From Sulfolobus islandicus Y.N.15.51 (GTDB lineage: Archaea > Thermoproteota > Thermoprotei_A > Sulfolobales > Sulfolobaceae): 64,000 bases of DNA. Positions 1-64,000 of the stretch are shown here, piece by piece (the first letter of the stretch is position 1; each line of letters starts with the position of its first letter). Made by a program: the position numbers and the translations under genes. The notes under the pieces were generated by a model. That model had not been told where the DNA came from. It worked only from the letters and a program-made list of their open reading frames with translations, and ran no database searches. The DNA lies in assembly GCF_000022485.1 (NCBI RefSeq), contig NC_012623.1, forward strand, positions 620,001-684,000, read 5' to 3'.

Positions 1-795
1 GAGGTATACATAACTCACGGAGGGAAGGGCTCAAACCAAGCAGTATCAGCTTCAAGATTAGGAAGTCATGTTAAAATAATCGCTGCAGTGGGAGATGATA
101 AGCATGGAACGAATGCAATTGAATTCTGGAAATCGGAAAATATTGACGTATCTAAAGTTAAGATAAAGAATGGTATAAACACTGGCACTGCATATATATT
201 CGTTGACAAGAAAGGAAGAAATATCATTGTCGTAAACAGAGGCGCTAACTACAACTTGTCAGAAGACGATTTAAATAATAGTCTTGAGGGCGATATATTG
301 TTAATACAATTGGAAATAAGAGAAAACGTAGTTAAAAAGGCTGCAAAGGAGTTTAACGGAATAAAAATACTTAATCCCGCGCCAGCAAACCTTAAAGATA
401 CTGAAATCTTGTCATTAGTAGATATTATAACACCTAATGAAATAGAGTTTAAAGAGTTAGTAAATACTGATGATTTTGAGTATGGCTTAAATGTATTACT
501 AAAGAAAGTAAAAAAGGCAGTTATAGTTACGTTAGGGGAAAGAGGAGCTTTATTAGCAACTAGGGATGGAAAAAAGGTACTTATACCATCTCCTAAAGTA
601 AACGTTATAGATGAAACGGGAGCTGGAGATGTATTTAACGCAGCACTTTCCGTCTATTTGGAAAAGGGATTCGATCTTGAGACCGCAGTTGAATATGCAA
701 ATAAGGTTGCAGCACTTTCCGTAACTAAGATAGGAGCTTTAGGACCAAAATTAGATGAGGTGAGAAAATTCCTTGAGGAAATCGATAACGAGTAA
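1..795 (+). CDS. PfkB-family sugar kinase (ribokinase-like), 5' end cut by window edge
   Basis: The reading frame is open from base 1, so the gene begins before the window; a GTG at 88 lies inside the conserved domain and is not the true start. The first visible residues carry the ribokinase substrate motif GGKGSNQAVSASRLG. The C-terminal part has DETGAGDVFNAAL near the end, the PfkB signature with the anion hole and the catalytic Asp. About 264 residues are visible against roughly 300 for ribokinases, so only some 35-45 residues are missing. The expected reaction is ATP-dependent phosphorylation of a sugar or nucleoside in the cytoplasm. The exact substrate cannot be told from sequence; nucleoside kinases share the fold. 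Confidence 0.9.
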   Translation, partial: EVYITHGGKGSNQAVSASRLGSHVKIIAAVGDDKHGTNAIEFWKSENIDVSKVKIKNGINTGTAYIFVDKKGRNIIVVNRGANYNLSEDDLNNSLEGDILLIQLEIRENVVKKAAKEFNGIKILNPAPANLKDTEILSLVDIITPNEIEFKELVNTDDFEYGLNVLLKKVKKAVIVTLGERGALLATRDGKKVLIPSPKVNVIDETGAGDVFNAALSVYLEKGFDLETAVEYANKVAALSVTKIGALGPKLDEVRKFLEEIDNE

Positions 796-885
796 AAGAA
801 AAAGTAATAGAAAAGGGAAGGAGGAACATTGCACTACAAGTTTTTGTGATTTGGATTTTGTAGATATAACGGAGCGTGACGACAT

Positions 886-1572
886 GTGAAAATAACTTTT
901 ATTGGAACAGGTGCTGGTTCTAGCTTAGGGTTAAAAAGGGTTAAATCCAGTATACTAATCAACGATAAAGTACTTCTTGATTTAGGACCTGGGGCTGAGT
1001 TAAGACTGGAAGATATGAGTACACATCCAAAGGCCCTCTTTATTACTCATTTGCACGTCGATCATTTTAATGGAGTTTTCGATTATTTAGTCCAAAGGAA
1101 AATAAGACAAATTCCGGATTTGGAAATCTACTCTACTAAAGGTTTCTTAGAAGTGCTAAACTCATACATTAGAGTAGGAAATAATATTTCAGCTAAAGTA
1201 TACGAAAGCGATTTACCCAGAGGTAAAATTGACGATATGGAAATATATTCGATTCAAGCTTGTCACTCGATATATGCTGTTAGTTATATTATAAGTGATG
1301 GTAATACCAAGGTATTATATACTGGCGACACTAAAGAGCCTTGTAATACCATTCTAGAAAACGTAAAAGATGTAGATTTGATTATTCATGAAACGACTTG
1401 TATGAATGACTGTAGTGCTTGGGGACATACTTCAATCAAACAAATATTTGAATTGTTTAGTAATAAGAGAATTATTGCCACTCATATTCCAGTTGAAATT
1501 GAAGAAAAAATAATAAGCTTCGCTAATAATAAAATAATTATTGCTTCTGATGGGTTGTCATTAAATGTGTAG
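886..1572 (+). CDS. Metallo-beta-lactamase fold hydrolase, RNase Z-like
   Basis: A 228-residue protein starting at GTG behind a GGAG stretch at 871. It shows the metal-binding motif THLHVDHFNG near residue 55 (HxHxDH), a further metal-site region TGDTKEP near residue 147 and a late THIP histidine near residue 200, which together complete a two-metal MBL active site. The N-terminus ITFIGTGAG is typical of the RNase Z/ElaC and PhnP-like branch. It lacks a clear flexible arm for tRNA, so it may be a cyclic phosphodiesterase or other hydrolase instead of tRNase Z. Its last 8 bp overlap the start of the next gene, suggesting translational coupling. Confidence 0.8.
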   Translation: MKITFIGTGAGSSLGLKRVKSSILINDKVLLDLGPGAELRLEDMSTHPKALFITHLHVDHFNGVFDYLVQRKIRQIPDLEIYSTKGFLEVLNSYIRVGNNISAKVYESDLPRGKIDDMEIYSIQACHSIYAVSYIISDGNTKVLYTGDTKEPCNTILENVKDVDLIIHETTCMNDCSAWGHTSIKQIFELFSNKRIIATHIPVEIEEKIISFANNKIIIASDGLSLNV

Positions 1573-2287
1573 AATTCTGGCTTTTCACACTAAGGCCGAA
1601 ATTTCAAAAAAATATGTCAACGCATTAATAAAGGCGAGTAGAAATGATATTTTCTCTAAATATGGTAGCCATCCTGATGGATGGGGTCTAAGTGTGTTTC
1701 TCAAGAAAAATGATAAGTGGAAGGTAATTTATTATAGATCAGAAGATCCAATATTTGAAGATCCTAACTTTAATTATTTAATTGATATTGCCAAGGGAGA
1801 AGAGATAATTGGAATTATTCATGCAAGAAAAGCCGGTAGAAAATTTCTTACTGGAGTATCTCATGCTCATCCCTATTACGTAAGGGCAAACATTTATGAT
1901 CTCTACTTTGCTCATAATGGTTCAGTTAGTAGAACGAGCTTCAAGGATAATAATAGGCCATTTACTGATAGTTATCTAATTCTGGAGGAGATAAAGACAT
2001 TGATAGAAAACAACATGTCTCCATTCGAGGCGTACGTAAATACTCTAGATAAACTAAAGGATTACTCTACGAGCTTAAATTCCGGTTTAATTTATTACAA
2101 TAAGAAAGAAGGGCCATCTCTTTTAATTGGATATTATTACAATAAGAATAGATTATCAAAAGAGACAAATGAGGAGTATTATAAGCTCTATACAGACAAT
2201 GAAAGATACGTATTTTCGTCTACAATAAAATACTATCTAGGAGTAGATGCAGAAGAACTTATGATGGGAAGTATTATGCATCTTTGA
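1565..2287 (+). CDS. Class II glutamine amidotransferase (stand-alone domain)
   Basis: A 240-residue protein whose Met is followed directly by Cys (MCRILAF), the N-terminal nucleophile of Ntn-type glutaminases. HARKAG near residue 94, AHNGSVS near residue 117 and a DSY motif near residue 136 match the glutamine pocket of class II GATases. There is no fused synthetase domain, so the ammonia acceptor partner must be elsewhere or the protein acts on another gamma-glutamyl substrate (YafJ-like). The ATG at 1565 overlaps the stop of the upstream MBL gene by 8 bp, so the two are probably one operon. Real activity on glutamine is inferred. Confidence 0.8.
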   Translation: MCRILAFHTKAEISKKYVNALIKASRNDIFSKYGSHPDGWGLSVFLKKNDKWKVIYYRSEDPIFEDPNFNYLIDIAKGEEIIGIIHARKAGRKFLTGVSHAHPYYVRANIYDLYFAHNGSVSRTSFKDNNRPFTDSYLILEEIKTLIENNMSPFEAYVNTLDKLKDYSTSLNSGLIYYNKKEGPSLLIGYYYNKNRLSKETNEEYYKLYTDNERYVFSSTIKYYLGVDAEELMMGSIMHL

Positions 2288-2328
2288 GAAGTATAAATTC
2301 TTAAGCATGAAGATTATAATATTAATTT

Positions 2329-3177
2329 ATGAAGGAGAGTCTCATAGAAGCAAAAGTTATAGATTATGGTAAATTAAAGGATATTCAAAAGGAAATTGTA
2401 TATTACAAGCTCTATGTTGACGCATTAAGAAAGAAAGGGATTAAGGAAAAGGTAGATCCACCTCCTACCTTACCCAAATCTATTGTAACTTCAATACTTA
2501 CTGGAGGAATTCCTAGAGATGGCCCCCTTCAGATAGAAGTAGTTGACGACGATATGATAAAAATAAAAGAGTATAATACTTTAGTTAAAATAAAAAGTGA
2601 TTCTAGGCCACCGTTATACGCCATAGTGGAGTATACGGATACCGATGTAAGAGTGTATTTAGCTTATCAAGAGAACCCTAGTATAGTTGGAGTAGACCTA
2701 GGTTTACGTCACCTAATAACAATTGTTGCGTTAAAGGATAACAAACCATGGAAAGTGAGATTCTTTAACGAACCTAAACTTATGGAGCAGTTTGCAAATT
2801 TCTTAAGTGAAAATCAAGGAATTATTAAGTTAGAGGAAATGAAGACTAATGCTAGAAAAATCCTTTACGAAGCTGTAAGCTTTATTGAAGAATTGGAACC
2901 AAAAATAGTCGCAATGGAGAATTTGGAATATTTTGAGACGAAAACGGGTAAAGGATTACGAGCTTTACAGAATATGCTAGAAAACGAGATACGAAAGAGA
3001 GGTATTAGATATAGAAAAATAGACCCGTACAATACATCAAGAGTGTGTGCAAAATGTGGATATAAGAAAGGTGAAATACTAGGTTCGCTATTTGTATGTC
3101 CAGCTTGTGGATATAAAGCAGATAGAGATTATAATGCTGCCTATAATATAGCACTAAAATGCTACTACACTTGCTAA
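2329..3177 (+). CDS. Compact TnpB-like RuvC nuclease, no adjacent TnpA
   Basis: A 282-residue protein of the IS605/IS607 OrfB (TnpB) family, much shorter than the usual 370-420. All three RuvC acidic motifs remain: GVDLG (D123), MENLEY (E197) and ADRDYNAAYN (D265/D267). The zinc knuckle is complete with C240, C243, C257 and C260. The N-terminal 120 residues are shortened and only loosely resemble a TnpB wedge domain. There is no tnpA, and the stop lies 2 bp from the stop of the convergent deacetylase-family gene. No room is left for a transposon right end or the usual omega RNA downstream. It could be a domesticated RNA-guided nuclease or a decaying transposon gene that kept its catalytic half. 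Confidence 0.8.
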   Translation: MKESLIEAKVIDYGKLKDIQKEIVYYKLYVDALRKKGIKEKVDPPPTLPKSIVTSILTGGIPRDGPLQIEVVDDDMIKIKEYNTLVKIKSDSRPPLYAIVEYTDTDVRVYLAYQENPSIVGVDLGLRHLITIVALKDNKPWKVRFFNEPKLMEQFANFLSENQGIIKLEEMKTNARKILYEAVSFIEELEPKIVAMENLEYFETKTGKGLRALQNMLENEIRKRGIRYRKIDPYNTSRVCAKCGYKKGEILGSLFVCPACGYKADRDYNAAYNIALKCYYTC

Positions 3178-3179
3178 TA

Positions 3180-4163
3180 CTAGATACTCCAATAATTCCT
3201 CAAAATATTTTTCTCTTCACTTAGATAATTCATAAACCTAGACTTAACTGTGTCACTTGATTTATATTTTTTATATTCTATTTTCAAGTTTGCAAATCCT
3301 TCTAAAAATGCCTTTAAACCTTTTACTAAACCTTTATTATAACCTCCCTCTAAAACTGCATATTTTCTAGTAAATTTATTGCTAATCATACCAAAATTAT
3401 AAAACGTATACTCAGTAGCGTTAACTGAAGCCAGACCATCACCAACATAAGAGTCAAAACCAGCAGAGTACGCAACAACCACTGGCTTGAAATCGTCTAG
3501 AATAGCTTGAATAATTGGAATTAATTCCTCATATAAATCATCACTACCTAAAGGAGGTATCAGTAAGTTGATCTTAGTCCCCTCAGCGTCTTTCCCACCT
3601 ATCATATCCACAAAGCCGGTACCCGGATAGATGGTCCTAGGATCTTGATGTACATCAATATGCAGAATATCTGGATCATCATAAAAGATTTCTTGCGTTC
3701 CATTACCATAATGTACATCAAAGTCAATAATAGCCACTCTTTTTAACTTATACCTCTTAATAGGATATGCTACGCTGTTGAAAATACAGAAACCTAAAGT
3801 AGGAGCTCCTAAAGCTCTTCCATTGACTCCAGCGTGATGACCAGGAGGTCTCACTAATGCAAATCCGTTAGTCTCAAAAGCCTTTAATGCACCACCCATC
3901 GCATAAAGTGCGGATTCGTAGGTGTATTTGTTAGTATAAGTATCCGCATCTAAGTTCTCTTCTAATTTAGAGTGCTTTTCAACTAATTTAATATAATCTT
4001 CTGAATGTACTATTTGAGGATCATCAACCCTAACTGGTTTCTCAAACTTAACCTCAAGTTGATTAATTGCAGATAATGCCTTGTCTATCCTACTAGGGTT
4101 CTCTACGTGATACTTTTTTGGAGCGTGATACCTATATATATCGTCATAAACAATAGTTATCAT
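3180..4163 (-). CDS. Histone deacetylase superfamily protein (class II / acetylpolyamine-type)
   Basis: A 327-residue zinc amidohydrolase. In order it has VRPPGHHAG near residue 105, GFCIFNS near residue 124, IDFDVHYGNGTQE near residue 146 (Zn ligands Asp and His) and SAGFDSYVGDGLAS near residue 234 (third Zn ligand Asp). This set defines the arginase/deacetylase fold. Archaeal members may deacetylate Alba or other proteins, small amines or acetyl-polyamines; the sequence does not decide. A second, more AcuC-like paralogue lies at 23358-24413. It converges on the TnpB-like gene with 2 bp between stops and is divergent from the peptidase gene at 4205. Confidence 0.9.
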   Translation of the reverse strand: MITIVYDDIYRYHAPKKYHVENPSRIDKALSAINQLEVKFEKPVRVDDPQIVHSEDYIKLVEKHSKLEENLDADTYTNKYTYESALYAMGGALKAFETNGFALVRPPGHHAGVNGRALGAPTLGFCIFNSVAYPIKRYKLKRVAIIDFDVHYGNGTQEIFYDDPDILHIDVHQDPRTIYPGTGFVDMIGGKDAEGTKINLLIPPLGSDDLYEELIPIIQAILDDFKPVVVAYSAGFDSYVGDGLASVNATEYTFYNFGMISNKFTRKYAVLEGGYNKGLVKGLKAFLEGFANLKIEYKKYKSSDTVKSRFMNYLSEEKNILRNYWSI

Positions 4164-4204
4164 TTAGCCTATCTTTTTATAACACGTCTATTTAAGTTTA
4201 GAAC

Positions 4205-5260
4205 ATGGATCGAATACAGAGATTACAAAAGGAATTGGAGAAGACTGATACAGATTATCTGATAATTGGAACTACTAGTAACATGTTCTATTTAGTAGGA
4301 TTTTCAGAGGAACAGATGGAAAGGCCGCTTTTACTTTTCGTCACTAAAGACGACTATTTCATGCTCGTTCCAAAACTCTATGAGCAGCAATTAAAGCAAT
4401 TACCACTTATCGTTTATAGAGATGGGGAGGATCCATACTCCAAACTAAATTTAAAGGAGAGTTCCAATATTTTAATTGACGATACGACCTTCTCACTATT
4501 CACTATAGAAATACTAAATAGGTTCAGGCCTAGAAGAATAGGTAAAGCTTCAGCTATATTGCGAAAGCTTAGACAAGTAAAGGATGATGAGGAAATAGAA
4601 AAAATGGAGAAAGGTGTTAAGAAAGCAGAAGAACTTCTTTTAGAATTTGTACCGAATATAAAGGAAAATATAACGGAGTGCGAAATAGAGAGAAAACTAA
4701 AGAGCTTCTTGATTGGAGAAGCTGGTTATATCTCATTTGATCCAATAGTGACCTCTGGTCCTAACTCTTCTATGCCCCACTTGAGATGCAGTGATAAAAA
4801 GATAAAACGAGGTGAGGTAATAGTTATAGATTACGGAATAAAGTATGAGGGATATTCTACAGATACTACAAGAGTGTTTACATTAGGTAGACCTAATGAC
4901 ACTTTAGCTTTAGAAATTGTAGAAATCGTCAAAAGTGCGAATGAAGAGGCTGAAAAACACGTAAGAGAGGGTATTAGGGCTAAGGAGATTGACGATATTG
5001 CTAGAAAAGTTATAACTGATAAGGGATATGGGGTTTACTTTATTCATAGGACTGGACACGGTATAGGAATCGACGTTCATGAAGATCCATACATTTCTCC
5101 AGATAACGATGATGTAATAGAGCAGAATATGGTGTTTACTATAGAACCTGGAATTTACCTACCAAGCAAATTTGGTATAAGAATAGAAGACGAAGTAGTA
5201 GTAAAAAAAGGATATGGGAAAGTACTAAATACGTTGCAAAAAGAATTATACATTCTATAA
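4205..5260 (+). CDS. pepQ: Xaa-Pro dipeptidase, M24B family
   Basis: A 351-residue metallopeptidase that cleaves dipeptides with C-terminal proline in the cytoplasm. The N-terminal creatinase-like domain (about 1-120) is followed by the pita-bread catalytic domain. All metal ligands can be seen: IDYG and TDTTRVF (two Asp), RTGHGIGIDVHE (His), TIEPGIY (Glu) and IRIEDEVVV (Glu). Start at ATG 4205. It is divergent from the deacetylase gene with 41 bp between starts, so promoters must overlap. Confidence 0.92.
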   Translation: MDRIQRLQKELEKTDTDYLIIGTTSNMFYLVGFSEEQMERPLLLFVTKDDYFMLVPKLYEQQLKQLPLIVYRDGEDPYSKLNLKESSNILIDDTTFSLFTIEILNRFRPRRIGKASAILRKLRQVKDDEEIEKMEKGVKKAEELLLEFVPNIKENITECEIERKLKSFLIGEAGYISFDPIVTSGPNSSMPHLRCSDKKIKRGEVIVIDYGIKYEGYSTDTTRVFTLGRPNDTLALEIVEIVKSANEEAEKHVREGIRAKEIDDIARKVITDKGYGVYFIHRTGHGIGIDVHEDPYISPDNDDVIEQNMVFTIEPGIYLPSKFGIRIEDEVVVKKGYGKVLNTLQKELYIL

Positions 5261-5398
5261 ATACACTACTAATTTTTTAAATTCATAATTTCTCTTTAAG
5301 TGGTAATATAGCATCTATGATCATTCTTCGTGATATTAAGAACAAAAGAAGGAAAACACTTAAAAGCATTTAGATATATCTTTTTGAAGGTGATTTTG

Positions 5399-8308
5399 AT
5401 GAGAAGGAGTTTAATAATATTATTTTTTGTAATATTATCTCCTCTAACATATTTAGCATTACCAATATCATCACAATCCACGCCGATTCAAGGATATGCA
5501 ACAAGCAACGAACTAATAACACCTGGCGAAATCGAGGTACCAATAACCTTCCATCTGATTAACCTAGGCCAAACCTTAACTGATGTAACAATAATTCCTG
5601 CAGATACTTATCCGTTTTACCTTTACCCCTATAATAATGGAACTGAACTTACGCATATTCCCTTGTGGAATCAAGGACAAACAGTAAATGTTACTTACCT
5701 ATTTGATATAGCCAGTGCTGCTAAGACTGGTACATACACTGATGTAGTAATAGTCCAAGGTGTCACTACCTCGGGTACCCAGGCAACTTATGACGTTTTA
5801 GTACCAGTAGTAATAGCTGGCTATGTTAATTTCTCTGCATCCTCAGTATGGGGAACAACATCAAACCCAATGGTAGTAGGACCAGGAGAAAACAACATAC
5901 CACTAACAATAATACTACAAAACTTAGGTAATTCATTAGTTACTAATATAACATTAGAACTAAACTCACAGTTTCCAGTTAAATTCCTGCAAAATAATGC
6001 CACAATTTCTGCAATACCGGCAGGATATTATGGAGAAGCAACTGTAATGGCTTCAGTGTATCCTAACGTAACTCAAGGTTTGTATTATATCAGGTTAAAT
6101 ATAATATACTATCATAATGCAACTACAACAGTATTAGTACCCATTGATATTGGCTCATCTAATCAAGTATCATTAGAAGATGCGTGGGGTACACCATCTG
6201 ATCCAATAGTTGCTGCTCCTGGGGAAACATTACTTCCCCTTACTATTTATGTAAAGAACCTTGGCGAGAACCTATTATCCAATGTCATGTTAATATTACA
6301 ATCTCATTATCCGATACAATTCCTCCAAAATTATACAATGATAGGTTTCGTACCAGCTGGAGGATATAATTACGTAACAGTAGTAGCAAACGTCTATAAG
6401 AACGTAACACCTGGAGTATATTACGTACCGATAACGTTAGTTGCATATGATGGAGGATTCATGCAAACTTTTGAAATGCCAGTTTACATTTTAGGCTATG
6501 TTAATTTCTCTGCATCCTCAGTATGGGGAACAACATCAAACCCAATGGTAGTAGGACCAGGAGAAAACAACATACCACTAACAATAATACTACAAAACAC
6601 TGGAATAGTTTCTATAACGAATGCAACCTTGTTCTTACAATCACAATATCCAGTAGAGTTCCTGCAGAACAATGTAACAATAGGAAACATTCCCGTAGGC
6701 TATCCTATACCAGTAACAGTACTTGCAAATGTTTATCCCAATGTAACAAATACTGGTGTTTACTACATAACCGCAAAAGTAATGTACTACGATGGTGTGA
6801 TACAATATGTAAAAGTTCCAATATATATACAGTCATTGAATCAAGTTTCGGTAGAGGGTGTATGGGGTTCTTTATCTAATCCGATACTAGTAGCGCCAGG
6901 AGAGAATAACGTACCGTTAACGATAGTAATAAAGAATCTTGGAGAAAACCTAATGACAAATGTGAGCCTAATATTACAATCTCATTATCCGATACAATTC
7001 CTCCAGCAAAACGCCTCCGTTGGTTTCGTTCCCGCAGGTAGCTATAATTACGTAACAGTTACAGCTAACGTGTTTCCAAATGCGACACCAGGAGTATACT
7101 ACATACCAGCAACCTTAGTGGCTTATGGTGGATTTAAAGAAAACATAATGATAACGGTTGATATCCTAGGATATATTACAATACAAGCTCAAAGTTTGTG
7201 GGGAGGAGTAACGTCCCCAATAACAGTTTCTTCAGGTGAGAACGATGTACCTTTAACAATTTTACTCAAAAACACTGGTGACGTTAATATTCTCAATGCT
7301 ACCTTAGTTTTTCAGAACGTAGAGTATCCATTAATCTTCCATCAGACTAATGCACAAATTGGTATTGTGCCAGCTGGACAAGAAAATTATGCTACGGTAA
7401 CTATAAGCGTGTTTCCAAATGCGACACCAGGAGTATACTACATACCAGCCACTCTGTATTACTTCAATCACAAAACCACAATAACGATCCCAATAACAAT
7501 TTATTCACCAAATATTTCAGTAAATTTAATAACAATTCCACCTCAAGTATTTCCTAGCTATTACGATGTTAGATTATTGGTAATTTTAACAAACTTTGGA
7601 GGTGGCATAGCAGAAAACGCCAATGTGAGCATTCGATCACCATTCCAAGTCATATCTTCTAATCCACTACATTTAGGAGCACTACCAGTAGGAGTACCAG
7701 TTAATGCCACATTCCTCATAAATGTTCCAAATGATACTATACCTAAAACCTATATTATAAACGTTACCATTACCTATGATGGTGGGAAAGAAACTTATCA
7801 ATACCCATTACAAATATATCCCAAGGCTAATCTGATCATAGCAGGAGTATCTTACCCTTCACTAAGTGCAGGAGATAGTAACGTACCAATCACAATAACT
7901 CTTAAAAACAATGGAAATTCCACAGCTAAGAACGTTATAGTTAGGCTAGGTACTTCTAATCTAATATATCCTCATGTAAGTTCATCAAACCCATTACAAG
8001 CACTGACGGCATCTGAGGTATTCGCTGGAGATATTGCTCCTGGACAAACAATAAATGTAACTTTTGTAGTCGATGTGAGCAGTGGAGCATCTTCCGGAAC
8101 TTACCCATTGGCAATAGCTTTGATATGGAATCAAACTGGTTCGTTATTCCCATTTGAGCAGTCTGATACATTCTATGTAACAATATCTCCTCCATTCTAT
8201 GAGCAGTTCTTTAAATCGCCCGCTGGCATAATAGCAGTTATAGTGATAATAATAATAAGTATAGTGATTGTCACAGTACTCCTAAGAGTAAGAAATAAAA
8301 GAAAATGA
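5399..8308 (+). CDS. Secreted, membrane-anchored repeat protein (CARDB/NEW-like beta domains)
   Basis: The start is ATG 5399, preceded by a good ribosome site (GAAGGTGAT, 5386-5394), giving 969 residues. An in-frame upstream start would place a charged stretch before the signal peptide. The N-terminus MRRSLIILFFVILSP is a Sec signal; the C-terminus has a hydrophobic helix (SPAGIIAVIVIIIISI) followed by RVRNKRK, a stop-transfer anchor. Between them lie about seven beta-rich units of 110-120 residues, five of which begin with a W-G-x-x-S/T-x-P pattern and the block PGEN(N/D)xPLTI. Many NxT/NxS sites suggest heavy N-glycosylation outside the cell. Exact DNA repeats inside the gene point to recent duplication or gene conversion. 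Function is unknown: adhesion, S-layer association or substrate binding are possible. Confidence 0.85.
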   Translation: MRRSLIILFFVILSPLTYLALPISSQSTPIQGYATSNELITPGEIEVPITFHLINLGQTLTDVTIIPADTYPFYLYPYNNGTELTHIPLWNQGQTVNVTYLFDIASAAKTGTYTDVVIVQGVTTSGTQATYDVLVPVVIAGYVNFSASSVWGTTSNPMVVGPGENNIPLTIILQNLGNSLVTNITLELNSQFPVKFLQNNATISAIPAGYYGEATVMASVYPNVTQGLYYIRLNIIYYHNATTTVLVPIDIGSSNQVSLEDAWGTPSDPIVAAPGETLLPLTIYVKNLGENLLSNVMLILQSHYPIQFLQNYTMIGFVPAGGYNYVTVVANVYKNVTPGVYYVPITLVAYDGGFMQTFEMPVYILGYVNFSASSVWGTTSNPMVVGPGENNIPLTIILQNTGIVSITNATLFLQSQYPVEFLQNNVTIGNIPVGYPIPVTVLANVYPNVTNTGVYYITAKVMYYDGVIQYVKVPIYIQSLNQVSVEGVWGSLSNPILVAPGENNVPLTIVIKNLGENLMTNVSLILQSHYPIQFLQQNASVGFVPAGSYNYVTVTANVFPNATPGVYYIPATLVAYGGFKENIMITVDILGYITIQAQSLWGGVTSPITVSSGENDVPLTILLKNTGDVNILNATLVFQNVEYPLIFHQTNAQIGIVPAGQENYATVTISVFPNATPGVYYIPATLYYFNHKTTITIPITIYSPNISVNLITIPPQVFPSYYDVRLLVILTNFGGGIAENANVSIRSPFQVISSNPLHLGALPVGVPVNATFLINVPNDTIPKTYIINVTITYDGGKETYQYPLQIYPKANLIIAGVSYPSLSAGDSNVPITITLKNNGNSTAKNVIVRLGTSNLIYPHVSSSNPLQALTASEVFAGDIAPGQTINVTFVVDVSSGASSGTYPLAIALIWNQTGSLFPFEQSDTFYVTISPPFYEQFFKSPAGIIAVIVIIIISIVIVTVLLRVRNKRK
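5819..5923 (+). repeat. 105-bp perfect direct repeat, copy 1
   Basis: This stretch inside the surface-protein gene is identical base for base to 6494-6598, 675 bp downstream. It encodes the W-G-T-T-S-N-P...PGENNIPLTI block. Confidence 0.95.
6494..6598 (+). repeat. 105-bp perfect direct repeat, copy 2
   Basis: Second copy of the 105-bp repeat in the same reading frame. Other exact pairs in the gene are 6291-6337 with 6969-7015 (47 bp) and 7069-7110 with 7408-7449 (42 bp), so several blocks of this gene have been copied recently. Confidence 0.95.
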
Positions 8309-8323
8309 AACATCTTTAAAATA

Positions 8324-8491
8324 ATGATAAGAGCTTTTATACTTTTAACATTATTTTTTAGACCAATTTATTCGGAATTAGCCTTACTCTTCTCTTTGCT
8401 ATTCATACTTTTGATACTTCTTCTCTCGTCTTTATCAGTTTTGATAAAAATTTTAAGATTAATGAAAAAAGGCACTAAGCTGAAAATCTAA
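8324..8491 (+). CDS. Small single-span membrane protein (55 aa), candidate
   Basis: An ATG frame of 55 codons starts 15 bp after the surface-protein gene. The product has one long hydrophobic run (ELALLFSLLFILLILLLSSL, about residues 18-37) followed by a basic tail (KKGTKLK), i.e. one transmembrane helix with a positive cytoplasmic end. Distance and direction fit co-transcription with the anchored repeat protein, perhaps as an accessory subunit. Composition is plausible for a real small protein, but no family is recognised and there is no clear ribosome site. Confidence 0.4.
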   Translation: MIRAFILLTLFFRPIYSELALLFSLLFILLILLLSSLSVLIKILRLMKKGTKLKI

Positions 8492-8793
8492 TAGGTGAAA
8501 GTACGTAGTAAAAAGGACTAATCTATAATTTCATGAGACTATTAATTATATGTAAGTTCGAAATCATGAAGTTAAGTATATTCTTGTTAGAATTCAACAT
8601 GAGCTCTCAACTTAGCAAGAATTTAAATTAGAAAGTCCTTTTATCTTATCAACTACTCCTTTTGAGAAAAAAGCGGATTTTTACTAATGTAATATTAATC
8701 TACCGTTTTGCATATAATTCTAATTACTATAATTTTAATGACTTATGATAGTCTATAGGAAAAAGTTATAGGTTGTAAAGAATCTCTTTGACA
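8492..8793. other. AT-rich intergenic region
   Basis: About 300 bp without a convincing gene. It contains a 9-bp inverted repeat (AAAAGGACT at 8511, complement at 8634-8642) and an imperfect hairpin built on ATTCTTG/CAAGAAT near 8580-8620. No tRNA or sRNA signature is visible. It presumably holds the promoter of the TRIC gene. Confidence 0.5.
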
Positions 8794-9411
8794 ATGTATA
8801 TGACCCTAGAATTACTTAACGTAGTTGGTATAATTGCATTTACAATCTCTGGTTCTCTTAAGGGAACTAATAAAGGGTTAGACATTTTTGGTGTAACGAT
8901 TTTAGGGGTAGTAACTAGTTATGCTGGAGGTATACTTGCAGATATCTTACTAGGCATATATCCACCAGATATACTTAAGGAATGGAATTATCTTCTACTA
9001 AGTGTCTGTATTTCTATTTTCGTCTTTTACTTCTATAAATGGTTACAGACCAATCCAATAAAAATGGTAATTATAATAAGCGATGCCATAGGACTTTCAA
9101 CTTTTGCAACATTAGGTGCGTCATTAGCTTATTCTTATGGATTAAATCCAATATCAGTTGGGTTAATCGCGGCTATTGTTGGTACTGGAGGGGGTGTAAT
9201 AAGGGATCTTCTTGTAAACGAAACACCTATGATACTCACGAAAGAAATATATGCCACTGCAGCTCTTCTTGGTGGAGTAATATACTATTTCACTACTCCT
9301 TATTTGCATCATGGTAGTTTGTTTGCAAGCTTTCTAAGTACGTTTTTATTGAGAGTTCTTGCAATAAAATATAATTTTAATTTACCTAAACGAAAATCTA
9401 ATAAAAGTTAG
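8794..9411 (+). CDS. TRIC-family trimeric cation channel (UPF0126/YicG)
   Basis: A 205-residue membrane protein from ATG 8794; a TTG two codons upstream is possible. It consists of two homologous halves of three helices, each with a glycine-rich segment: GIIAFTISGSLKGTNKGLD and GVVTSYAGGILADILLG in the first half, DAIGLSTFATLGASLAY and GTGGGVIRDLL in the second. This is the hallmark of prokaryotic TRIC channels, which conduct monovalent cations; Sulfolobus members have been studied structurally. About seven transmembrane helices are expected. Likely monocistronic and convergent with the small winged-helix gene. Confidence 0.88.
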   Translation: MYMTLELLNVVGIIAFTISGSLKGTNKGLDIFGVTILGVVTSYAGGILADILLGIYPPDILKEWNYLLLSVCISIFVFYFYKWLQTNPIKMVIIISDAIGLSTFATLGASLAYSYGLNPISVGLIAAIVGTGGGVIRDLLVNETPMILTKEIYATAALLGGVIYYFTTPYLHHGSLFASFLSTFLLRVLAIKYNFNLPKRKSNKS

Positions 9412-9418
9412 TTCTTGC

Positions 9419-9598
9419 TTACCTCTTTATGTAGTAGAAATATCTTCCTCTTCTCCCTACCTTATTTTCCTTAATAAGTTGAGATAATGCATCGTAAACT
9501 TCTGGAGCAGGATATGGTATGTATTTTAACAAATCATTGAATGTCACCCACTCTCGATCCTTTATTATTTTTTCTACAGACTGTTTAACATCTTCCAT
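9419..9598 (-). CDS. Small winged-helix DNA-binding protein (59 aa)
   Basis: A 59-codon gene read on the minus strand from ATG 9598. The product has a helix (VKQSVEKIIKDREW), a helix-turn-helix-like middle (TFNDLLKYIPYPAPEVYDAL) and a basic wing with aromatics (GRRGRYFYYIKR). The pattern matches small archaeal winged-helix proteins. It ends 8 bp from the TRIC stop (convergent) and is divergent from the HipA-like kinase gene. Its targets are unknown. Confidence 0.7.
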   Translation of the reverse strand: MEDVKQSVEKIIKDREWVTFNDLLKYIPYPAPEVYDALSQLIKENKVGRRGRYFYYIKR

Positions 9599-9700
9599 TA
9601 TATTATAATATAACTATATGTAAAATAAGTTTGTGTTAAAAAGGTCCGTATATATGTTATAAGATAATTTTATATTTCTGGCCAAACTTTTACCACTGCA

Positions 9701-10321
9701 TTGTTATTATACTTTAAGCCTGTAAAAAAAGAGAGAGATATAAACGTTGCTTTGGAAATCGTATCTGAATTATTCGCTTCAAAAGTCGGCAAACTACTAG
9801 GTTTGCCTATACCAGAAGTATTCTTAATAGAATATGGAGAAGAAACGGGACTTTTAATGGATTATTTGCCGGATAAAGCTTCAAAGGAGAACATAAGTAA
9901 CTTAGATGAAATCAAGATGAGTTTAGCGTTCGAAGAGTGGATTTTGAACATAGATTTAAAGGAAGATCATGTACTATCAAAGAATGGAAAAGGATTTATC
10001 ATCGATCATGGCCATTCGCTATCTGCTTGGAAACCATTGTATTACATAATACAAATCATCGATAAAAAGGTGAGTAGATTTAATCTGTGGGCTAATGAGG
10101 ATGATTTTAAAAATGGAATAGAACTGCTATCTTCAATTGATTATAATATGATATTGAATACTCTCAAGGAAAGTTTCTCTGAGGTAGTTGAGAGTAATTT
10201 CTGTAAATTACTTACTAAGCAAGTTATAGATGAGTATACGGAATTAAATCTTAAGATTTTAGAAAAAAGAATGGAGTATTTGAAAGGTGGTAAAATTTTA
10301 CTTACTTATGAGTATAGGTAA
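9701..10321 (+). CDS. HipA/PI-kinase-like protein kinase fold protein
   Basis: The assigned TTG start gives 206 residues, but the frame stays open back to 9668 and those codons read plausibly as protein, so the true start may be a rarer codon. The block ELFASKVGKLLGLPIPEVFL resembles the HipA/PI4K-like N-lobe, ILNIDLKEDHVL corresponds to the NxDRHxxN catalytic loop in altered form, and FIIDHGHSL matches the metal-binding (I/V)DHG segment. I infer an ATP-dependent kinase; phosphotransfer is uncertain because the catalytic loop is divergent. It is not followed by an antitoxin; a 59-aa winged-helix gene is divergent upstream. The last 24 bp overlap the convergent DUF1634 gene. Confidence 0.6.
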   Translation: MLLYFKPVKKERDINVALEIVSELFASKVGKLLGLPIPEVFLIEYGEETGLLMDYLPDKASKENISNLDEIKMSLAFEEWILNIDLKEDHVLSKNGKGFIIDHGHSLSAWKPLYYIIQIIDKKVSRFNLWANEDDFKNGIELLSSIDYNMILNTLKESFSEVVESNFCKLLTKQVIDEYTELNLKILEKRMEYLKGGKILLTYEYR

Positions 10322-10681
10322 TATAAATATTGAAAACATTAGATTGAAAAATACAATTATAGTTATTATTGTATATAATTTATTTCTCTCAGAAGCGAAT
10401 TGTGCTATTCCTAATAACACCCTAAGAACTGGGGTAGCTATTAGAACCATTAGTCCTAAGTATATATAATCTAAACCGTATAGCTTAGGTAACCCAGTAA
10501 ATATTTCAGAAGGTTTAAAGATTGAACTATTAATAATTGAGTTTGAATTTGATATCTGAGTAATAGTAAACCCGTTTGAACCATTATTCAAAAATAGTAG
10601 GGCTACTCCGAAAATTATTATTATTGCACTAATTATTACGCCTATTCTTAACGCATTACCTATAATACTGTTAAAGTCCAT
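10298..10681 (-). CDS. DUF1634 membrane protein (TauE/SafE partner)
   Basis: A 127-residue protein with three predicted membrane helices: residues 8-30 (IIGNALRIGVIISAIIIIFG region), 72-93 (YIYLGLMVLIATPVLRVLL) and 104-124. It matches the DUF1634 family, which is regularly encoded beside TauE/SafE permeases in archaea. Its start overlaps the end of the upstream permease gene by 11 bp, so the two are translationally coupled. It probably forms part of, or regulates, the exporter. Confidence 0.78.
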   Translation of the reverse strand: MDFNSIIGNALRIGVIISAIIIIFGVALLFLNNGSNGFTITQISNSNSIINSSIFKPSEIFTGLPKLYGLDYIYLGLMVLIATPVLRVLLGIAQFASERNKLYTIITIIVFFNLMFSIFILPILISK

Positions 10682-11531
10682 ATCCTAGCCCCCTTAGTAT
10701 CATTTGAATTCCTAGAAATATGAGAATTACAGTAAAAATATACCTTATAGTTTTATTTGTAACTCTCACTAATATTTTAGTTCCAATAAATGCCCCAATC
10801 AAAACGCCTAACGCAGTACCCGCTGCCAAAAACGGCTGTATATATCCGAATATCCAGTAAATTGAACTTCCAGTTGCAGCTGTTACACCAATCATGAAAT
10901 TACTGGTAGTAGTACTAACTTTCATTGGTAGGTTCATCGCCCAATCCATACCTAAAACCTTCAGTGCGCCCGAACCTATTCCTAACAAACCAGAGATGAA
11001 ACCTGCAAAGAACATAATTATTTCGCCAAGCCACCATCTCACACCGTGATATTCAACCTCTCGTTTTAATACCGTATCATAATATTTCCCATAAAGCTCA
11101 AAAACTCTAGTTGTCCAATCTGGTTTAATGGGTTTAGGAAGCTCAAATTTAGACTTATCAAGTTGTACATAAACTTGAGAAAGTAAAACAATCCCAAAAA
11201 CAATATAAACTATAAATTCTAAATGATGAGCATAAATGTAGGCTACTGTCAAGGCTCCAGCTATAGAACCTGTTGTAGTAGCTATTTCAAGCCCCATACC
11301 TATTTTCACATTAGTTATTCTATCCTTAATATAGGCACTTGCCGCACCGCTAGAGGTTGCTATAGTTGAAATTAGACTAGCTCCAGAAGCATATGCAATA
11401 GGTACGTTTAGATATAATGTATAAATTGGTACTAAAAACGTAGCTCCACCTAAACCAGTCAGAGCGCCTAGTATACCTGAAAGAGCACTAATTAGCACAA
11501 CTATAACAAAAAATTCTATTGGAGATAGCAT
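10671..11531 (-). CDS. TauE/SafE family sulfite/organosulfur exporter-like permease
   Basis: A 286-residue membrane protein with two related halves, each with a glycine-rich signature: GILGALTGLGGATFLVPIY near the N-terminus and GFISGLLGIGSGALKVLG near residue 180. About eight helices are expected, with a soluble loop around residues 130-165. The family moves sulfite, sulfoacetate or related anions, which would fit a sulfur-metabolising acidophile, but the substrate is inferred. First gene of a two-gene operon with DUF1634. Confidence 0.85.
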   Translation of the reverse strand: MLSPIEFFVIVVLISALSGILGALTGLGGATFLVPIYTLYLNVPIAYASGASLISTIATSSGAASAYIKDRITNVKIGMGLEIATTTGSIAGALTVAYIYAHHLEFIVYIVFGIVLLSQVYVQLDKSKFELPKPIKPDWTTRVFELYGKYYDTVLKREVEYHGVRWWLGEIIMFFAGFISGLLGIGSGALKVLGMDWAMNLPMKVSTTTSNFMIGVTAATGSSIYWIFGYIQPFLAAGTALGVLIGAFIGTKILVRVTNKTIRYIFTVILIFLGIQMILRGLGYGL

Positions 11532-11568
11532 AAAAAAGTACTATCCAAATGGTTATTAAAGTATTCGA

Positions 11569-12963
11569 TCATTCTTCAGCATACTCAACTGGATCTCTAA
11601 GTCCATTAATCTTAAACGCCACTCTCCTCATATAACAAGGTCCACATTTTCCACAATGTTTTTGCCCTCCTTCATAACAGCTCCATGTTAAATGTAATGG
11701 AGCACCAATTTCGTATCCCAGCTTTACTATTTCATGCTTCACTAAATTACCAACTGGCATCAATACCTCCACTTTCTTATTTGGGCCAGTCGCATAGGGG
11801 CTTAACTTACTTAACATCCTTATGAACTCCATCTCGTTATCTGGATAAGCTCCAGCTTCCTCTAAATTTATCCCAGAGGCTATTGCGTCGTATCCATAAG
11901 CTTCAGCAATTGCTAATGCCGCGGAAAAGAAAATTAGGTTTCTTGCAGGAACCCATTCGTGCGCAAACTCTGCTCCTTCTTCTCCTTTCCTATCCTTAAC
12001 TATCTCTCCCCCTCCCTTTATTAGCGTAGCGTGACCTATCATTTTAAATAAATCTGTATTTATTTCAATTAGAGGAACTTGCAAATGCTCAGCAATCTTC
12101 CTCACTGCCTCTCTTTCCCTTTCCTCAGCTTTATGATGGTAATTAAAGTGTATTAGGGTAACTTCATGACCTTCCCTTAAAAGTTTAGTAGCCGCAACAG
12201 TTGAATCTAGCCCACCACTTGCCACGACAAGTACCTTATGTTTTTTTCTTTTCTCTATGATCGGTAACGTAGTTATTTGCTTATTTGAACTCACCATTAC
12301 TACAGAATAAGGTTCTAGTTTAGTTACGTTTACTAGGTCAAATGGTTTTACGTCAAAATACTCATCAAGAGACGTAAAGAATATTGACTCCAACGAGTAG
12401 TCATAAGCCATGTATAATGGCTTAAAGTTCTGAGCTAGAAATATTCTATCATGATTCCTCTTATCACCTATAACTAAAGCAAAGCTTCCTCTAATTTGTT
12501 CTAAAATTCCCTTTAATGTTCCAATATTACCATCCCATGTTTTATCTAAAAGTGATGGAAGAATTGCACTATCGATCTTAGTCTTTCTTTTAAGCTCGTA
12601 TTTTTTCTCTAATTCTAAATCATTCGCTATTATTCCATTATGGGTTACAATATATCTATCTCCGATAAAGGGTTGAATATCCTCTTCAGTCTTCTGTCTA
12701 ACATATTCAGTCGTAGGCTCTGCCCTATTATTAGCTATTACTACTCTAGAGTCTTCATCTAAAATTCCATACAGCAATTCCTCTTTTTCTGAAGGCTTCC
12801 CTACGGATTTTCTCACTTTCACCGTACCGTCCTTTTGAATTACAACAATTCCAAAACTATCCCTACCCCTATCCTCTGCCCTTTTGAGAATATCAGCTAA
12901 TTTTCGCTCAACTTTGTCAAAATTTTTAGGGTTTAATATAAGGACTCCAGATACACTACACAC
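11569..12963 (-). CDS. GAT-QueC fusion: amidotransferase plus 7-deazaguanine PP-loop enzyme
   Basis: A 464-residue two-domain protein. Residues 1 to about 200 are a class II glutamine amidotransferase with nucleophile Cys2 (MCSVSG), NNRAEPT and HNGI motifs. From about residue 240 follows a QueC domain: the PP-loop [13 protein letters not shown], then [24 protein letters not shown] and a zinc site [15 protein letters not shown] near the C-terminus. Crenarchaeal GAT-QueC proteins are known to replace ArcS in archaeosine synthesis, amidating preQ0 at tRNA position 15. The lone QueC reaction (preQ0 synthesis) is the alternative. A short gap separates it from the 73-aa gene upstream on the same strand. 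Confidence 0.9.
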
Positions 12964-12982
12964 TTGTTTATACCTTTATAGC

Positions 12983-13204
12983 TTACCTAAAAATCTGTCT
13001 AAGCTCTAATTTTATCATAATTAGATCTCCTTCTAAATTTTCACCATCAATCATGGAGAATCCATATTTTGACGCTATAAAAGGAATATCTTCTAATGTG
13101 TTTTCAGTTATTACAACCGTGATAACATCTCCTAATTTACATTTCTCTCTCTGTTTAGACAGAAATACCTCAACATCTTTTTTGGTATTAAGGACATCCA
13201 CCAT
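12983..13204 (-). CDS. Conserved small protein of unknown function (73 aa)
   Basis: A 73-residue acidic-basic mixed protein without membrane segment or known motif. It has a beta-strand-like centre ([13 protein letters not shown]) and a second ([14 protein letters not shown]), suggesting a small alpha/beta fold. Start ATG 13204. It is 19 bp upstream of GAT-QueC on the same strand, so it may be co-transcribed, and is divergent from the helicase gene with 33 bp between starts. I do not recognise the family. Confidence 0.6.
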
Positions 13205-13237
13205 GCTTTTAACCTACATGAAATAGTTAATAAAATT

Positions 13238-15463
13238 GTGGAAATTCTAAGTGAAATAAATGATAAGCTAAAAACGTTCAATGCTAGGATAGCGCACGTT
13301 CATACGGAAACTTTTCTTGAACCCGAATTAGGACCATCCATAAATGAAATGGATATTGACAATAAGTTAAAGAAAACTATTACAGAATATGGAATTGAAC
13401 GACTATATAAATATCAATATGAAGCATATAGAAAAATAAAAAATAAGGAAAACGTAATGATAGTATCGGGAACTGGAACCGGTAAAACTGAAGCGTTTTT
13501 GATACCAATTCTAGACCTAGCGCTAAGGGGCGAAAGAAGCGTTCTAATATATCCCACAAAAGCTCTGGCAAGGGACCAACTTACTAGAGTTTACAAATTA
13601 GCAGGAGAGTTGGGATTGAATATTGGGATTTTCGATGGAGATACACCGGAAAAAGAGAGAGAAAGATTGTATAAAAACCCTCCTCATATATTAATAACTA
13701 ATCCAGATATGATACATTTAGGTTTAGCACTAAGTAACAGATTTAGATTCTTATTAAGGACAGCTGATCATTTTATATTTGATGAAGTTCACGTATATGA
13801 GGGCGTTTTAGGTGCGCACATTAGAAATCTAGCCGATAGAATCAAGGAGTTCAAAAATGATATTCACATAGTTGCCTCAAGTGCGACTATAGGCGCTACT
13901 AAATACTTATTTGGGGAGTTGTTCGGAGTTGAGGGGGAAATTATAGAAGGTACAAGAAGAAGAAAAGGAATTGCGCTACATGGTCTAATAGATAGTGGTA
14001 ATTCTAGTAGGTGGACATTAGCAGCTTATTTGGCTGCAGTTCTAGTTAAAAAAGGGTTTAAAGTACTTGTGTTTACCGATTCTCAACAGATGACAGAATT
14101 AGTAGCTAAAATAGCTGATAGATTTAGAGTGAATCTGGAAGTACATAGGGCGGGTTTAAATGCTGAAGAGAGGATAAAAGTAGAGGAAAAATTAAGAAAT
14201 GGAGAACTGGACGGAGTAGTTGCTACACCTACATTGGAATTAGGAATAGACATAGGAAGTATAGATGCAGTGATAATGGCAGAAAATCCACCAAGTTATA
14301 CTAAATATATTCAGAGAGCTGGAAGAGCGGGAAGGAGGAATAACGCCGGATTAATATTTACAATTTTAGGAGATGATCCTATAGATAGCTACTATCTTAG
14401 GCATCCAGAGGAGTTCTTCAACAGAAAAATTCAACCGCTAACATTTGATCCTACAAACATGGAAGTAATTAAGATTCACGCTTTAGCATATTTGGCTGAA
14501 AAATATAGAATAAGATTAGACAATTTACCTCCTCTCTGGAAAAAAGCATATGAAATGTTAAATATTGAAGGAAAAGCCAAAATTATAGGCAGCAACGTTT
14601 TGGCAGTTTCAGAAACTAAAAAGTACCTTGCCTCCACATCTCTTAGAAGTGTAGGTCCTATTGTAAGGATATACGAAGATAAGAAGAAAATTGGTGAAAG
14701 AGAACTTCCAGCAGCACTACATGATTTATATCCAAACGCAGTATACTTAATTTCAAAAAAGACCTACATTATAGAAGAGCTTGATATTGGCAGATTAATA
14801 GCAAAAGCAAGAAAAGTTAATAATGAACTGTCATATTATACTAAACCCCTCTATTCGATGGATTTGTTGGAGTTTAATAAGAAGGATGAGAGGGAAGTGT
14901 ATGGAGAAAAAGTAGAGTATGGAGAAATGAAACTACTCATGAGAGTAGAGGGTTATGTAACTTATGACGTATATTTAAAAGGTAAAGGTGGGAGGAATGA
15001 ATACTTCTATGAGAACCCCATTTCGTTTACATATAATACAAAGGGACTGTTGATATATCACCCGTTAATAGATGACTTCACTCTAATAGATCATATGGAG
15101 GCTTACCATGCAACCGAACATGTATTAATATCTGCAGCAAGAGTTGCCGCAGGAGCTTCGTTAACTGATCTAGGGGGAATAAGCTATCCTAGTGGGCACG
15201 TTGTAATATACGACTCTTCCATAGGTGGAAGTGGAATCGCTAAATTGCTATTTGAAAGATTAGACCAGGCTTATGAAGTTGCCTTAGATATAGTTAAGAA
15301 TTGTAATTGTGAGGATGGATGTCCTAATTGCGTATATAGCCCATATTGTGGTAATAATAATAAATATTTATCAAGGAAAAAATCATTAAGATTAATAGAT
15401 GGGTTAATAAGAGGTTCAATCAGGAGAGGAAGTAAGGATAGGGAGGGAAGTCCAATTGCATAA
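13238..15463 (+). CDS. Hrq1/MrfA-like superfamily 2 DNA helicase with DUF1998 domain
   Basis: A 741-residue SF2 helicase. RecA-like domain 1 has [11 protein letters not shown] near residue 77 (Walker A), TKALARDQL and a DEVH box ([10 protein letters not shown]) near residue 185; SSATIG is motif III. Domain 2 has [14 protein letters not shown] and [10 protein letters not shown] (motifs V and VI). The C-terminal DUF1998-type region ends in a four-cysteine cluster, [17 protein letters not shown], near residue 695. This arrangement is that of yeast Hrq1 and bacterial MrfA, 3'-5' helicases linked to crosslink and bulky-lesion repair; a repair role here is inferred. GTG start. It overlaps the next gene by 8 bp. 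Confidence 0.88.
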
Positions 15464-17315
15464 TAAGTTTTACAGAATACTCAAGCCAACAAAAATAGGT
15501 AACGTTGAGGTAAAAAACGTAATAAAATACTCAGAAGGTTCGTCAATGTTGCCAAATGCTGTACCTAGATATGAATATTTTAGGGGGTCAGAGGGTGAGA
15601 ATGTAGTAGATTTCATTGATTATAGGGGGATAGATGACTTAGGTGAGAAACTAAAAATAAAGGCTGGTACTAAGTGGAGGGAAGTTCTTGAAAAATATAA
15701 GGTAGAATTCTGGTCTAATATGGACTTTACAGTTGGAGGGTCTGTGTATTTTAATGACCCAATTATAGGCTTTAATGAATTTGGCAAGATAAATGGGAGG
15801 GTCGAAGTCGATGCCTACCTAGACGGTAAATATTACTCTGGACGATATAAGGGTGGGATTGTAATAAACGTTTATCTGAAAAAAGAGGACAAGGAAATTA
15901 TTTATAAAAGATTAGATGGGGAATTATCTGAATTAATTCCTATCATAAAGAGTTGGTACGCTTCAAGAATACCCGTATTTAGGGAAGTCAGCCTTGTAAA
16001 GAAAGGGATGGAAAGCTACATACTAATATCATATCCCAAAATAAGAGAAGTGCTGTTACAGAAATTATTAAATGGATTCTATGACGAGATCTCACCAGTA
16101 GTTGAGCAGTTAGAATATGAGTATTGGTATCTAGGGTACTCATCTCTAAGTGATCTTGAAAATATAATTAATCTTATGAAAGAATCCCAGCTTTCAGTAA
16201 TAAGGTTTAGAAAGGATGAAATTGCTTTTTCCATATACTCCAATAGACTACTGGAGTCTATAGGAAATACTCTAGAGTATTCTACTACAGAAGGAGAAGG
16301 TTTATTTAATGGATGCATTCTTTGTGGTAAGTGTGTTAGTGTTTGCCCATATGGTGAACAAACTAATGATGTATTTCACACTCCTCTAGGCTTCTATTCG
16401 ATTTCGTATTTCGAGAAGGAGAACGATCTAGCTAATTGCCATATGTGTGGTCTGTGTGAACAAGTCTGTCCCGTAAGATTAGACATCACTAAGGAACTAA
16501 GAAAAGTGACAAAAATTAATCAAATACCACCTAAGAATCTGCTTAGAAGTATTAAGAGTGATCTAAATAGTGTACTAATAATAACATCCCTATCAGAGGA
16601 ACTTGAAGATCAAATAATTAAATCTCTTATTTATCTACTTAAAAAAGGAAAAAGATTAGGTATATTTTACCTGGCCGAAGACTTCTCAAAAATAGTTAAG
16701 GATGAATCTAGTTTAGAAGAATTGTTAAAGTTTAAGGAAATTTATACGATAACACCTGAAGAGTATTTCTATTTACAGAGATTAAAGAAAAAGACTGTAG
16801 TGGATATCTACAATTTACAGTTATTGGCAATGAATGACTTAAAAATCAATAAAGATAATCTTCACATACCATGCTTGCTAAGAAGTGAATTAAACGAGTC
16901 AAATTTTACTTGTAGTAGTGTATTTCTTAATATTCTCAATAATAAAGATAATATCAATAGGACAATAGAGAAAAAAATTACATTATGTCCATTAACTGCA
17001 AGGGAATTAAATATTAAAACACCAATAGATCTACTTGAAATAAATCTAGATCAAAACTACATTAATAACTTTTTCAAAAAGTTAGAAATTGCCACGAAAG
17101 ATTTAAGAGAAGATATTGAAGAAGACTTAGGCTGGTACAAGGATATTGACGATAGAATAGTAGATGAAGTATACTCTACATTAATAGATGGAATAATTAA
17201 AGGCGAGAACATAGAGAACCTAGTTCTACTATACTTCAAACTAAATAGTATGAACTTAACTGAAAATATTAAAGTGATCTTAATGGATAAGCTAACTAAA
17301 ATTATTTTCTCCTAA
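15456..17315 (+). CDS. FAD-linked oxidase-like protein with two [4Fe-4S] motifs
   Basis: A 619-residue protein from TTG 15456, which follows a strong GGGAGGGA site (15441-15448). The first 270 residues resemble a very divergent FAD-binding oxidase (GlcD/DLD type): [17 protein letters not shown] near 73 and [11 protein letters not shown] near 92 correspond to the PCMH FAD fold. Two ferredoxin motifs follow, [14 protein letters not shown] near residue 288 and [16 protein letters not shown] near 328. The remaining 280 residues have scattered cysteines and no clear family. An electron-transfer flavoprotein similar to lactate or glycolate dehydrogenases is the best guess. Translation is coupled to the helicase gene, which is unusual. 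Confidence 0.7.
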
Positions 17316-17838
17316 CAATATAGAGCAAATGGCCAACTTCTGGTAATATCAACTCCCTTATGGCTAATCTTACAGCGTCTGGCGAACCTGGCAGTAAGAA
17401 AATTACCTTGCCGTTTACTATTCCAGCAGTTGCTTTGGTCAAATATGATGCAGATCTTACTTCAGGATCATTATAACTCACTAGTCTAAATACATCCGAA
17501 AAACCCTCAATTTCTCTATCGAATATTCTTCTTATAGTCTCTACTGTAACATCACTCTGTGTATAACCAGTACCTCCTGTTGATATAATTACGTCAGTCT
17601 GGGAATTATCTAAGGCATTTGCAAATGCTTTAAGTATCTTTACCTTTTCATCTGGCACCAAATCATAGCCTACTACATTATAATTCGATTGTATAATTAG
17701 CTGTTTTATAATATCCCCGGACTCGTCTATTACTGGCTCTTTTTTCATCATCTTTTCATATCTAGAAGTGCTAATTGTAATTACGTAAAAATTTATATTA
17801 GTAGGCGCATGTTGCCTATGTTGTTTATGTGATGACAT
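17302..17838 (-). CDS. moaB: MoaB-type molybdopterin adenylyltransferase-like protein
   Basis: A 178-residue protein of the MoaB/MogA fold. The signature [17 protein letters not shown] lies near residue 90 and [12 protein letters not shown] near residue 148, both part of the molybdopterin-binding site. It would act in molybdenum or tungsten cofactor synthesis, adenylating molybdopterin. The histidine-rich N-terminus (SSHKQHRQH) is a short extension also seen in archaeal members. Its 3' end overlaps the convergent FeS gene by 14 bp. It follows the nucleotidyltransferase gene on the same strand by 14 bp. Confidence 0.9.
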
Positions 17839-17852
17839 AGATTAATCAGTAT

Positions 17853-18668
17853 TTAGGACGATTTTAACTTTACTACCTCCGCTATATCTAAGTCCAAGTC
17901 ATTGAACTTCTCTCTAACCAGAATCTTTCCCTTTATATACATGATAGTATTAGGAGATAATTCTGTAAATCTAATTCGAAAACTAGTTAAAATATACTCA
18001 TTACCACTATCGTCAATAGCAAGATACTTTACTGGGATTGTAAATGGCTTAATTAGTTTAGCAATTCTTATATGGCCATCAAATTCCTTTATCTCCTTGA
18101 CTTGACCGAATTCTTCGCATTGGACAATTTTAAATGTATATCCTTGTCCTTCAAAAGTACCTTCTAGAACTCTTTTACTTTTCAAAAGTTTGAACGAAGA
18201 ATAATCTAGAGTCTCTATTTCAGAGTCTTCAACAGTAAGCAATGGTCTAGTAATCCCTTTTTTTCTTAACTCCTCTAACATGTGATAATGTTCTGGTTTA
18301 AAGCTCAGTAAATCCATGTCATTACCTTTACCTAAATATAAATAGCTCCCCGTGATTCCTACCTCTCTATCAAAAAAGCTCAAGAATTCTCTTAGCTTAT
18401 TATCAAATACTTTAAAGTTAAACGGATCTAGGATTTCACTTTCATTTAAGGGAACTAAAGGCACACTAAAGCCTATCTCATCAATATATTTTAATAAATT
18501 GCTGAATTTACTTCTAACTATTTCTAGTGCATCGTTAAGTCTCTTTATCTTTATACCATCAACTAGTCTAGGTAGTGCAACAGCATACCCATCTGGATGA
18601 TAACAGCCTTTAACACTCCATATGACATTTTTATATTTTAGGAAATAACCTTCAACTACCTTATTCAT
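17853..18668 (-). CDS. Predicted nucleotidyltransferase (COG1665-like)
   Basis: A 271-residue protein. The central GITGSYLYLGKGNDMDLLSF near residue 103 fits the minimal nucleotidyltransferase pattern GS...DxD. Around it are mixed alpha/beta segments and a C-terminal beta-rich half (residues 180-271) resembling an OB-like region. Archaeal members of this group are uncharacterised. It is the upstream member of a two-gene minus-strand unit with moaB and diverges from the FAD oxidoreductase gene at 18689 with 20 bp between starts. Confidence 0.65.
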   Translation of the reverse strand: MNKVVEGYFLKYKNVIWSVKGCYHPDGYAVALPRLVDGIKIKRLNDALEIVRSKFSNLLKYIDEIGFSVPLVPLNESEILDPFNFKVFDNKLREFLSFFDREVGITGSYLYLGKGNDMDLLSFKPEHYHMLEELRKKGITRPLLTVEDSEIETLDYSSFKLLKSKRVLEGTFEGQGYTFKIVQCEEFGQVKEIKEFDGHIRIAKLIKPFTIPVKYLAIDDSGNEYILTSFRIRFTELSPNTIMYIKGKILVREKFNDLDLDIAEVVKLKSS

Positions 18669-18688
18669 TAGTTAACTTTTTAATAATC

Positions 18689-19720
18689 ATGGCTTATCAA
18701 CATTACGATTTGAAGATCACCATAGTGGGAGGAGGAATAGTAGGTAGTTCTATTTATAGAATGTTAAAGAAAAATGGAATTGAAGTACGATTAATTGATC
18801 CTAAGGTAAAAAGGCCATTTCCAAGCCTGATTCACTCATTGTTGCTAAAGGAAAAAGATATTGAGTTAGCCAAATTATCTTTAAATTTTTATAAAAAATT
18901 CAACATCCCCTATTATCCTTATAAATCTTATACTTTAGGTAAAATTAGTCCCTCTATAGTAGATTCGTGGATCTCTGCAGGCGTTAATATTAACATAAAA
19001 TACGTGAATTGGATAGATGATGAAACTATTGAGGCTATCGGTGGAGATGGATTAGTATCTATTGGAAGTTTAATAAGATATACAGAAAAGATTGTATATC
19101 ATTCTAATATTTTCATTAACAAAGGTAAAGGTTTCATTAAGATTAATGATAAATTATATGAAAGTGACTTGATAATTCTCTCAGCTGGAGCATGGAGTAA
19201 ATATTTAGTTAATGTTAAACTTCCCGTAAAGACTTACTACTGTTGGGCTTCACTATTTCTAAGTAGAAAAAAAGAAGTAGGATCTAATATAATATATGAT
19301 TATGTTAATAATTTCTATTCAAGGCCCGTTATAGGACTTGGATTGCCCTTTGCTATCATGGGAGATGGGAAAGTTATAGAAGCCACTCCCTTTCAGCAAA
19401 ATATCTGCATAGAAGATAAGAATGAGGTTTCATCCAGAATTTCTAGGAGGTTAGGAGAAGTTAAGGAATTATACACTTCTGGTAATTTCTGTGAAGCTAC
19501 ACCAGACATGAGACCTGCATACGGGAAAATAGCTGAGAACGTGTATTACATTGGTGGATTCAACGGGTATGGTGCTGAAGTAGGACCAGGATTAGCTAAC
19601 ATCCTTGTAGAAGAGATCTTATCTAAAAAAGAGGACACTTATTTTAAAGAATATAAATTGGAGAGGTTTAATGAATATAATGACGATTTCGAAATAGGAC
19701 AAGAACCTCATGAATTATAG
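18689..19720 (+). CDS. FAD-dependent oxidoreductase, DAO family
   Basis: A 343-residue protein with an N-terminal dinucleotide-binding motif (ITIVGGGIVGSSIYRMLKKNG, residues 10-30, written here as its core GGGIVGSS). A second FAD contact, IILSAGAWSKYL, sits near residue 160 and the C-terminal GGFNGYGAEVGPGLAN near residue 290 closes the FAD site. This is the D-amino-acid oxidase/glycine oxidase/DadA fold. The substrate is not predictable from motifs. The last 13 bp overlap the convergent hypothetical gene. Confidence 0.82.
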   Translation: MAYQHYDLKITIVGGGIVGSSIYRMLKKNGIEVRLIDPKVKRPFPSLIHSLLLKEKDIELAKLSLNFYKKFNIPYYPYKSYTLGKISPSIVDSWISAGVNINIKYVNWIDDETIEAIGGDGLVSIGSLIRYTEKIVYHSNIFINKGKGFIKINDKLYESDLIILSAGAWSKYLVNVKLPVKTYYCWASLFLSRKKEVGSNIIYDYVNNFYSRPVIGLGLPFAIMGDGKVIEATPFQQNICIEDKNEVSSRISRRLGEVKELYTSGNFCEATPDMRPAYGKIAENVYYIGGFNGYGAEVGPGLANILVEEILSKKEDTYFKEYKLERFNEYNDDFEIGQEPHEL

Positions 19721-20148
19721 ATTTTTAAATGAGCTTCTATTATTTCGTCCTCGCTTACCGCAAACTTACTAATTTCTAAGTGAGCCCTCTGTTTCTCTCT
19801 GCATCTAGTGCAATCATATAATATCCACGCCCCCAAAAACTCATCGCCATAATAATATTTAATTCCCCTCCATCCTTTTTTAGCAATCAAATGATTGGCT
19901 ACTTTTTCGCTCATGGTTTGAAATGCTACCATTTTCTCTAATTTTATATAATATGTAGAATAATACTTGAAGTACTTTGCGTGTATAAGTACCGAAAACG
20001 GCGTATAAAATTCGTCTATATCACTAACCTTAACTGTTTGCACAATGTTTTTATTATCAACGTATACTGCTACGTTTCTATAATCTTGAAATAGATCTTC
20101 TAAATATGACCAAGGAGGAGCTTGTGATCCTACTAACCATGATATCAT
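19708..20148 (-). CDS. Hypothetical protein (146 aa)
   Basis: A 146-residue soluble protein with no recognised family. It begins MISWLVGSQAPPWSYLEDLF and has a pair of cysteines in CTRCREKQRAHLE near residue 113, a possible half metal site. Codon use is like the neighbours. Its start faces the C/D box sRNA and the gene at 20253, so the 104-bp gap holds two promoters plus the sRNA. Confidence 0.6.
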   Translation of the reverse strand: MISWLVGSQAPPWSYLEDLFQDYRNVAVYVDNKNIVQTVKVSDIDEFYTPFSVLIHAKYFKYYSTYYIKLEKMVAFQTMSEKVANHLIAKKGWRGIKYYYGDEFLGAWILYDCTRCREKQRAHLEISKFAVSEDEIIEAHLKIYNS

Positions 20149-20191
20149 AGTTAGCAGAGTTTTTAACTGGAAATAAAAAATTACTTCATAA

Positions 20192-20240
20192 GTGATGAAG
20201 TGACGGTTTTCTGAGTCGTGAAGACCATTCCCCTCACTGA
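20192..20240 (+). ncRNA. C/D box guide sRNA
   Basis: The gap shows a complete archaeal C/D layout on the plus strand. C box GTGATGA is at 20192-20198, a 12-nt guide at 20199-20210, D' box CTGA at 20211-20214, a 3-nt spacer, C' box GTGAAGA at 20218-20224, a 12-nt guide at 20225-20236 and D box CTGA at 20237-20240. Both guides have the canonical 12-nt length. By the N+5 rule the predicted 2'-O-methyl sites are the C in AAAACCGUCACU and the first G of the GGGG run in UGAGGGGAAUGG. I cannot place these in rRNA or tRNA without a search. The transcript should extend a few bases beyond both ends. Confidence 0.85.
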
Positions 20241-20252
20241 GGCAGATATTAT

Positions 20253-20870
20253 ATGAGATCGAAATTAATGTTCATTAACGATATAGAAAAATTAGCCAAA
20301 AGAGTAGAAGAATCGTATGGAGGGGTAGAACTAGATGATATAATACAAAGATTAATAAATTTTTATGAATTAGGATTTACAAATATTAACCACTCTAGTA
20401 TTCAACTAATATTGTCTGCTTACTTTAAGAGTCTAGGCTACAGAGTATTCGTAGAATATGAGAGGAAGGGAAGACTACTCGATCTTTACGTTAGTGATGA
20501 AGATATGGGAATTGAAGTAGAATATGGATATATACCTAATTCAAATGCCATAGATGCTGAGGAGTACCTAAAAAGTAGAATTTCGTTGAAAATTTTGAGG
20601 TATAGTACTCTATCCTCGAAATTCTATATTGCAGTGCCATCCTTTTATATACCCCCCATCCCTGATGAATTAATAGTTGATATAAAAGATAAGACAAAAC
20701 TAAGGAGAATACTTGAACTAATTGGAAAATTTCATAAGACTAATGATATAATGTTGAATGATGCCAAATTGGCTAAAATTAATGGTATAATATCTGTAGA
20801 TGTTAGCAACTTAAGTATAAGTATAATCGATATTAGTAAGTATAAACAGCTAAAAGACTTTTATAAATAG
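20253..20870 (+). CDS. Hypothetical protein with possible PD-(D/E)XK nuclease fold
   Basis: A 205-residue protein. The segment [38 protein letters not shown] (about residues 50-87) has the alpha-beta-beta spacing of restriction-endonuclease-like folds: a helix, then E...D...E-x-E. The usual lysine after the second acid is missing (EVEYG), so catalysis is uncertain. It starts 13 bp after the C/D sRNA, which may lie in its 5' leader. The 3' end overlaps the convergent membrane-protein gene by 21 bp. No family is firmly recognised. Confidence 0.6.
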
Positions 20871-21497
20871 ATAAAGAACTAGGAACGACAAAAATGGCAC
20901 CGAAATATTGTCATCAATATACGGTAAGACTTCAGCAATTGTGGCAATAATCCCAGCTATTAAACCGGGTATATTCAGTAGATAATAACCAACTACTGTG
21001 CAGAATATTAACATCCCTAATGATCCCCAAAACCCCTTAACTCTTCTCTTATACACAAAATTTCTTATTATTCCGGTTATACCATCCCCGAAAGACATGA
21101 AAATTAAGGGGAGAATAGCAACGTAAATCAGACTTGCATTAGTCCAATAATTATGATCTAACAAGAACATCAACAAAAGAATTGTTCCGAAGGAGAATGC
21201 AAAGAATACCTCACCTAGATTTTCTCTATCCATAAACCATCTCATCTCCTTTCTTAGTACTCTTATGGCTATTAAGTACACCATAAGGAGATAAGATGTG
21301 ACTATTGGTACTAATGGAGAGTTAAAAACGTATGGAGATAGTACTGCAACAATGCCTCCTCCTAACATATGTATCGCCTTTCTGCTTACATAGGCTCCGA
21401 ATATTTGTGAAATCAGTTTAGAGATATACAGAACAACAATAACTACCCAGAGACTTAATACTATTCCCCAAGTGACATCATTAATAGTAAATAACAT
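20850..21497 (-). CDS. Dolichol kinase / phosphatidate cytidylyltransferase-like membrane protein
   Basis: A 215-residue polytopic protein with about seven transmembrane helices. [18 protein letters not shown] near residue 38 and [13 protein letters not shown] near residue 133, followed by [13 protein letters not shown], match the SEC59/VTE5 family that uses CTP to phosphorylate polyprenols or related lipids. In Sulfolobus it could recycle dolichol for N-glycosylation or phosphorylate another isoprenoid alcohol. Its start is 53 bp from the divergent nuclease-like gene. Confidence 0.75.
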
Positions 21498-21550
21498 CCA
21501 TAAAAATAGGCGATGAAACCTTATAAAAATTAATCCATAATAATCAAATT

Positions 21551-22168
21551 ATGCAATTATACAGATACTCGTTTAAGGACGGATATTTAGTTCCAGATGA
21601 AAATGGCGACGTTACAGTATTCGTGGAAGGAAATTTAATCTCAATAGTTGATAAAAACGGCAATAAGATAGAAGGTGTTAGATTTAAGTATTTGGGTAAC
21701 GAATCTGTCTCCCTGAAGAAACTTCGGTATTTGGCTAAATTTGTTAACATAGAGGTAAACGAAGATGTTCTTATGGTTTACCCTACATTAAGACAAAGAA
21801 CTCTTGCCATAAACAAGCTTATGGGCGAAGTATTTGAAGTGTTCATCCATAATCTCTTAATATCGAAAAATTATAGGGTAAAAAGACAAAACGAAATCTA
21901 TCCTTCGCTCCATAATTTCACTCTTACTAGATGGCATAATAGGCCAGACTTTATAATAGAAGATAAAGTTGTGATTGAGGCTAAGATACGCAAAAATGAT
22001 TATCTCCAGACTCTAGAATATTCTAAATATTTCAAGTATGGCATGGTGGTATTTCCATTTACTGGAGAGTGTAGAGTACCTAAAGGTTGGATTTGCGTAT
22101 TTCATACGATAAAGGATCAGTCTAGATTCTACTCTCTTCTTGAAAATTTATTATCTAGAGTTAAGTAG
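21551..22168 (+). CDS. PD-(D/E)XK nuclease-like protein
   Basis: A 205-residue protein. Near residue 137 the sequence [19 protein letters not shown] gives the complete PD...ExK motif, with a preceding helix containing E ([12 protein letters not shown]) as in RecB/Hjc-type nucleases. The first 80 residues form a beta-rich N-terminal domain. It likely cleaves nucleic acid in repair, but the substrate is unknown. The next gene, purT, starts 7 bp downstream and is probably co-transcribed. Confidence 0.75.
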
Positions 22169-22175
22169 TTGGTAT

Positions 22176-23369
22176 ATGGAAATTGGGACTCCCTTATTTG
22201 AGGGTTCAAAGAAGATTCTTCTACTTGGGAGTGGAGAGTTAGGAAAGGAAATGGCTATTGAGGCACAAAGAATGGGGTTAGAAGTTATTACTGTGGATAG
22301 ATATGATTTAGCTCCTGCAATGCATGTCGCACATAGAAAGTACGTAATAGATATGATGAACCCAAACGCTGTTAAGGCAGTTGTGAAAAGGGAAAATCCG
22401 GATGCAATTATAGCCGAAATAGAGGCAATTAATACTGATGCACTAGTTGATCTTGAAAGCAATGGTTTTAGAGTAATTCCTAATGCAAATGCAGTGAAGG
22501 CATGCATGAATAGAATTGAATTGAGGAGGTTTGCTACGGAAAAACTAGCCCTTCCAACTACAAAGTACGCATTTGCAGAAAATGAAGAAGAGGCAAAACA
22601 TGCTTGCAAGGATATAGGTTTTCCTTGCTTAATTAAACCAGAGATGAGCTCTAGTGGTCATGGCCATGTACTAGTTAATAAGATTGATGACGTGGAAGAA
22701 GCTTATAGGGAGTCAGTATCTCATGCTAGAGGTAAGGGTAGAAGAGTTATAGTAGAAGAGTTCGTAAAGATAGATACTGAGTTAACAGTATTAACGTATA
22801 GATACTATTCGAATTCTGGTAGCATAATAACTAAGACTATAGAACCGATAGAACATAAAAGGCCAAGTTACTATTATGTTGAATCTTGGCACCCTTCTAC
22901 AGTAAGTCGAGAAGTGAAAGAGACTGCTAGGGGAATTGCGCAAAAAGTTGTAGAGGAATTAGGAGGTTTAGGGATATATGGTGTTGAGATAATAGTAAGC
23001 GGAAATAGGATTCTCTTTAGCGAAGTAGCACCTAGACCACATGATACTGGATTAGTTACATTAGCTAGTAGTGATATAAACGAATTTCAAATTCATGTTA
23101 GAAGCGCAATAGGTCTACCAATTCCAGAAGTTAAGTTAGTCTCTCCAGCGGCTTCTCATGTAATTTTAGCACAAACTGAAAATGTTTGGGGACCTAAATT
23201 TATTAACGTGGAGAAGGCAATGGAGATCCCAGGAGTGCAAGTTAGGTTGTTCGGAAAACCTGTTACATATGAAAAGAGAAGGATGGGTATAGTGCTGGCA
23301 ACTGGAAATAGTGTAGAAGAAGCAATAGAAAAGGTCAGAAAGGCGTCATCAATAATATTAGTTAAATGA
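22176..23369 (+). CDS. purT: Formate-dependent phosphoribosylglycinamide formyltransferase PurT
   Basis: An ATP-grasp enzyme of purine synthesis that makes formyl-GAR from GAR, formate and ATP. I take ATG 22176 ([10 protein letters not shown]), not an earlier in-frame ATG inside the upstream gene, giving 397 residues, the usual family length. [18 protein letters not shown] is the GAR-binding loop, [13 protein letters not shown] lies in the ATP-grasp lid, and [16 protein letters not shown] is the PurT signature near residue 275. It ends in a 12-bp overlap with the convergent deacetylase-family gene. Confidence 0.93.
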
Positions 23370-24413
23370 ATGTATCTTCTTTATTCGATCGATAGTGCTT
23401 CTTATTTTCTCCATAACAAACTGTGATGATTTAGTAGAGAAGGGATCATGGAGAGTTTCATACTCTAAGTCGTATATTCCCGCAATCTCAGCTATTGAAA
23501 TTGTCCAAATTCTAGCAGTCGCATCATAGTTATATCCACCTCCTCCCAACATTATAAGCCTACCACTGGAGTACTTATGGGCTAGATGATGGACCTTTGT
23601 TACCACATCTAAATAACCATGGGTGGATAATTTTAACTCAACTAAAGGATCGTTAAAATATGAATCACCGCCCGTTATGAGGATAATAAGCTCTGGTTTA
23701 TATCTTTCTATAACGGGGATTACTATCTCGTCAAATGCTAAAAGATAACCATCATCTCCAGTACCAGGTGGTAGAGGAATATTAATAGTATAACCTTCTC
23801 CTTTTCCTACTCCAATCTCGTTCACATCCCCGCTACCCGGGAAGAAGTTAGGATGAAACATATGCAGGGAAATTTTCAAAACCTTATCATCATCAATTAA
23901 TAGTTCTTGTGTACCATCAGCATGATGACCATCTATATCAACTATTGCTATTTTTGAAAAGGAATTCTCACCTAATTTTGCTATGAGAGCAACATCGTTA
24001 AATACACAGAAACCAGCAGCTCTATTTCTCTTTGCGTGATGAAAACCCCCACCAATATTGATCGCGTGGTTAAACTCCCCACCCTTTATTAATTCTAATG
24101 CCTTTACACTACCACTTATCCTTATTAATGCAGCCTCATATATACCCTTAAATGCAGGAGTATCTCCATCATCTAAATATCCTTGACCTTCCTTGCTCTT
24201 ATATTTTACAAATTCTATATATTCTTTGGAGTGGACTAACTGAAGAACCTCTTCTGATATCGGCTTAGGTTCAATCAATGTGATGAAATGAAACGCACTT
24301 CTTTCTTCCAGCAATCTCTTAGTCATACTTTCTCTTAATGATTTAAATGGATGATAGTCTGGGAAGGAGTAGTTATAGTATTCATCTGTCCATATAAAAG
24401 CCGTTTTATGCAA
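23358..24413 (-). CDS. Histone deacetylase superfamily protein, AcuC-like
   Basis: A 351-residue zinc hydrolase, the second deacetylase-family gene of the window. It has [22 protein letters not shown] near residue 120, [16 protein letters not shown] near residue 153 (Asp and His zinc ligands) and [17 protein letters not shown] near residue 246. This resembles AcuC-type proteins more than the paralogue at 3180. It may reverse protein lysine acetylation, for example of acetyl-CoA synthetase or chromatin proteins, but no partner gene is adjacent. Confidence 0.88.
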
Positions 24414-24460
24414 AGTATATCACTACTTTTTTATTTTTCAATTTAAAATACTTATCTAGT

Positions 24461-25603
24461 ATGATAGATAGCACACTCATCACAAAGCCACAATATATTG
24501 CACATAGTATGGATAAATTGAGTGATATTATTTCTAAGATGAAAGAGAACAAAATGTGGACCGTACCCGTTATTAAGGATAGAAAATTATTAGGTTTAAT
24601 CTCTTATAAGGATCTTCTTTCTAGAAGGGTGAGTTTAGAGACTAAAGCGATAAATGTTATGAATCCCAGTGTTACCGTACAAATTGATGAGGATATTAAT
24701 AGATTAATTGCAAAATTTTACACTACCAAGGCAAGAGTGATACCAGTAGTAAATGAGAAGAAGGAATTTATTGGATTTGTAACAAGAGAGTCATTACTCT
24801 CATACTTATTGAAAGCTGATGAAATCCCAGAAAATAAAACTGCAAGGGAATACATGACCTCTCCAGCAACAACTATAGATGAAAATGACTCTATAGCTAG
24901 GGCTAGATGGGTAATGATAAGAGATAATATAAGCAGATTACCAGCTACTAAAGAGTATAGACTAACTGGAATCATAAGTGCAAGAGATATAGTTGATGCT
25001 TTGTATAGTGTAAGTGGAAGGAAAAGAGAGTCGATAATGAAAGATGAGGAAAGAGTTATGGCAATGCCAGTTAAAGAAATTATGAAGTACCCAGTCATAA
25101 CAGCTAATGGAAAGGAACCGTTACCAGATGTAGTAGAAAAATTACTTAAATTTAGAATTTCTGGAATGCCTGTTATGGAAGGTGATAGGTTAAGTGGCGT
25201 AATAAGTGGGCTAGATATTATTAAGGCAGTAGCTGAAAAAATGCAACTATCAATACCAATTGAAGCTAAAATACCTCAAGAGCTAAAATCGAACCTTGAT
25301 TTTAAGGCAAACATAGATGATATACTTGAAAGATATTTGAGCAAAATAGAAAGACTAACAGAAGTTATAAACTTTAAAGTATCGTTCAAGGAAGAAATGA
25401 GGAGTAGCGTAGGAAATAAAAAACTATATACTGCAATGGTAAGAGTAACTACTAAAATAGGCGATTATGTAGCTAAAGATACAGATTGGGAACCAATAGT
25501 TGCGTTAAAGAACGCTGTGGAAAAGATAGAGGAAAGAATATTAAGAAAACTAAGAAAAATAGAAGAGAGTAACAAAAAAGGAATTAAGGCAGAAGAGGCT
25601 TGA
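24461..25603 (+). CDS. Four-CBS-domain protein with HPF/RaiA-like C-terminal domain
   Basis: A 380-residue protein. Four CBS motifs occupy about residues 5-60, 65-120, 125-180 and 200-260, forming two Bateman modules that usually bind adenine nucleotides. The last 110 residues differ: the segment INFKVSFKEEM, then LYTAMVRVTTKIGDYVAKD, then DTDWEPIVALKNAVEKIEER has the beta-alpha-beta-beta-beta-alpha order and the final helix pattern of ribosome hibernation factors (HPF/RaiA/S30AE). I infer an energy-sensing ribosome-binding protein; other CBS fusions are possible. The stop overlaps the TTG start of the nitrilase gene by 4 bp. Confidence 0.75.
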   Translation: MIDSTLITKPQYIAHSMDKLSDIISKMKENKMWTVPVIKDRKLLGLISYKDLLSRRVSLETKAINVMNPSVTVQIDEDINRLIAKFYTTKARVIPVVNEKKEFIGFVTRESLLSYLLKADEIPENKTAREYMTSPATTIDENDSIARARWVMIRDNISRLPATKEYRLTGIISARDIVDALYSVSGRKRESIMKDEERVMAMPVKEIMKYPVITANGKEPLPDVVEKLLKFRISGMPVMEGDRLSGVISGLDIIKAVAEKMQLSIPIEAKIPQELKSNLDFKANIDDILERYLSKIERLTEVINFKVSFKEEMRSSVGNKKLYTAMVRVTTKIGDYVAKDTDWEPIVALKNAVEKIEERILRKLRKIEESNKKGIKAEEA

Positions 25604-26316
25604 AAATTGGAGTAATACAACCCTTAGAAGTTAAGTCAGCAATTTTATTAGTTGAAAAGGCACTAAAGGAGGGAGCAGAGCTAGTATTATTACCAGAAAA
25701 ATGGACAAAAAATATAGATGACGTACCATTAGTTGAATTTCAGAAATTGGCTAAAAGATACACTGCTTATATTTTACCTGGGGCATTTGAAGATGGAGTA
25801 TCGGTAATTACTCCAATAATTGACGATAGTGGAAACCTAAAAGGAATAGCAAAGAAGATTCATCTATTTAATGAAGAAAAATTGAGACTTATTCCAGGTA
25901 ATGAAGCCGTTCTCTTTACTTATAGAGGGATAAGGTTCGGAATTTTAATATGTTATGATATAGACTTTCCTGAAGTAGCCAGAGAATTGTTTTCTAAAGG
26001 AGTCGAGATAATTTTGGTACCCTCCAAAGTAAGAGGCAATGGTCTAGATATTTGGAATGAATTCCTTAGAATAAGAGTCTTAGAAAATAGGATAGGAATA
26101 GTAAACGCAAATGTCTATAATCCACCAGATTTCCCTGGAAGGAGCGTGGCAATTGTTCCAGAACAGAGACAAGACGGGATTGTGATACCCAAAGTAGTAG
26201 GAGTATTAGGAAGTGAAGAAGGCTATATGATAGTTGATATAGATCCCTTAAAATATATGTATCTAAGAGGAGATAGGCTAAAGGAATATGTTAAATTTAC
26301 GGTTAAAGAGCTATGA
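25600..26316 (+). CDS. Carbon-nitrogen hydrolase (nitrilase superfamily)
   Basis: A 238-residue amidase-type enzyme with the full triad: LLPEKW (Glu, near residue 31), KKIHLF (Lys, near 88) and ILICYDIDFPEVAREL (Cys, near 117). Members hydrolyse omega-amides, carbamoyl-amines or deaminated glutathione; the substrate here is not determined. The TTG start lies inside the upstream CBS gene stop (4-bp overlap), implying coupled translation. The 3' end overlaps the convergent gene by 6 bp. Confidence 0.88.
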   Translation: MKIGVIQPLEVKSAILLVEKALKEGAELVLLPEKWTKNIDDVPLVEFQKLAKRYTAYILPGAFEDGVSVITPIIDDSGNLKGIAKKIHLFNEEKLRLIPGNEAVLFTYRGIRFGILICYDIDFPEVARELFSKGVEIILVPSKVRGNGLDIWNEFLRIRVLENRIGIVNANVYNPPDFPGRSVAIVPEQRQDGIVIPKVVGVLGSEEGYMIVDIDPLKYMYLRGDRLKEYVKFTVKEL

Positions 26317-27117
26317 GGGAATTTTATAAGCTAAACCTCTTGCCATGTCCTCCTTTAAAATCCTTTTGGATTTATAATCGTAGTATAGCTCAAGCTTAAA
26401 TCTGGGATGTAAAGTCTCTCCCATAACCACTTTATCATTAGAAGCCTTTCCATTAAGTATCCTAAAATCTAGACTTTCCTCTTCCCTAGTTATTAATACT
26501 TCATTTTCATAAGGAAGAACATTCATAGATATAAGAGAAGGAATCAGATAATAGCTACCTGGTAACGCTAGATTTAATAGCACCTCCTTATTAGATGATA
26601 GTATTTTACTTACAACATTAGCATCAGTAAATATGTTCCTTTTCCTATTATGTGACTTGATTTTACCGTTTTCAAATTCTATGACAATATCCTCTTCTTC
26701 TCTTGAGGCTATCCGATAATCCAACTCTTGAAAACTTCTATACACCATGAATGTAAATCTCATAACTCCCTTTGTTATTAAAGCCTTAGGGGGTATGGTA
26801 GAATTATCAACAAATTTTACTTTCGTCTCTTGGCTAATTGGAATTGCGTAATATGGATAATATATAAAATCATCTTCTTTAATGCCTAATGTTTTAGCTG
26901 CATTCTTTACAAATAGGGTTCTATCAAACTTGTATTCTTCATATATATTCTTGACTTTAGACTCCAGACTTCTTGCTACATTAGAAATTATATCGTTTTC
27001 AAAATATGCATGAATTGCAAAAACTAAATCTAACTTGTTTGCATACTCTTTCGTCAATTCCAAAATTTTTATAAGATTGCTGTACTTTGATAAAAGTTTA
27101 AGTGAATCCATCACCAA
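26311..27117 (-). CDS. Hypothetical protein (268 aa)
   Basis: A 268-residue soluble protein without recognised motifs. It mixes helical N-terminal third (LLSKYSNLIKILELTKEY) with a beta-rich remainder (DIVIEFENGKIKSHNRKRN, VLLNLALPGSYYLIPSL). Codon use matches neighbours. Promoter probably lies in the 27118-27230 gap next to the C/D sRNA. Confidence 0.6.
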   Translation of the reverse strand: MVMDSLKLLSKYSNLIKILELTKEYANKLDLVFAIHAYFENDIISNVARSLESKVKNIYEEYKFDRTLFVKNAAKTLGIKEDDFIYYPYYAIPISQETKVKFVDNSTIPPKALITKGVMRFTFMVYRSFQELDYRIASREEEDIVIEFENGKIKSHNRKRNIFTDANVVSKILSSNKEVLLNLALPGSYYLIPSLISMNVLPYENEVLITREEESLDFRILNGKASNDKVVMGETLHPRFKLELYYDYKSKRILKEDMARGLAYKIPS

Positions 27118-27231
27118 TACTACTTTTTATAACCTAAAATACTTAACGAGATTCAGAAAGCGTTAAAAATCTTAAGAATAGGAGATTTTTGGAAAATCTA
27201 AGCTTTCAGCATACTTAGTTAAAACATTATG

Positions 27232-27281
27232 GTGATGAACGCGCCCTTATCGGATCTTATGAAGAATACCACCGGCACTGA
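27232..27281 (+). ncRNA. C/D box guide sRNA, antisense to the 3' end of the next gene
   Basis: C box GTGATGA at 27232-27238, 12-nt guide 27239-27250, D' box CGGA (variant of CTGA) at 27251-27254, 4-nt spacer, C' box ATGAAGA at 27259-27265, 12-nt guide 27266-27277 and D box CTGA at 27278-27281. Geometry is the same as in the sRNA at 20192. Predicted methylated residues by the N+5 rule are the first G in AUAAGGGCGCGU and the first G in UGCCGGUGGUAU. The RNA runs opposite to, and overlaps by about 35 nt, the last codons of the minus-strand gene 27247-27744. The variant D' box lowers certainty for that guide only. Confidence 0.75.
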
Positions 27282-27744
27282 TTCTTTCCAGGATTTCTTT
27301 CTTAGCATTTAGTCTCATCTTATCCACATCAAAAGTCTTCTCCATAATCCTCATACTCTTCTCTCTAAAGTTTTCACTTACGAATACTCTACTCTCTAGA
27401 CTCTTGGACTCTATCAGGTCTTCTGGATCATAACCGCTGTTACGAATTCTCAGAATTATTTTACCGCCATTACAATCAATACAGACTCCATTAATTCCAT
27501 ATCTCGAAATTGGATACAATTTATGTTTTGATGAATAGACTTTACCAGAGGGCGTTATGTTGTAAATGGCGTCTAATCCCATTCTTAAGAATCCCGCACA
27601 CAAATTCTTACCAATTATTGGAAGATCCTCGTAAAGGAACGCTATATATGCTGATACTACTTCTAGATCATCTACGCCCTTTCCTAATAGTATTTTTTTA
27701 AATTCATCAGAATAAATTATCGCACTATAGAGTTTCTCAAACAT
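27247..27744 (-). CDS. Hypothetical protein (165 aa)
   Basis: A 165-residue protein of unknown family. ICIDCNGGKIILRIRN near residue 88 has a CxxC-like pair (VCIDC), and the C-terminal 50 residues are helical (RIMEKTFDVDKMRLNAKKEI). The last codons lie opposite the C/D sRNA at 27232, so its mRNA end and the sRNA could pair. It is divergent from segA; a candidate SegB box lies inside it at 27395. Confidence 0.6.
   Translation of the reverse strand: MFEKLYSAIIYSDEFKKILLGKGVDDLEVVSAYIAFLYEDLPIIGKNLCAGFLRMGLDAIYNITPSGKVYSSKHKLYPISRYGINGVCIDCNGGKIILRIRNSGYDPEDLIESKSLESRVFVSENFREKSMRIMEKTFDVDKMRLNAKKEILERISAGGILHKIR
27395..27404 (-). promoter_or_regulatory. Candidate SegB box inside upstream gene
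   Basis: The 10-mer AGAGTCTAGA read on the minus strand is identical to the one in front of segA at 27847. It lies about 450 bp away, inside a coding region, as is common for partition sites. Chance occurrence cannot be ruled out. Confidence 0.4.
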
Positions 27745-27825
27745 ACTTATATTTTTTAAAAAACTAGCCTATAAATATTATCATTATAATATAGTGGACT
27801 AGTAAGTATTATTGTGTAAAGCCCC

Positions 27826-27857
27826 TTTTTAAACGTTATAGATAGAAGAGTCTAGAC
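27826..27857 (+). promoter_or_regulatory. segA promoter with SegB-type palindrome over the start site
   Basis: TTTTTAAA at 27826-27833 is a TATA box 25-32 bp before ATG 27858, fitting a leaderless mRNA. Between them lies AGAGTCTAGAC (27847-27857), with the perfect palindrome GTCTAGAC at 27850-27857 touching the start codon. SegB of Sulfolobus is known to bind palindromic sites upstream of segA, so binding here would block transcription start and give autoregulation. Confidence 0.65.
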
Positions 27858-28520
27858 ATGATAGTCACAGTTATAAATCAGAAAGGAGGAGTAGGGAAAA
27901 CAACTACTTCAGTAAATTTGTCTTACTATTTAAGCAAGGAAAAGAAGACGGGATTACTCGATTTGGATCCGGAAGGAGGCGCCACCATATCTTATGGAAT
28001 GAAAAGAGAGCTTAAAGAGCTCCCATTGGGTGAAAAAAGTGTTAATATTTTTAATGTAGAAGTATTTCCAGCACATATAGGGCTACTGAAGTTAGAACTA
28101 AATGGAGATGTGGAAGAGATTAGTAACAAAATTAAGGAAATAGGAAAACAGTTCGATTTTCTCGTGATAGACACACCACCCAATCTGGGTACCCTAGCCA
28201 TATCAGCGATGTTGGTTGCCGATAGGATAGTTTCACCAGTTACCCCTCAACCTTTAGCGTTAGAAGCAATAAAGAATCTTGACTCTAGATTGAAGAGTAT
28301 AGGGAAAAATGCATACTCTTTTACGAATTTTTCAAAGAAGGTAGTTAAGCTTGATAATCTATCATCGGTGAAATTTACGGAAATTATAATACCACCCTCT
28401 AGATTATTCATTGAAGCTTCTAGACTTGGAGTTCCTGCGTTAAGATATGAGGAAGTTAGATTAAGGAAACCTAAGCTAGTTATCTATTATCAGAAATTGG
28501 CAAAGGTGATTAGTGAATGA
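27858..28520 (+). CDS. segA: Chromosome segregation ATPase SegA (ParA family)
   Basis: A 220-residue Walker-type ATPase. INQKGGVGKTTTSVNLSYYL at residues 5-24 is the deviant Walker A motif with both lysines; LLDLDPEGGATISYG is Walker A' and FLVIDTPPNLGTLA near residue 100 is Walker B. Length and neighbour match SegA of S. solfataricus, which polymerises with ATP and works with SegB in chromosome partition. It overlaps segB by 4 bp. Confidence 0.95.
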   Translation: MIVTVINQKGGVGKTTTSVNLSYYLSKEKKTGLLDLDPEGGATISYGMKRELKELPLGEKSVNIFNVEVFPAHIGLLKLELNGDVEEISNKIKEIGKQFDFLVIDTPPNLGTLAISAMLVADRIVSPVTPQPLALEAIKNLDSRLKSIGKNAYSFTNFSKKVVKLDNLSSVKFTEIIIPPSRLFIEASRLGVPALRYEEVRLRKPKLVIYYQKLAKVISE

Positions 28521-28846
28521 GCGAGCTGGATTTTCTATTAAAGAAGAAGAAAAAAAGTGAAGATGCAGAAAAAAGTGTCAACATCAACGAGAGTGTAAAA
28601 AAGGAGGAAAGTTTACACGAAGAGGAGAAAATCAAGAATGAGATGTTAAAGTTTATTGAAAGGGATCCGAAAATAGGTGTATGGAGTTATCCCGCATTTT
28701 TAGTCCTTCAGTACTTGTATCATACCGTGCCAGGATTTAAAATGAGCAGAACTGCTAAGGAAGCATTAGAAAAAGGATTAAAGGAAATGTACCCTATCCT
28801 CTTTGATGTTGCAGAAAAAATTGCAAAAGAGAAATTTAAAGAGTAG
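28517..28846 (+). CDS. segB: Chromosome segregation DNA-binding protein SegB
   Basis: A 109-residue protein, the SegA partner. The lysine-rich, disordered N-terminal half (LLKKKKKSEDAEKS) would contact SegA; the helical C-terminal part (KIGVWSYPAFLVLQYLYHTV and MSRTAKEALEKGLKEMYP) matches the ribbon-helix-helix type DNA-binding domain known for SegB. It starts inside the segA stop (4 bp overlap). Confidence 0.93.
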   Translation: MSELDFLLKKKKKSEDAEKSVNINESVKKEESLHEEEKIKNEMLKFIERDPKIGVWSYPAFLVLQYLYHTVPGFKMSRTAKEALEKGLKEMYPILFDVAEKIAKEKFKE

Positions 28847-28928
28847 TCTACAGTAATATTTCTAGGAAGTATCACCAATCAGGTTTAAATGCTAGAGTGT
28901 ATCTTTTTGTAACAATTAAGGTGATTAA

Positions 28929-29378
28929 ATGGATATCTGTTTAAAGGCTAGGAATGACGAAGAAGTTTCAAGAGCTCTTAAATTAAATTATAATTGTATT
29001 GTATATACTAAACCTTTAAATAATGTACTAACTTTTATACCAGACCAATATATATCCGATATTGATATATTCAGTGAAAATACTATTATAATTACTAATG
29101 ATGTACAGTTAATTAACAAATTAAAAAATAGAAATATGAAAATTGCATATAGAGTTGATAAACCATCTATGAACATTTTGGAATATAATTATTTTGTAAT
29201 AGAATTTATACCAAAGAATATTAGAGATCTGAGATTCTATAAAGGTAAAATTTATATAGATAATATTGATAATTTAGACACTTATAGTAAATTAGAAAAT
29301 CTAAAGATAACTGGAATATTTACTAATAACTTAGATTTTATAGTCGACGTGAAAAAATTATCTCTCTATAGAAAATAA
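28929..29378 (+). CDS. Hypothetical protein (149 aa)
   Basis: A 149-residue protein, unrecognised. It alternates short beta strands and helices (TIIITNDVQLINKLKNRNMK, YFVIEFIPKNIRDL, ITGIFTNNLDFIVDV), which suggests a TIM-barrel-like fragment or an RNase P p30-like fold, but no catalytic motif is seen. A GGTGA site lies 8 bp before the ATG (28920-28924). Located downstream of segAB, with a separate T-rich stretch (28903 region) before it. Confidence 0.6.
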   Translation: MDICLKARNDEEVSRALKLNYNCIVYTKPLNNVLTFIPDQYISDIDIFSENTIIITNDVQLINKLKNRNMKIAYRVDKPSMNILEYNYFVIEFIPKNIRDLRFYKGKIYIDNIDNLDTYSKLENLKITGIFTNNLDFIVDVKKLSLYRK

Positions 29379-29437
29379 AATTGTATAAAGACTGTGAACT
29401 TTTAAGTATAGAAAGGATAGCTATGGGTTGAAGAAAG

Positions 29438-29651
29438 ATGAGTACAGAGTATAGAGTGAAGAGATTAGGTAATTGTATTCAGTTACAATTTAAGATAATA
29501 AGAAAATATTTCGTACTGAATCTAATTATGCTCCTCTAAGATTACAAGGAGTAGCAAAAGTCTTAGCGACAAAGAGGTGCTTTGCGGACTACTTCAGAAT
29601 TGTACAAAAAGTTTCCAGATTATTCAGTTAAGTATTACCTATGGGAAAAGT
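29438..29651 (+). pseudogene. Remnant of a transposase N-terminal region
   Basis: Broken frames preserve transposase-like peptides: FRTESNYAPLRLQGVAKVLA in one frame and then, after a shift, ALRTTSELYKKFPDYSVKYY. This is the helix-turn-helix part of a Sulfolobus DDE transposase. It stops abruptly where the IS5-like remnant begins at 29641, so two elements are nested or abutted. The family cannot be named safely. Confidence 0.6.
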
Positions 29652-30475
29652 GAAGCACAAGAGGGACTGGAGCAAATACAACAAGAACGTCATAACTAGG
29701 TACAAACCAATGTTCCCCCTCTACCTATTTGAACACTGGTTAGCTAACAGAGGAGAATAGATACGCTAGGACAAAGTATAAACCCCCAAAAAGAGTTCAA
29801 CGACTTCCTAGCATCCCTACCTTATACAGAAGGAGTATTGAGAGCCCTAGAACAGTTAAAGATCATCCCCACAAGCCCCCAATTATCCCACATGGGAAGA
29901 CTAAAAAACATTCCCACAAACAAGTGATGAACTAGAAGTAATTGCAGATGCAACGGGAATAAATAAGGAAGGACAATAACAAAATGGGTAGTAAAACCAG
30001 AGATTCAAAATTCCTCAAGATCGAGATAGTAATAGATAATAACGAATCCAACGTAATAAACGCTGAGATAACTAGTAACGAGGTTGAGACTGCAGTTAAG
30101 ATAATCAAGGATCTCCAAGATAAGGGTAAGAAGTTTTATGGAGATAAGGTTTACGATTCTAATGAGGCTTACAAGACCGGGGTCGAGGCTACTCCTAGGC
30201 TTCTACTTAAAGCGGTAATCTTGCTAGGCGTAAGGCTGTAATGGAGTTCAAGAAATCGAGTTATAATCGTTGGGAGTTAGGTATTAGGTAGTGGGGTTAA
30301 GTCCTTATTCTCTGCGGTAAAGCTTACTTTTGGGGAGTATGTTAGCACAAGTTTTGTAGGTAAAGTGGTTGAGGCCAAGGTTTTGGGCTTACGCGCGGAT
30401 AGTTCACTTAGCCAATTCTGTAGTCAGTAGGGCTCCAGCTATTGGGGTTGTGAGCTTTAGAATAACGTTGAAATA
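29641..30475 (+). pseudogene. Decayed IS5-family-like transposase (ISC1058-like)
   Basis: The N-terminus is intact for 39 codons (MGKVKHKRDWSKYNKN...), then a TAG and several frameshifts interrupt it. Recognisable pieces follow in different frames: NEFL/VLRALEQLKIIPTSP around 29790-29880, the longest open stretch 29984-30241 (SKFLKIEIVIDNN, KKFYGDKVYDSNEAY) and a C-terminal ANSV..RAPAIGVVSF near 30460. These match the DDE core order of Sulfolobus IS5-type elements. No clean terminal inverted repeats were found by eye. The element is dead. Confidence 0.75.
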
Positions 30476-30616
30476 AATAATAAATTCTCATTATATCATG
30501 CCATTCCTAGAACAAATTGAAGATATCAACAAAGCAACAAAGAGGGAAAAATTAAGTAACCGAAAATTTACTTAAATATCAAATCACGTCAGTATATATA
30601 GAGAATAACTTTCTCT

Positions 30617-30817
30617 ATGAAATTAGTAGTAATAAAGCAGAAATTAGAATATCTAGAATATATGAAAAATTTTAGATCCACAGAATTTAAATTATTGCTT
30701 AGGGATGAGAAATCTATCATAACTGGGATATCCAACATGGTAATTAGTGCATATAAAATACTTAATGATAATATAGTAAACTATGTGATCGAAAAAGGCA
30801 AATTTTATTCAAATTAA
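30617..30817 (+). CDS. Small hypothetical protein (66 aa), doubtful
   Basis: A 66-codon ATG frame with normal codon use, preceded at 30592-30600 by TATATATAG, a little close for a standard TATA box. The product is basic, helical and unrecognised. It sits between IS debris and the pilin-like gene, so it may be a degenerate tail of some accessory gene. Confidence 0.3.
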   Translation: MKLVVIKQKLEYLEYMKNFRSTEFKLLLRDEKSIITGISNMVISAYKILNDNIVNYVIEKGKFYSN

Positions 30818-30872
30818 ATCCACATCGATAGTTTCAAAATAGACTCCCTTCTCTTAAAAATTGATTTTTAAC

Positions 30873-32585
30873 ATGAAAAAGGGAATATCGTCAATCTTAG
30901 GTGCAATTATAATAATACAAATAGTAGTGTTGTCGGCAGGATTAATTCTTTACCTAACTTCATTAAATGCGAAAATGTCTAGTATAGCATACTCGCAAAT
31001 ACATAAAGAACTTCAAAACACACCTATATCCGTAGTTCCCACTTATCAAGGACCAATGATATTTTCAAGTAGTGCGTCCCATTTAACAATAACATATATA
31101 ATATACCCTAATGGACAAGTGGTCCATACGAATATTCCGATTACGCAGAATGGTGTATATATTAACTTTGCTGGCTATCCATGGAGCATAGTAGTACTTA
31201 ATGATGGGAATTGGTATAATATTTCTGCAAACGATAGACTAATAGATCCTAATATTACAGCATTAGGAGAAATTAGAATATACGAACCATATAGTTATAC
31301 GATAAATCAAGGAAAAATAAACTTAAGTTATCTCATAACTCCACCCCTATATGGTAAAAATCTAGATCCCGCAAATTGGAACCTATTATCGGAAAGCCCA
31401 GCCTCATATACACCATATGGGATTCAAAACTCAATAATATTTACTCCAGAAAATAGTTCAATTCCAATTGTAGCCAATCTGACTTCAGGATTCCAATACT
31501 TTGACATAGCAATTCCTTATGCTAATCAAGTCTTTGTGGGAGTCCTTCAAGGAGCTACACCGGGAATCTATTACACGAAGAACTCACCACAATTCTCCTA
31601 TTATTTGCCTTTAGAATTCGGTATCTCATATCAAGTAGATTATCTTGTACCACTCTACAACGCAACATTTAAGTATTCAACATGGGTTGATGGCGCCACA
31701 TATTATGTAACGCTAAGTTACGTAACATATAATATGATTTACTTCATGAAAGAAAACAATTATATAATAAAAAGCTACCAAGGTGAAATACAGCTACTAG
31801 GCTATAAATTTCTAGGTTATCTTATAGCATCTAAAATAGATTATGGTTCTGCTGAGTTTGGTCTATGGAGCCCTTTAATTGGTACATCAATAAGTGATGT
31901 ACCAATTCCGGGATACAATAATTATACCTTATATTCTGGGGTGATGATAAATGCTTCCTATACAGTATTTAATGAATCTGGTGTAATTCCACCATCAGCT
32001 AGCATAATACCATTGCAAGGAGGTAATGAATACTTGAATAGTTCAAATATTACTGAAGAGAGTTTAGTAAGTGTTGAAATGATGATAAGCGGTGGCAACT
32101 TAGATTATAACTCTAGCGGCACTCCAATACCTAATGTTATGAATTATACTTACTTTTGGTACTTTTTTAATCCTCAAATAAATCCCAATAACGTTAACCT
32201 AATTATCTCTATTACACCTAACTCACAAATAAGCGTAGCTCTAAGAGATTATGGAGAGTTTATATACCCAAACTTTGGATATGTTGCATACTCTTTAGCT
32301 GAAAAATACTCAGTTACACATAATTATGTAGGGTTAAATGGTGGACCCCCACTTACTGTAGTTAAGGATTACGTAGCTGGGACACTAATTAATTCAAGTA
32401 ACGAAGGATACTTACCATTGGGATATCCAGTAGTTAGTGCTAATTATGAATATATGGTAATTCCACAAAATTATAATCAATACACTGAGACTGCAATATA
32501 TCAGTACTTCAGAGCTATTAACTCACAGATCGAATACGATTTACCATTTATTATAATGATCCCTGAGAACGTCTATTATCCTTAA
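30873..32585 (+). CDS. Large secreted protein with class III (type IV pilin-like) signal
   Basis: I place the start at ATG 30873 (MKKGISSILG), giving 570 residues; an ATG four codons upstream is less likely. The N-terminus KKG followed by ISSILGAIIIIQIVVLSAG is a classical archaeal class III signal: PibD would cleave after the glycine and leave a hydrophobic helix. The remaining 530 residues are Asn-, Tyr-, Ser- and Pro-rich with many NxS/NxT sites, fitting an extracellular, glycosylated, pseudopilin-anchored protein. Much larger than normal pilins, so a substrate-binding or appendage-tip role is possible. A PadR regulator follows on the same strand. Confidence 0.75.
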   Translation: MKKGISSILGAIIIIQIVVLSAGLILYLTSLNAKMSSIAYSQIHKELQNTPISVVPTYQGPMIFSSSASHLTITYIIYPNGQVVHTNIPITQNGVYINFAGYPWSIVVLNDGNWYNISANDRLIDPNITALGEIRIYEPYSYTINQGKINLSYLITPPLYGKNLDPANWNLLSESPASYTPYGIQNSIIFTPENSSIPIVANLTSGFQYFDIAIPYANQVFVGVLQGATPGIYYTKNSPQFSYYLPLEFGISYQVDYLVPLYNATFKYSTWVDGATYYVTLSYVTYNMIYFMKENNYIIKSYQGEIQLLGYKFLGYLIASKIDYGSAEFGLWSPLIGTSISDVPIPGYNNYTLYSGVMINASYTVFNESGVIPPSASIIPLQGGNEYLNSSNITEESLVSVEMMISGGNLDYNSSGTPIPNVMNYTYFWYFFNPQINPNNVNLIISITPNSQISVALRDYGEFIYPNFGYVAYSLAEKYSVTHNYVGLNGGPPLTVVKDYVAGTLINSSNEGYLPLGYPVVSANYEYMVIPQNYNQYTETAIYQYFRAINSQIEYDLPFIIMIPENVYYP

Positions 32586-32634
32586 TTTGTGTAGTGCAAT
32601 TAAATATTAATTTTTTGTTTCAATATTTTTACAT

Positions 32635-33081
32635 GTGATCTCAAAGTTTGGCTTTCAAAGGCTAAAAAGAGGTGCTCTGAAATACTTGGTATTGGAGTGC
32701 CTAAATGAGAAACCAATGAGAACATATGAGATTATAAAAAGTATAGAGAAGAAATTCGAAGGTTCTTATAGGCCTAGCACCGGATCTATATATCCAGTCT
32801 TAAAGGGCTTAGTGGAAAAAGACTTAGTAGAAGTGAAAGTTGAAAATGGAAAGAAGATCTACATTATAACAGATAAAGGTAAAAAAGAACTGGAAGAGAT
32901 CAAGAACAAATCACTTAAACTTCTTGGCGATAATGCCAAATTCTCAAGGCAAATATTGCAAGAATTATTACAAATTGCATTTTATTTGTATAATAACAGA
33001 TCAAAAATAGATGAAAATAATATACAAAAGATTATACAGCACTTAAGAAATTGTAGGAACGAGCTAAGGGATATCTTGTGA
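32635..33081 (+). CDS. PadR-family transcriptional regulator
   Basis: A 148-residue protein from GTG 32635. The winged-helix core ALKYLVLECLNEKPMRTYEI and RPSTGSIYPVLKGLVEKDLV near residues 15-60 is characteristic for PadR, with wing EVKVENGKKIYIITDKGKKEL. A C-terminal helical tail provides dimerisation. It lies 49 bp after the pilin-like gene and may control it. The 3' end overlaps the convergent ThiN-like gene by 18 bp. Confidence 0.85.
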   Translation: MISKFGFQRLKRGALKYLVLECLNEKPMRTYEIIKSIEKKFEGSYRPSTGSIYPVLKGLVEKDLVEVKVENGKKIYIITDKGKKELEEIKNKSLKLLGDNAKFSRQILQELLQIAFYLYNNRSKIDENNIQKIIQHLRNCRNELRDIL

Positions 33082-33660
33082 AATGTATTTGACTAATTCT
33101 AGAGATTTATTTACTACGATAACTGGATCTTTATCTAGAATGAAGAGTGAAGGCTCTTTACCAAAGTCACCTAGATCCACGATATAAGTAGGTACCTTGG
33201 ATAATTTACGAAAACAAGACTCGACCATAAAGTTCATAGTACTGTGTTCTCTATATTTTACCTCTTTAGGCTCAGAAGATCTGTTAAATATACAAATATC
33301 TTGAGATGGAAGCTTCTCAATAACTTCTGTATAGTACTTTAAATTTATTGCACTTCTAAGATTCTTGTCATATTTCATTATAGTGAGGATTATCCTTGCA
33401 ACATGGTCAGATGCTCCAAAAGCTGGTAGCATACAGTATATTACCTTTTTAAAAGCCACAGTTAACCTGCCCGGAATTGCCGCAACATCATTAACATTAG
33501 CTGCATTAGATACTGCATATCCAATATTAGTTCTAATTTCTGGAACAAGAAGATAGGCCCTTTCATTAGATACAAAAATATCTGCTGCTTCCTTAAGTCG
33601 TTTTAAAACATATTCTCTTTCACTTTCATCCTGCATAGAAAATAAATAGTATCTTGGCAT
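33064..33660 (-). CDS. Stand-alone ThiN-like domain protein
   Basis: A 198-residue protein matching the ThiN fold found fused to ThiD or as ThiR regulators in archaea. Diagnostic stretches are IGYAVSNAANVNDVAAIPGR near residue 47 and LPAFGASDHVARIILTIMKYD near residue 77, followed by LRSAINLKYYTEVIEKL. ThiN makes thiamine phosphate from HMP-PP and THZ-P, or binds thiamine phosphates in regulators. Here there is neither a ThiD nor an HTH domain. Whether it is catalytic cannot be told; the ASSH motif of enzymes reads ASDH. Confidence 0.7.
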   Translation of the reverse strand: MPRYYLFSMQDESEREYVLKRLKEAADIFVSNERAYLLVPEIRTNIGYAVSNAANVNDVAAIPGRLTVAFKKVIYCMLPAFGASDHVARIILTIMKYDKNLRSAINLKYYTEVIEKLPSQDICIFNRSSEPKEVKYREHSTMNFMVESCFRKLSKVPTYIVDLGDFGKEPSLFILDKDPVIVVNKSLELVKYISQDIP

Positions 33661-34206
33661 ATAATATTTTTAACTATTATTAGCCGTAGTCAATAGCTTC
33701 CGTTAGTCCATGGAAGTTATCAACTTGTTTGTATACTCCTTTAGACCGTAAGGGCAAAGGTAAAGCTAGCTAATACTTCTAATTTGAGCTTCATAACTTG
33801 CTCGGAAAAGTCGTGCTGACCTTTGCTTTAAAAGTTTAATGAAGTATAATCATATATTAAAACAACCAAATATGGGCATAAAACCCCTTTACCTATTCAC
33901 TAATATGTTACTAAAAATAACTTCCTCCTTAAGGATTATTGATTCTCTCCTCACTTCAAAAAGTAATGTCTATCTTAATATTCTGATTTCTTTCCCATCC
34001 TAAATGTGAAAGCTTTTGGCCTATATCATTGTAAAATAAGTGTCTATCTTTAAGGTATTAGCGTAAGTTGATTCTTTTTTCATATAATATAGAATAAGCT
34101 AAATTAACCTAATAAACTGAGATAGTTACAAACCTTGTTAAAATAACCCGATAAAGAGTTTATAAGAAAAATATTTAAGTTAAGAAGAACCTTTTAATAG
34201 TTAGAG
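33661..34206. other. Intergenic region with decayed coding traces
   Basis: About 545 bp without an intact gene. On the minus strand near 33680-33800 the peptides KLKLEVLASFTFALT and, one frame over, GVYKQVDNFHGLTEAIDYG look like a frameshifted transposase C-terminus. A 8-bp inverted repeat (GCAAAGGT 33754-33761, complement 33819-33826) and a short hairpin (ATAGCTTCC/GGAAGTTAT near 33692-33720) lie in it. The last 50 bp contain the doxB promoter. Confidence 0.4.
34165..34180 (+). promoter_or_regulatory. TATA-box region of the quinol oxidase operon
   Basis: AGAAAAATATTTAAGT at 34165-34180 fits BRE plus TATA, some 30-45 bp before the first codons of doxB. It is the only good candidate in the gap. 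Confidence 0.5.
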
Positions 34207-34215
34207 TTGAGTGAT

Positions 34216-35985
34216 ATGGGATTAAAGGATGTTATTGTAGATCTTTTCCAACTTGACAAAGATTGGACTACAAGAATTGTTATGGGAATGTTAGTTTTAG
34301 GTATTATATGGGGTTTATTAGGTGTTATTGATTCCTTAATGGTTAGATTAGTTGAAGCATCTTGGGGCCTTTCAGCTGTATTACCTCTAACACCTCAAGA
34401 ATATTTTGCCGGTATAACATTACATGCTGAAAGGGATCTATTTGGTTTTGCCCAACAAATTATTTATGCAATATTTATTTATTTTACTATAAAACTTTTA
34501 AACATAGAGCCAAGAGCCAAGTGGATGCTTAACCTTGGGTTTATTGCAGTTAACCTTTCAATGATGTTTATGGAAGGGCCTATTCTAATTGTACCGGCAG
34601 CGGGTTTTGATAATTACTTCTCAGCTACAATATGGTACTATATATCGCCTCTAGGAATTCCGGGTTATTCTCAGTATGTGGTAAGTCCATTATTCTTCTG
34701 GGGCTGGATATTACTGGATGCCTTCACTTATATAGGAGGTTTCTGGATAGTATATCACTACTATTTAGCTAGTAAAAATATGAAAGAAAAACTTCCAGTT
34801 CCTCTAGTTTACTTCCTAATGGTTACCTTAATGTTCATGATAGGGTATTCTGGTGTTACTGCAGCTGATGTATGGGATGTTTTGGCATTTTATCACATAG
34901 TAGGATTAGATCCAATAGCGAATCAGATAGCGTTTTGGATATTTGGTCACGCCGTAGTGTATATGGCCTGGGTTCCGGCTGTTGGTGCCCTTTATCTACT
35001 GATACCTATGTTAGCTAATAAACCACTATATAGTGATAGAATGGGAAGAATATCTGCACTATTATACTTAATATTCTCTAACAATGTTCCTATTCATCAC
35101 TTATACATGGTCAATCTCCCTATAACATTAAAGTTCCTCCAAGAAGTTCTAACATATTCTGTAGTTATACCATCTATGATGACGTTCTTTAACCTATGGG
35201 CTACTGCTAAAGGCACAAACGTAAATTGGAACATTATAACTGCCTGGACTGTAACTTCGTTTGCTGGTGCAATAGCTGCTGGTGTTACTGGTATATCTAA
35301 TGCGACTATAAGTTTTGACGCAATCGTTCATAACACGGATTGGATTGTTGGACATTTCCACGCGATGATATTATTCTCTATAGTGCCTGCAGCGTGGGCT
35401 GTATTATATATTATGATAACCATGATCAGTGGAAGAATGTGGTTTTCAAAGGTAATGGCATGGGTTCATTACATTGGTTATATGATAGGGACTACTCTCC
35501 TAATTGTAGGATTTGAGCTAGTAGGATTCTATGGTATAGTTAGGAGAGCTGAGGTTTATCCTAGAGTGCCTGGACTCATAGATGCTGAGGTTATTACGAC
35601 TGTTGGTGCCATCATAGCTGATTTAGCTACTTTAGTTTGGTTCTTAAATCTGGTGTTAACGTTAGTTAAAGGAAGACTAGTTAGGCTGGAAGGACTATCA
35701 TTACCTCAAATTGCTGGTGCTGTAGCTATGAGTTTGGAGTGGCCATCATCAGTTCCCTTCACCCCTATATTACAGTTCATAAAAGCTCATAATGCTAGTA
35801 AAAAAGGTCTTGGATCCATGATAGCATTGGCAGTTGTAGGTGCAATATTGATAATAATTAGTGCTTTTATACTAGCTTTTGCGGGTGATGCGTATACTAC
35901 GCAAACCTGGATTTGGATTACCATTTTAACAATTGGAATTGTTTTTTCAGCTATTGGTTCTCTTAAAGGTATGAAGTCAATATGA
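34216..35985 (+). CDS. doxB: Terminal quinol oxidase subunit I (heme-copper oxidase)
   Basis: A membrane protein of about 589 residues from ATG 34216; a TTG at 34207 is also in frame. It reduces oxygen with electrons from caldariella quinol. The Cu-B and heme ligands are visible: [10 protein letters not shown] (His and the cross-linked Tyr, H-x3-Y), VPIHHLYMV (two His) and [13 protein letters not shown] (heme ligands). Twelve or more helices are expected. The set doxB-doxC-doxE matches the DoxBCE-type oxidase of Acidianus/Sulfolobus. Confidence 0.93.
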
Positions 35986-35995
35986 GGTGGTTTAA

Positions 35996-37054
35996 GTGGA
36001 TAAGAAGGAGAAATTCGAACTCTATTGGGTTATATATGTAATTGTATTATTCGCAATAGTGATATACGCTACTGCACCTGCAGTATATACTATTGGAGGT
36101 GATTCAACTTCTGTTCAAGCTGGTGTCATAATTCCTACCAGTGCAGTCAATGAAGGTAAGATCGTACAAGGTACTTTATACGCCTACCAGTACTATTTTG
36201 CAATAAAGGAGAATGGTGGTGGTATTACCTCTAACGAATTAGGAAGTCCGTTTTATTACAACATAATGGTGACTCATCCTGGACAATATATTAACTTGAC
36301 TATGTACGCTGCACCACATATGGCCACTACTGATTTCTATTTTCCAGATTACGCTACACATGTCGATGATGTCCAAGTAGTTCCTGGCATAGTTCAATAC
36401 GCGCCAATAGTAGTTCCTAATATTACTGGTGCTTTTGCTTTCCTAAACGGTGAATATAATGGCCCTTGGTTTAGCTATCAAGATGGACTGTTACTAGTAC
36501 TACCCTACCAAGGATATATGAACCCAACTGATATCGATAAATACATTACACAAACTCATTTAGCACAGACAAGTACATTAGTTGGCGATCCGTACAATCC
36601 TCCTATAGTTGTATATAATACTACAACGAGCCCAACCATAACTCTTGTTGCCAATAACTACGCAATGTTCAATGACTCTGTTCCAGGCCCGACGGCTATA
36701 GTATTAGCTAGCTCCAATGTTACTGTAAACATGTACATACCAACCCCTAATAATGATCATAACTTCTTGTACAATTATTCAACCACTGGTACTTCATACC
36801 CAGTTACTGACGTTTATGTGGGAATATATGCTGTTTGGTGGAATGGAAGTATAACTCTGGTTAAAGAGGTACCAATACAATACGATAAGACAATTACTTT
36901 CACCTTTACTGCTACTGCACCAGCATATCTATATGGTCTAATAACACCTGTTTACTATAATTATAACTTTATGAAAATGTCAACCACATTAACCGGGGAA
37001 CAAACTGGATATGTAATGGGGTTATGGGGTGCAATACTAGTTGAACAGGGGTGA
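35996..37054 (+). CDS. doxC: Quinol oxidase subunit DoxC (subunit II-like)
   Basis: A 352-residue protein from GTG 35996, behind GAGGTGG at 35983. One N-terminal helix ([20 protein letters not shown]) anchors a large extracytoplasmic beta-rich domain; the cupredoxin-like end ([27 protein letters not shown]) lacks the Cu-A cysteine pair, as expected for a quinol oxidase. It overlaps doxE by 4 bp. Confidence 0.9.
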
Positions 37055-37251
37055 GGATCGTGGTAAGTTTCTTTAAATTATTAGGTATAGCCTATATTTT
37101 GGCTATAGGGTTACTAGTTTGGGAATTAACCATGGAGACTCTACATGCAGCTGCTGTTAGCTATATTTTACCATTCACGATCGGTGCGTTCATAGGGTTC
37201 ATATCATTCTTCTTGTTTGTCTATTTTGCACCAGAAGATGAACATAAGTAA
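37051..37251 (+). CDS. doxE: Quinol oxidase small subunit DoxE
   Basis: A 66-residue protein with two membrane helices ([17 protein letters not shown] and [20 protein letters not shown]) ending in an acidic tail. Position after doxC with a 4-bp overlap and size fit DoxE. Starts at ATG or the nearby GTG; the ATG overlapping the doxC stop is chosen. Confidence 0.85.
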
Positions 37252-37257
37252 GTGAAG

Positions 37258-37300
37258 GTAATCTCTTTTTTTAATTATTTTTGATTTTTCTCATATAGAG
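37258..37300 (+). terminator. T-rich transcription stop after doxE
   Basis: Several T runs (CTCTTTTTTT, TTATTTTTGATTTTTCTC) directly follow doxE on the coding strand, the usual archaeal oligo-T stop. Partial read-through to the next gene is possible. Confidence 0.5.
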
Positions 37301-37347
37301 TAAAACTTTTTAAGCTAAATTAAGTTAGTATATATTAGTGAGATGTA

Positions 37348-37542
37348 ATGGAAAGAATAGATAAACCAATGGCAATAAGCGGAATTTTAATATTAGGTCT
37401 TTCACTTACGATGTTGTTAATGGCAATATTCTCATCCTCAATGTTGGCATGGCTTGCACCAGAACCTAGATACTACATCCCAACATTAGGTTTTATAATA
37501 TCCATGTTTTTGCTAGCTTGTTGTAAGACGACTAGAAACTAA
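37348..37542 (+). CDS. Small membrane protein, possible DoxF
   Basis: A 64-residue protein with two helices (MAISGILILGLSLTMLLMAIF and YYIPTLGFIISMFLLACC). The A. ambivalens oxidase operon has a fourth small gene, doxF, coding for a protein of about this size, and this gene is in the right place, 96 bp after doxE. A T-rich stop and a TATA-like TATATATTAG (37330) in between suggest separate or additional transcription. Its end overlaps the convergent tatD gene by 30 bp. Confidence 0.55.
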   Translation: MERIDKPMAISGILILGLSLTMLLMAIFSSSMLAWLAPEPRYYIPTLGFIISMFLLACCKTTRN

Positions 37543-38259
37543 AGCGAGGAAATTCTTGTATATTTTTTCCTCAACTTCATCTTCTTCTACTCTTTTTAAT
37601 TGACTAATTTGCTTTATAGCAAACTTTACATTACAAGGTTTATTTCTACTCATTTTTTCTGGACCCATAAACGGTGAATCAGTTTCTGTAAGAATAAAAT
37701 CTAAAGGTATCTCCTTAACCACTCTCTGTCTATCCTTATCCCTCACTATTATTGGGGGAATTGATATTAATCCACCAAGTTCAATTACCTTATCAGCTAT
37801 TTTTATACTTCCCTCAAAACTATGTATTACAAATTTAACTTTTCTGAATGAGGTAATCATCTCCAAGAAATCTTTCATTCCTCCCCTTATATGGATTATT
37901 ACTGGCTTTTCTTCTATCTCAGCTATTTGCAAGAATCTCTCTAGAATTTCAATTTGTTTTCTTTTGAGTTCGTTCTCCTTTATCCAAAAGTAATCTAAAC
38001 CAACCTCACTTATTATATTTGCGTATCTTGTTAACTCCACGCACTTATCTACCTCATTTATCTTATCTTTCACAAACTCAGGATGAAAGCCTATTGCCGG
38101 AATAATATTGTTATATTTTCTAGCTAATTTAAGCGTTTTTAAATTGCTTTGGAGATCAACACCAGCGTTTACTATTAGAATTTCACATTCATTTACTATA
38201 AAATCCCTATCCGCATCAAAGTCTCCAACATCTATATGAGCGTGAGAATCCACTAACAT
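37513..38259 (-). CDS. TatD-family metal-dependent hydrolase
   Basis: A 248-residue TIM-barrel hydrolase with the four TatD landmarks: MLVDSHAHIDV (HxH), SEVGLDYFWIKE (Glu), PVIIHIRGG (His) and TETDSPF (Asp). Homologues are 3'-5' DNA/RNA exonucleases or deoxyribonucleases. Cytoplasmic; likely monocistronic. Confidence 0.88.
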   Translation of the reverse strand: MLVDSHAHIDVGDFDADRDFIVNECEILIVNAGVDLQSNLKTLKLARKYNNIIPAIGFHPEFVKDKINEVDKCVELTRYANIISEVGLDYFWIKENELKRKQIEILERFLQIAEIEEKPVIIHIRGGMKDFLEMITSFRKVKFVIHSFEGSIKIADKVIELGGLISIPPIIVRDKDRQRVVKEIPLDFILTETDSPFMGPEKMSRNKPCNVKFAIKQISQLKRVEEDEVEEKIYKNFLALVSSRLTTS

Positions 38260-38290
38260 TAAAGGAAAAAGAGAAAAAAGATTTAAAAAA

Positions 38291-38455
38291 CTACTTCCAA
38301 GGCTCCTTCAGTAACTGTATTTTTACTACTCCCTCACTTTCATCGTAGGTTACTTTAACTAAATCTCCTTCCTTAATTTGAAACTTCTGTCTTACTTTTG
38401 CTGGAATTGTTACTTGATAGTTTCTTGATACTTTTACTATTTCTTCTACTGCCAT
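38291..38455 (-). CDS. SpoVT-AbrB fold DNA-binding protein, Sso7c4-like
   Basis: A 54-residue protein on the minus strand. VSRNYQVTIPAKVRQKF and KEGDLVKVTYDE are the swapped-hairpin AbrB motif, and the C-terminus ends EPWK. A GGTGA ribosome site lies 6 nt before ATG 38455, which is why I prefer it to the in-frame ATG at 38467 (58 aa). It closely resembles what I recall of Sso7c4, a crenarchaeal 7-kDa DNA-binding chromatin protein. No PIN toxin is adjacent, so an antitoxin role is unlikely. Confidence 0.82.
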   Translation of the reverse strand: MAVEEIVKVSRNYQVTIPAKVRQKFQIKEGDLVKVTYDESEGVVKIQLLKEPWK

Positions 38456-38654
38456 TCTATTCACCATAATACTCTATTACTAATCTAATATATAAATCTT
38501 ACCCATATCTGTAAATAATAGATACTAGTACATAAGTGAGAATGATGTAGTAATGCTTTATATCCAAAATATATTAGTAATACTTTATGCTAATTATTTT
38601 TGTATAATACTTGCATTAGAGGTTTATAGATTCAATAGTTACCTTACTATGATT

Positions 38655-38703
38655 GGAAAAAATTTTTATATGTGACTTGTTAGATTCTTTATTAGTGAGA
38701 TAA
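38655..38703 (+). promoter_or_regulatory. Promoter of the Lrs14/Sta1-like gene
   Basis: GAAAAAATTTTTATATG at 38655-38671 gives a BRE/TATA pair about 35-45 bp before ATG 38704. The 38468-38654 stretch is AT-rich and shared with the divergent Sso7c4-like gene. Confidence 0.5.
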
Positions 38704-39093
38704 ATGTCGGAAACCCAATTAAGTGAGGGAACTAGAATAAAGCTACCATCTGGAAAGGATGCTGGTCTAGTGGATATTTTGTCATTTTGCTATGGTCTAT
38801 CGGAAACTGATGTCACAGTATTATTAGCCTTAATGAAAGGCGATGCTAGAGGTACTGAAGAGTTGGAAAGTGATCTTAAGCTTTCTAAAGCTTCAATTAA
38901 TAGAAGTTTAAACAAGTTACTTGAGATGGGATTAGTAATGAGAATAAAGGAGCCAGGGAACAAGGCTGGAAGACCAAGATATTTATACAAGGCTAGAGAT
39001 TATACTGAGCTTAAAGGTAAGATGCTTAGCGATATAAAGGATTGTGCAGATAAAATGGCACAACTAGTTGAAAAGGAGTTTAAGCCATTGTAA
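38704..39093 (+). CDS. sta1: Lrs14-family winged-helix regulator, Sta1-like
   Basis: A 129-residue protein. The winged helix is LSETDVTVLLALMKG, then ELESDLKLSKASINRSLNKLLEMGLV, with wing IKEPGNKAGRPRYLYKA; a long C-terminal helix (LKGKMLSDIKDCADKMAQLV) dimerises. Position next to the quinol oxidase genes and size agree with Sta1 of S. solfataricus, a host activator of SIRV1 promoters, but identity is from memory. An oligo-T stretch (39094-39117) follows. Confidence 0.8.
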   Translation: MSETQLSEGTRIKLPSGKDAGLVDILSFCYGLSETDVTVLLALMKGDARGTEELESDLKLSKASINRSLNKLLEMGLVMRIKEPGNKAGRPRYLYKARDYTELKGKMLSDIKDCADKMAQLVEKEFKPL

Positions 39094-39159
39094 TTTTTTC
39101 TGAGTTTTTCTATTTTTAGTACTTTAGCTTTAAAAGCTTTAATATAATAATGAATATTA

Positions 39160-39555
39160 ATGTTTTGGCATAGGAGAAGAGGCTTAAAGTGGCTTATATT
39201 GTACGTATTATCTAAAGGGACAATGACTGGCGCCCAAATTATGGATGAGATTGAGAGGACAAGCTATGGTATGTGGAGACCATCTCCAGGCTCTGTGTAT
39301 CCTGCATTGGACGCTCTGGAATCTGAAGGTTTAATAAGAATTAGTAAAGTTGACGGGTGGAAAAAATATTATGAATTGACAGAAGAGGGTAGAAAAGCTA
39401 TCGGAGTTATGTCAGAGGAGGATAAAGTTAAAGAAGCAATAGAACAATTGGAGTTCTCTGCTAGATACATAGTTGAGAATCTAGAGAAATTGAATGACGA
39501 GGATAAGCGAAAAGTGAAAAATATTTTGGATGAGTTAAGTAAAGTTATGCGATAA
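39160..39555 (+). CDS. PadR-family transcriptional regulator (second)
   Basis: A 131-residue protein with LKWLILYVLSKGTMTGAQIMDEIE and RPSPGSVYPALDALESEGLI, the PadR winged helix, and a short helical C-terminus. TTTAAAAGCTTTAATA at 39129-39144 is a likely TATA region. It shares the fold and length of the PadR gene at 32635 but only moderate similarity. Possible targets are the ABC exporter or the enoyl-CoA hydratase gene nearby. Confidence 0.87.
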   Translation: MFWHRRRGLKWLILYVLSKGTMTGAQIMDEIERTSYGMWRPSPGSVYPALDALESEGLIRISKVDGWKKYYELTEEGRKAIGVMSEEDKVKEAIEQLEFSARYIVENLEKLNDEDKRKVKNILDELSKVMR

Positions 39556-39588
39556 ATTTTTATTTGTTAAGTTATATTTACTCTCAAT

Positions 39589-40338
39589 ATGCCTATTGAA
39601 GTTTACGAGTATGATAAGTATATTTTGTTGAAATTTTACCCAAAAGACAATAAATATAATTTATTTAATGTTGAGTTCATGACACAGTTGATAGATACTT
39701 TATCAGCAATAAATGACAATAAGGGTAAAAGATTTCTTATTATTAGGGGAGAGGATAACTTTGGTACAGGTGCGGACATTAGAGAATTAATTAAAGCCTC
39801 CAACGATAATGAATTCGCTATTACATTCTTCACCTATATGAGGGAAATATTTCATAAAATGCTAGATATGAATAAAATAGTTATTTCCCAAGTAAAAAAG
39901 ATAGCCTATGGAGCTTCTATGGAGCTTCTATTGCTATCAGATTACGTCATATCGGAATCTAAGGCAATGTTCGCAACACCGGGTGTAAAAATAGGTGTAT
40001 TTCCCCCGGTTCTCTCATCAATTGGCCATTTTATATTAGGTTATAATAACATTAAAAGAATAGCAATGAAAGGTGAGGTTATTGATGCAAATGAGGCTAA
40101 ATCTATAGGTTTAGTACACATTGTTAATGACGATTTGGATAAGGCAACCTTTGAATTGATTAAAGAACTATCAATTTCTGCACCTTCTGCAACTTTATAT
40201 ATAAAAAGAAATATGCTAAGACCATTTAGAGATTACATTGATAAAGCTTTTAATGATCTTATTATACAAATCCAGAGTGAAGAAGCAAGAGAGGGACTAT
40301 TAAGCTTTATTAATAAGACCAACCCACCCTGGTTTTAG
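39589..40338 (+). CDS. Enoyl-CoA hydratase/isomerase family protein
   Basis: A 249-residue crotonase-fold protein. IRGEDNFGTGADIRELI near residue 50 is the first oxyanion-hole segment, and KKIAYGASMELLLLSDYVIS near residue 105 the second. GVKIGVFPPVLSSIGH near residue 135 replaces the usual catalytic-Glu region, where one of the two acids seems absent, so hydratase activity is not certain; isomerase or hydrolase function is possible. Its stop overlaps the convergent permease gene by 4 bp. Confidence 0.82.
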   Translation: MPIEVYEYDKYILLKFYPKDNKYNLFNVEFMTQLIDTLSAINDNKGKRFLIIRGEDNFGTGADIRELIKASNDNEFAITFFTYMREIFHKMLDMNKIVISQVKKIAYGASMELLLLSDYVISESKAMFATPGVKIGVFPPVLSSIGHFILGYNNIKRIAMKGEVIDANEAKSIGLVHIVNDDLDKATFELIKELSISAPSATLYIKRNMLRPFRDYIDKAFNDLIIQIQSEEAREGLLSFINKTNPPWF

Positions 40339-41348
40339 TCAATTTCTCTTAACTTTAAAAGTCGTCCTCCCGCATAAAGGAAGAGTACGGTAAAGAAGAA
40401 AACTATGGAGACTAATATGGGATTTGGCGATACACCGTATACTATTAAATCTCGTATAATTGTTATAATTACAGATAATGGTTGGTATTCTACAAATATT
40501 CTTACTATCGGCGGATATACGTTAGGAGGGAAGAAGGCATTACTCAAGAACATTAGCGGAAATACTAGAACGTTAGCCACTATCTCTGAAAGAAATATCT
40601 TATCCTTTGGTGTTAATCCGTAGATTATTGCCCCTAGGCCACCAAATAATAAGGTTGAGATTACTAAGAATCCCAAGAATTCTATACCTATTATTGGTAT
40701 AAAACCAAATAGAATTCCCAGAATTATTACTGCAGCTGTGGAAATTAGTGTTATAATTATCACATAGATTATTAGTGAGATCACCCACTCATAACTCTTT
40801 AATGGAGATGTAGCTAATCTTTCGATTATCCTATCTCTGAAATAACTAGCCGAAACTCCTATCGTACTAAGTATTCCATTAGAGAGTGATATTATCCCTA
40901 TTATTCCAGATATTAAATAATAATAATAAGTATATCCTGATATTTGTAAAACTGTGAAGTCACGTGTATTATTAACCTTTTGATAATACTGGTCAATAAC
41001 TGACTCTAATACTGGTACAAACTCTTGATTTTGCTTACTGGTATATATTGTGAAACTAGACCCATTCACCTTGACGTAAATATAGTCATGCTCTACTGCG
41101 TATTTTAGACTTACGTTAGTTAATCCTTGAAATATCTCAGTGGTATTAAGATACTTGGCTAGACCATAATCTCCCTCCACTGCAACAATAACGTGAAAAT
41201 AACTACTAAAACCCCCAAATACGAGACCGAATAGTAACGTTATGATAATAGGAAATATTATTATCCAGAAGATTACGAATCTATTTCTTAAATTATCCTT
41301 AACCAATGCAGAAACAGTCAGTAATATCCTATTCATTATTCTCACCAT
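40335..41348 (-). CDS. ABC-2 type transporter permease
   Basis: A 337-residue membrane protein: one N-terminal helix (FVIFWIIIFPIIITLLFGLVFGG), an extracytoplasmic domain of about 120 residues, then five C-terminal helices including YYLISGIIGIISLSNGILST and VLVFPLMFLSNAFFPP. This is the ABC-2 layout for drug or lipid exporters. The start overlaps the ATPase gene end by 20 bp. Confidence 0.88.
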   Translation of the reverse strand: MVRIMNRILLTVSALVKDNLRNRFVIFWIIIFPIIITLLFGLVFGGFSSYFHVIVAVEGDYGLAKYLNTTEIFQGLTNVSLKYAVEHDYIYVKVNGSSFTIYTSKQNQEFVPVLESVIDQYYQKVNNTRDFTVLQISGYTYYYYLISGIIGIISLSNGILSTIGVSASYFRDRIIERLATSPLKSYEWVISLIIYVIIITLISTAAVIILGILFGFIPIIGIEFLGFLVISTLLFGGLGAIIYGLTPKDKIFLSEIVANVLVFPLMFLSNAFFPPNVYPPIVRIFVEYQPLSVIITIIRDLIVYGVSPNPILVSIVFFFTVLFLYAGGRLLKLREID

Positions 41349-42069
41349 CCTCTAAAGACTTAATTAATTCTAGGTAAGCATCTTCCAAATTACTAGTCTT
41401 AAATTCTGCCATTATCTCGCTTGCAGTGGAAACTTTAATCACCTTGCCCCCGTATAGTATTGCTACTCTATCTGATAATTTTTGTGCCTCATCTAAATAA
41501 TGCGTTGTTAGAAATATCGTTACCCCTTTATTTTTCATCATCTTTATGATTTCCCAAAACTCTCTTCTAGCCTTAGGATCTAAACCCAAGGTGGGTTCGT
41601 CTAAAAATAAAATTTCTTGATTTCCAGCAAATGCTGATGCAAGACCTACTCTTCTCATATAACCCCCAGATAAGTATCTTAGTTTTTGGTTTTTCACTTC
41701 CTCTAAGTCTAACAGTGAAATTAGTTCATCAACTTGTGTTTCCTTTCCATTATATAATTTAACGAAATATTCTATGTTCTCCCTTACCGTTAAATCTAGA
41801 AATCCTTGATAATCTTGAGGCATTACTCCAATCTTTTCTCTAATTTTTCCACACTCCTCCGGTACCCTATACCCTATTACCCTAACTTCTCCCCTATATG
41901 GTTTTATCACACAAGATAGTACTTTCACAGTTGTTGTCTTCCCTGCTCCATTGGGACCAAGCAATGAGAATATTTCGCCTTTATAGACTGTAAATGAGAT
42001 CCCCCTTAGTACTTCTTTATCTTTGTAATTTTTATATAAATCCCTAACCTCTACTATAACATTACTCAT
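41329..42069 (-). CDS. ABC transporter ATP-binding protein (drug/export type)
   Basis: A 246-residue ATPase. LLGPNGAGKTTTVKVL is Walker A (near residue 33), YLSGGYMRRVGLA the signature, ILFLDEPTLGLDP Walker B and TTHYLDEA the switch His. It pairs with the following permease in a two-gene exporter operon of the CcmA/DrrA type. Divergent from the AIR-synthase-like gene with 28 bp between starts. Confidence 0.93.
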   Translation of the reverse strand: MSNVIVEVRDLYKNYKDKEVLRGISFTVYKGEIFSLLGPNGAGKTTTVKVLSCVIKPYRGEVRVIGYRVPEECGKIREKIGVMPQDYQGFLDLTVRENIEYFVKLYNGKETQVDELISLLDLEEVKNQKLRYLSGGYMRRVGLASAFAGNQEILFLDEPTLGLDPKARREFWEIIKMMKNKGVTIFLTTHYLDEAQKLSDRVAILYGGKVIKVSTASEIMAEFKTSNLEDAYLELIKSLEDGENNE

Positions 42070-42097
42070 ATATGCTAATTATTTTATAATAGTTAAT

Positions 42098-43054
42098 GTG
42101 AATTTCGGTAAAGTTTCTATCAATAAATTTATTTATAATTTACCAACAGGGGACTGTCTTACTTGTCCATCAATAGGTGAAGACGCTGCAGTTCTTGAGA
42201 CAAAAGGCGAGTATTTGATCGTACATTCAGATCCAATTACCGAGGCTAAAAGTGACAACGGTTTTCTTTCAATAGCGGTGGCGTGTAATGATATAAATAT
42301 GAAAGGAGCGCAATGCAGATGGGTAAACAGTGTTATCTTACTTTCAGATATTTCCCATTTGGGTGGTATAATTTCTGGAATATCAGAAGCGTGTAACTTA
42401 ATAGGCTGTAAAGTTGTAGGTGGTCATACAGAGGTTACAAGTAATGTTAAACAAGACATTGTAATTACTACCGCAATGGGCACTTCTAATAAGTTTTTGA
42501 ACTACAAGAGTGTAAAAGAGGGAATGAAAGTCGTACTTGTTGGAAGCCCGGGTATTGAGGGAACATGGATTTTAGCTAAAGATTATAGTGAATTGCTATT
42601 AGAAAAGGGTGTAAGTAGGGAGGTTATTGAGAAGGCAAAGGGCTTTAAGATGGACATAATAGTCCAACAGAGAGCTTTAAGTATTTTAGATTATGTAGCT
42701 GCAATGCACGACGCTACAGAAGGAGGAGTAATGCAAGCACTACTTGAGATCGCAAAAGCCACCGGATATACTGTCTTGATTAATTTGGATAAGATTGGGT
42801 TGAGATATGAGACTAAAATTATAACTAAGGCTTTAAATATTGATCCTTTAAAACTAATTTCCTCTGGGTCTTTTATTGCAATATCTAATCATCCAGAAAA
42901 GATTCTTGAGAGAATAAGTGAGGCATATGTAATAGGAGAGATTAAGAGGGGAGATTCGGTTTTAGAGATTAAGGGCGTTGGAACTTTTAATCAAGATTTC
43001 GAGGAGGAATTGGTCAAGTTTGAAAGCAATTATCTTAGCTGGGGGAAAGGGTAA
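42098..43054 (+). CDS. AIR synthase-related protein (HypE/PurM fold)
   Basis: A 318-residue protein from GTG 42098. PSIGEDAAVLETKGEYLIVHSDPI is the N-terminal ATP/metal region, VVGGHTEVT near residue 110 the glycine loop, and MHDATEGGVMQALLEIAK near residue 207 the second signature. It resembles HypE, but no hydrogenase-maturation genes and no C-terminal carbamoylated cysteine tail are present. A role in an ATP-dependent cofactor or thiol reaction is inferred. The end overlaps the next gene. Confidence 0.75.
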   Translation: MNFGKVSINKFIYNLPTGDCLTCPSIGEDAAVLETKGEYLIVHSDPITEAKSDNGFLSIAVACNDINMKGAQCRWVNSVILLSDISHLGGIISGISEACNLIGCKVVGGHTEVTSNVKQDIVITTAMGTSNKFLNYKSVKEGMKVVLVGSPGIEGTWILAKDYSELLLEKGVSREVIEKAKGFKMDIIVQQRALSILDYVAAMHDATEGGVMQALLEIAKATGYTVLINLDKIGLRYETKIITKALNIDPLKLISSGSFIAISNHPEKILERISEAYVIGEIKRGDSVLEIKGVGTFNQDFEEELVKFESNYLSWGKG

Positions 43055-43514
43055 AAGAGTAACGTTATTTAAACCTTTTTTAGTAGTTTGTGGTAAACCG
43101 TTAATTTCATGGGTTTTTGACGCGGTAAATAAGGTATGTGATAAGGTATACTTAGGTATTAGTCCATCCCATCCCTTATTTCCAATATTTAAGGATTCTA
43201 TTTTCAAAATATTTCCTACTCCAGATATTAGTTATGAAAACGACATCAAATATGTAGTTGATAATCTAAAACCACCAATACTAGTTTTACCTATTGATCT
43301 CGCGTTCATTGACGATAATGCCATAAAAACTTTGATTGACAAGTGTAATGTTGACGTATGTAGTCTCAAAAGTAACGGTAATTATCTAGGTGTCTCATAC
43401 TGGATTGGATTAAATTTTTCGAATTATGCTACTATTGAAGTAAAGAGAAGGTTATATAATATAAATACTTGGGAAGATTATATTAGAGCCAATAAGGAGT
43501 GTAATATGCTTTGA
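43020..43514 (+). CDS. MobA/CobY-like nucleotidyltransferase
   Basis: The true start is likely TTG 43020, 11 bp after GAGGAGGAA (43001-43009), giving 164 residues that open with KAIILAGGKGKRV, the NTP-binding loop. KPFLVVCGKPLISWVFDAV follows and LVLPIDLAFIDD near residue 88 is the metal-binding DxxF-like site. The family includes CobY (adenosylcobinamide-phosphate guanylyltransferase) and MobA; CobY fits a little better. It overlaps the AIR-synthase-like gene by 35 bp and the DUF1614 gene by 4 bp. Confidence 0.72.
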   Translation: MKAIILAGGKGKRVTLFKPFLVVCGKPLISWVFDAVNKVCDKVYLGISPSHPLFPIFKDSIFKIFPTPDISYENDIKYVVDNLKPPILVLPIDLAFIDDNAIKTLIDKCNVDVCSLKSNGNYLGVSYWIGLNFSNYATIEVKRRLYNINTWEDYIRANKECNML

Positions 43515-44239
43515 AAAGAATAATCGTTCTTTCGCCTTTTAGGGGTCTTTTTAGGTCTATATTATACTTTTTATTAGGCCTTATTATGGCACTAATATCT
43601 GCAGGATATTTCTCCCAGCTTTTTTCGATAGTTGGAATTAATAAGGATATTGCAATAATTGTTTCAATTGCTATTTCATTTCTAAGCCTATTTAGTAGTC
43701 CTTTTAACTTAGTTTTGAAAGAGGTGAAAAAAGAGGCTATAGCAATCGAGGAAGACGTTGTATTCTTCTTTGGGTTTCCCATATTTATACCACGTATATC
43801 TAGACGCAATATGAACACATTAGTTGCAATAAATCTAGGCGGAGCCCTAATTCCAGTAGGAGTCTCGTTGTTTTTGATGTATGAATTACAAGGTTATAGT
43901 ATATATTTTATAATAAATATACTAATTGTGACTATTATTTCAAAATTTTTTTCTAGGGTAATTAGAGGAATTGGAGTTATAATGCATCCTATAATACCTA
44001 GCGTATTTTCAGTAATAACTAGTTATGTTCTTTTCTATAAATTTCATTTTCTTATACCCTTATCTGCATATATTGGCAGCATATTGGGTACGTTAATAGG
44101 TGCCGACTTACTTAACTTAAGGAGAATTATTAATGAGGCAAGACCACAAATTATAAGCATAGGTGGAATGGGTACGTTTGACGGTATATTCGTATCTGGT
44201 ATTATATCTGTTTTCATAAGCGAACTTCTTATTATCTAA
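43511..44239 (+). CDS. DUF1614 family membrane protein
   Basis: A 242-residue polytopic protein from TTG 43511. Six or seven helices are expected (LFRSILYFLLGLIMALISAG, INKDIAIIVSIAISFLSLF, TLVAINLGGALIPVGVSLFL, others). The conserved stretch ISIGGMGTFDGIFVSGIISV closes the protein, as in DUF1614 proteins of archaea. Function unknown; translationally coupled to the nucleotidyltransferase. Confidence 0.75.
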   Translation: MKRIIVLSPFRGLFRSILYFLLGLIMALISAGYFSQLFSIVGINKDIAIIVSIAISFLSLFSSPFNLVLKEVKKEAIAIEEDVVFFFGFPIFIPRISRRNMNTLVAINLGGALIPVGVSLFLMYELQGYSIYFIINILIVTIISKFFSRVIRGIGVIMHPIIPSVFSVITSYVLFYKFHFLIPLSAYIGSILGTLIGADLLNLRRIINEARPQIISIGGMGTFDGIFVSGIISVFISELLII

Positions 44240-44813
44240 AATAATTAGGGGTTCTCAAGGCTTTTGTCCCCTCGTTTCCTAGTCTGCTCAAGTAGCTTCC
44301 TCTAGCCTTAAATAAGGCATCAGCATGTGTTCAAGTTCATCACGGAAAAAATATTTGATAGGAGTGTATAAATTAATTTGAGGCGGATCTGGCAAAATCC
44401 TTGTTGGATTTAGCTTGCTTAACCTCTTTTGTCTGTGTCATATGTTTAGGTCCACCCTCGCTTATACGAACTTTTCTTCAAAAAAGTATTATTTTCCAGA
44501 CTTTTTATGTATCTTAATCATCTGGTTTTTTACGCAAAAAAGAGATCCCCATACTGACGTGTTATAAAATGTAAGTCTAGAGCGAGAGAAGTGGGATATA
44601 ATACATTTATGTATAAGAAATATGGTTCTAAGAATAATTGTTATTGCATTGCAGTTATGAATTTGTATTTTGAGGAGACCTCTAATCCTTCCACTACTGC
44701 TTAAATTCTGAATAGATAAAATAAGCATTTAGAATTCAGAGGAAGTCAGTCTCTCCGTCTTATCTTTATCAAAAGAGTAAATCATTTATAACCTTTAGAA
44801 ACTACTATATGAG
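44240..44813. other. Intergenic region with minus-strand transposase-like remnant
   Basis: About 570 bp without an intact gene. On the minus strand near 44290-44345 the frame RDELEHMLMPYLRLEEAT is interrupted by stops, and upstream of it MTQTKEVKQAKSNKDFARSASN (44390-44450) ends early, so a decayed gene, probably a transposase, is likely. The last 30 bp before the tRNA carry TTTATA (44785-44790), the tRNA-Pro TATA box. Confidence 0.4.
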
Positions 44814-44889
44814 GGGGCCGTAGTCTAGCCTGGACTAGGACGCCAGGCTTGGGCCCTGGTGATCGCGGGTTCAAATCCCGCCGGCCCCA
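44814..44889 (+). tRNA. tRNA-Pro (TGG)
   Basis: A 76-nt cloverleaf without intron: acceptor GGGGCCG/CGGCCCC with discriminator A, D arm GTCT..GGAC, anticodon stem CCAGG/CCTGG with loop CTTGGGC (anticodon TGG), T arm GCGGG/CCCGC with TTCAAAT. TATA box TTTATA lies 24-29 bp upstream. The 3' half was used as integration target: a diverged copy lies at 45924-45968. Confidence 0.97.
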
Positions 44890-45087
44890 CTCAGTTAGTA
44901 GAAAAACCACTTGATAAATTGAAAGAAGTTATCACGACTAACACCAAAAACACGCTAGTATTTCCTATATAGGGCTACTAAGGCAGTAAATAGGAGCATT
45001 AGTACCATGATGTACCCCATAGCCCTAGTCTTATGGGAGAGAAGGTTAATTCCAGAATTTGTAGCTTAATGACTACACTGTGCTTAA

Positions 45088-45164
45088 GATTCAGTAATAA
45101 AAAATTCTGAATCGGAATTAACTAATCCGACTCAATCCCGACTCAGAGATAGAATCGCTGAATC
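45088..45164. repeat. Cluster of short direct and inverted repeats
   Basis: GATTCAG (45088-45094) pairs with CTGAATC (45107-45113) around an AT-rich 12-nt loop; CTGAATC recurs at 45158-45164, and CCGACTCA occurs twice, at 45127-45134 and 45138-45145. This could be protein-binding iterons of the lost plasmid or virus. Confidence 0.5.
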
Positions 45165-45209
45165 TGGATCATCCCAAAGAGGGGTAAGAAAAATTTGGTA
45201 ATTCAAGAT

Positions 45210-45341
45210 ATGACAGCCAAACAACAACAAATTTATGACTCCCTGAAGACATTAAGTGAACATAAGACAGCAATGCCTCTGAGTAAGCTTAGCAAAGAAG
45301 AGCTAAAATTGTTACCGGAATTAAGAGAAAAGGGTATATAA
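45210..45341 (+). pseudogene. Remnant of a small element-encoded protein
   Basis: ATG frame of 43 codons (MTAKQQQIYDSLKTLSEHKT...LSKLSKEELKLLPELREKGI) then TAA. The first helix-turn-helix-like half of a winged-helix protein is visible. One frame over the next bases read NHDNRLVLAYSGRICF, a likely continuation, so a single frameshift near 45338 seems to have split the gene. Confidence 0.45.
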
Positions 45342-45356
45342 ACCACGACAATAGAC

Positions 45357-45602
45357 TTGTCTTGGCTTACAGCGGAAGGATATGTTTTAGTGCCGGTAAG
45401 GCGTGTTGAGTCCCCCAGTAAACCTAATTATATTAGTGACCCTCTTTATTATTGCCACACCATCTGGTTTGCCTCACGTTATAATGAAATAAAGGGCAAA
45501 ACCTTGAAGATGAAGATATCGACAATTGACTTAATGGCGTGCTTGAAGCTACATAATAAAAAAGAGATGGTGAACAGCGATGCTGTGTATATTAAAGAAT
45601 GA
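45357..45602 (+). pseudogene. Possible decayed element ORF
   Basis: An 81-codon TTG frame. Its second half (SDPLYYCHTIWFASRYNEIK and later KKEMVNSDAVYIKE) reads like real protein, while the first 20 codons lie in a different frame from the winged-helix remnant upstream. No ribosome site. Probably a fragment of an element gene. Confidence 0.3.
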
Positions 45603-45718
45603 AATTCAGTTTTTTGCCTAACTATGGAATCGTTATCACACCCTTTCAATTCTACTGGAGATATGATAATTAACAGTCCTTAAATACCCTCACGTGATAA
45701 TTATAAATGATTTAGAGC

Positions 45719-45982
45719 ATGGGTAATAAAACTTATACTTTTGGTGATATCCGAATAAGGGAAGTAAAAGGTAAGTATTATGTTTACATCATAGAGAAGG
45801 ATAATGAAGGTAACAGAAGGGACCATTACATAGGTCCTTTAGATAAGATCGTGGAATTTTATATTAGCAGTGGGGGTCTGGAGGGGACCCCCAATGGGGG
45901 TAGTAAGGGGACCCCCTACCGGTCAGGCTTGGTCCTGGTGATCGCGGGTTCGAATCCCACCGTCTCCATCTCATGGGTTTGA
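45719..45982 (+). CDS. SSV-type integrase N-terminal fragment, int(N)
   Basis: An 87-residue frame. Residues 4-52 (YTFGDIRIREVKGKYYVYII and then HYIGPLDKIVEFY) align by eye with the N-terminus of SSV1 integrase (YxxGDxxxRExKGxYYVYxxE, YxGPLxxVVExY). In SSV-type elements integration splits int: int(N) stays at one end beside the right att copy. Here the frame runs into two 24-bp repeats and then into a tRNA 3'-half-like sequence. The catalytic domain is absent, so this is a relic and not an active recombinase. Confidence 0.85.
   Translation: MGNKTYTFGDIRIREVKGKYYVYIIEKDNEGNRRDHYIGPLDKIVEFYISSGGLEGTPNGGSKGTPYRSGLVLVIAGSNPTVSISWV
45871..45916 (+). repeat. Two-copy 24-bp repeat with self-complementary GC core
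   Basis: TGGGGGT-5 nt-GGGGACCCCC occurs at 45871-45892 and again at 45895-45916 (period 24, eight codons, GG..GTP). Each copy can fold on itself through GGGG/CCCC. Very GC-rich in an AT-rich neighbourhood, just upstream of the att core, so possibly an integrase arm or host-factor site. Confidence 0.8.
45924..45968 (+). mobile_element. att copy: tRNA-Pro 3'-half-like sequence
   Basis: CAGGCTTGG, then the identical 18-mer CCTGGTGATCGCGGGTTC, then AATCCC-A-CCG-T-C-T-CCA match the 3' half of tRNA-Pro(TGG) 1.1 kb upstream with about five substitutions and one deletion. No 5' half precedes it, so it is an attachment-site relic and not a tRNA. Confidence 0.8.
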
Positions 45983-45986
45983 AATT

Positions 45987-46427
45987 ATGACAAGAAATAA
46001 AGCAAAATCTTTACTTATCAATTCGGTTAGAAGAGTAAAAATTTCCCTATTTTACCTTGAAAGCGGTTTCATCGATGAGGCTCGCAAAGAGATTCAAAAA
46101 TCTTGGAGGGAGGTGATATCTGCATTATTGATACTAAACTTATATAGCATAGTTGAGGATAATAAAGATAGGGAAATAATACATTATAGCGTACCCAGAT
46201 CGAAAATCTTTAGCATTTCTAAATCCTTAGAGGATAGGGGCTATAAAGATCTAGTTAAAATCTCTTCAATGTATTTCTCATCATTACAAGAATTGCCAAA
46301 AAGCGAAATAAAGGTACTTATATCAGCCTTAGCTGATGAAGAGATTATGCACATTAAGGAATGGTTTAGCGAGATATGGGATGAGAAGTTGGACGAAATG
46401 TTAAATGAGGTAAAAATAAGGCGTTAA
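45987..46427 (+). CDS. PaREP1/HEPN-like small protein
   Basis: A 146-residue all-helical protein (INSVRRVKISLFYLESGFIDEA, then KSWREVISALLILNLYSIV, then ISSMYFSSLQELPKSEIKVLI). The regular four-helix pattern with two arginine/lysine-rich helices recalls PaREP1/HEPN-type proteins of crenarchaea; the RxxxxH RNase motif is not seen. It begins just right of the att copy, so it is host DNA next to the element, possibly the neighbour whose leader was changed by integration. Confidence 0.5.
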   Translation: MTRNKAKSLLINSVRRVKISLFYLESGFIDEARKEIQKSWREVISALLILNLYSIVEDNKDREIIHYSVPRSKIFSISKSLEDRGYKDLVKISSMYFSSLQELPKSEIKVLISALADEEIMHIKEWFSEIWDEKLDEMLNEVKIRR

Positions 46428-46471
46428 ATAGAAAATCTTTAAGGTTTTAATCAAGGCTGGCTAAAGATAAC

Positions 46472-46478
46472 TTTTTAT
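46472..46478 (+). promoter_or_regulatory. TATA box of tRNA-Asn
   Basis: TTTTTAT centred 26 bp before the mature tRNA 5' end. Confidence 0.6.
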
Positions 46479-46500
46479 CCCATGAATAGTATTGTTTCTC

Positions 46501-46587
46501 GCCGGAGTAGCTCAGTTGGCAGAGCGCCCGGCTGTTATGCCGGGTGCAGAAACCGGGTGGTCGGAGGTTCGAGTCCTCCCTCCGGCG
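46501..46587 (+). tRNA. tRNA-Asn (GTT) with 14-nt intron
   Basis: Acceptor GCCGGAG/CTCCGGC with discriminator G, D stem GCTC/GAGC, T arm GGAGG/CCTCC. The anticodon stem CCCGG (46527-46531) and loop CTGTTA put GTT at 46534-46536. Without an intron the loop would have eight bases; removing 46538-46551 (TGCCGGGTGCAGAA) after position 37 restores a seven-base loop and a 73-nt mature tRNA, the canonical archaeal 37/38 intron. Confidence 0.93.
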
Positions 46588-46874
46588 CTTTATTACTTCT
46601 ATGATTATAAAATATAATACTGTTAATTATCGTAAATTCGGTTATAAGCATAATCAAAATAATATTTGATTTTATATTAAACTTTAAGTAACTATAAAAT
46701 TCATATAATGTTAAGACAAAGAATGATGGTGATAGTAATTATTCTCACGATAATGTTTAAATAATGAGAACTTGGTATATATTATATTTCTCCTTAAAGC
46801 GAAAGAGGAACACCTAGCACTTCACGATATTTATCTTATTGCTAGAAATATACTCAAGATAAAAAATTTATATG

Positions 46875-46959
<85 letters not shown>

Positions 46960-46999
46960 ACTACTTTAATAGTATGATTTATCCCTTTTTATGCTTTAT

Positions 47000-47309
47000 G
47001 GGGCCAGACCCCCTACTCCATGGCCTACCTATCTATAGGCTTGCCCCAGTTTCACTCTGACTGTTGACCAGCGAACGCTGGCGTCCGGGCACGGCTGCTC
47101 CCTTCCGGGCCTCGCCGATTCCCCCAGCTATCGTGGTACTTCCCCTCCCTCCGGAGAGGAAGCCCATGACCGCCAAGCCCCGCTGGGCAGCCTTCATAGC
47201 TCCACTGGGACCTACAGATAGGAGACACCATGGGGTAGGAGTTACTGGTGCCCGCATTACGCCTTGCGGGTCACAGGGATTGGCGATATCCCCCACCCTC
47301 CCTGGCCCC
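47000..47309 (-). ncRNA. 7S SRP RNA
   Basis: A very GC-rich stretch of about 310 nt on the minus strand. Its 5' end GGGGCCAGGGAGGGTGGGGG pairs with its 3' end (CCCCCTACTCC...TCTGGCCCC), the long SRP helix. The SRP54-binding helix 8 is plain in GGCCCGGAAGGGAGCAGCCG at about 47085-47113 (symmetric loop and GGAA tetraloop). Length and folding match archaeal SRP RNA. It scaffolds SRP19 and SRP54 for membrane protein targeting. The upstream minus-strand sequence contains CTTAAAAATC, a possible promoter. Confidence 0.95.
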
Positions 47310-47364
47310 ATCTATATATATCTTTAATGATTTTTAAGAGTATTGATAAATGCCAAGAGTTCTG

Positions 47365-48333
47365 TTATATTACTATTGTTACACTTTGTAGAATTACAGC
47401 TATTATTGCGAATATTGCTTCTACTCCCCATAAAATTATAACCACTTGATACTCCTTAAATCGGCCCATTTTCATTACTATATGTGTTAATGAATGAGGC
47501 TTTTCATCCCAATATAATCTACCAGAAGAGTCAACTTTGCCAAACGATACGCCCTTAAACTTTGTTCTTAACTTCAACATGAATTCCACAACGTATGGTA
47601 TATAGAGAATCGCTAATGCAGTGTACATGAAACCCGCAATTCCTATGGCTCCTATCAATGCTCCTATGAAATACGTGCCAACATTACCTGGAAATATTTT
47701 CGCAGGATATTTATTAAATAAGAGAAAAGCCACTAATGAAAAAATTGCTGAAAGTGCCACTAAACCAGCCTGGTATGAAGAGCCACCATGAGTTAGTCCT
47801 ATATACGCTAATGCAGATAACATTATAATCCCCATACCTACACCCAACCCGTTTAGACCCTCTAGCATATTGAAGGCATTAGATGTTATCGTTAACGCAA
47901 AAGGTATTATTATGACATAATACAATATTCCGAAATTTACCGGACCTAAAAATGGAATTGATATTACTGAGTGTCCAACGCTGTAAACTATTAGCGGAAC
48001 TGATGCGAAAATTGGTAGAAATGCTCTTACTGATTGCCTAACGTTAAATATATCATCTAATAGCCCAAGAAATGCTATAAGCAATGAGGAGAGTATTACA
48101 GATGGAATTACTCTCTCACTTCTTACATCAGTTAGTAATAAGGAGAAGGATCCCGCTATAAACCCAGCTATTATACTTATCCCACCCATTAGTGGTATTT
48201 CCGGTTTATCTGGTTTATTTACATCCTTACCTACAAGCCCACTCTTTTTTGCTTGTCTTATTACCCAGACTGTTGTGATATAGCTTATGAAAAAGGATAT
48301 AAAAATTGAAAGCAATATTCCCGATATGCTCAT
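47365..48333 (-). CDS. aglH: UDP-GlcNAc-1-phosphate:dolichyl-phosphate transferase (AglH-like)
   Basis: A 322-residue polytopic glycosyltransferase of the MraY/WecA/Alg7 family with about ten helices. DVNKPDKPEIPLMGGISII (first metal/sugar loop), LGLLDDIFNV (catalytic DD), NAFNMLEGLNGLGVGMG (NxxNxxDG-like) and FPGNVGTYFIGALIG are the hallmark loops. The S. acidocaldarius homologue starts N-glycan assembly on dolichyl phosphate. Last gene of a 16-gene minus-strand series, immediately after gds with no gap. Confidence 0.88.
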   Translation of the reverse strand: MSISGILLSIFISFFISYITTVWVIRQAKKSGLVGKDVNKPDKPEIPLMGGISIIAGFIAGSFSLLLTDVRSERVIPSVILSSLLIAFLGLLDDIFNVRQSVRAFLPIFASVPLIVYSVGHSVISIPFLGPVNFGILYYVIIIPFALTITSNAFNMLEGLNGLGVGMGIIMLSALAYIGLTHGGSSYQAGLVALSAIFSLVAFLLFNKYPAKIFPGNVGTYFIGALIGAIGIAGFMYTALAILYIPYVVEFMLKLRTKFKGVSFGKVDSSGRLYWDEKPHSLTHIVMKMGRFKEYQVVIILWGVEAIFAIIAVILQSVTIVI

Positions 48334-49329
48334 TTACTTTCTCCTTTCAATGGTAAACTGCGCTAGATATTTTAAAGCCTTTTCAGCAGTTTCATTGTAA
48401 ACTGGAATTTTACGCAAGTGTTCTAATGCAAGATCTGAGTACTTTTTAGCTAAATTGTATGCATATTGCAATGAATACTTCCTTATTATTTCCGACGCTC
48501 TCTCAAGATCGTCCTTTTTAGCCTCCCTATTCCCAAGCGTAGAAACCAGAATTTTCTTTTCATCGTCTTTAGCTTCACTTAAAGTTTTTATAACAAGAAT
48601 TGTTTTCTTACCTTCCCTAATATCACTGTAAACTGGCTTCCCTAATTCCTTTTCATCTCCAATAATTCCTAAGATATCATCCACTATTTGAAATGATATG
48701 CCTAAATTTAATCCATATTCAACTAAATTTTTAATTATATCATCGCTAGCCTTGTTAATTATACCGCCTAATGCTGCAGAGCATGAAAATAACATTGCAG
48801 TCTTTCCTTTTATCATTTGTACATACTCTTCTTCAGTTACATCTACTCTATTTTCAAATGACATATCCATTGCTTGACCTTCCGATATTATCTCGATAGA
48901 ATTAATAAATATGGAAAAAGCCTTATAAAATGTATCCCCGTCAAGACCTTTTAGAGCCTCATTTAAGGCTTCAAAAGCCTTAGCGTGTAAGTAATCCCCT
49001 GCAAGTATTGCCATTGGTTCACCCCACTTTACATGAACAGTTGGTAATCCTCTTCTTAGGTAATCCCTATCCATTATGTCGTCATGAACTAGAGTAAAGT
49101 TGTGAAGAATCTCCACGGCAGCTGCTGCCTTATATGCCCTTTGCCTGTCCCCGCCAATTAAGTCTGACGATGAAACCAGAATTAAGGGTCTAAGTCTTTT
49201 GCCCCCAGCTGTAAATAAATGAAACGATGCTTCCTCAAGCGTTCTAACATTGCTCTTTACAAAATTTTTTATATGAAAATTTACATTGTTAACTATATCA
49301 TTAAAATACGAACTTAATTCGTCACTCAT
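48334..49329 (-). CDS. gds: Geranylgeranyl diphosphate synthase
   Basis: A 331-residue trans-prenyltransferase that builds C20 GGPP for archaeal lipids. GGKRLRPLILV, the first Asp-rich motif LVHDDIMDRDYLRRG and the second FQIVDDILGIIGDEKELGKP are all present. Expected substrates are IPP plus DMAPP, GPP or FPP. It lies 1 bp after idi in the isoprenoid part of the superoperon. Confidence 0.94.
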   Translation of the reverse strand: MSDELSSYFNDIVNNVNFHIKNFVKSNVRTLEEASFHLFTAGGKRLRPLILVSSSDLIGGDRQRAYKAAAAVEILHNFTLVHDDIMDRDYLRRGLPTVHVKWGEPMAILAGDYLHAKAFEALNEALKGLDGDTFYKAFSIFINSIEIISEGQAMDMSFENRVDVTEEEYVQMIKGKTAMLFSCSAALGGIINKASDDIIKNLVEYGLNLGISFQIVDDILGIIGDEKELGKPVYSDIREGKKTILVIKTLSEAKDDEKKILVSTLGNREAKKDDLERASEIIRKYSLQYAYNLAKKYSDLALEHLRKIPVYNETAEKALKYLAQFTIERRK

Positions 49330-49330
49330 T

Positions 49331-51155
<1,825 letters not shown>

Positions 51156-51749
51156 TTATTTATTTTTAAATACGGTAAGGAATATATAGCACTCCATAGT
51201 CCATTTTCAAATTCTATCAGATTTCGTGCTTTACTCTCAGCATATTCAACTGGAATAATACCAGTTAGATGAATTAGCGAATTATCTAGATATTTAGGAT
51301 TGCCATAAAAAGGGTATGAGGAAACTACTTTAATTTTAATTGATTCTAATTGAATTCTAATTGGTTCTTCACCATCTCTAAAGAGGATGGGGGAATTAAG
51401 TTGTTGTGAAGTTCGGAGTGCTTTAACTAAAGAGTTTTGGGGGAATATTGCCTCATCCACAAGGTGAAGGATTTCAAATTTCTCATCTTCACTCATTGGG
51501 ACCTCACAATTTCTTATAGCATCATTTGCCAACTTCTCAGTAACGTAAATATAATATGAAGAGAAGGGAATCGAGGAATCCCAATATTCCTCCTCCTTAA
51601 CGCACTGAAAACCAATTGCCTCATTAAATTGCCTTATAAACTGGCCAATTGCCTCAGTCTTCACAAAAATGTTTAATGGCTCTATGATTCCGTCAAGTAC
51701 CAGAATCGGATTATTTACTCCTTTTAGAGGGATTCCGAGAAACGGAACT

Positions 51750-52604
51750 CTAACTCCCAAAACGCGCTGCAAGATAACCCACAACTGAATCTTTAGGTCC
51801 CGAAGTGTCACCAGAAGTTGCATGTTTCAAAATATAGGCTTTTTTACCGAACTTCTTAGCTAGGATTAGGTTAACCATTATAGGACCATAGCCACATAAA
51901 GTAACATCTTTACCTTCTACAACCTCGTATAAACCCTTATAATCTAATTGTTGGATTTTTTCTATTGCTTCTACATCTTTCTTTACCGTAATCTCATGTG
52001 GGTCGTAATGGTTCATATCACTACTTGCCAAGACTACTATATCCTTATCTGGATTCTTTTGCATAACATTATAAATTGCATCTGCTAGGAATTCGGCAAT
52101 TTCAGGGGTTTGCATCATAATTACAATTGGAACTATCTTAAAGTCATCATCAAAAAAGTACTGCAAAAATGGCAATTGAACCTCGATTGAATGTTCGTAT
52201 AAGTGCGATTTTTCATCTAAGTCTATCACTTCCGATTCCTTTACTAATTGCATTAAAATTTCTTCATCTATTTTCACACTACCTAATGGAGTTTCCCATT
52301 CTCCCTTAGGCCAAGCAGAAACATAAGAACCCAAACCGGTATGATTAGGACCTAATATTATCACAACATCTGGCCTACCTTCTGAAACCAAATAATAATA
52401 TGAGTGAGCTGCCACGGGGCCGCTATAAATATATCCAGCATGGGGCACGACAAAAAATAAATTATCTCTTTTCTTTTTCTCGTAAGTTTGTTTAGGAATA
52501 TCTCTTGGACCTATATTATGTCTGAATGACCACTCAATCTGCATTTTAAGTTTTTTCGGATCTGATTCATAAAAAGAACCTGCAACCGCTGGTAATCTCT
52601 TCAT
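51750..52604 (-). CDS. Memo family protein (COG1355)
   Basis: A 284-residue protein of the Memo family, related to dioxygenases. [45 protein letters not shown] and SSDMNHYDP carry the conserved histidines, and CGYGPIMV the conserved cysteine near residue 245. Its biochemical role in archaea is unknown. It overlaps rps2 by 4 bp and the GHMP-like gene. Confidence 0.92.
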
Positions 52605-53290
52605 TGAACAAGCCTCATCTCGAATTCACTTACTGGTACCGCCAAATCACCATCTAGGGGAATTATCCTCTTCTCTCTGAGTATTTGCCTAGCTAATGCC
52701 CAATATAATAGCGCCAATGATTTCCTACCTTTATTATTGGCCGGTATTATGAGATCAATATAATCGATTTTAGCATCAGTATCAGCAAAAGCAACTATTG
52801 GTATTCCTACCTTAGCAGCTTCTTTTATTGCTTGAGTATCAGTTCTAGGATCGGATACTAACAATACCTTTGGTTCTGTATATGTTGATAAATATGGATT
52901 TGTAAAAGTTCCCGGTATTATTCTACCTACCAATGCTCTAGCTCCTACCACTTCTGCGAACTTTTGGACTGGCCTATATGCATAAGGCCTACTCGCTACT
53001 GCAATTATATCTTGTGGTTCATATCTTGATAAGAATTTAGCTGCTATTCTTAATCTTTCATCTATCTTTCTAACATCTAATACATACAATCCTTCTGCTC
53101 TTACTCTATACACGAAACTCTCCATATATTTAGTACAACTATGAGTACCTATATGAACTCCAGCCGAAAGATAAGTCTCTACTGGAACTAATAATTCTAT
53201 TATTGTACCTTTTTCGGATTTTCGTAACTCCTCTTTTTCTGCTTCAGTTAATTCTCCTCCTCTTTCTTCCTTTTCACTCAAATTGATCAC
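52601..53290 (-). CDS. rps2: 30S ribosomal protein uS2
   Basis: A 229-residue small-subunit protein with the family core [35 protein letters not shown] and [23 protein letters not shown]. An acidic-lysine N-terminal extension of about 30 residues is present, as in other Sulfolobales. Three bp after rpoN. Confidence 0.96.
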
Positions 53291-53293
53291 CTT

Positions 53294-53494
53294 TCAAATT
53301 GGTCTAGTATAGTGGATTACTTCACTAATTATATCTATGTGAGATAAAAGCATTCTTCTGCAACAATATCTTTTTACACCTAAGTCATCGAGAACCTTTC
53401 CTGGATTTTCTCCTGCATTCACTCTTGTTATAAATGGTTGCCACTTATCAGCTATCAATGAACCACATGTAAAACATCTAATCGGAATCATCAT
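53294..53494 (-). CDS. rpoN: RNA polymerase subunit Rpo10 (RpoN)
   Basis: A 66-residue zinc protein: [15 protein letters not shown] with CxxC and [12 protein letters not shown] with CC bind zinc. It corresponds to eukaryotic Rpb10 and stabilises the D-L-N-P assembly platform. The start may be the first or second of two Met codons. Confidence 0.96.
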
Positions 53495-53500
53495 ATAGAT

Positions 53501-53923
53501 TCACCTATACGATTTCTGCCTCCATCTCCTTGCACTATATCTCATCCATTTCTCTGATTCTGTCTGCCTTGGATCTCCAGCTAGCATTGTCCTATCATAA
53601 GCCCTATATATTTTCTTTAATTCATCACTACCAGTGAACTTAACCAATGCCCTAGCCAAAGCCATCCTTGCTGCATCAGTCTGGCCCATTATCCCACCCC
53701 CATAAGTTACTATTTTGGCATCTATCTTTGATCTAACGCCATTCCCAGCTAAAAGTAATGGTTCCATGACTTTCAATCTTACCATTTCAATTGGTATTAA
53801 CTCAATTGGAATGTTATTTACGAACACTCTTCCTTTCCCGGGTAATATATAACATGTAGCTCTAGCTGTCTTCCTTCTAGCACTGGAAATAATTACTTTC
53901 TGTTCCTCACTCATCCACTCCAC
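53501..53923 (-). CDS. rps9: 30S ribosomal protein uS9
   Basis: A 140-residue protein with SARRKTARATCYILPGKG, QTDAARMALARALV and the basic tail YSARRWRQKSYR that reaches tRNA in the P site. Overlaps rpl13 by 13 bp. Confidence 0.96.
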   Translation of the reverse strand: MEWMSEEQKVIISSARRKTARATCYILPGKGRVFVNNIPIELIPIEMVRLKVMEPLLLAGNGVRSKIDAKIVTYGGGIMGQTDAARMALARALVKFTGSDELKKIYRAYDRTMLAGDPRQTESEKWMRYSARRWRQKSYR

Positions 53924-54356
53924 CCTAGCTCTTTTGCAACTACTTCTACTGTGACATACTTACCTTTAAGTCTACTCACATCAGCGTCTGGGAATTTAAT
54001 AAATTGTCTCCCCTCAAATTCCTTCGGCACTCCAATATATACCTTAACATTGTTAAGCATTCTACGTCCCTTACTACTTTTAGGTAACATTCCTCTAATA
54101 GTCCTTTTAACTATATTTATCGGTGATTTAGGCCTTCTAATCCCATTTCTATAAGGATTAAAAAGCGTTCTTACTGTTAAAAGTAATTTATAGGACTCGA
54201 TAACTCTGTTTTTCTCCCCACTTATTACTGCTTTTTCTCCATTTACTATAACTACCTTTTTACCTTCCTTTAATAATCTAACTATGTTACTCGCCATTCT
54301 ACCTAAGATCTGACCTTCAGCGTTAATTACTACTTCTTGCTCTTGAACTTGCGTAC

Positions 54357-54360
<4 letters not shown>
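53911..54360 (-). CDS. rpl13: 50S ribosomal protein uL13
   Basis: A 149-residue protein: [39 protein letters not shown] and [20 protein letters not shown] are the family core. Overlaps rpl18e by 4 bp. Confidence 0.96.
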
Positions 54361-55903
<1,543 letters not shown>

Positions 55904-55929
<26 letters not shown>

Positions 55930-56449
55930 CTCCTTCCTGTTGTGCCATAACTGGTGGTCTTGATTTAAATGAGGAAGTAACGTAATAATCGATTAGATTT
56001 TCCTCATCTACATTAACAATATAACCTGGAGACGTAACTCTTTTACCATTGACCGCAATGTGCCCATGAATTATTAATTGCCTAGCCTGATATGTTGTAT
56101 TTGCTAATCCTTTCTTATACACTATAGTTTGCAATCTTCTCTCCAATAGATCTTGCTCAGTTAAACTTAGAATATCATCTACAGTTGCAGTTTCCCTCTT
56201 TAACAAACCCATCTTCAATAACTTCCCGACTAATTGTTTCTCCCTGACGGCCCTTTCTGCAGGTGGCAATGCTAATAATGATCTTGCTTGGTGTCTAAAC
56301 TTTCTAATTATTGACTGTGCTATCCAGATTTCCCTTTTGTTTCTTAGACCGTATTTTCCTAACAGTTCTTGCTCATAACCTATTCTTTCTTTTATCCATG
56401 GATGACCTGGACTTTCCCATTTTTTCCTACTTTTTTTAGGATCTCCCAT
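55904..56449 (-). CDS. rps4: 30S ribosomal protein uS4
   Basis: A 181-residue protein with an S4 RNA-binding domain ([20 protein letters not shown] then [19 protein letters not shown]). N-terminal [14 protein letters not shown] is archaeal type. Starts 10 bp after rps13. Confidence 0.97.
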
Positions 56450-56459
56450 CTAGATCACC

Positions 56460-56960
56460 TTAAGAGGATTTCTGTTGTTGTTGGGAAGAAGATTGTTGAG
56501 CTTGGGGTTGTGCGGCTTTCTTTCTAGCTACACCTATAGTCATACCAGTTCTTCCCGTAGTCCTTGTTCTTTGTCCTCTAACCTTTAAGCCCAATGAATG
56601 CCTAACTCCTCTCCAACTTCTACTCTTCTTCTCTCTTTCTATATCATTTCTTACGTAAAAGATTAGATCAGAAGTAACTAAATGAAGATCTAAGCCACTC
56701 TCATAGTCTTTACGCCTATTATATAACCAACTAGGTAAACCTTTAATTGCATGATCACTTATTACAGACTCAACTTTCTTTATATCAGCATCAGATAATT
56801 CACCTAATCTCGCGTTTGGATCCATCCCTAGTTTTAGTATCATTGCTTTAGCAGTATTATAACCAATTCCTTTTACCATTGCTAAGGCGTAAGGTAGTTT
56901 CATAGTTCCATCTACATCTTGTCCAAAAATTCTAACAACGTACTTAAACTGTTGACTCAT
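56460..56960 (-). CDS. rps13: 30S ribosomal protein uS13
   Basis: A 166-residue protein: [20 protein letters not shown] and the H2TH-like [14 protein letters not shown], then [20 protein letters not shown] and [15 protein letters not shown]. The C-terminal Gln-rich tail ([15 protein letters not shown]) is a Sulfolobales feature. Starts 20 bp after the AIR-synthase-like gene. Confidence 0.97.
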
Positions 56961-56980
56961 TAAGTATCAGCTTGTATGGT

Positions 56981-58267
56981 CTATGTAAAACTAGTTTTTA
57001 AGTTTTTCAATATGTTATCCATTTTTGTTTTGGCCTCAGCTATAGCATAGTCTAAACGATTTGATATATATTCTATGCTATAAGGAGAATAATTCCCAAT
57101 ATATTTCTTTATAGGAGTATAAGGACTTTCCCTAAATTGTGGTTTAAGTTCTTTTCCTCCATATGTAATTATAGGATATTGTCTAAAATCATCTATATAA
57201 CCTATGACTTCACTTCTAATATTATGTTGAGCTAATCTCTCTTTAACTAAATCTGGGTTGTCAGTAAATATAAGTATTGAATCGATTGATATACCAAAGG
57301 GGTCTATGTTAATCTCTTCTAGCATTTTTCTTACTTTTGGATTTATTAATGAAAGAAACTTCTCATCATCTATCACAAAACTTAGGTTGGTTATTTTTGA
57401 AACCTCCAAGGCATCAGCACGTATCCCGCCATTAGTAACATCTGTCATAGAATAAACATTACTTGACAAATGATCCCTAACTACGATACAGGTGATTAGG
57501 TCCTTAATATTAAGCGTTTCCGAAATCACATCGGGCATACCATTATAAATGGCTGTAGTGGCAATGGTCCCACCACCATTTCCTTCAGTCATGAGTATTT
57601 TCAATCCTTTCGTTACTCTTCTTCTTAAGAAATCCTTAGACTTCAATACTCCTATTGAACCTACGGCCCCGCTTATTCTATCTCCTAAAACTAAGTCTCC
57701 ACCTATTCTTAACGTACTACCACTTAATATTGGCACATTTAAAGCTTTACCAATTGAAGTAACGCCTGCCTCAAAGTCTATTAACATTCCTACATCGCTA
57801 TCATCAGAAAGATGTATATCTACGATTAGGCCTAATGGGTAGGCTCCCTTGACCATTATATCCCTCAATGTTGCTCTGGTAGCATAGAAACCAGCTAGGA
57901 ACGGGAAATAAGAGAGCCTCGAATGAATACCATCTATAGAAACAACTATGTTTTCCCTTATTCCCGCGTCATCATATTCTTCGATTTGCTTACCAGTCAA
58001 TTCAAATAACTTGGTATGTATTAAATTATCCCCTATACCTCTAGATCCTAATCCTGCTTCTCCAGCTTTTATGTTAGTTTTAGGAAAACCAAATATGCTA
58101 TCAGCTTTCATGGAATTCATAACCTCAGTCAAAATAACGTTAGAGATCTCCTCTGCATTATACCTATCACCCTTATAGAACCTTATTTCCTCTATTAGTT
58201 TCGTTTTTGCCTTTTCAACGTCTGGATAAAGTCTTCTCACTATTCCCTCCAAATCCATTAAACGCAA
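56981..58267 (-). CDS. AIR synthase-related protein (SelD-like, COG2144 type)
   Basis: A 428-residue PurM/SelD-fold protein. GSRGIGDNLIHTKLF near residue 73 and IRENIVVSIDGIHSRLSYFP form the N-terminal ATP part, ILSGSTLRIGGDLVLGDRISGAVGSIG the middle and VYSMTDVTNGGIRADALEVSK the signature DxTNGG. The catalytic Cys/Sec of SelD is missing and Sulfolobus has no selenocysteine system known to me, so another ATP-dependent reaction is expected. It heads the 16-gene series, 20 bp before rps13. Confidence 0.75.
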   Translation of the reverse strand: MRLMDLEGIVRRLYPDVEKAKTKLIEEIRFYKGDRYNAEEISNVILTEVMNSMKADSIFGFPKTNIKAGEAGLGSRGIGDNLIHTKLFELTGKQIEEYDDAGIRENIVVSIDGIHSRLSYFPFLAGFYATRATLRDIMVKGAYPLGLIVDIHLSDDSDVGMLIDFEAGVTSIGKALNVPILSGSTLRIGGDLVLGDRISGAVGSIGVLKSKDFLRRRVTKGLKILMTEGNGGGTIATTAIYNGMPDVISETLNIKDLITCIVVRDHLSSNVYSMTDVTNGGIRADALEVSKITNLSFVIDDEKFLSLINPKVRKMLEEINIDPFGISIDSILIFTDNPDLVKERLAQHNIRSEVIGYIDDFRQYPIITYGGKELKPQFRESPYTPIKKYIGNYSPYSIEYISNRLDYAIAEAKTKMDNILKNLKTSFT

Positions 58268-58463
58268 AATGTAATACCATTATAATATATTTTTCCCATC
58301 ACACGATTAGATGTATTTGGTTTTAAAATACAATAAGAGTAAAGTATTATATCTTAATTTTTTCAACTAGTAACCAAAAGGAATCTGTGTAGTGATTAAG
58401 GTCGTGTTTATCGTAAAATAACGGGATAATAATAGCTTTTTTAGTAGTATTAGCGTAATAAAT

Positions 58464-58817
58464 ATGGGACAAAAATTGCCACCCACAAACAAACCTCCTT
58501 TTGAAAAGTTATATGATTGTGAAAGTGAAAGTTGTATTCAAAAACTAGTAGATGATTACATTTACAATTTAATGGCAAATAACAATAATAGTAATAACTA
58601 TACTATGTTTAAATTATTTAAAGATGAAGATGATAGTGATCATAAATTTGTTTTAAATGAAAAAGTAATGTTAAACAGTTACTTATTCATCAAAGTACTT
58701 CTAAGGAGAATACTTGAGACGGACCTCGATTTTGAATATGTAATAGATGATCTCGAGAAAAAACTGGGAAATACGCATCCAGTTGTTCTCTTTTTGAAAC
58801 AATTCAAAGATGATTAG
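58464..58817 (+). CDS. Hypothetical protein (117 aa)
   Basis: A 117-residue acidic protein with Asn-rich linker (MANNNNSNNYTMF) and helical ends; CESESC near residue 19 is the only striking motif. A helical C-terminus (LRRILETDLDFEYVIDDLEK) suggests a protein-protein contact. TTTTTTAGTAG upstream may be its TATA region. Function unknown. Confidence 0.6.
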   Translation: MGQKLPPTNKPPFEKLYDCESESCIQKLVDDYIYNLMANNNNSNNYTMFKLFKDEDDSDHKFVLNEKVMLNSYLFIKVLLRRILETDLDFEYVIDDLEKKLGNTHPVVLFLKQFKDD

Positions 58818-58852
58818 CGCTTTTTTACTTAAACTTCTTTTTACTTTTTGGG
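58818..58852 (+). terminator. Oligo-T stop after the 117-aa gene
   Basis: Three runs of five or six T (58821-58826, 58839-58843, 58845-58849 region) on the plus strand between the stop at 58817 and tyrS. Confidence 0.45.
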
Positions 58853-58862
58853 GAAACTGATT

Positions 58863-59948
58863 ATGAGTATCGATCAAAGGTTACAGCTTATAACGAGAAA
58901 TGCAGCTGAAATAATAACTATAGATGAGTTAAGGAAAAAAATAGAATCTGAAGAGAAATTAAAAGGTTATATAGGATTTGAGCCAAGTGGGCTCTTTCAC
59001 ATTGGATGGTTGATATGGACGCAAAAAGTGAAAGATTTAGTGGAAGCAGGCGTTAATATGACCTTATTAAGAGCAACTTGGCATGCGTGGATTAACGATA
59101 AGTTAGGTGGAGATCTAAGCCTAATAAAGATGGCAGCTGATTACACAGTTGAAGTAATAAAGAATTACGGAGTTGACACAACTAAGTTAAACATAGTTGA
59201 TGCTGACGATATGGTTAAGGAGAAAGATTATTGGGCTCTTGTAATAAAAGTAGCTAAGAACGCTAGTCTAGCCAGAATAAAAAGAGCACTAACAATAATG
59301 GGGAGAAGAGCAGAAGAAGCGGAAATAGACGCATCAAAACTGATATATCCAGCCATGCAAGTTAGTGACATATTTTACCTAGATTTAGATATTGCACTAG
59401 GAGGAACAGATCAGAGAAAAGCCCACATGTTAGCAAGAGATGTAGCAGAAAAAATGGGCAAGAAGAAGATAGTATCGATACATACACCACTTTTAGTTGG
59501 ACTTCAAGGAGGGCAGAGAATGAGCATAACGGAGGGAATGGAAGAAGATGACATACAAGCTGAGATAAAAATGAGCAAGTCAAAGCCAGAATCTGCGATC
59601 TTCGTTAGTGATAGTAGAGAGGATGTAGAGAGAAAGATAATGGGTGCATATTGTCCTAAAGGTGTAGCAGAAAATAATCCAATTCTTCAAATATTGAAGT
59701 ATATTATATTTCCACGTTATAATTTTGTAAAGATTGAAAGAGATATTAGATATGGTGGAGACGTTGAATTTAAGGATTACGAGGAGTTAGAAAGGGCTTA
59801 TATTGAAGGAAAAATACATCCGATGGATTTAAAGAAGGCTACTGCGAGAAGATTAAATGAGATATTAGAACCTATAAGAAAGAGTTTAGAAAGGAAACCC
59901 GAATTCGAGGAAATGATTCAGAAGATATCTAAAAGTGTAACAAGGTAA
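58863..59948 (+). CDS. tyrS: Tyrosyl-tRNA synthetase
   Basis: A class I aminoacyl-tRNA synthetase of 361 residues from ATG 58863; a TTG five codons upstream is less likely. FEPSGLFHIGWLIW is the HIGH region (HIG), YPAMQVSDIFYLDLDIALGG with GGTDQRKAHM defines the tyrosine pocket, and IKMSKSKPESAIF is the KMSKS loop. Archaeal type without the bacterial S4-like tail. It precedes dnaG by 19 bp to the chosen start. Confidence 0.95.
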   Translation: MSIDQRLQLITRNAAEIITIDELRKKIESEEKLKGYIGFEPSGLFHIGWLIWTQKVKDLVEAGVNMTLLRATWHAWINDKLGGDLSLIKMAADYTVEVIKNYGVDTTKLNIVDADDMVKEKDYWALVIKVAKNASLARIKRALTIMGRRAEEAEIDASKLIYPAMQVSDIFYLDLDIALGGTDQRKAHMLARDVAEKMGKKKIVSIHTPLLVGLQGGQRMSITEGMEEDDIQAEIKMSKSKPESAIFVSDSREDVERKIMGAYCPKGVAENNPILQILKYIIFPRYNFVKIERDIRYGGDVEFKDYEELERAYIEGKIHPMDLKKATARRLNEILEPIRKSLERKPEFEEMIQKISKSVTR

Positions 59949-59967
59949 TGTAAAGGTGAGCTTCCAA

Positions 59968-61176
59968 ATGAAATATGATATAAAGTTAAGATTTGAAGTA
60001 GAAGGTATTGTCGAAAAAACTGATGTAATAGGCGCAATATTTGGTCAAACTGAAAACCTATTTGGAGACGAATTTGACCTAAGAGAGTTACAAGATAAAG
60101 GAAGATTAGGAAGAATTATTGTAGAGATTAGAACTAAAGGAGGAAAAAGCGAAGGGGAAATAATAATACCATCTAACTTAGACAGGATTGAGACTGCGTT
60201 AATTGCTGCAATGGTTGAAAGCGTAGACAAGGTAGGACCATATAATTCAAAATTTGAACTGATAGAAATAGAAGACATTAGGGCTGAAAAACTTAAAAAA
60301 ATCATAGAAAGAGCAAAGGGAATCTTATCAAGCTGGAGTAAAGAGAAATCACTAGATATAAAGGAAGTAATAAACGAGATAAGCAGTGCAGTAAAAGTAG
60401 GCGAAATAACAGAGTATGGACCAGAAAGATTACCCGCTGGTCCAGATGTGGATAAGGATCCTAATTTAATTATAGTAGAGGGAAGAGCTGACGTAATAAA
60501 CTTACTAAGATATGGTTATAAAAACGTAATAGCTGTAGAAGGGGCAACATCAAGGATACCAGAAACAGTAGTTAGTTTATCCAAGATGAAGAAGACAGTA
60601 ATAGCGTTTTTAGACGGAGATCATGGTGGAGATCTAATACTCAAAGAATTATTGAGTAATAATGTAAAGATAGATTTTGTAGCAAGAGCACCAGTAGGGA
60701 GAGAAGTAGAAGAGTTAACAGGGAAGGAGATCGCAAAAGCACTATCTAATATGATGCCATTAACTCAATATCTAAAGAAGATTCAGGAGGCAGAACAAGC
60801 GATAGCTAAAAATGTGATTGCAAAAGAAGAAAAACCAATACAACTTGAAGCTACACAACAGCTAGTGCAGATAACTTTACCACAGAATGTTTTAGAAGAG
60901 ATCAAAAAACTTCCAGGAACTTTAGAAGGTGTTCTCTACGATAATAATTGGAATTTAATTGAGAAAGTTCAAGTGCGAGATATAATACCTAAGCTAGAGG
61001 CTTACGAAGATAATAAAGTAGCATATATAGTATTTGATGGAGTTATAACTCAAAGACTACTAGATCTAGCCTCTCAAAAGAATATTAAGATGATAATAGG
61101 AGCTAGAATAGGTGGAATAAACAAGAGACCACAAAACGTCGACATATTAACATTTACTGACATTATTTCTTCTTAG
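59968..61176 (+). CDS. dnaG: DnaG-type primase / exosome-associated DnaG
   Basis: A 402-residue protein from ATG 59968, with AAGGTGA 10 nt before it; a GTG at 59956 lies within that ribosome site. The TOPRIM core is visible: LIIVEGRADVINLLRYGYKN with VIAVEGATSRIPET (Glu) and IAFLDGDHGGDLIL (DxD). Archaeal DnaG binds the RNA exosome and also shows primase activity. It converges with the polymerase gene with a 14-bp overlap. Confidence 0.92.
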   Translation: MKYDIKLRFEVEGIVEKTDVIGAIFGQTENLFGDEFDLRELQDKGRLGRIIVEIRTKGGKSEGEIIIPSNLDRIETALIAAMVESVDKVGPYNSKFELIEIEDIRAEKLKKIIERAKGILSSWSKEKSLDIKEVINEISSAVKVGEITEYGPERLPAGPDVDKDPNLIIVEGRADVINLLRYGYKNVIAVEGATSRIPETVVSLSKMKKTVIAFLDGDHGGDLILKELLSNNVKIDFVARAPVGREVEELTGKEIAKALSNMMPLTQYLKKIQEAEQAIAKNVIAKEEKPIQLEATQQLVQITLPQNVLEEIKKLPGTLEGVLYDNNWNLIEKVQVRDIIPKLEAYEDNKVAYIVFDGVITQRLLDLASQKNIKMIIGARIGGINKRPQNVDILTFTDIISS

Positions 61177-63454
61177 AAGCCCCGAACATATCTAGTATAT
61201 CAGTTATATTAGTTTTTTTCAAACTCTCCTCACTTACTCCTAAAGGTGTGAGTACCTTTAGAGATTCTCTGAGTAGTTGATCAACGTAATATTCTATATC
61301 TATTCTGTTTTTCTCCTTGACAAAGAAAAAAGGTTCTGCACGATCATGAACACTACCATGACCCTTTACTATAAGATAACCTATTCTTGAATCTTTAGAT
61401 ATTAAATAACCAGATTGAATAGCTTTTCTTGCAGCAACTACAAAAGCTAGTTGTTTATCGTACTCGCTAAGATCTTTTTCTATATGAACCCAAGTTATTA
61501 ATTCCCTAATATTAAATTCCCCTCTCCTCAACTTGATTACAGCAGACTTAACTAACTTTACTGCTTTCTTAACATCTTTACTAATTAATATTTCTTCTAC
61601 AACTTTTCTTTTTACATTCCTAACCAATTCACAAAGATCCATATCCTCTTTACCTATTCTTGCAATATCTATCTTATCTCCTTCTAATAACCCTGCATAC
61701 CTATCATTACCTAAGATTAATAATGATCTGTAGATCTTCCTTACCTTAAGGTTAAGATCGTATAGGCTATTTATCTTAAATATTAATTCATTCAGTTTAT
61801 CTCCAGATCCTCCTTTCACAAATACTAAAAGGTCATTAGCTAAAATCGCTTCGAAACCTGAGTTTTTAATTAGATCTATAACCAACTTAACTATTTCATA
61901 ACTTAACTCGTCTACCGCACTTGCAATCTCTCTTGAGTACCATCTTGAATTTATCCAATGAATATAATCATAAAATGATGACATTAATTCTTCAATTACC
62001 TCTAATTTTCTAATATCTTGAATATTACTTAATTCTTCCAGAAATGTTTTATAAAGACTTGACGGTTCTCTCTTAAATTTGTAATTAGAGATTGTGGACA
62101 CATAACAATCATCGCACTGCCCTTTGACTAGAGTATCTGGACCTATATTGAATTTCCTTATTACTGATAGATAAACTGATGATATATCAAGAACATAAGC
62201 ATCGCTATAGATACCAATCTTTGGTTCAATAACGGTCTTCTTTATTTTTAAAGAACGATTAGGATTATCCATTCGAACTGGGATTAATTCCTCAGATTTT
62301 GCAGCGGTCCTTATTAGTGAAGCCTCGATCCTATTTCCCCAACTAGCTACTGATAATTTATCTAAAGGTAGACCAGTTATCTTAACCAGTTCACTATAAG
62401 GCGATAATAGAAAGTTGCCTAATAGATAAATGGATTTAGCATTTTCTAAACTATATTGTTTGACTAGATCTCTATTCTTCTCGTCATCCCAATATCTTGA
62501 AATTTCATACCAATTTAAGGAGTCACGCCTAGGAGATATACCTAAATAATTCGCTACTTCAATCAAATCTACATGACCAGTTAATCTCTCATTCATTAGT
62601 AGACCAACTAAATCTACGTTAAGTCTCCCTGAAATCGAGTAGTGCCCATAGGTACCTTGACTCACTTCAGAGCCTATCTTCCTTCCTATATCTATTTTCA
62701 CTCCTAACGAATTGGCTCTTTCTGTAATATATTTCCAATGAAAGACGTCTACGTCAAAGACATATATTATATCGGGGTCATAATTCAATATGTAGTCAAC
62801 GAATTTCCTTATAATTTTAAGATCATCCATGCTTTCGTCTAAACTAAACTGCATGCTACCTTCCTTGCTCCACAAGCTCAAAACAACTATTGGATCTTTT
62901 CTAGGGTTCAAGGATCCATATTTACTATAGATCTGAAAATCGATCCCAATAGCCCTTAATTCTGGTATCTTACCCTCATAGTGCGAAAGAATTTTATCTA
63001 AAATATATACTTTTTTTGTGCGAAAACCCTCCAGCTTTACCTCACTTACTTCAGCCTTAAACCAAGTAAATGGTCTTAGATCGAAATCTATTGAATATCT
63101 CATAGTAAACCTTATGTCCGCATCGAAAATACTTTTTATACCATTTATCCTACTGATCTTTTCTCTGCACCTCTTAATTTGAGTAGGTGTGGAAGTTTGA
63201 ACAAGTAGAGCATCTACAACATTACCTAAGTATTTCCTTTTAACTTTAGTAATTAGGAGAACCTCACAATTCTTTCTTATGTTTTCAATTATTTCATCCC
63301 CATTACCCTCATATACGAGGTAAAAATATGGTTTAAAATTTCTCTCTACTACTACGCAACTGTTCCCTTCATCATCAATGCTCCAAATGTAAATTAGTGG
63401 AATGTTATCTTTGATTTCATAAGAGAAGTCTAATATAAAGAAATCCTTAATCAT
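61163..63454 (-). CDS. dpo3: DNA polymerase B3 (family B), with degenerate exonuclease and polymerase motifs
   Basis: A 763-residue family B polymerase. Exo I reads GIDFQIY (D172, E replaced by Q174), Exo II YVFDVDVFHW (the FD acid is His239) and Exo III YSLENAK (the acid is Asn338). Motif A keeps D423 in LDISSVYLS, motif B reads ELMSSFYDY in place of KxxxNSxYG, and motif C LANDLLVF keeps one Asp (D541) where two are expected. YAGL and the IxK thumb region remain. The fold is intact while most metal ligands are altered, so low or no activity is predicted; S. solfataricus Dpo3 is reported as a weak polymerase. Gene size and location fit Dpo3. Confidence 0.9.
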   Translation of the reverse strand: MIKDFFILDFSYEIKDNIPLIYIWSIDDEGNSCVVVERNFKPYFYLVYEGNGDEIIENIRKNCEVLLITKVKRKYLGNVVDALLVQTSTPTQIKRCREKISRINGIKSIFDADIRFTMRYSIDFDLRPFTWFKAEVSEVKLEGFRTKKVYILDKILSHYEGKIPELRAIGIDFQIYSKYGSLNPRKDPIVVLSLWSKEGSMQFSLDESMDDLKIIRKFVDYILNYDPDIIYVFDVDVFHWKYITERANSLGVKIDIGRKIGSEVSQGTYGHYSISGRLNVDLVGLLMNERLTGHVDLIEVANYLGISPRRDSLNWYEISRYWDDEKNRDLVKQYSLENAKSIYLLGNFLLSPYSELVKITGLPLDKLSVASWGNRIEASLIRTAAKSEELIPVRMDNPNRSLKIKKTVIEPKIGIYSDAYVLDISSVYLSVIRKFNIGPDTLVKGQCDDCYVSTISNYKFKREPSSLYKTFLEELSNIQDIRKLEVIEELMSSFYDYIHWINSRWYSREIASAVDELSYEIVKLVIDLIKNSGFEAILANDLLVFVKGGSGDKLNELIFKINSLYDLNLKVRKIYRSLLILGNDRYAGLLEGDKIDIARIGKEDMDLCELVRNVKRKVVEEILISKDVKKAVKLVKSAVIKLRRGEFNIRELITWVHIEKDLSEYDKQLAFVVAARKAIQSGYLISKDSRIGYLIVKGHGSVHDRAEPFFFVKEKNRIDIEYYVDQLLRESLKVLTPLGVSEESLKKTNITDILDMFGASKKK

Positions 63455-63505
63455 ATATTACTAACCAAATGACTGGCTTTTTAATTTATTCAAAGTTTCT
63501 AACAA

Positions 63506-63961
63506 TTAATCTAAAAATTTATAGTATAAATTCTTTATCATCACAAACGCGTGCTTACTTCTTCCATAATAATTCCTACGGATATACATTATAAGATAAC
63601 CGTTTTCTTGATAAAAGGAAATTGCTGGCAAGTTATTAATATTGACTTCTAAATATGAGTATTTCGCTCCATTCAACTTGAATCTTTCCTCAATCTCACT
63701 CAGAAGTTTGGTGCCAATACCCTTCTTTCTGTATGCGGGTTCTACAGCTATTGAAACGATGTGCCCTCTATAGCCATATTGAATTATGCCTATTATATAC
63801 CCTATTATTTTCTCTCCTTCTTTTGCAACCAAGTAAAGTTTATTCGCAAGAAACAAATATGTCCTTAATAACGAATAGGGATACGGATCGTCAAAGCTTT
63901 CCGTCTCTATCTGGAATATCTGACCTAAATCCGCCTCTGTTGCATCAGTTATAATTACCAT
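63506..63961 (-). CDS. RimI-like GNAT N-acetyltransferase
   Basis: A 151-residue GNAT protein. IVSIAVEPAYRKKGIGTKLL near residue 68 has the acetyl-CoA loop (R/Q-x-x-G-x-G/A), and LEVNINNLPAISFYQENGYL near residue 102 the RimI/Ard1 region. It probably acetylates N-termini or a small amine; a different gene usually serves as main Ard1 in Sulfolobus, so this may be a second RimI-type enzyme. The window ends 39 bp upstream of its start. Confidence 0.88.
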   Translation of the reverse strand: MVIITDATEADLGQIFQIETESFDDPYPYSLLRTYLFLANKLYLVAKEGEKIIGYIIGIIQYGYRGHIVSIAVEPAYRKKGIGTKLLSEIEERFKLNGAKYSYLEVNINNLPAISFYQENGYLIMYIRRNYYGRSKHAFVMIKNLYYKFLD

Positions 63962-64000
63962 GCTATGAAACTATAATTTGTGAGGATATTAGAATTTGAT

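Follow-up and report, generated by a model that had tools for sequence, protein, structure and literature searches.

The preliminary description of a 64,000-nucleotide stretch of the Sulfolobus islandicus Y.N.15.51 genome (hereafter the window) pointed to an open reading frame in which four CBS domains would be fused to a ribosome hibernation factor-like domain and whose stop would overlap the start of a nitrilase gene. The locus raises the question of whether this protein (P0001) is a ribosome hibernation factor, of a known or of a new kind, and of what the overlapping gene (encoding P0002) could contribute. Its features are the following, in positions of the window:

23358..24413, minus strand: histone-deacetylase-family protein, 351 aa (Pfam E 2.2e-82), divergent from hibA
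24461..25603, plus strand: P0001, predicted HibA ortholog with four CBS domains and a C-terminal HPF/RaiA domain, 380 aa, ATG start (Pfam, profile, fold model, Foldseek)
24470..24814, plus strand: CBS1-CBS2, the first Bateman pair, about aa 4-118, ribose-type Asp not conserved
24842..25006, plus strand: CBS3, aa 128-182, motif G170-x-x-S173-x-x-D176, Asp in 31/31
25007..25066, plus strand: CBS3-CBS4 loop, aa 183-202, aligning with the PTC loop of P. abyssi HibA (190-207)
25067..25243, plus strand: CBS4, aa 203-261, motif G246-x-x-S249-x-x-D252, Asp in 31/31
25250..25600, plus strand: HPF/RaiA (S30AE) domain, aa 264-380, predicted strand-helix-strand-strand-strand-helix (Pfam, models, profile, Foldseek)
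25600..25603, plus strand: 4-nt TTGA overlap of the HibA stop (TGA, 25601-25603) with the nitrilase start (TTG, 25600-25602)
25600..26316, plus strand: P0002, C-N hydrolase of the nitrilase superfamily, 238 aa, TTG start (Pfam CN_hydrolase E 3.4e-15)

The pair of open reading frames is not a chance occurrence, since all 31 Sulfolobaceae genomes have kept both genes and the dN/dS of these genes within the genus is low, about 0.03-0.09 wherever computable (one distant nitrilase comparison was saturated), which corresponds to purifying selection.

Relationship of P0001 to HibA

Four CBS stretches were recovered in P0001 with Pfam (E 1.6e-40), together forming one four-CBS module. The names proposed by NCBIfam (PrdR, IMPDH, and others) were discarded as CBS cross-matches far below cut-off. 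In the whole protein, Ribosomal_S30AE matched aa 278-367 with E 9.7e-5 and a score slightly below the curated cut-off (23.5 versus 23.7 bits), as might be expected if the C-terminal 110 residues were an unrelated fold mimicking HPF merely in the order of helices and strands. However, the cut-off was exceeded when aa 261-380 were searched alone (27.7 bits, E 4.6e-6), as it was by most of the relatives found.

The AlphaFold model of P0001, built from the 31-sequence alignment (mean pLDDT 84), displayed at its C-terminus the order E-H-E-E-E-H, which is that of HPF, and the main order was unchanged when this domain was modelled alone (pLDDT 81). The fold search with the full-length model listed 50 matches with no HPF entry among them, but AMPK-gamma-like CBS proteins together with SriD and Dri, because the CBS part dominates the score; the C-terminal domain was thus searched alone. 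Its top 32 Foldseek matches in the PDB were all bacterial or organellar HPF, RaiA or protein Y. A single C-terminal sequence recovered only HibA with phmmer (E 0.015), which was resolved by using a profile: 26 PDB sequences were then obtained at E <= 1, 24 of them being HPF, RaiA/YfiA or archaeal CBS-HPF-type (HibA) chains. The Foldseek and profile matches contradict the unrelated fold, to which we give practically no credence. The preliminary description had placed an HPF/RaiA-like domain in the last ~110 residues and proposed a comparison of aa 265-380 with S30AE/HPF; the significant Pfam match, the profile and Foldseek all agree with it, and neither a lack of HPF similarity nor another fold emerged for this part of the protein.

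The domain thus shares both fold and sequence profile with the bacterial HPF, RaiA and protein Y, although the bacterial HPF/RaiA proteins lack the CBS module that P0001 carries, and the published archaeal HPF/RaiA domain has two extra insertions compared to them. The same combination of four CBS domains and a C-terminal HPF/RaiA domain defines HibA, reported in Nature Communications in April 2026 and present in 47% of archaeal genomes (PMC13324472). HibA corresponds to Pab0961 in Pyrococcus abyssi (PDB 9SR9 series), to TK1186 in T. kodakarensis and apparently to HVO_2384 in Haloferax.

The best PDB match of the full-length profile of 31 sequences was chain 9sr9_H (profile positions 3-364 to 6-376, E 6.7e-40), a 392-aa protein deposited under the name "Dehydrogenase". 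We took this chain to be P. abyssi HibA since its length fits and since the HibA paper cites 9SRE, whose chain sequence is identical. The homology to the founding member therefore covers the full length, with a low sequence identity between P0001 and P. abyssi HibA. Further similarities between the two are the domain order, the length (380 versus 392 aa), the domain topology, the CBS3-CBS4 loop, which has a basic start and an invariant EE in P0001, and one predicted adenylate site at CBS3/CBS4. Given this domain make-up and the P. abyssi factor as best match of the profile, P0001 is, as judged from sequences and models, the Sulfolobaceae ortholog of HibA and not a new kind of factor. The suggestion that it could "belong to or extend" the group of CBS-containing hibernation factors thus holds for its first half.

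Other ribosome-bound archaeal CBS modules, Dri of Pyrobaculum calidifontis (9E6Q/9E7F) and SriA-D of Methanosarcina acetivorans (9ZNF/9ZNG/9ZNI), matched the CBS part of P0001 strongly in sequence and fold. Dri has been described as a pair of CBS modules lacking HPF, whereas P0001 has a single four-CBS module and an S30AE domain (Pfam), which excludes its assignment to Dri.

HibA was detected in all 31 Sulfolobaceae genomes, representing 11 genera (the family label comes from those relatives that have named records, Metallosphaera and others), and in 53 of 197 genomes overall (E <= 1e-20), including some other families of the order. The S30AE family was present in the control genome of Sulfolobus acidocaldarius. 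Elsewhere in Thermoproteota, several CBS-module homologues were grouped close to HPF-type genes (L110:5295-7164 and L109:4923-8786), an arrangement resembling the CM gene clusters of PMC13324472.

Predicted mode of action and adenylate site

On the P. abyssi 70S ribosome, HibA has its C-terminal domain in the 30S mRNA/tRNA channel and its CBS module in three positions on the 50S subunit; the P. abyssi protein inhibits in vitro translation, and in T. barophilus a hibA deletion results in later regrowth and in about 60% fewer 70S ribosomes in stationary phase (PMC13324472). Our functional statements on P0001 are transferred from these two species, and we infer for Sulfolobus ribosome binding, adenylate control, co-translation and the role of the enzyme. 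With a probability of roughly 0.87, P0001 would be a HibA-type ribosome hibernation (silencing) factor. When growth stops, its HPF/RaiA domain would enter the 30S mRNA/tRNA channel while the four-CBS module would cover the vacant tRNA sites of the 50S subunit and its CBS3-CBS4 loop would extend to the peptidyl-transferase centre; translation would be blocked and the 70S ribosomes protected. With a HibA gene now defined in the crenarchaeal family to which the genetically tractable Sulfolobus/Saccharolobus models belong, hibernation by HibA becomes testable outside Thermococcales.

P0001 had initially been credited with two adenine-nucleotide-type Bateman modules. We examined 31 HibA proteins of the order for the G-x-x-[ST]-x-x-D ligand motif. 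The motif Asp was present in all of them at both CBS3 and CBS4, whereas it was erratic in the first pair (17/31 at CBS1, 4/31 at CBS2), so that only the second of the two modules retained the proposed character. Since the Asp is kept only in this pair, one adenylate site is predicted, at CBS3/CBS4. This pattern agrees with P. abyssi HibA, for which a single site was measured, with ATP and AMP observed at CBS3/CBS4 in a 1:1 stoichiometry and AMP preferred (Kd 12 uM; PMC13324472). The site probably tunes the availability or release of P0001. Energy sensing by P0001 is something that we infer, because AMP and ATP had no clear effect on the binding of P. abyssi HibA to the ribosome (PMC13324472).

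The overlapping nitrilase gene and the facing deacetylase-family gene

The overlap of the HibA stop with the start of a C-N hydrolase gene, already noticed in the preliminary description, is the 4-nt TTGA listed above, and a 4-nt overlap was found in 30 of the 31 Sulfolobaceae genomes (TTGA in 29, GTGA in one), the junction being TAAATG in the remaining genome. A nitrilase gene lies directly 3' of hibA in all 31, counting a diverged pair in genome G163. A Shine-Dalgarno-like GAGG precedes the TTG in some loci, with variable spacing; GA-rich codons are likely there in any case, given the Glu-rich C-terminus of HibA. The pairing of HibA with a nitrilase is the remaining new element of this locus, and it is conserved across Sulfolobaceae. 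Our literature search on a CBS/nitrilase operon in Sulfolobus, which covered mainly open-access published papers, returned nothing relevant.

The putative catalytic residues of P0002 (E33, K86, E93, and C118), assigned from the known nitrilase pattern, were invariant in 30 of the 31 genomes. P0002 thus resembles other members of the nitrilase superfamily (the amidases 3HKX/5NY2, PH0642 1J31, and the nitrilase 3IVZ) in its CN_hydrolase profile and Glu-Lys-Glu-Cys set, but differs from them in being short (238 aa) and far under every NCBIfam equivalog cut-off: none of the nitrilase equivalogs was reached, the best score being 54 bits versus 500. A nitrilase-superfamily amidase that is catalytically complete, as judged by these residues, would be produced from the hibA transcript, probably through translational coupling at the TTGA, and thus be made alongside HibA. 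Our tentative reading, which we hold at somewhat less than even odds, is that this enzyme performs a clean-up of small-molecule amides or nitriles, or a nitrogen-release step, under the same non-growth conditions.

The intact catalytic residues in 30/31 genomes are also those of an ordinary metabolic enzyme, and the pairing is restricted to Sulfolobaceae in our sample, as would be the case if the nitrilase were a passenger, i.e., an unrelated housekeeping amidase merely sharing a promoter with HibA. We nevertheless find this rather unlikely, because the 4-nt overlap is kept in nearly all 11 genera and the pair persists where the surrounding genes are lost. In Sulfolobales archaeon HS-7 (G167), the surrounding genes differ but the hibA-nitrilase pair is kept.

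This adjacency in 31/31 genomes even with other neighbours changed, together with the conserved overlap at a weak start, would also suit a direct partnership, in which the nitrilase would bind HibA and sequester, stabilise or release it, or the CBS module of HibA would regulate the enzyme by adenylate, the two forming one regulatory unit. However, no homologue of the nitrilase or of the deacetylase was detectable around the roughly 25 distinct HibA loci sampled in other Thermoproteota families (usually about 5 kb of DNA on each side, shorter on some contigs), and HibA can thus do without a nitrilase of this kind nearby. We consider such a partnership unlikely, although genome G163, described below, brings a further argument in its favor.

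P0001 thus differs from the other HibA loci checked in being coupled to a nitrilase gene and facing a histone-deacetylase-family gene. In the window the starts of hibA and of the latter are 47 bp apart, and the divergent gene is found in 30 of the 31 Sulfolobaceae loci. This arrangement, as well as the occurrence of AcuB among the matches of the CBS module and the finding that HVO_2384, the HibA homologue of Haloferax, co-purified with a Pat2 acetyltransferase variant (PMC12607858), could suggest that P0001 is a CBS-based regulator of neighbouring enzymes (for instance AcuB-like beside an AcuC-like deacetylase) and not a ribosome factor. We regard this as very improbable: the C-terminal domain belongs with HPF/RaiA/HibA by both sequence and fold, the full-length profile matches the ribosome-bound HibA chain, and HibA is retained in other families of the order with neither the nitrilase nor the deacetylase as a neighbour.

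Retaining HibA as the preferred identity of P0001, the co-purification of HVO_2384 with the Pat2 variant and the deacetylase-family gene facing hibA provide a lead, in that HibA may be linked to acetylation. What controls the binding and release of HibA is left as a question in the HibA paper (PMC13324472), and the conserved nitrilase overlap and the divergent deacetylase-family gene offer two candidate partners for this regulation.

The upstream neighbourhood conserved in Sulfolobaceae (window 20850-23369) also encodes a multi-pass membrane-like protein that has no Pfam match, a PD-(D/E)XK-like nuclease (sub-threshold in Pfam) and a PurT-type ATP-grasp enzyme.

A diverged pair in genome G163

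G163 could be taken for a genome devoid of the pair. We rejected this assignment since the genome encodes HibA twice. The normal HibA (L048:5142-6296), which shares 44-51% identity with those of other Sulfolobaceae, is located at an unrelated site, and the canonical locus next to the deacetylase gene carries a strongly diverged version that is TTGA-coupled to a nitrilase homologue (L049:3681-5503, G163:C1). The diverged HibA has kept its CBS and S30AE domains (S30AE 1.6e-5) and forms a very long branch in the tree, such that its exact placement is unsure. The nitrilase next to it has lost all four catalytic residues, with K, M, D, and G replacing E33, K86, E93, and C118.

The joint divergence of the two genes with both open reading frames retained suggests a shared function, perhaps a non-catalytic one. 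Loss of the catalytic residues while the gene and its overlap are kept suits the direct partnership discussed above, but the pair may also be explained by simple decay after duplication. The G163 copy without catalytic residues also hints that catalysis could be dispensable in a broader arrangement, which we consider doubtful: a three-gene unit made of HibA, a co-translated nitrilase-family protein binding or regulating it, and a facing deacetylase-family enzyme that may control the acetylation of HibA. If true, this unit would link the energy and nitrogen state of the cell to ribosome dormancy.

Beside the relocated normal HibA of G163 (L048:3744-4962), we observed a stand-alone 275-aa CBS protein and, after it, a short protein that appears RidA-like by eye; the former could belong to a CM family described in the HibA paper.

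What the first reader, a model, noticed from the sequence alone, without database searches (positions are those of the whole stretch)
44814..45982. Relic of an SSV-type integrative element at tRNA-Pro(TGG)
The order tRNA, about 1 kb, int(N), tRNA 3'-half copy, all on the same strand, is exactly that left by integrases split at attP. The int(N) N-terminus aligns with SSV1 integrase. The att copy differs from the tRNA at several bases, so integration is old or the element carried its own variant. Almost everything else has been deleted, which dates and locates a former virus or plasmid.
Basis: partly seen in the sequence, partly recalled or inferred. Interest (0 to 1): 0.58.

Follow-up and report, generated by a model that had tools for sequence, protein, structure and literature searches.

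The report
Remnant of an integrated archaeal plasmid
A one-kilobase scar beside a proline tRNA gene is what remains of a plasmid that probably once inserted itself into this heat-loving archaeon's chromosome, and it records an unusual, back-to-front version of the way such elements insert.

Summary
pXZ1 Rep had no match in 50,697 phage records, so the element was probably an integrative plasmid, not a fusellovirus. An IS apparently landed in rep and a deletion ran into int(C). The surprise is orientation. Of 130 int(N) loci examined in 31 Sulfolobaceae genomes, 127 have att antisense to int, 2 are unresolved and only the window is sense; all 28 int(C) loci examined are antisense. Among named elements 5 of 29 resolved records are sense. 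A 47-bp attP is identical but inverted between SSV13 and NL01B.C01.06, and an int(C) tree needs at least two orientation changes. attP can thus lie either way round inside these integrase genes, and the relic is an old integration of the rarer form. How attP turned round is not shown.

The parts
44814..44890 (+). tRNA-Pro(TGG), attB; its 3' half now supplied by the element (att core 44844-44889)
   Evidence: ARAGORN, Rfam, identical in the empty sites of G002, G003, G005
44891..44970 (+). 5' stub of int(C), about 27 codons, in frame with the int reading of the tRNA 3' half (...GSNPAGPTQLVEKPLDKLKEVITTNTKNTLV)
   Evidence: 44913-44954 has 34 of 42 bases identical to the int(C) start of SSV Lassen, 0 of 500 shuffles as good (recount); 23 of 24 bases to a true int(C) start elsewhere in the same genome
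44971..45085 (+). 3' end of an IS1-like insertion sequence (C-terminus of the transposase and right end); right boundary approximate
   Evidence: about 92% identical to the best of many copies in the genome; aligned copies; copy L034 codes a 244-aa transposase; InsA zinc-ribbon PF03811 in copy L016
45093..45602 (+). degraded 3' end of a pXZ1-like replication-protein gene; in-frame stops at 45108, 45123, 45150, 45159 and 45339, then the frame's last stop at 45600
   Evidence: pXZ1 Rep: E 7e-20 against this region alone, E 1.5e-17 against the whole genome; 73% DNA identity of 45093-45320 to the G002 rep gene; stops. The stretch after about 45400 has no clear similarity of its own
45719..45982 (+). 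int(N): N-terminal part of an SSV-type integrase, open through att to a stop in host DNA
   Evidence: PF07935 E 9.7e-18; 83% to pXZ1 Int over 48 aa
45863..45923 (+). integrase linker with two G-rich/C-rich hairpins, aligned nearly to att only with the sense-type elements SSVK1, SSV13, M.06.0.8v2
   Evidence: alignments reach position 201-202 of the ORF for those three of ten elements compared, at most 175 for the others
45924..45969 (+). distal att copy (3' half of tRNA-Pro), decayed
   Evidence: 5 substitutions and 1 gap against the tRNA
45987..46427 (+). host gene that followed tRNA-Pro before the integration (146 aa, function unassigned)
   Evidence: directly follows tRNA-Pro in G002, G003, G005; no Pfam family above its cut-off

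Best explanation
A circular plasmid of the pXZ1 kind, carrying a self-splitting SSV-type integrase, recombined its attP (a copy of the tRNA-Pro(TGG) 3' half lying in the middle of int) with the tRNA gene. Its attP lay in the sense direction of int. Integration therefore left int(C) attached to the restored tRNA and int(N) at the far end, the reverse of the usual arrangement in this family (shown by anatomy and tallies). With int cut in two the element could not leave by itself (from what is known of these integrases). An IS1-like element then inserted in rep, and a deletion between that IS and int(C) removed most of the plasmid (inferred from the junctions). What remains is decaying: rep has stops and the distal att has drifted. 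More widely, attP occurs in both orientations inside homologous integrase genes, so it has been turned round during evolution (shown by sequence). The mechanism of that inversion is not shown; inverted repeats flank att in some elements.
For: Empty sites in three sister species. Both ends of int in the predicted places and frame. Rep fragment, and rep-then-int(N) order as in pXZ1 and in the integrated element of G002. pXZ1 Rep without match in 50,697 phage records at E 1e-5. IS 3' end at the int(C)/rep junction. Orientation tallies: int(N) 127 anti, 1 sense, 2 unresolved of 130; int(C) 28 of 28 anti. attP inverted in otherwise colinear int genes: SSVK1 against pXZ1, 85% over 75 bp; SSV6 against SSV10, 86% over 78 bp. 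47-bp identical inverted attP, SSV13 against NL01B.C01.06. Sense needs at least two changes on the int(C) tree of 19 elements, and still does with the long SSVRH branch left out.
Against: Only the 3' end of rep remains, so the rest of the element is unknown; a plasmid-virus hybrid is possible. The G002 relative spans about 15 kb and is larger than pXZ1. The int(C) stub is short, and matches some elements only weakly. No tRNA-Pro(TGG) attP was found in viral contigs. The IS-then-deletion order is inferred. int(N), att and int(C) may have been exchanged between elements, so changes on the int(C) tree need not all be inversions.
Confidence: 0.86

Rival explanations
1. The relic is a fusellovirus (SSV) provirus rather than a plasmid.
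For: int(N) also resembles viral integrases: SSV Ragged Hills 61% over 80 aa, SSV6 77% over 52 aa; its linker resembles SSVK1.
Against: The only non-integrase cargo is rep of the pXZ1 type: pXZ1 Rep has no match in 50,697 phage records and, in 31 family genomes, one full-length relative (G002), this fragment, and one 37% match over 194 aa in G001. pXZ1 itself carries such an integrase.
Confidence: 0.1
2. The sense orientation is a local accident: an ordinary antisense element integrated and a later inversion between the tRNA and the distal att turned its inside round.
For: The window is the only sense case among the 128 resolvable of 130 int(N) loci.
Against: int(N) is continuous with a sense att, the int(C) stub is continuous in frame with the sense tRNA 3' end, and the linker matches the sense-type elements. 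An inversion would have to recreate all three.
Confidence: 0.04
3. The scar is an active minimal element moved in trans by another integrase.
For: Two att copies bracket about 1.03 kb; the review notes excision of split elements by related integrases (PMC8371274, passages seen).
Confidence: 0.03

Closest known systems
Plasmid pXZ1 of Sulfolobus islandicus (NC_010365.1)
   Same: Rep C-terminus (E 7e-20), int(N) 83% over 48 aa, int follows rep across the record origin
   Different: pXZ1 attP is a tRNA-Glu copy lying antisense in int; the relic's is tRNA-Pro(TGG) and sense
SSVK1, SSV13 and M.06.0.8v2.SSV
   Same: sense attP and the same two-hairpin linker before it
   Different: viruses, other tRNA target, no pXZ1-type rep found in phage records
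SSV5 and SSV6
   Same: sense attP; int(N) 77-81% to SSV6
   Different: viruses; target is a tRNA-Gln; different linker
Integrated element of G002 at tRNA-Thr(GGT) (L042, L227)
   Same: rep followed by int(N), 73% and 69% DNA identity
   Different: antisense att, about 15 kb, int(C) present
'intN fragment' remnants at tRNA genes of S. islandicus LAL14/1, REY15A, HVE10/4 (PMC3718332, passages seen)
   Same: lone int(N) relics at tRNA genes
   Different: intN fragments are listed there at tRNA-Glu, -Ala and -Pro(GGG); at Pro-TGG only REY15A has an insertion (transposase and hypothetical proteins); orientation not discussed in the passages seen

Membership tests
Relic of an SSV-type (type I, suicidal) integrase element | int(N) ending in an att copy | tested here: met
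   PF07935; att at 45924-45969
Relic of an SSV-type (type I, suicidal) integrase element | int(C) continuing from the other att | tested here: met
   stub of about 27 codons only; 34 of 42 bases to SSV Lassen, 0 of 500 shuffles as good; weaker or not significant for others, e.g. SSV Ragged Hills 44 of 500
Relic of an SSV-type (type I, suicidal) integrase element | catalytic domain PF16795 present | tested here: not met
   none of the six matches of the genome lies at this locus; taken as lost with the deletion, which is what 'relic' means here
Relic of an SSV-type (type I, suicidal) integrase element | att direct repeat restoring a tRNA gene, single in empty sites | tested here: met
pXZ1-like integrative plasmid | pXZ1-type Rep | tested here: met
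   C-terminal fragment only
pXZ1-like integrative plasmid | rep directly upstream of int | tested here: met
pXZ1-like integrative plasmid | remaining plasmid genes (DNA-binding protein, small ORFs) | not tested
   no room for them in the 1.1-kb scar, but the pXZ1 small genes were not compared one by one
Fuselloviridae | fusellovirus structural genes | tested here: not met
   PHROGs scan of four ORFs of the region: int(N) hits an integrase and an unnamed family; the others at best E 0.017, unknown function
pRN-type plasmids | pRN1-type primase-polymerase Rep, CopG and PlrA (recalled) | not tested
   pXZ1 Rep shows only a weak RepB_primase match; no pRN plasmid was compared

The most novel reading that the evidence does not exclude
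The attP module of SSV-type integrases is an invertible cassette: a G/C hairpin plus a tRNA 3' half that has flipped repeatedly inside int, probably through the inverted repeats that still flank it in elements such as SSV10. The flip decides which half of the broken integrase stays on the host tRNA. The sense form may be purged from chromosomes because it puts the catalytic half behind a tRNA promoter.
Probability: 0.22. Interest if true: 0.72.

Novelty: new variant of a known kind. Interest (0 to 1): 0.5.

Why it matters
Lone int(N) relics are familiar in Sulfolobales. The tally suggests a plain reason: in the common orientation int(N) is joined to an essential tRNA gene while int(C) is at the far end and free to be lost (199 int(N) matches in 31 genomes, against 32 int(C) matches above 50 bits). 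The window shows the other orientation, probably in a plasmid. That attP can lie either way round inside a protein-coding gene, both readings open, bears on how suicidal integrases change and persist, a question for which the 2021 review offers a model but no settled answer (PMC8371274, passages seen), and it can be tested directly.

Tried and rejected
Selection for orphan int(N): I first suspected that the excess of int(N) over int(C) meant a function for int(N). The orientation result explains it more simply. Caveat: PF16795 covers only the catalytic part, so decayed int(C) pieces can be missed. dN/dS of the window int(N) is low (dS about 1.0, dN about 0.11 against pXZ1), but most of that divergence may predate integration, so no claim is made.

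Simple inversion between the flanking repeats does not give the sense structures exactly: SSVK1 carries both hairpins on one side of att. Inverted repeats across att beat all 300 single-base shuffles in only 3 of 19 elements (SSV10, SSV Lassen, IMG17696); SSeV (0.007), SSV7 (0.027) and SSV1 (0.040) are marginal; the other 13, the three sense ones included, are not significant.

Contrast of named elements with chromosomes: 4 of 21 against 1 of 128 sense, Fisher p 0.0014; 5 of 29 against 1 of 128, p 0.0008. Records are not independent (near-copies; one genome per species), and several named records come from integrated copies. M.06.0.8v2, a sense one, is chromosomally integrated (PMC6452263, passages seen), so sense elements do integrate; the p-values are only a guide.

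Dropped rows. int(N): 2 of the 52 genus matches (weak ones at G001:C1:153589 and G003:C1:342427) and 68 of the 148 matches in other genera were not examined; 2 of the 130 examined had no att by my rule (L128; L175, which has an antisense tRNA-Pro some 300 bases on). int(C): of 32 matches above 50 bits, which are 30 genes, 28 were examined; L047 was seen by the int(N) route (antisense) and G016:C1:1101897 was not examined; in L211 the att is only 14 bases; 6 of the 28 also have an unrelated sense tRNA gene further upstream. Elements: SMF1 and SSV15 stayed unresolved. A first int(C) tree lost 6 of 19 rows to my motif filter and was redone with 19; that tree warned of the long SSVRH branch, so it was built again without it, with the same result. 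Only 3 of the 5 sense elements are in these trees.

The search for a tRNA-Pro(TGG) attP in viral contigs found nothing. No structure was predicted.

Full report
What is there. The window lies at 620001-684000 of contig C1 of a 2.85-Mb genome in a genus of seven held species, family of 31 genomes. tRNA-Pro(TGG) is at 44814-44890. ORF 45719-45982 is int(N) (PF07935, E 9.7e-18). A copy of the tRNA 3' half begins at 45924 and differs from the tRNA by 5 substitutions and 1 gap in 46 columns.

The insertion is proven by empty sites. In G003 the window stretches 44001-44246, 44700-44891, 45924-46589 and 46862-47360 align in order to one locus, and the two att copies fall on the same 48 bases. G002 and G005 also have tRNA-Pro directly followed by the relative of the 146-aa ORF 45987-46427. 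Of the other three species, G001 has an antisense int(N) at the same tRNA, G006 has a different near flank before a relative of the same gene, and G004 has the tRNA in another context. The differences in the distal att are most simply decay: its right part was the host tRNA 3' end, which is unchanged in the three empty sites.

Inside the insert. (a) After the tRNA, 44891-44970 continues the int reading frame. Window 44913-44954 matches the int(C) start of SSV Lassen at 34 of 42 bases with 0 of 500 shuffles as good, and 23 of 24 bases of a true int(C) start at 217 kb in the same genome. IMG17696 also beats all 500 shuffles; SSV6 (1), SSV5 (2), pXZ1 (2) and SSVK1 (4 of 500) are weaker, and SSV Ragged Hills (44 of 500) is not significant. 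(b) 44971 to about 45085 is the 3' end of an IS1-like element, about 92% identical to the best of many copies in the genome; copy L034 encodes a 244-aa transposase and copy L016 has the InsA zinc ribbon PF03811. (c) 45093-45602 is the end of a replication-protein gene: pXZ1 Rep matches at E 7e-20 against the region and 1.5e-17 against the genome, the G002 rep gene at 73% DNA identity; five in-frame stops precede the frame's end. (d) int(N) follows, as it does in G002 and in pXZ1 across the record origin.

What the element was. pXZ1 Rep has no match in 50,697 phage records at E 1e-5. In 31 family genomes it matches a full-length gene in G002, this fragment, and one stretch in G001 at 37% over 194 aa. 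pXZ1 is a 6,970-bp plasmid with an SSV-type integrase. The relic is therefore most likely a pXZ1-like integrative plasmid. Its int(N) is closest to pXZ1 (83% over 48 aa), with SSV Ragged Hills and SSV6 near, but its linker aligns nearly to att only with SSVK1, SSV13 and M.06.0.8v2 among ten elements compared. Rep is weakly RepB-primase-like (PF16793, E 1.5e-4, below the curated cut-off; PHROG DNA polymerase/primase) and had no match among solved structures.

Orientation. I examined 130 int(N) loci: 50 of the 52 genus matches, the window included, and 80 of the 148 other matches. In 116 a complete tRNA lies antisense at or within 130 bases of the end of int(N); in 11 an antisense partial att; in 2 none by this rule; only the window is sense. 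All 28 int(C) loci examined have an antisense att upstream, in one (L211) reduced to 14 bases. Thus in the usual form int(N) stays on the tRNA, which can explain why int(N) relics are so much commoner than int(C): 199 matches in 31 genomes against 32 above 50 bits.

Named elements. Of 23 element loci, 21 could be resolved: 4 sense (SSV5, SSV6, SSVK1, M.06.0.8v2) and 17 antisense. Eight further records gave 1 sense (SSV13) and 7 antisense. SSVK1 and pXZ1 int genes are colinear on both sides of an att that is inverted (85% over 75 bp); SSV6 and SSV10 likewise (86% over 78 bp). SSV13 and NL01B.C01.06 share a 47-bp attP, identical but inverted; M.06.0.8v2 ends in the same att letters as SSV13. The paper on these viruses lists tRNA-Asp(GTC) as site for M.06.0.8v2 and for NL01B.C01.06 (PMC6452263, passages seen), so one tRNA gene is entered in both orientations. 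On an int(C) tree of 19 elements (3 of them sense) the sense label needs at least two changes, also without the long SSVRH branch. One inversion with a later switch of tRNA or an exchange of modules could lower that number, so 'at least one inversion' is certain and 'two or more' likely. Inverted repeats flank att strongly in 3 of 19 elements, but a simple flip does not reproduce the sense linkers exactly, so the mechanism is open.

Literature. Lone intN fragments at tRNA genes are reported for S. islandicus (PMC3718332, passages). The review of archaeal tyrosine recombinases (PMC8371274; abstract passages, other passages and section 18 read) describes suicidal integrases, pXZ1 and a model of chimeric integrases through chromosomal inversion, but in what I read there was nothing on attP orientation within int. 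For SSV9/SSVK1 infection I saw passages of PMC7372142, which do not treat attP. Searches made for this; they cover open-licence PMC papers only and I read few of the papers listed, so the older primary papers on SSVK1, SSV5/6 and pXZ1 (not read) may say it.

Mechanism, steps shown and inferred. Shown: site, empty sites, both int ends, rep fragment, IS end, orientation. Inferred: integration by the element's own Int; IS insertion in rep; deletion between IS and int(C); decay. The att decay (6 of 46 columns) speaks for an old event but gives no date.

Noticed in passing
window 44250-44700: Upstream of tRNA-Pro the window has roughly 360 bp more than G003, and 44500-44565 matches many dispersed copies in the genus: another mobile-element remnant.
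   Followed up: partly
window 46501-46588: ARAGORN's undetermined tRNA with a four-base anticodon reads as an intron-containing tRNA-Tyr(GTA) when introns are allowed.
   Followed up: partly
window 47001-47308 (-): Archaeal SRP RNA (Rfam RF01857, 191 bits) explains the local G+C rise to about 0.5.
   Followed up: yes
L047 (G000:C1:176855-177833): int(N), a tRNA-Thr(GGT) antisense att and int(C) lie next to one another in the chromosome without a full tRNA: an unsplit integrase gene, its frame interrupted soon after int(N).
   Followed up: no
L042 and L227 (G002:C2, about 635-650 kb): About 15-kb element at tRNA-Thr(GGT) with pXZ1-type rep, int(N), int(C) and a 1373-aa glycine/serine-rich ORF: possibly a plasmid-virus hybrid.
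   Followed up: partly
L039 (G001:C1:3007545-3007782): The same tRNA-Pro(TGG) gene was hit in G001 by an antisense-type element.
   Followed up: yes
L050 (pXZ1) 156-233 and L053 (SSV6) 1359-1434: attP plus the G/C hairpin is called as a complete tRNA by ARAGORN; the hairpin seems to stand where a D arm would.
   Followed up: no
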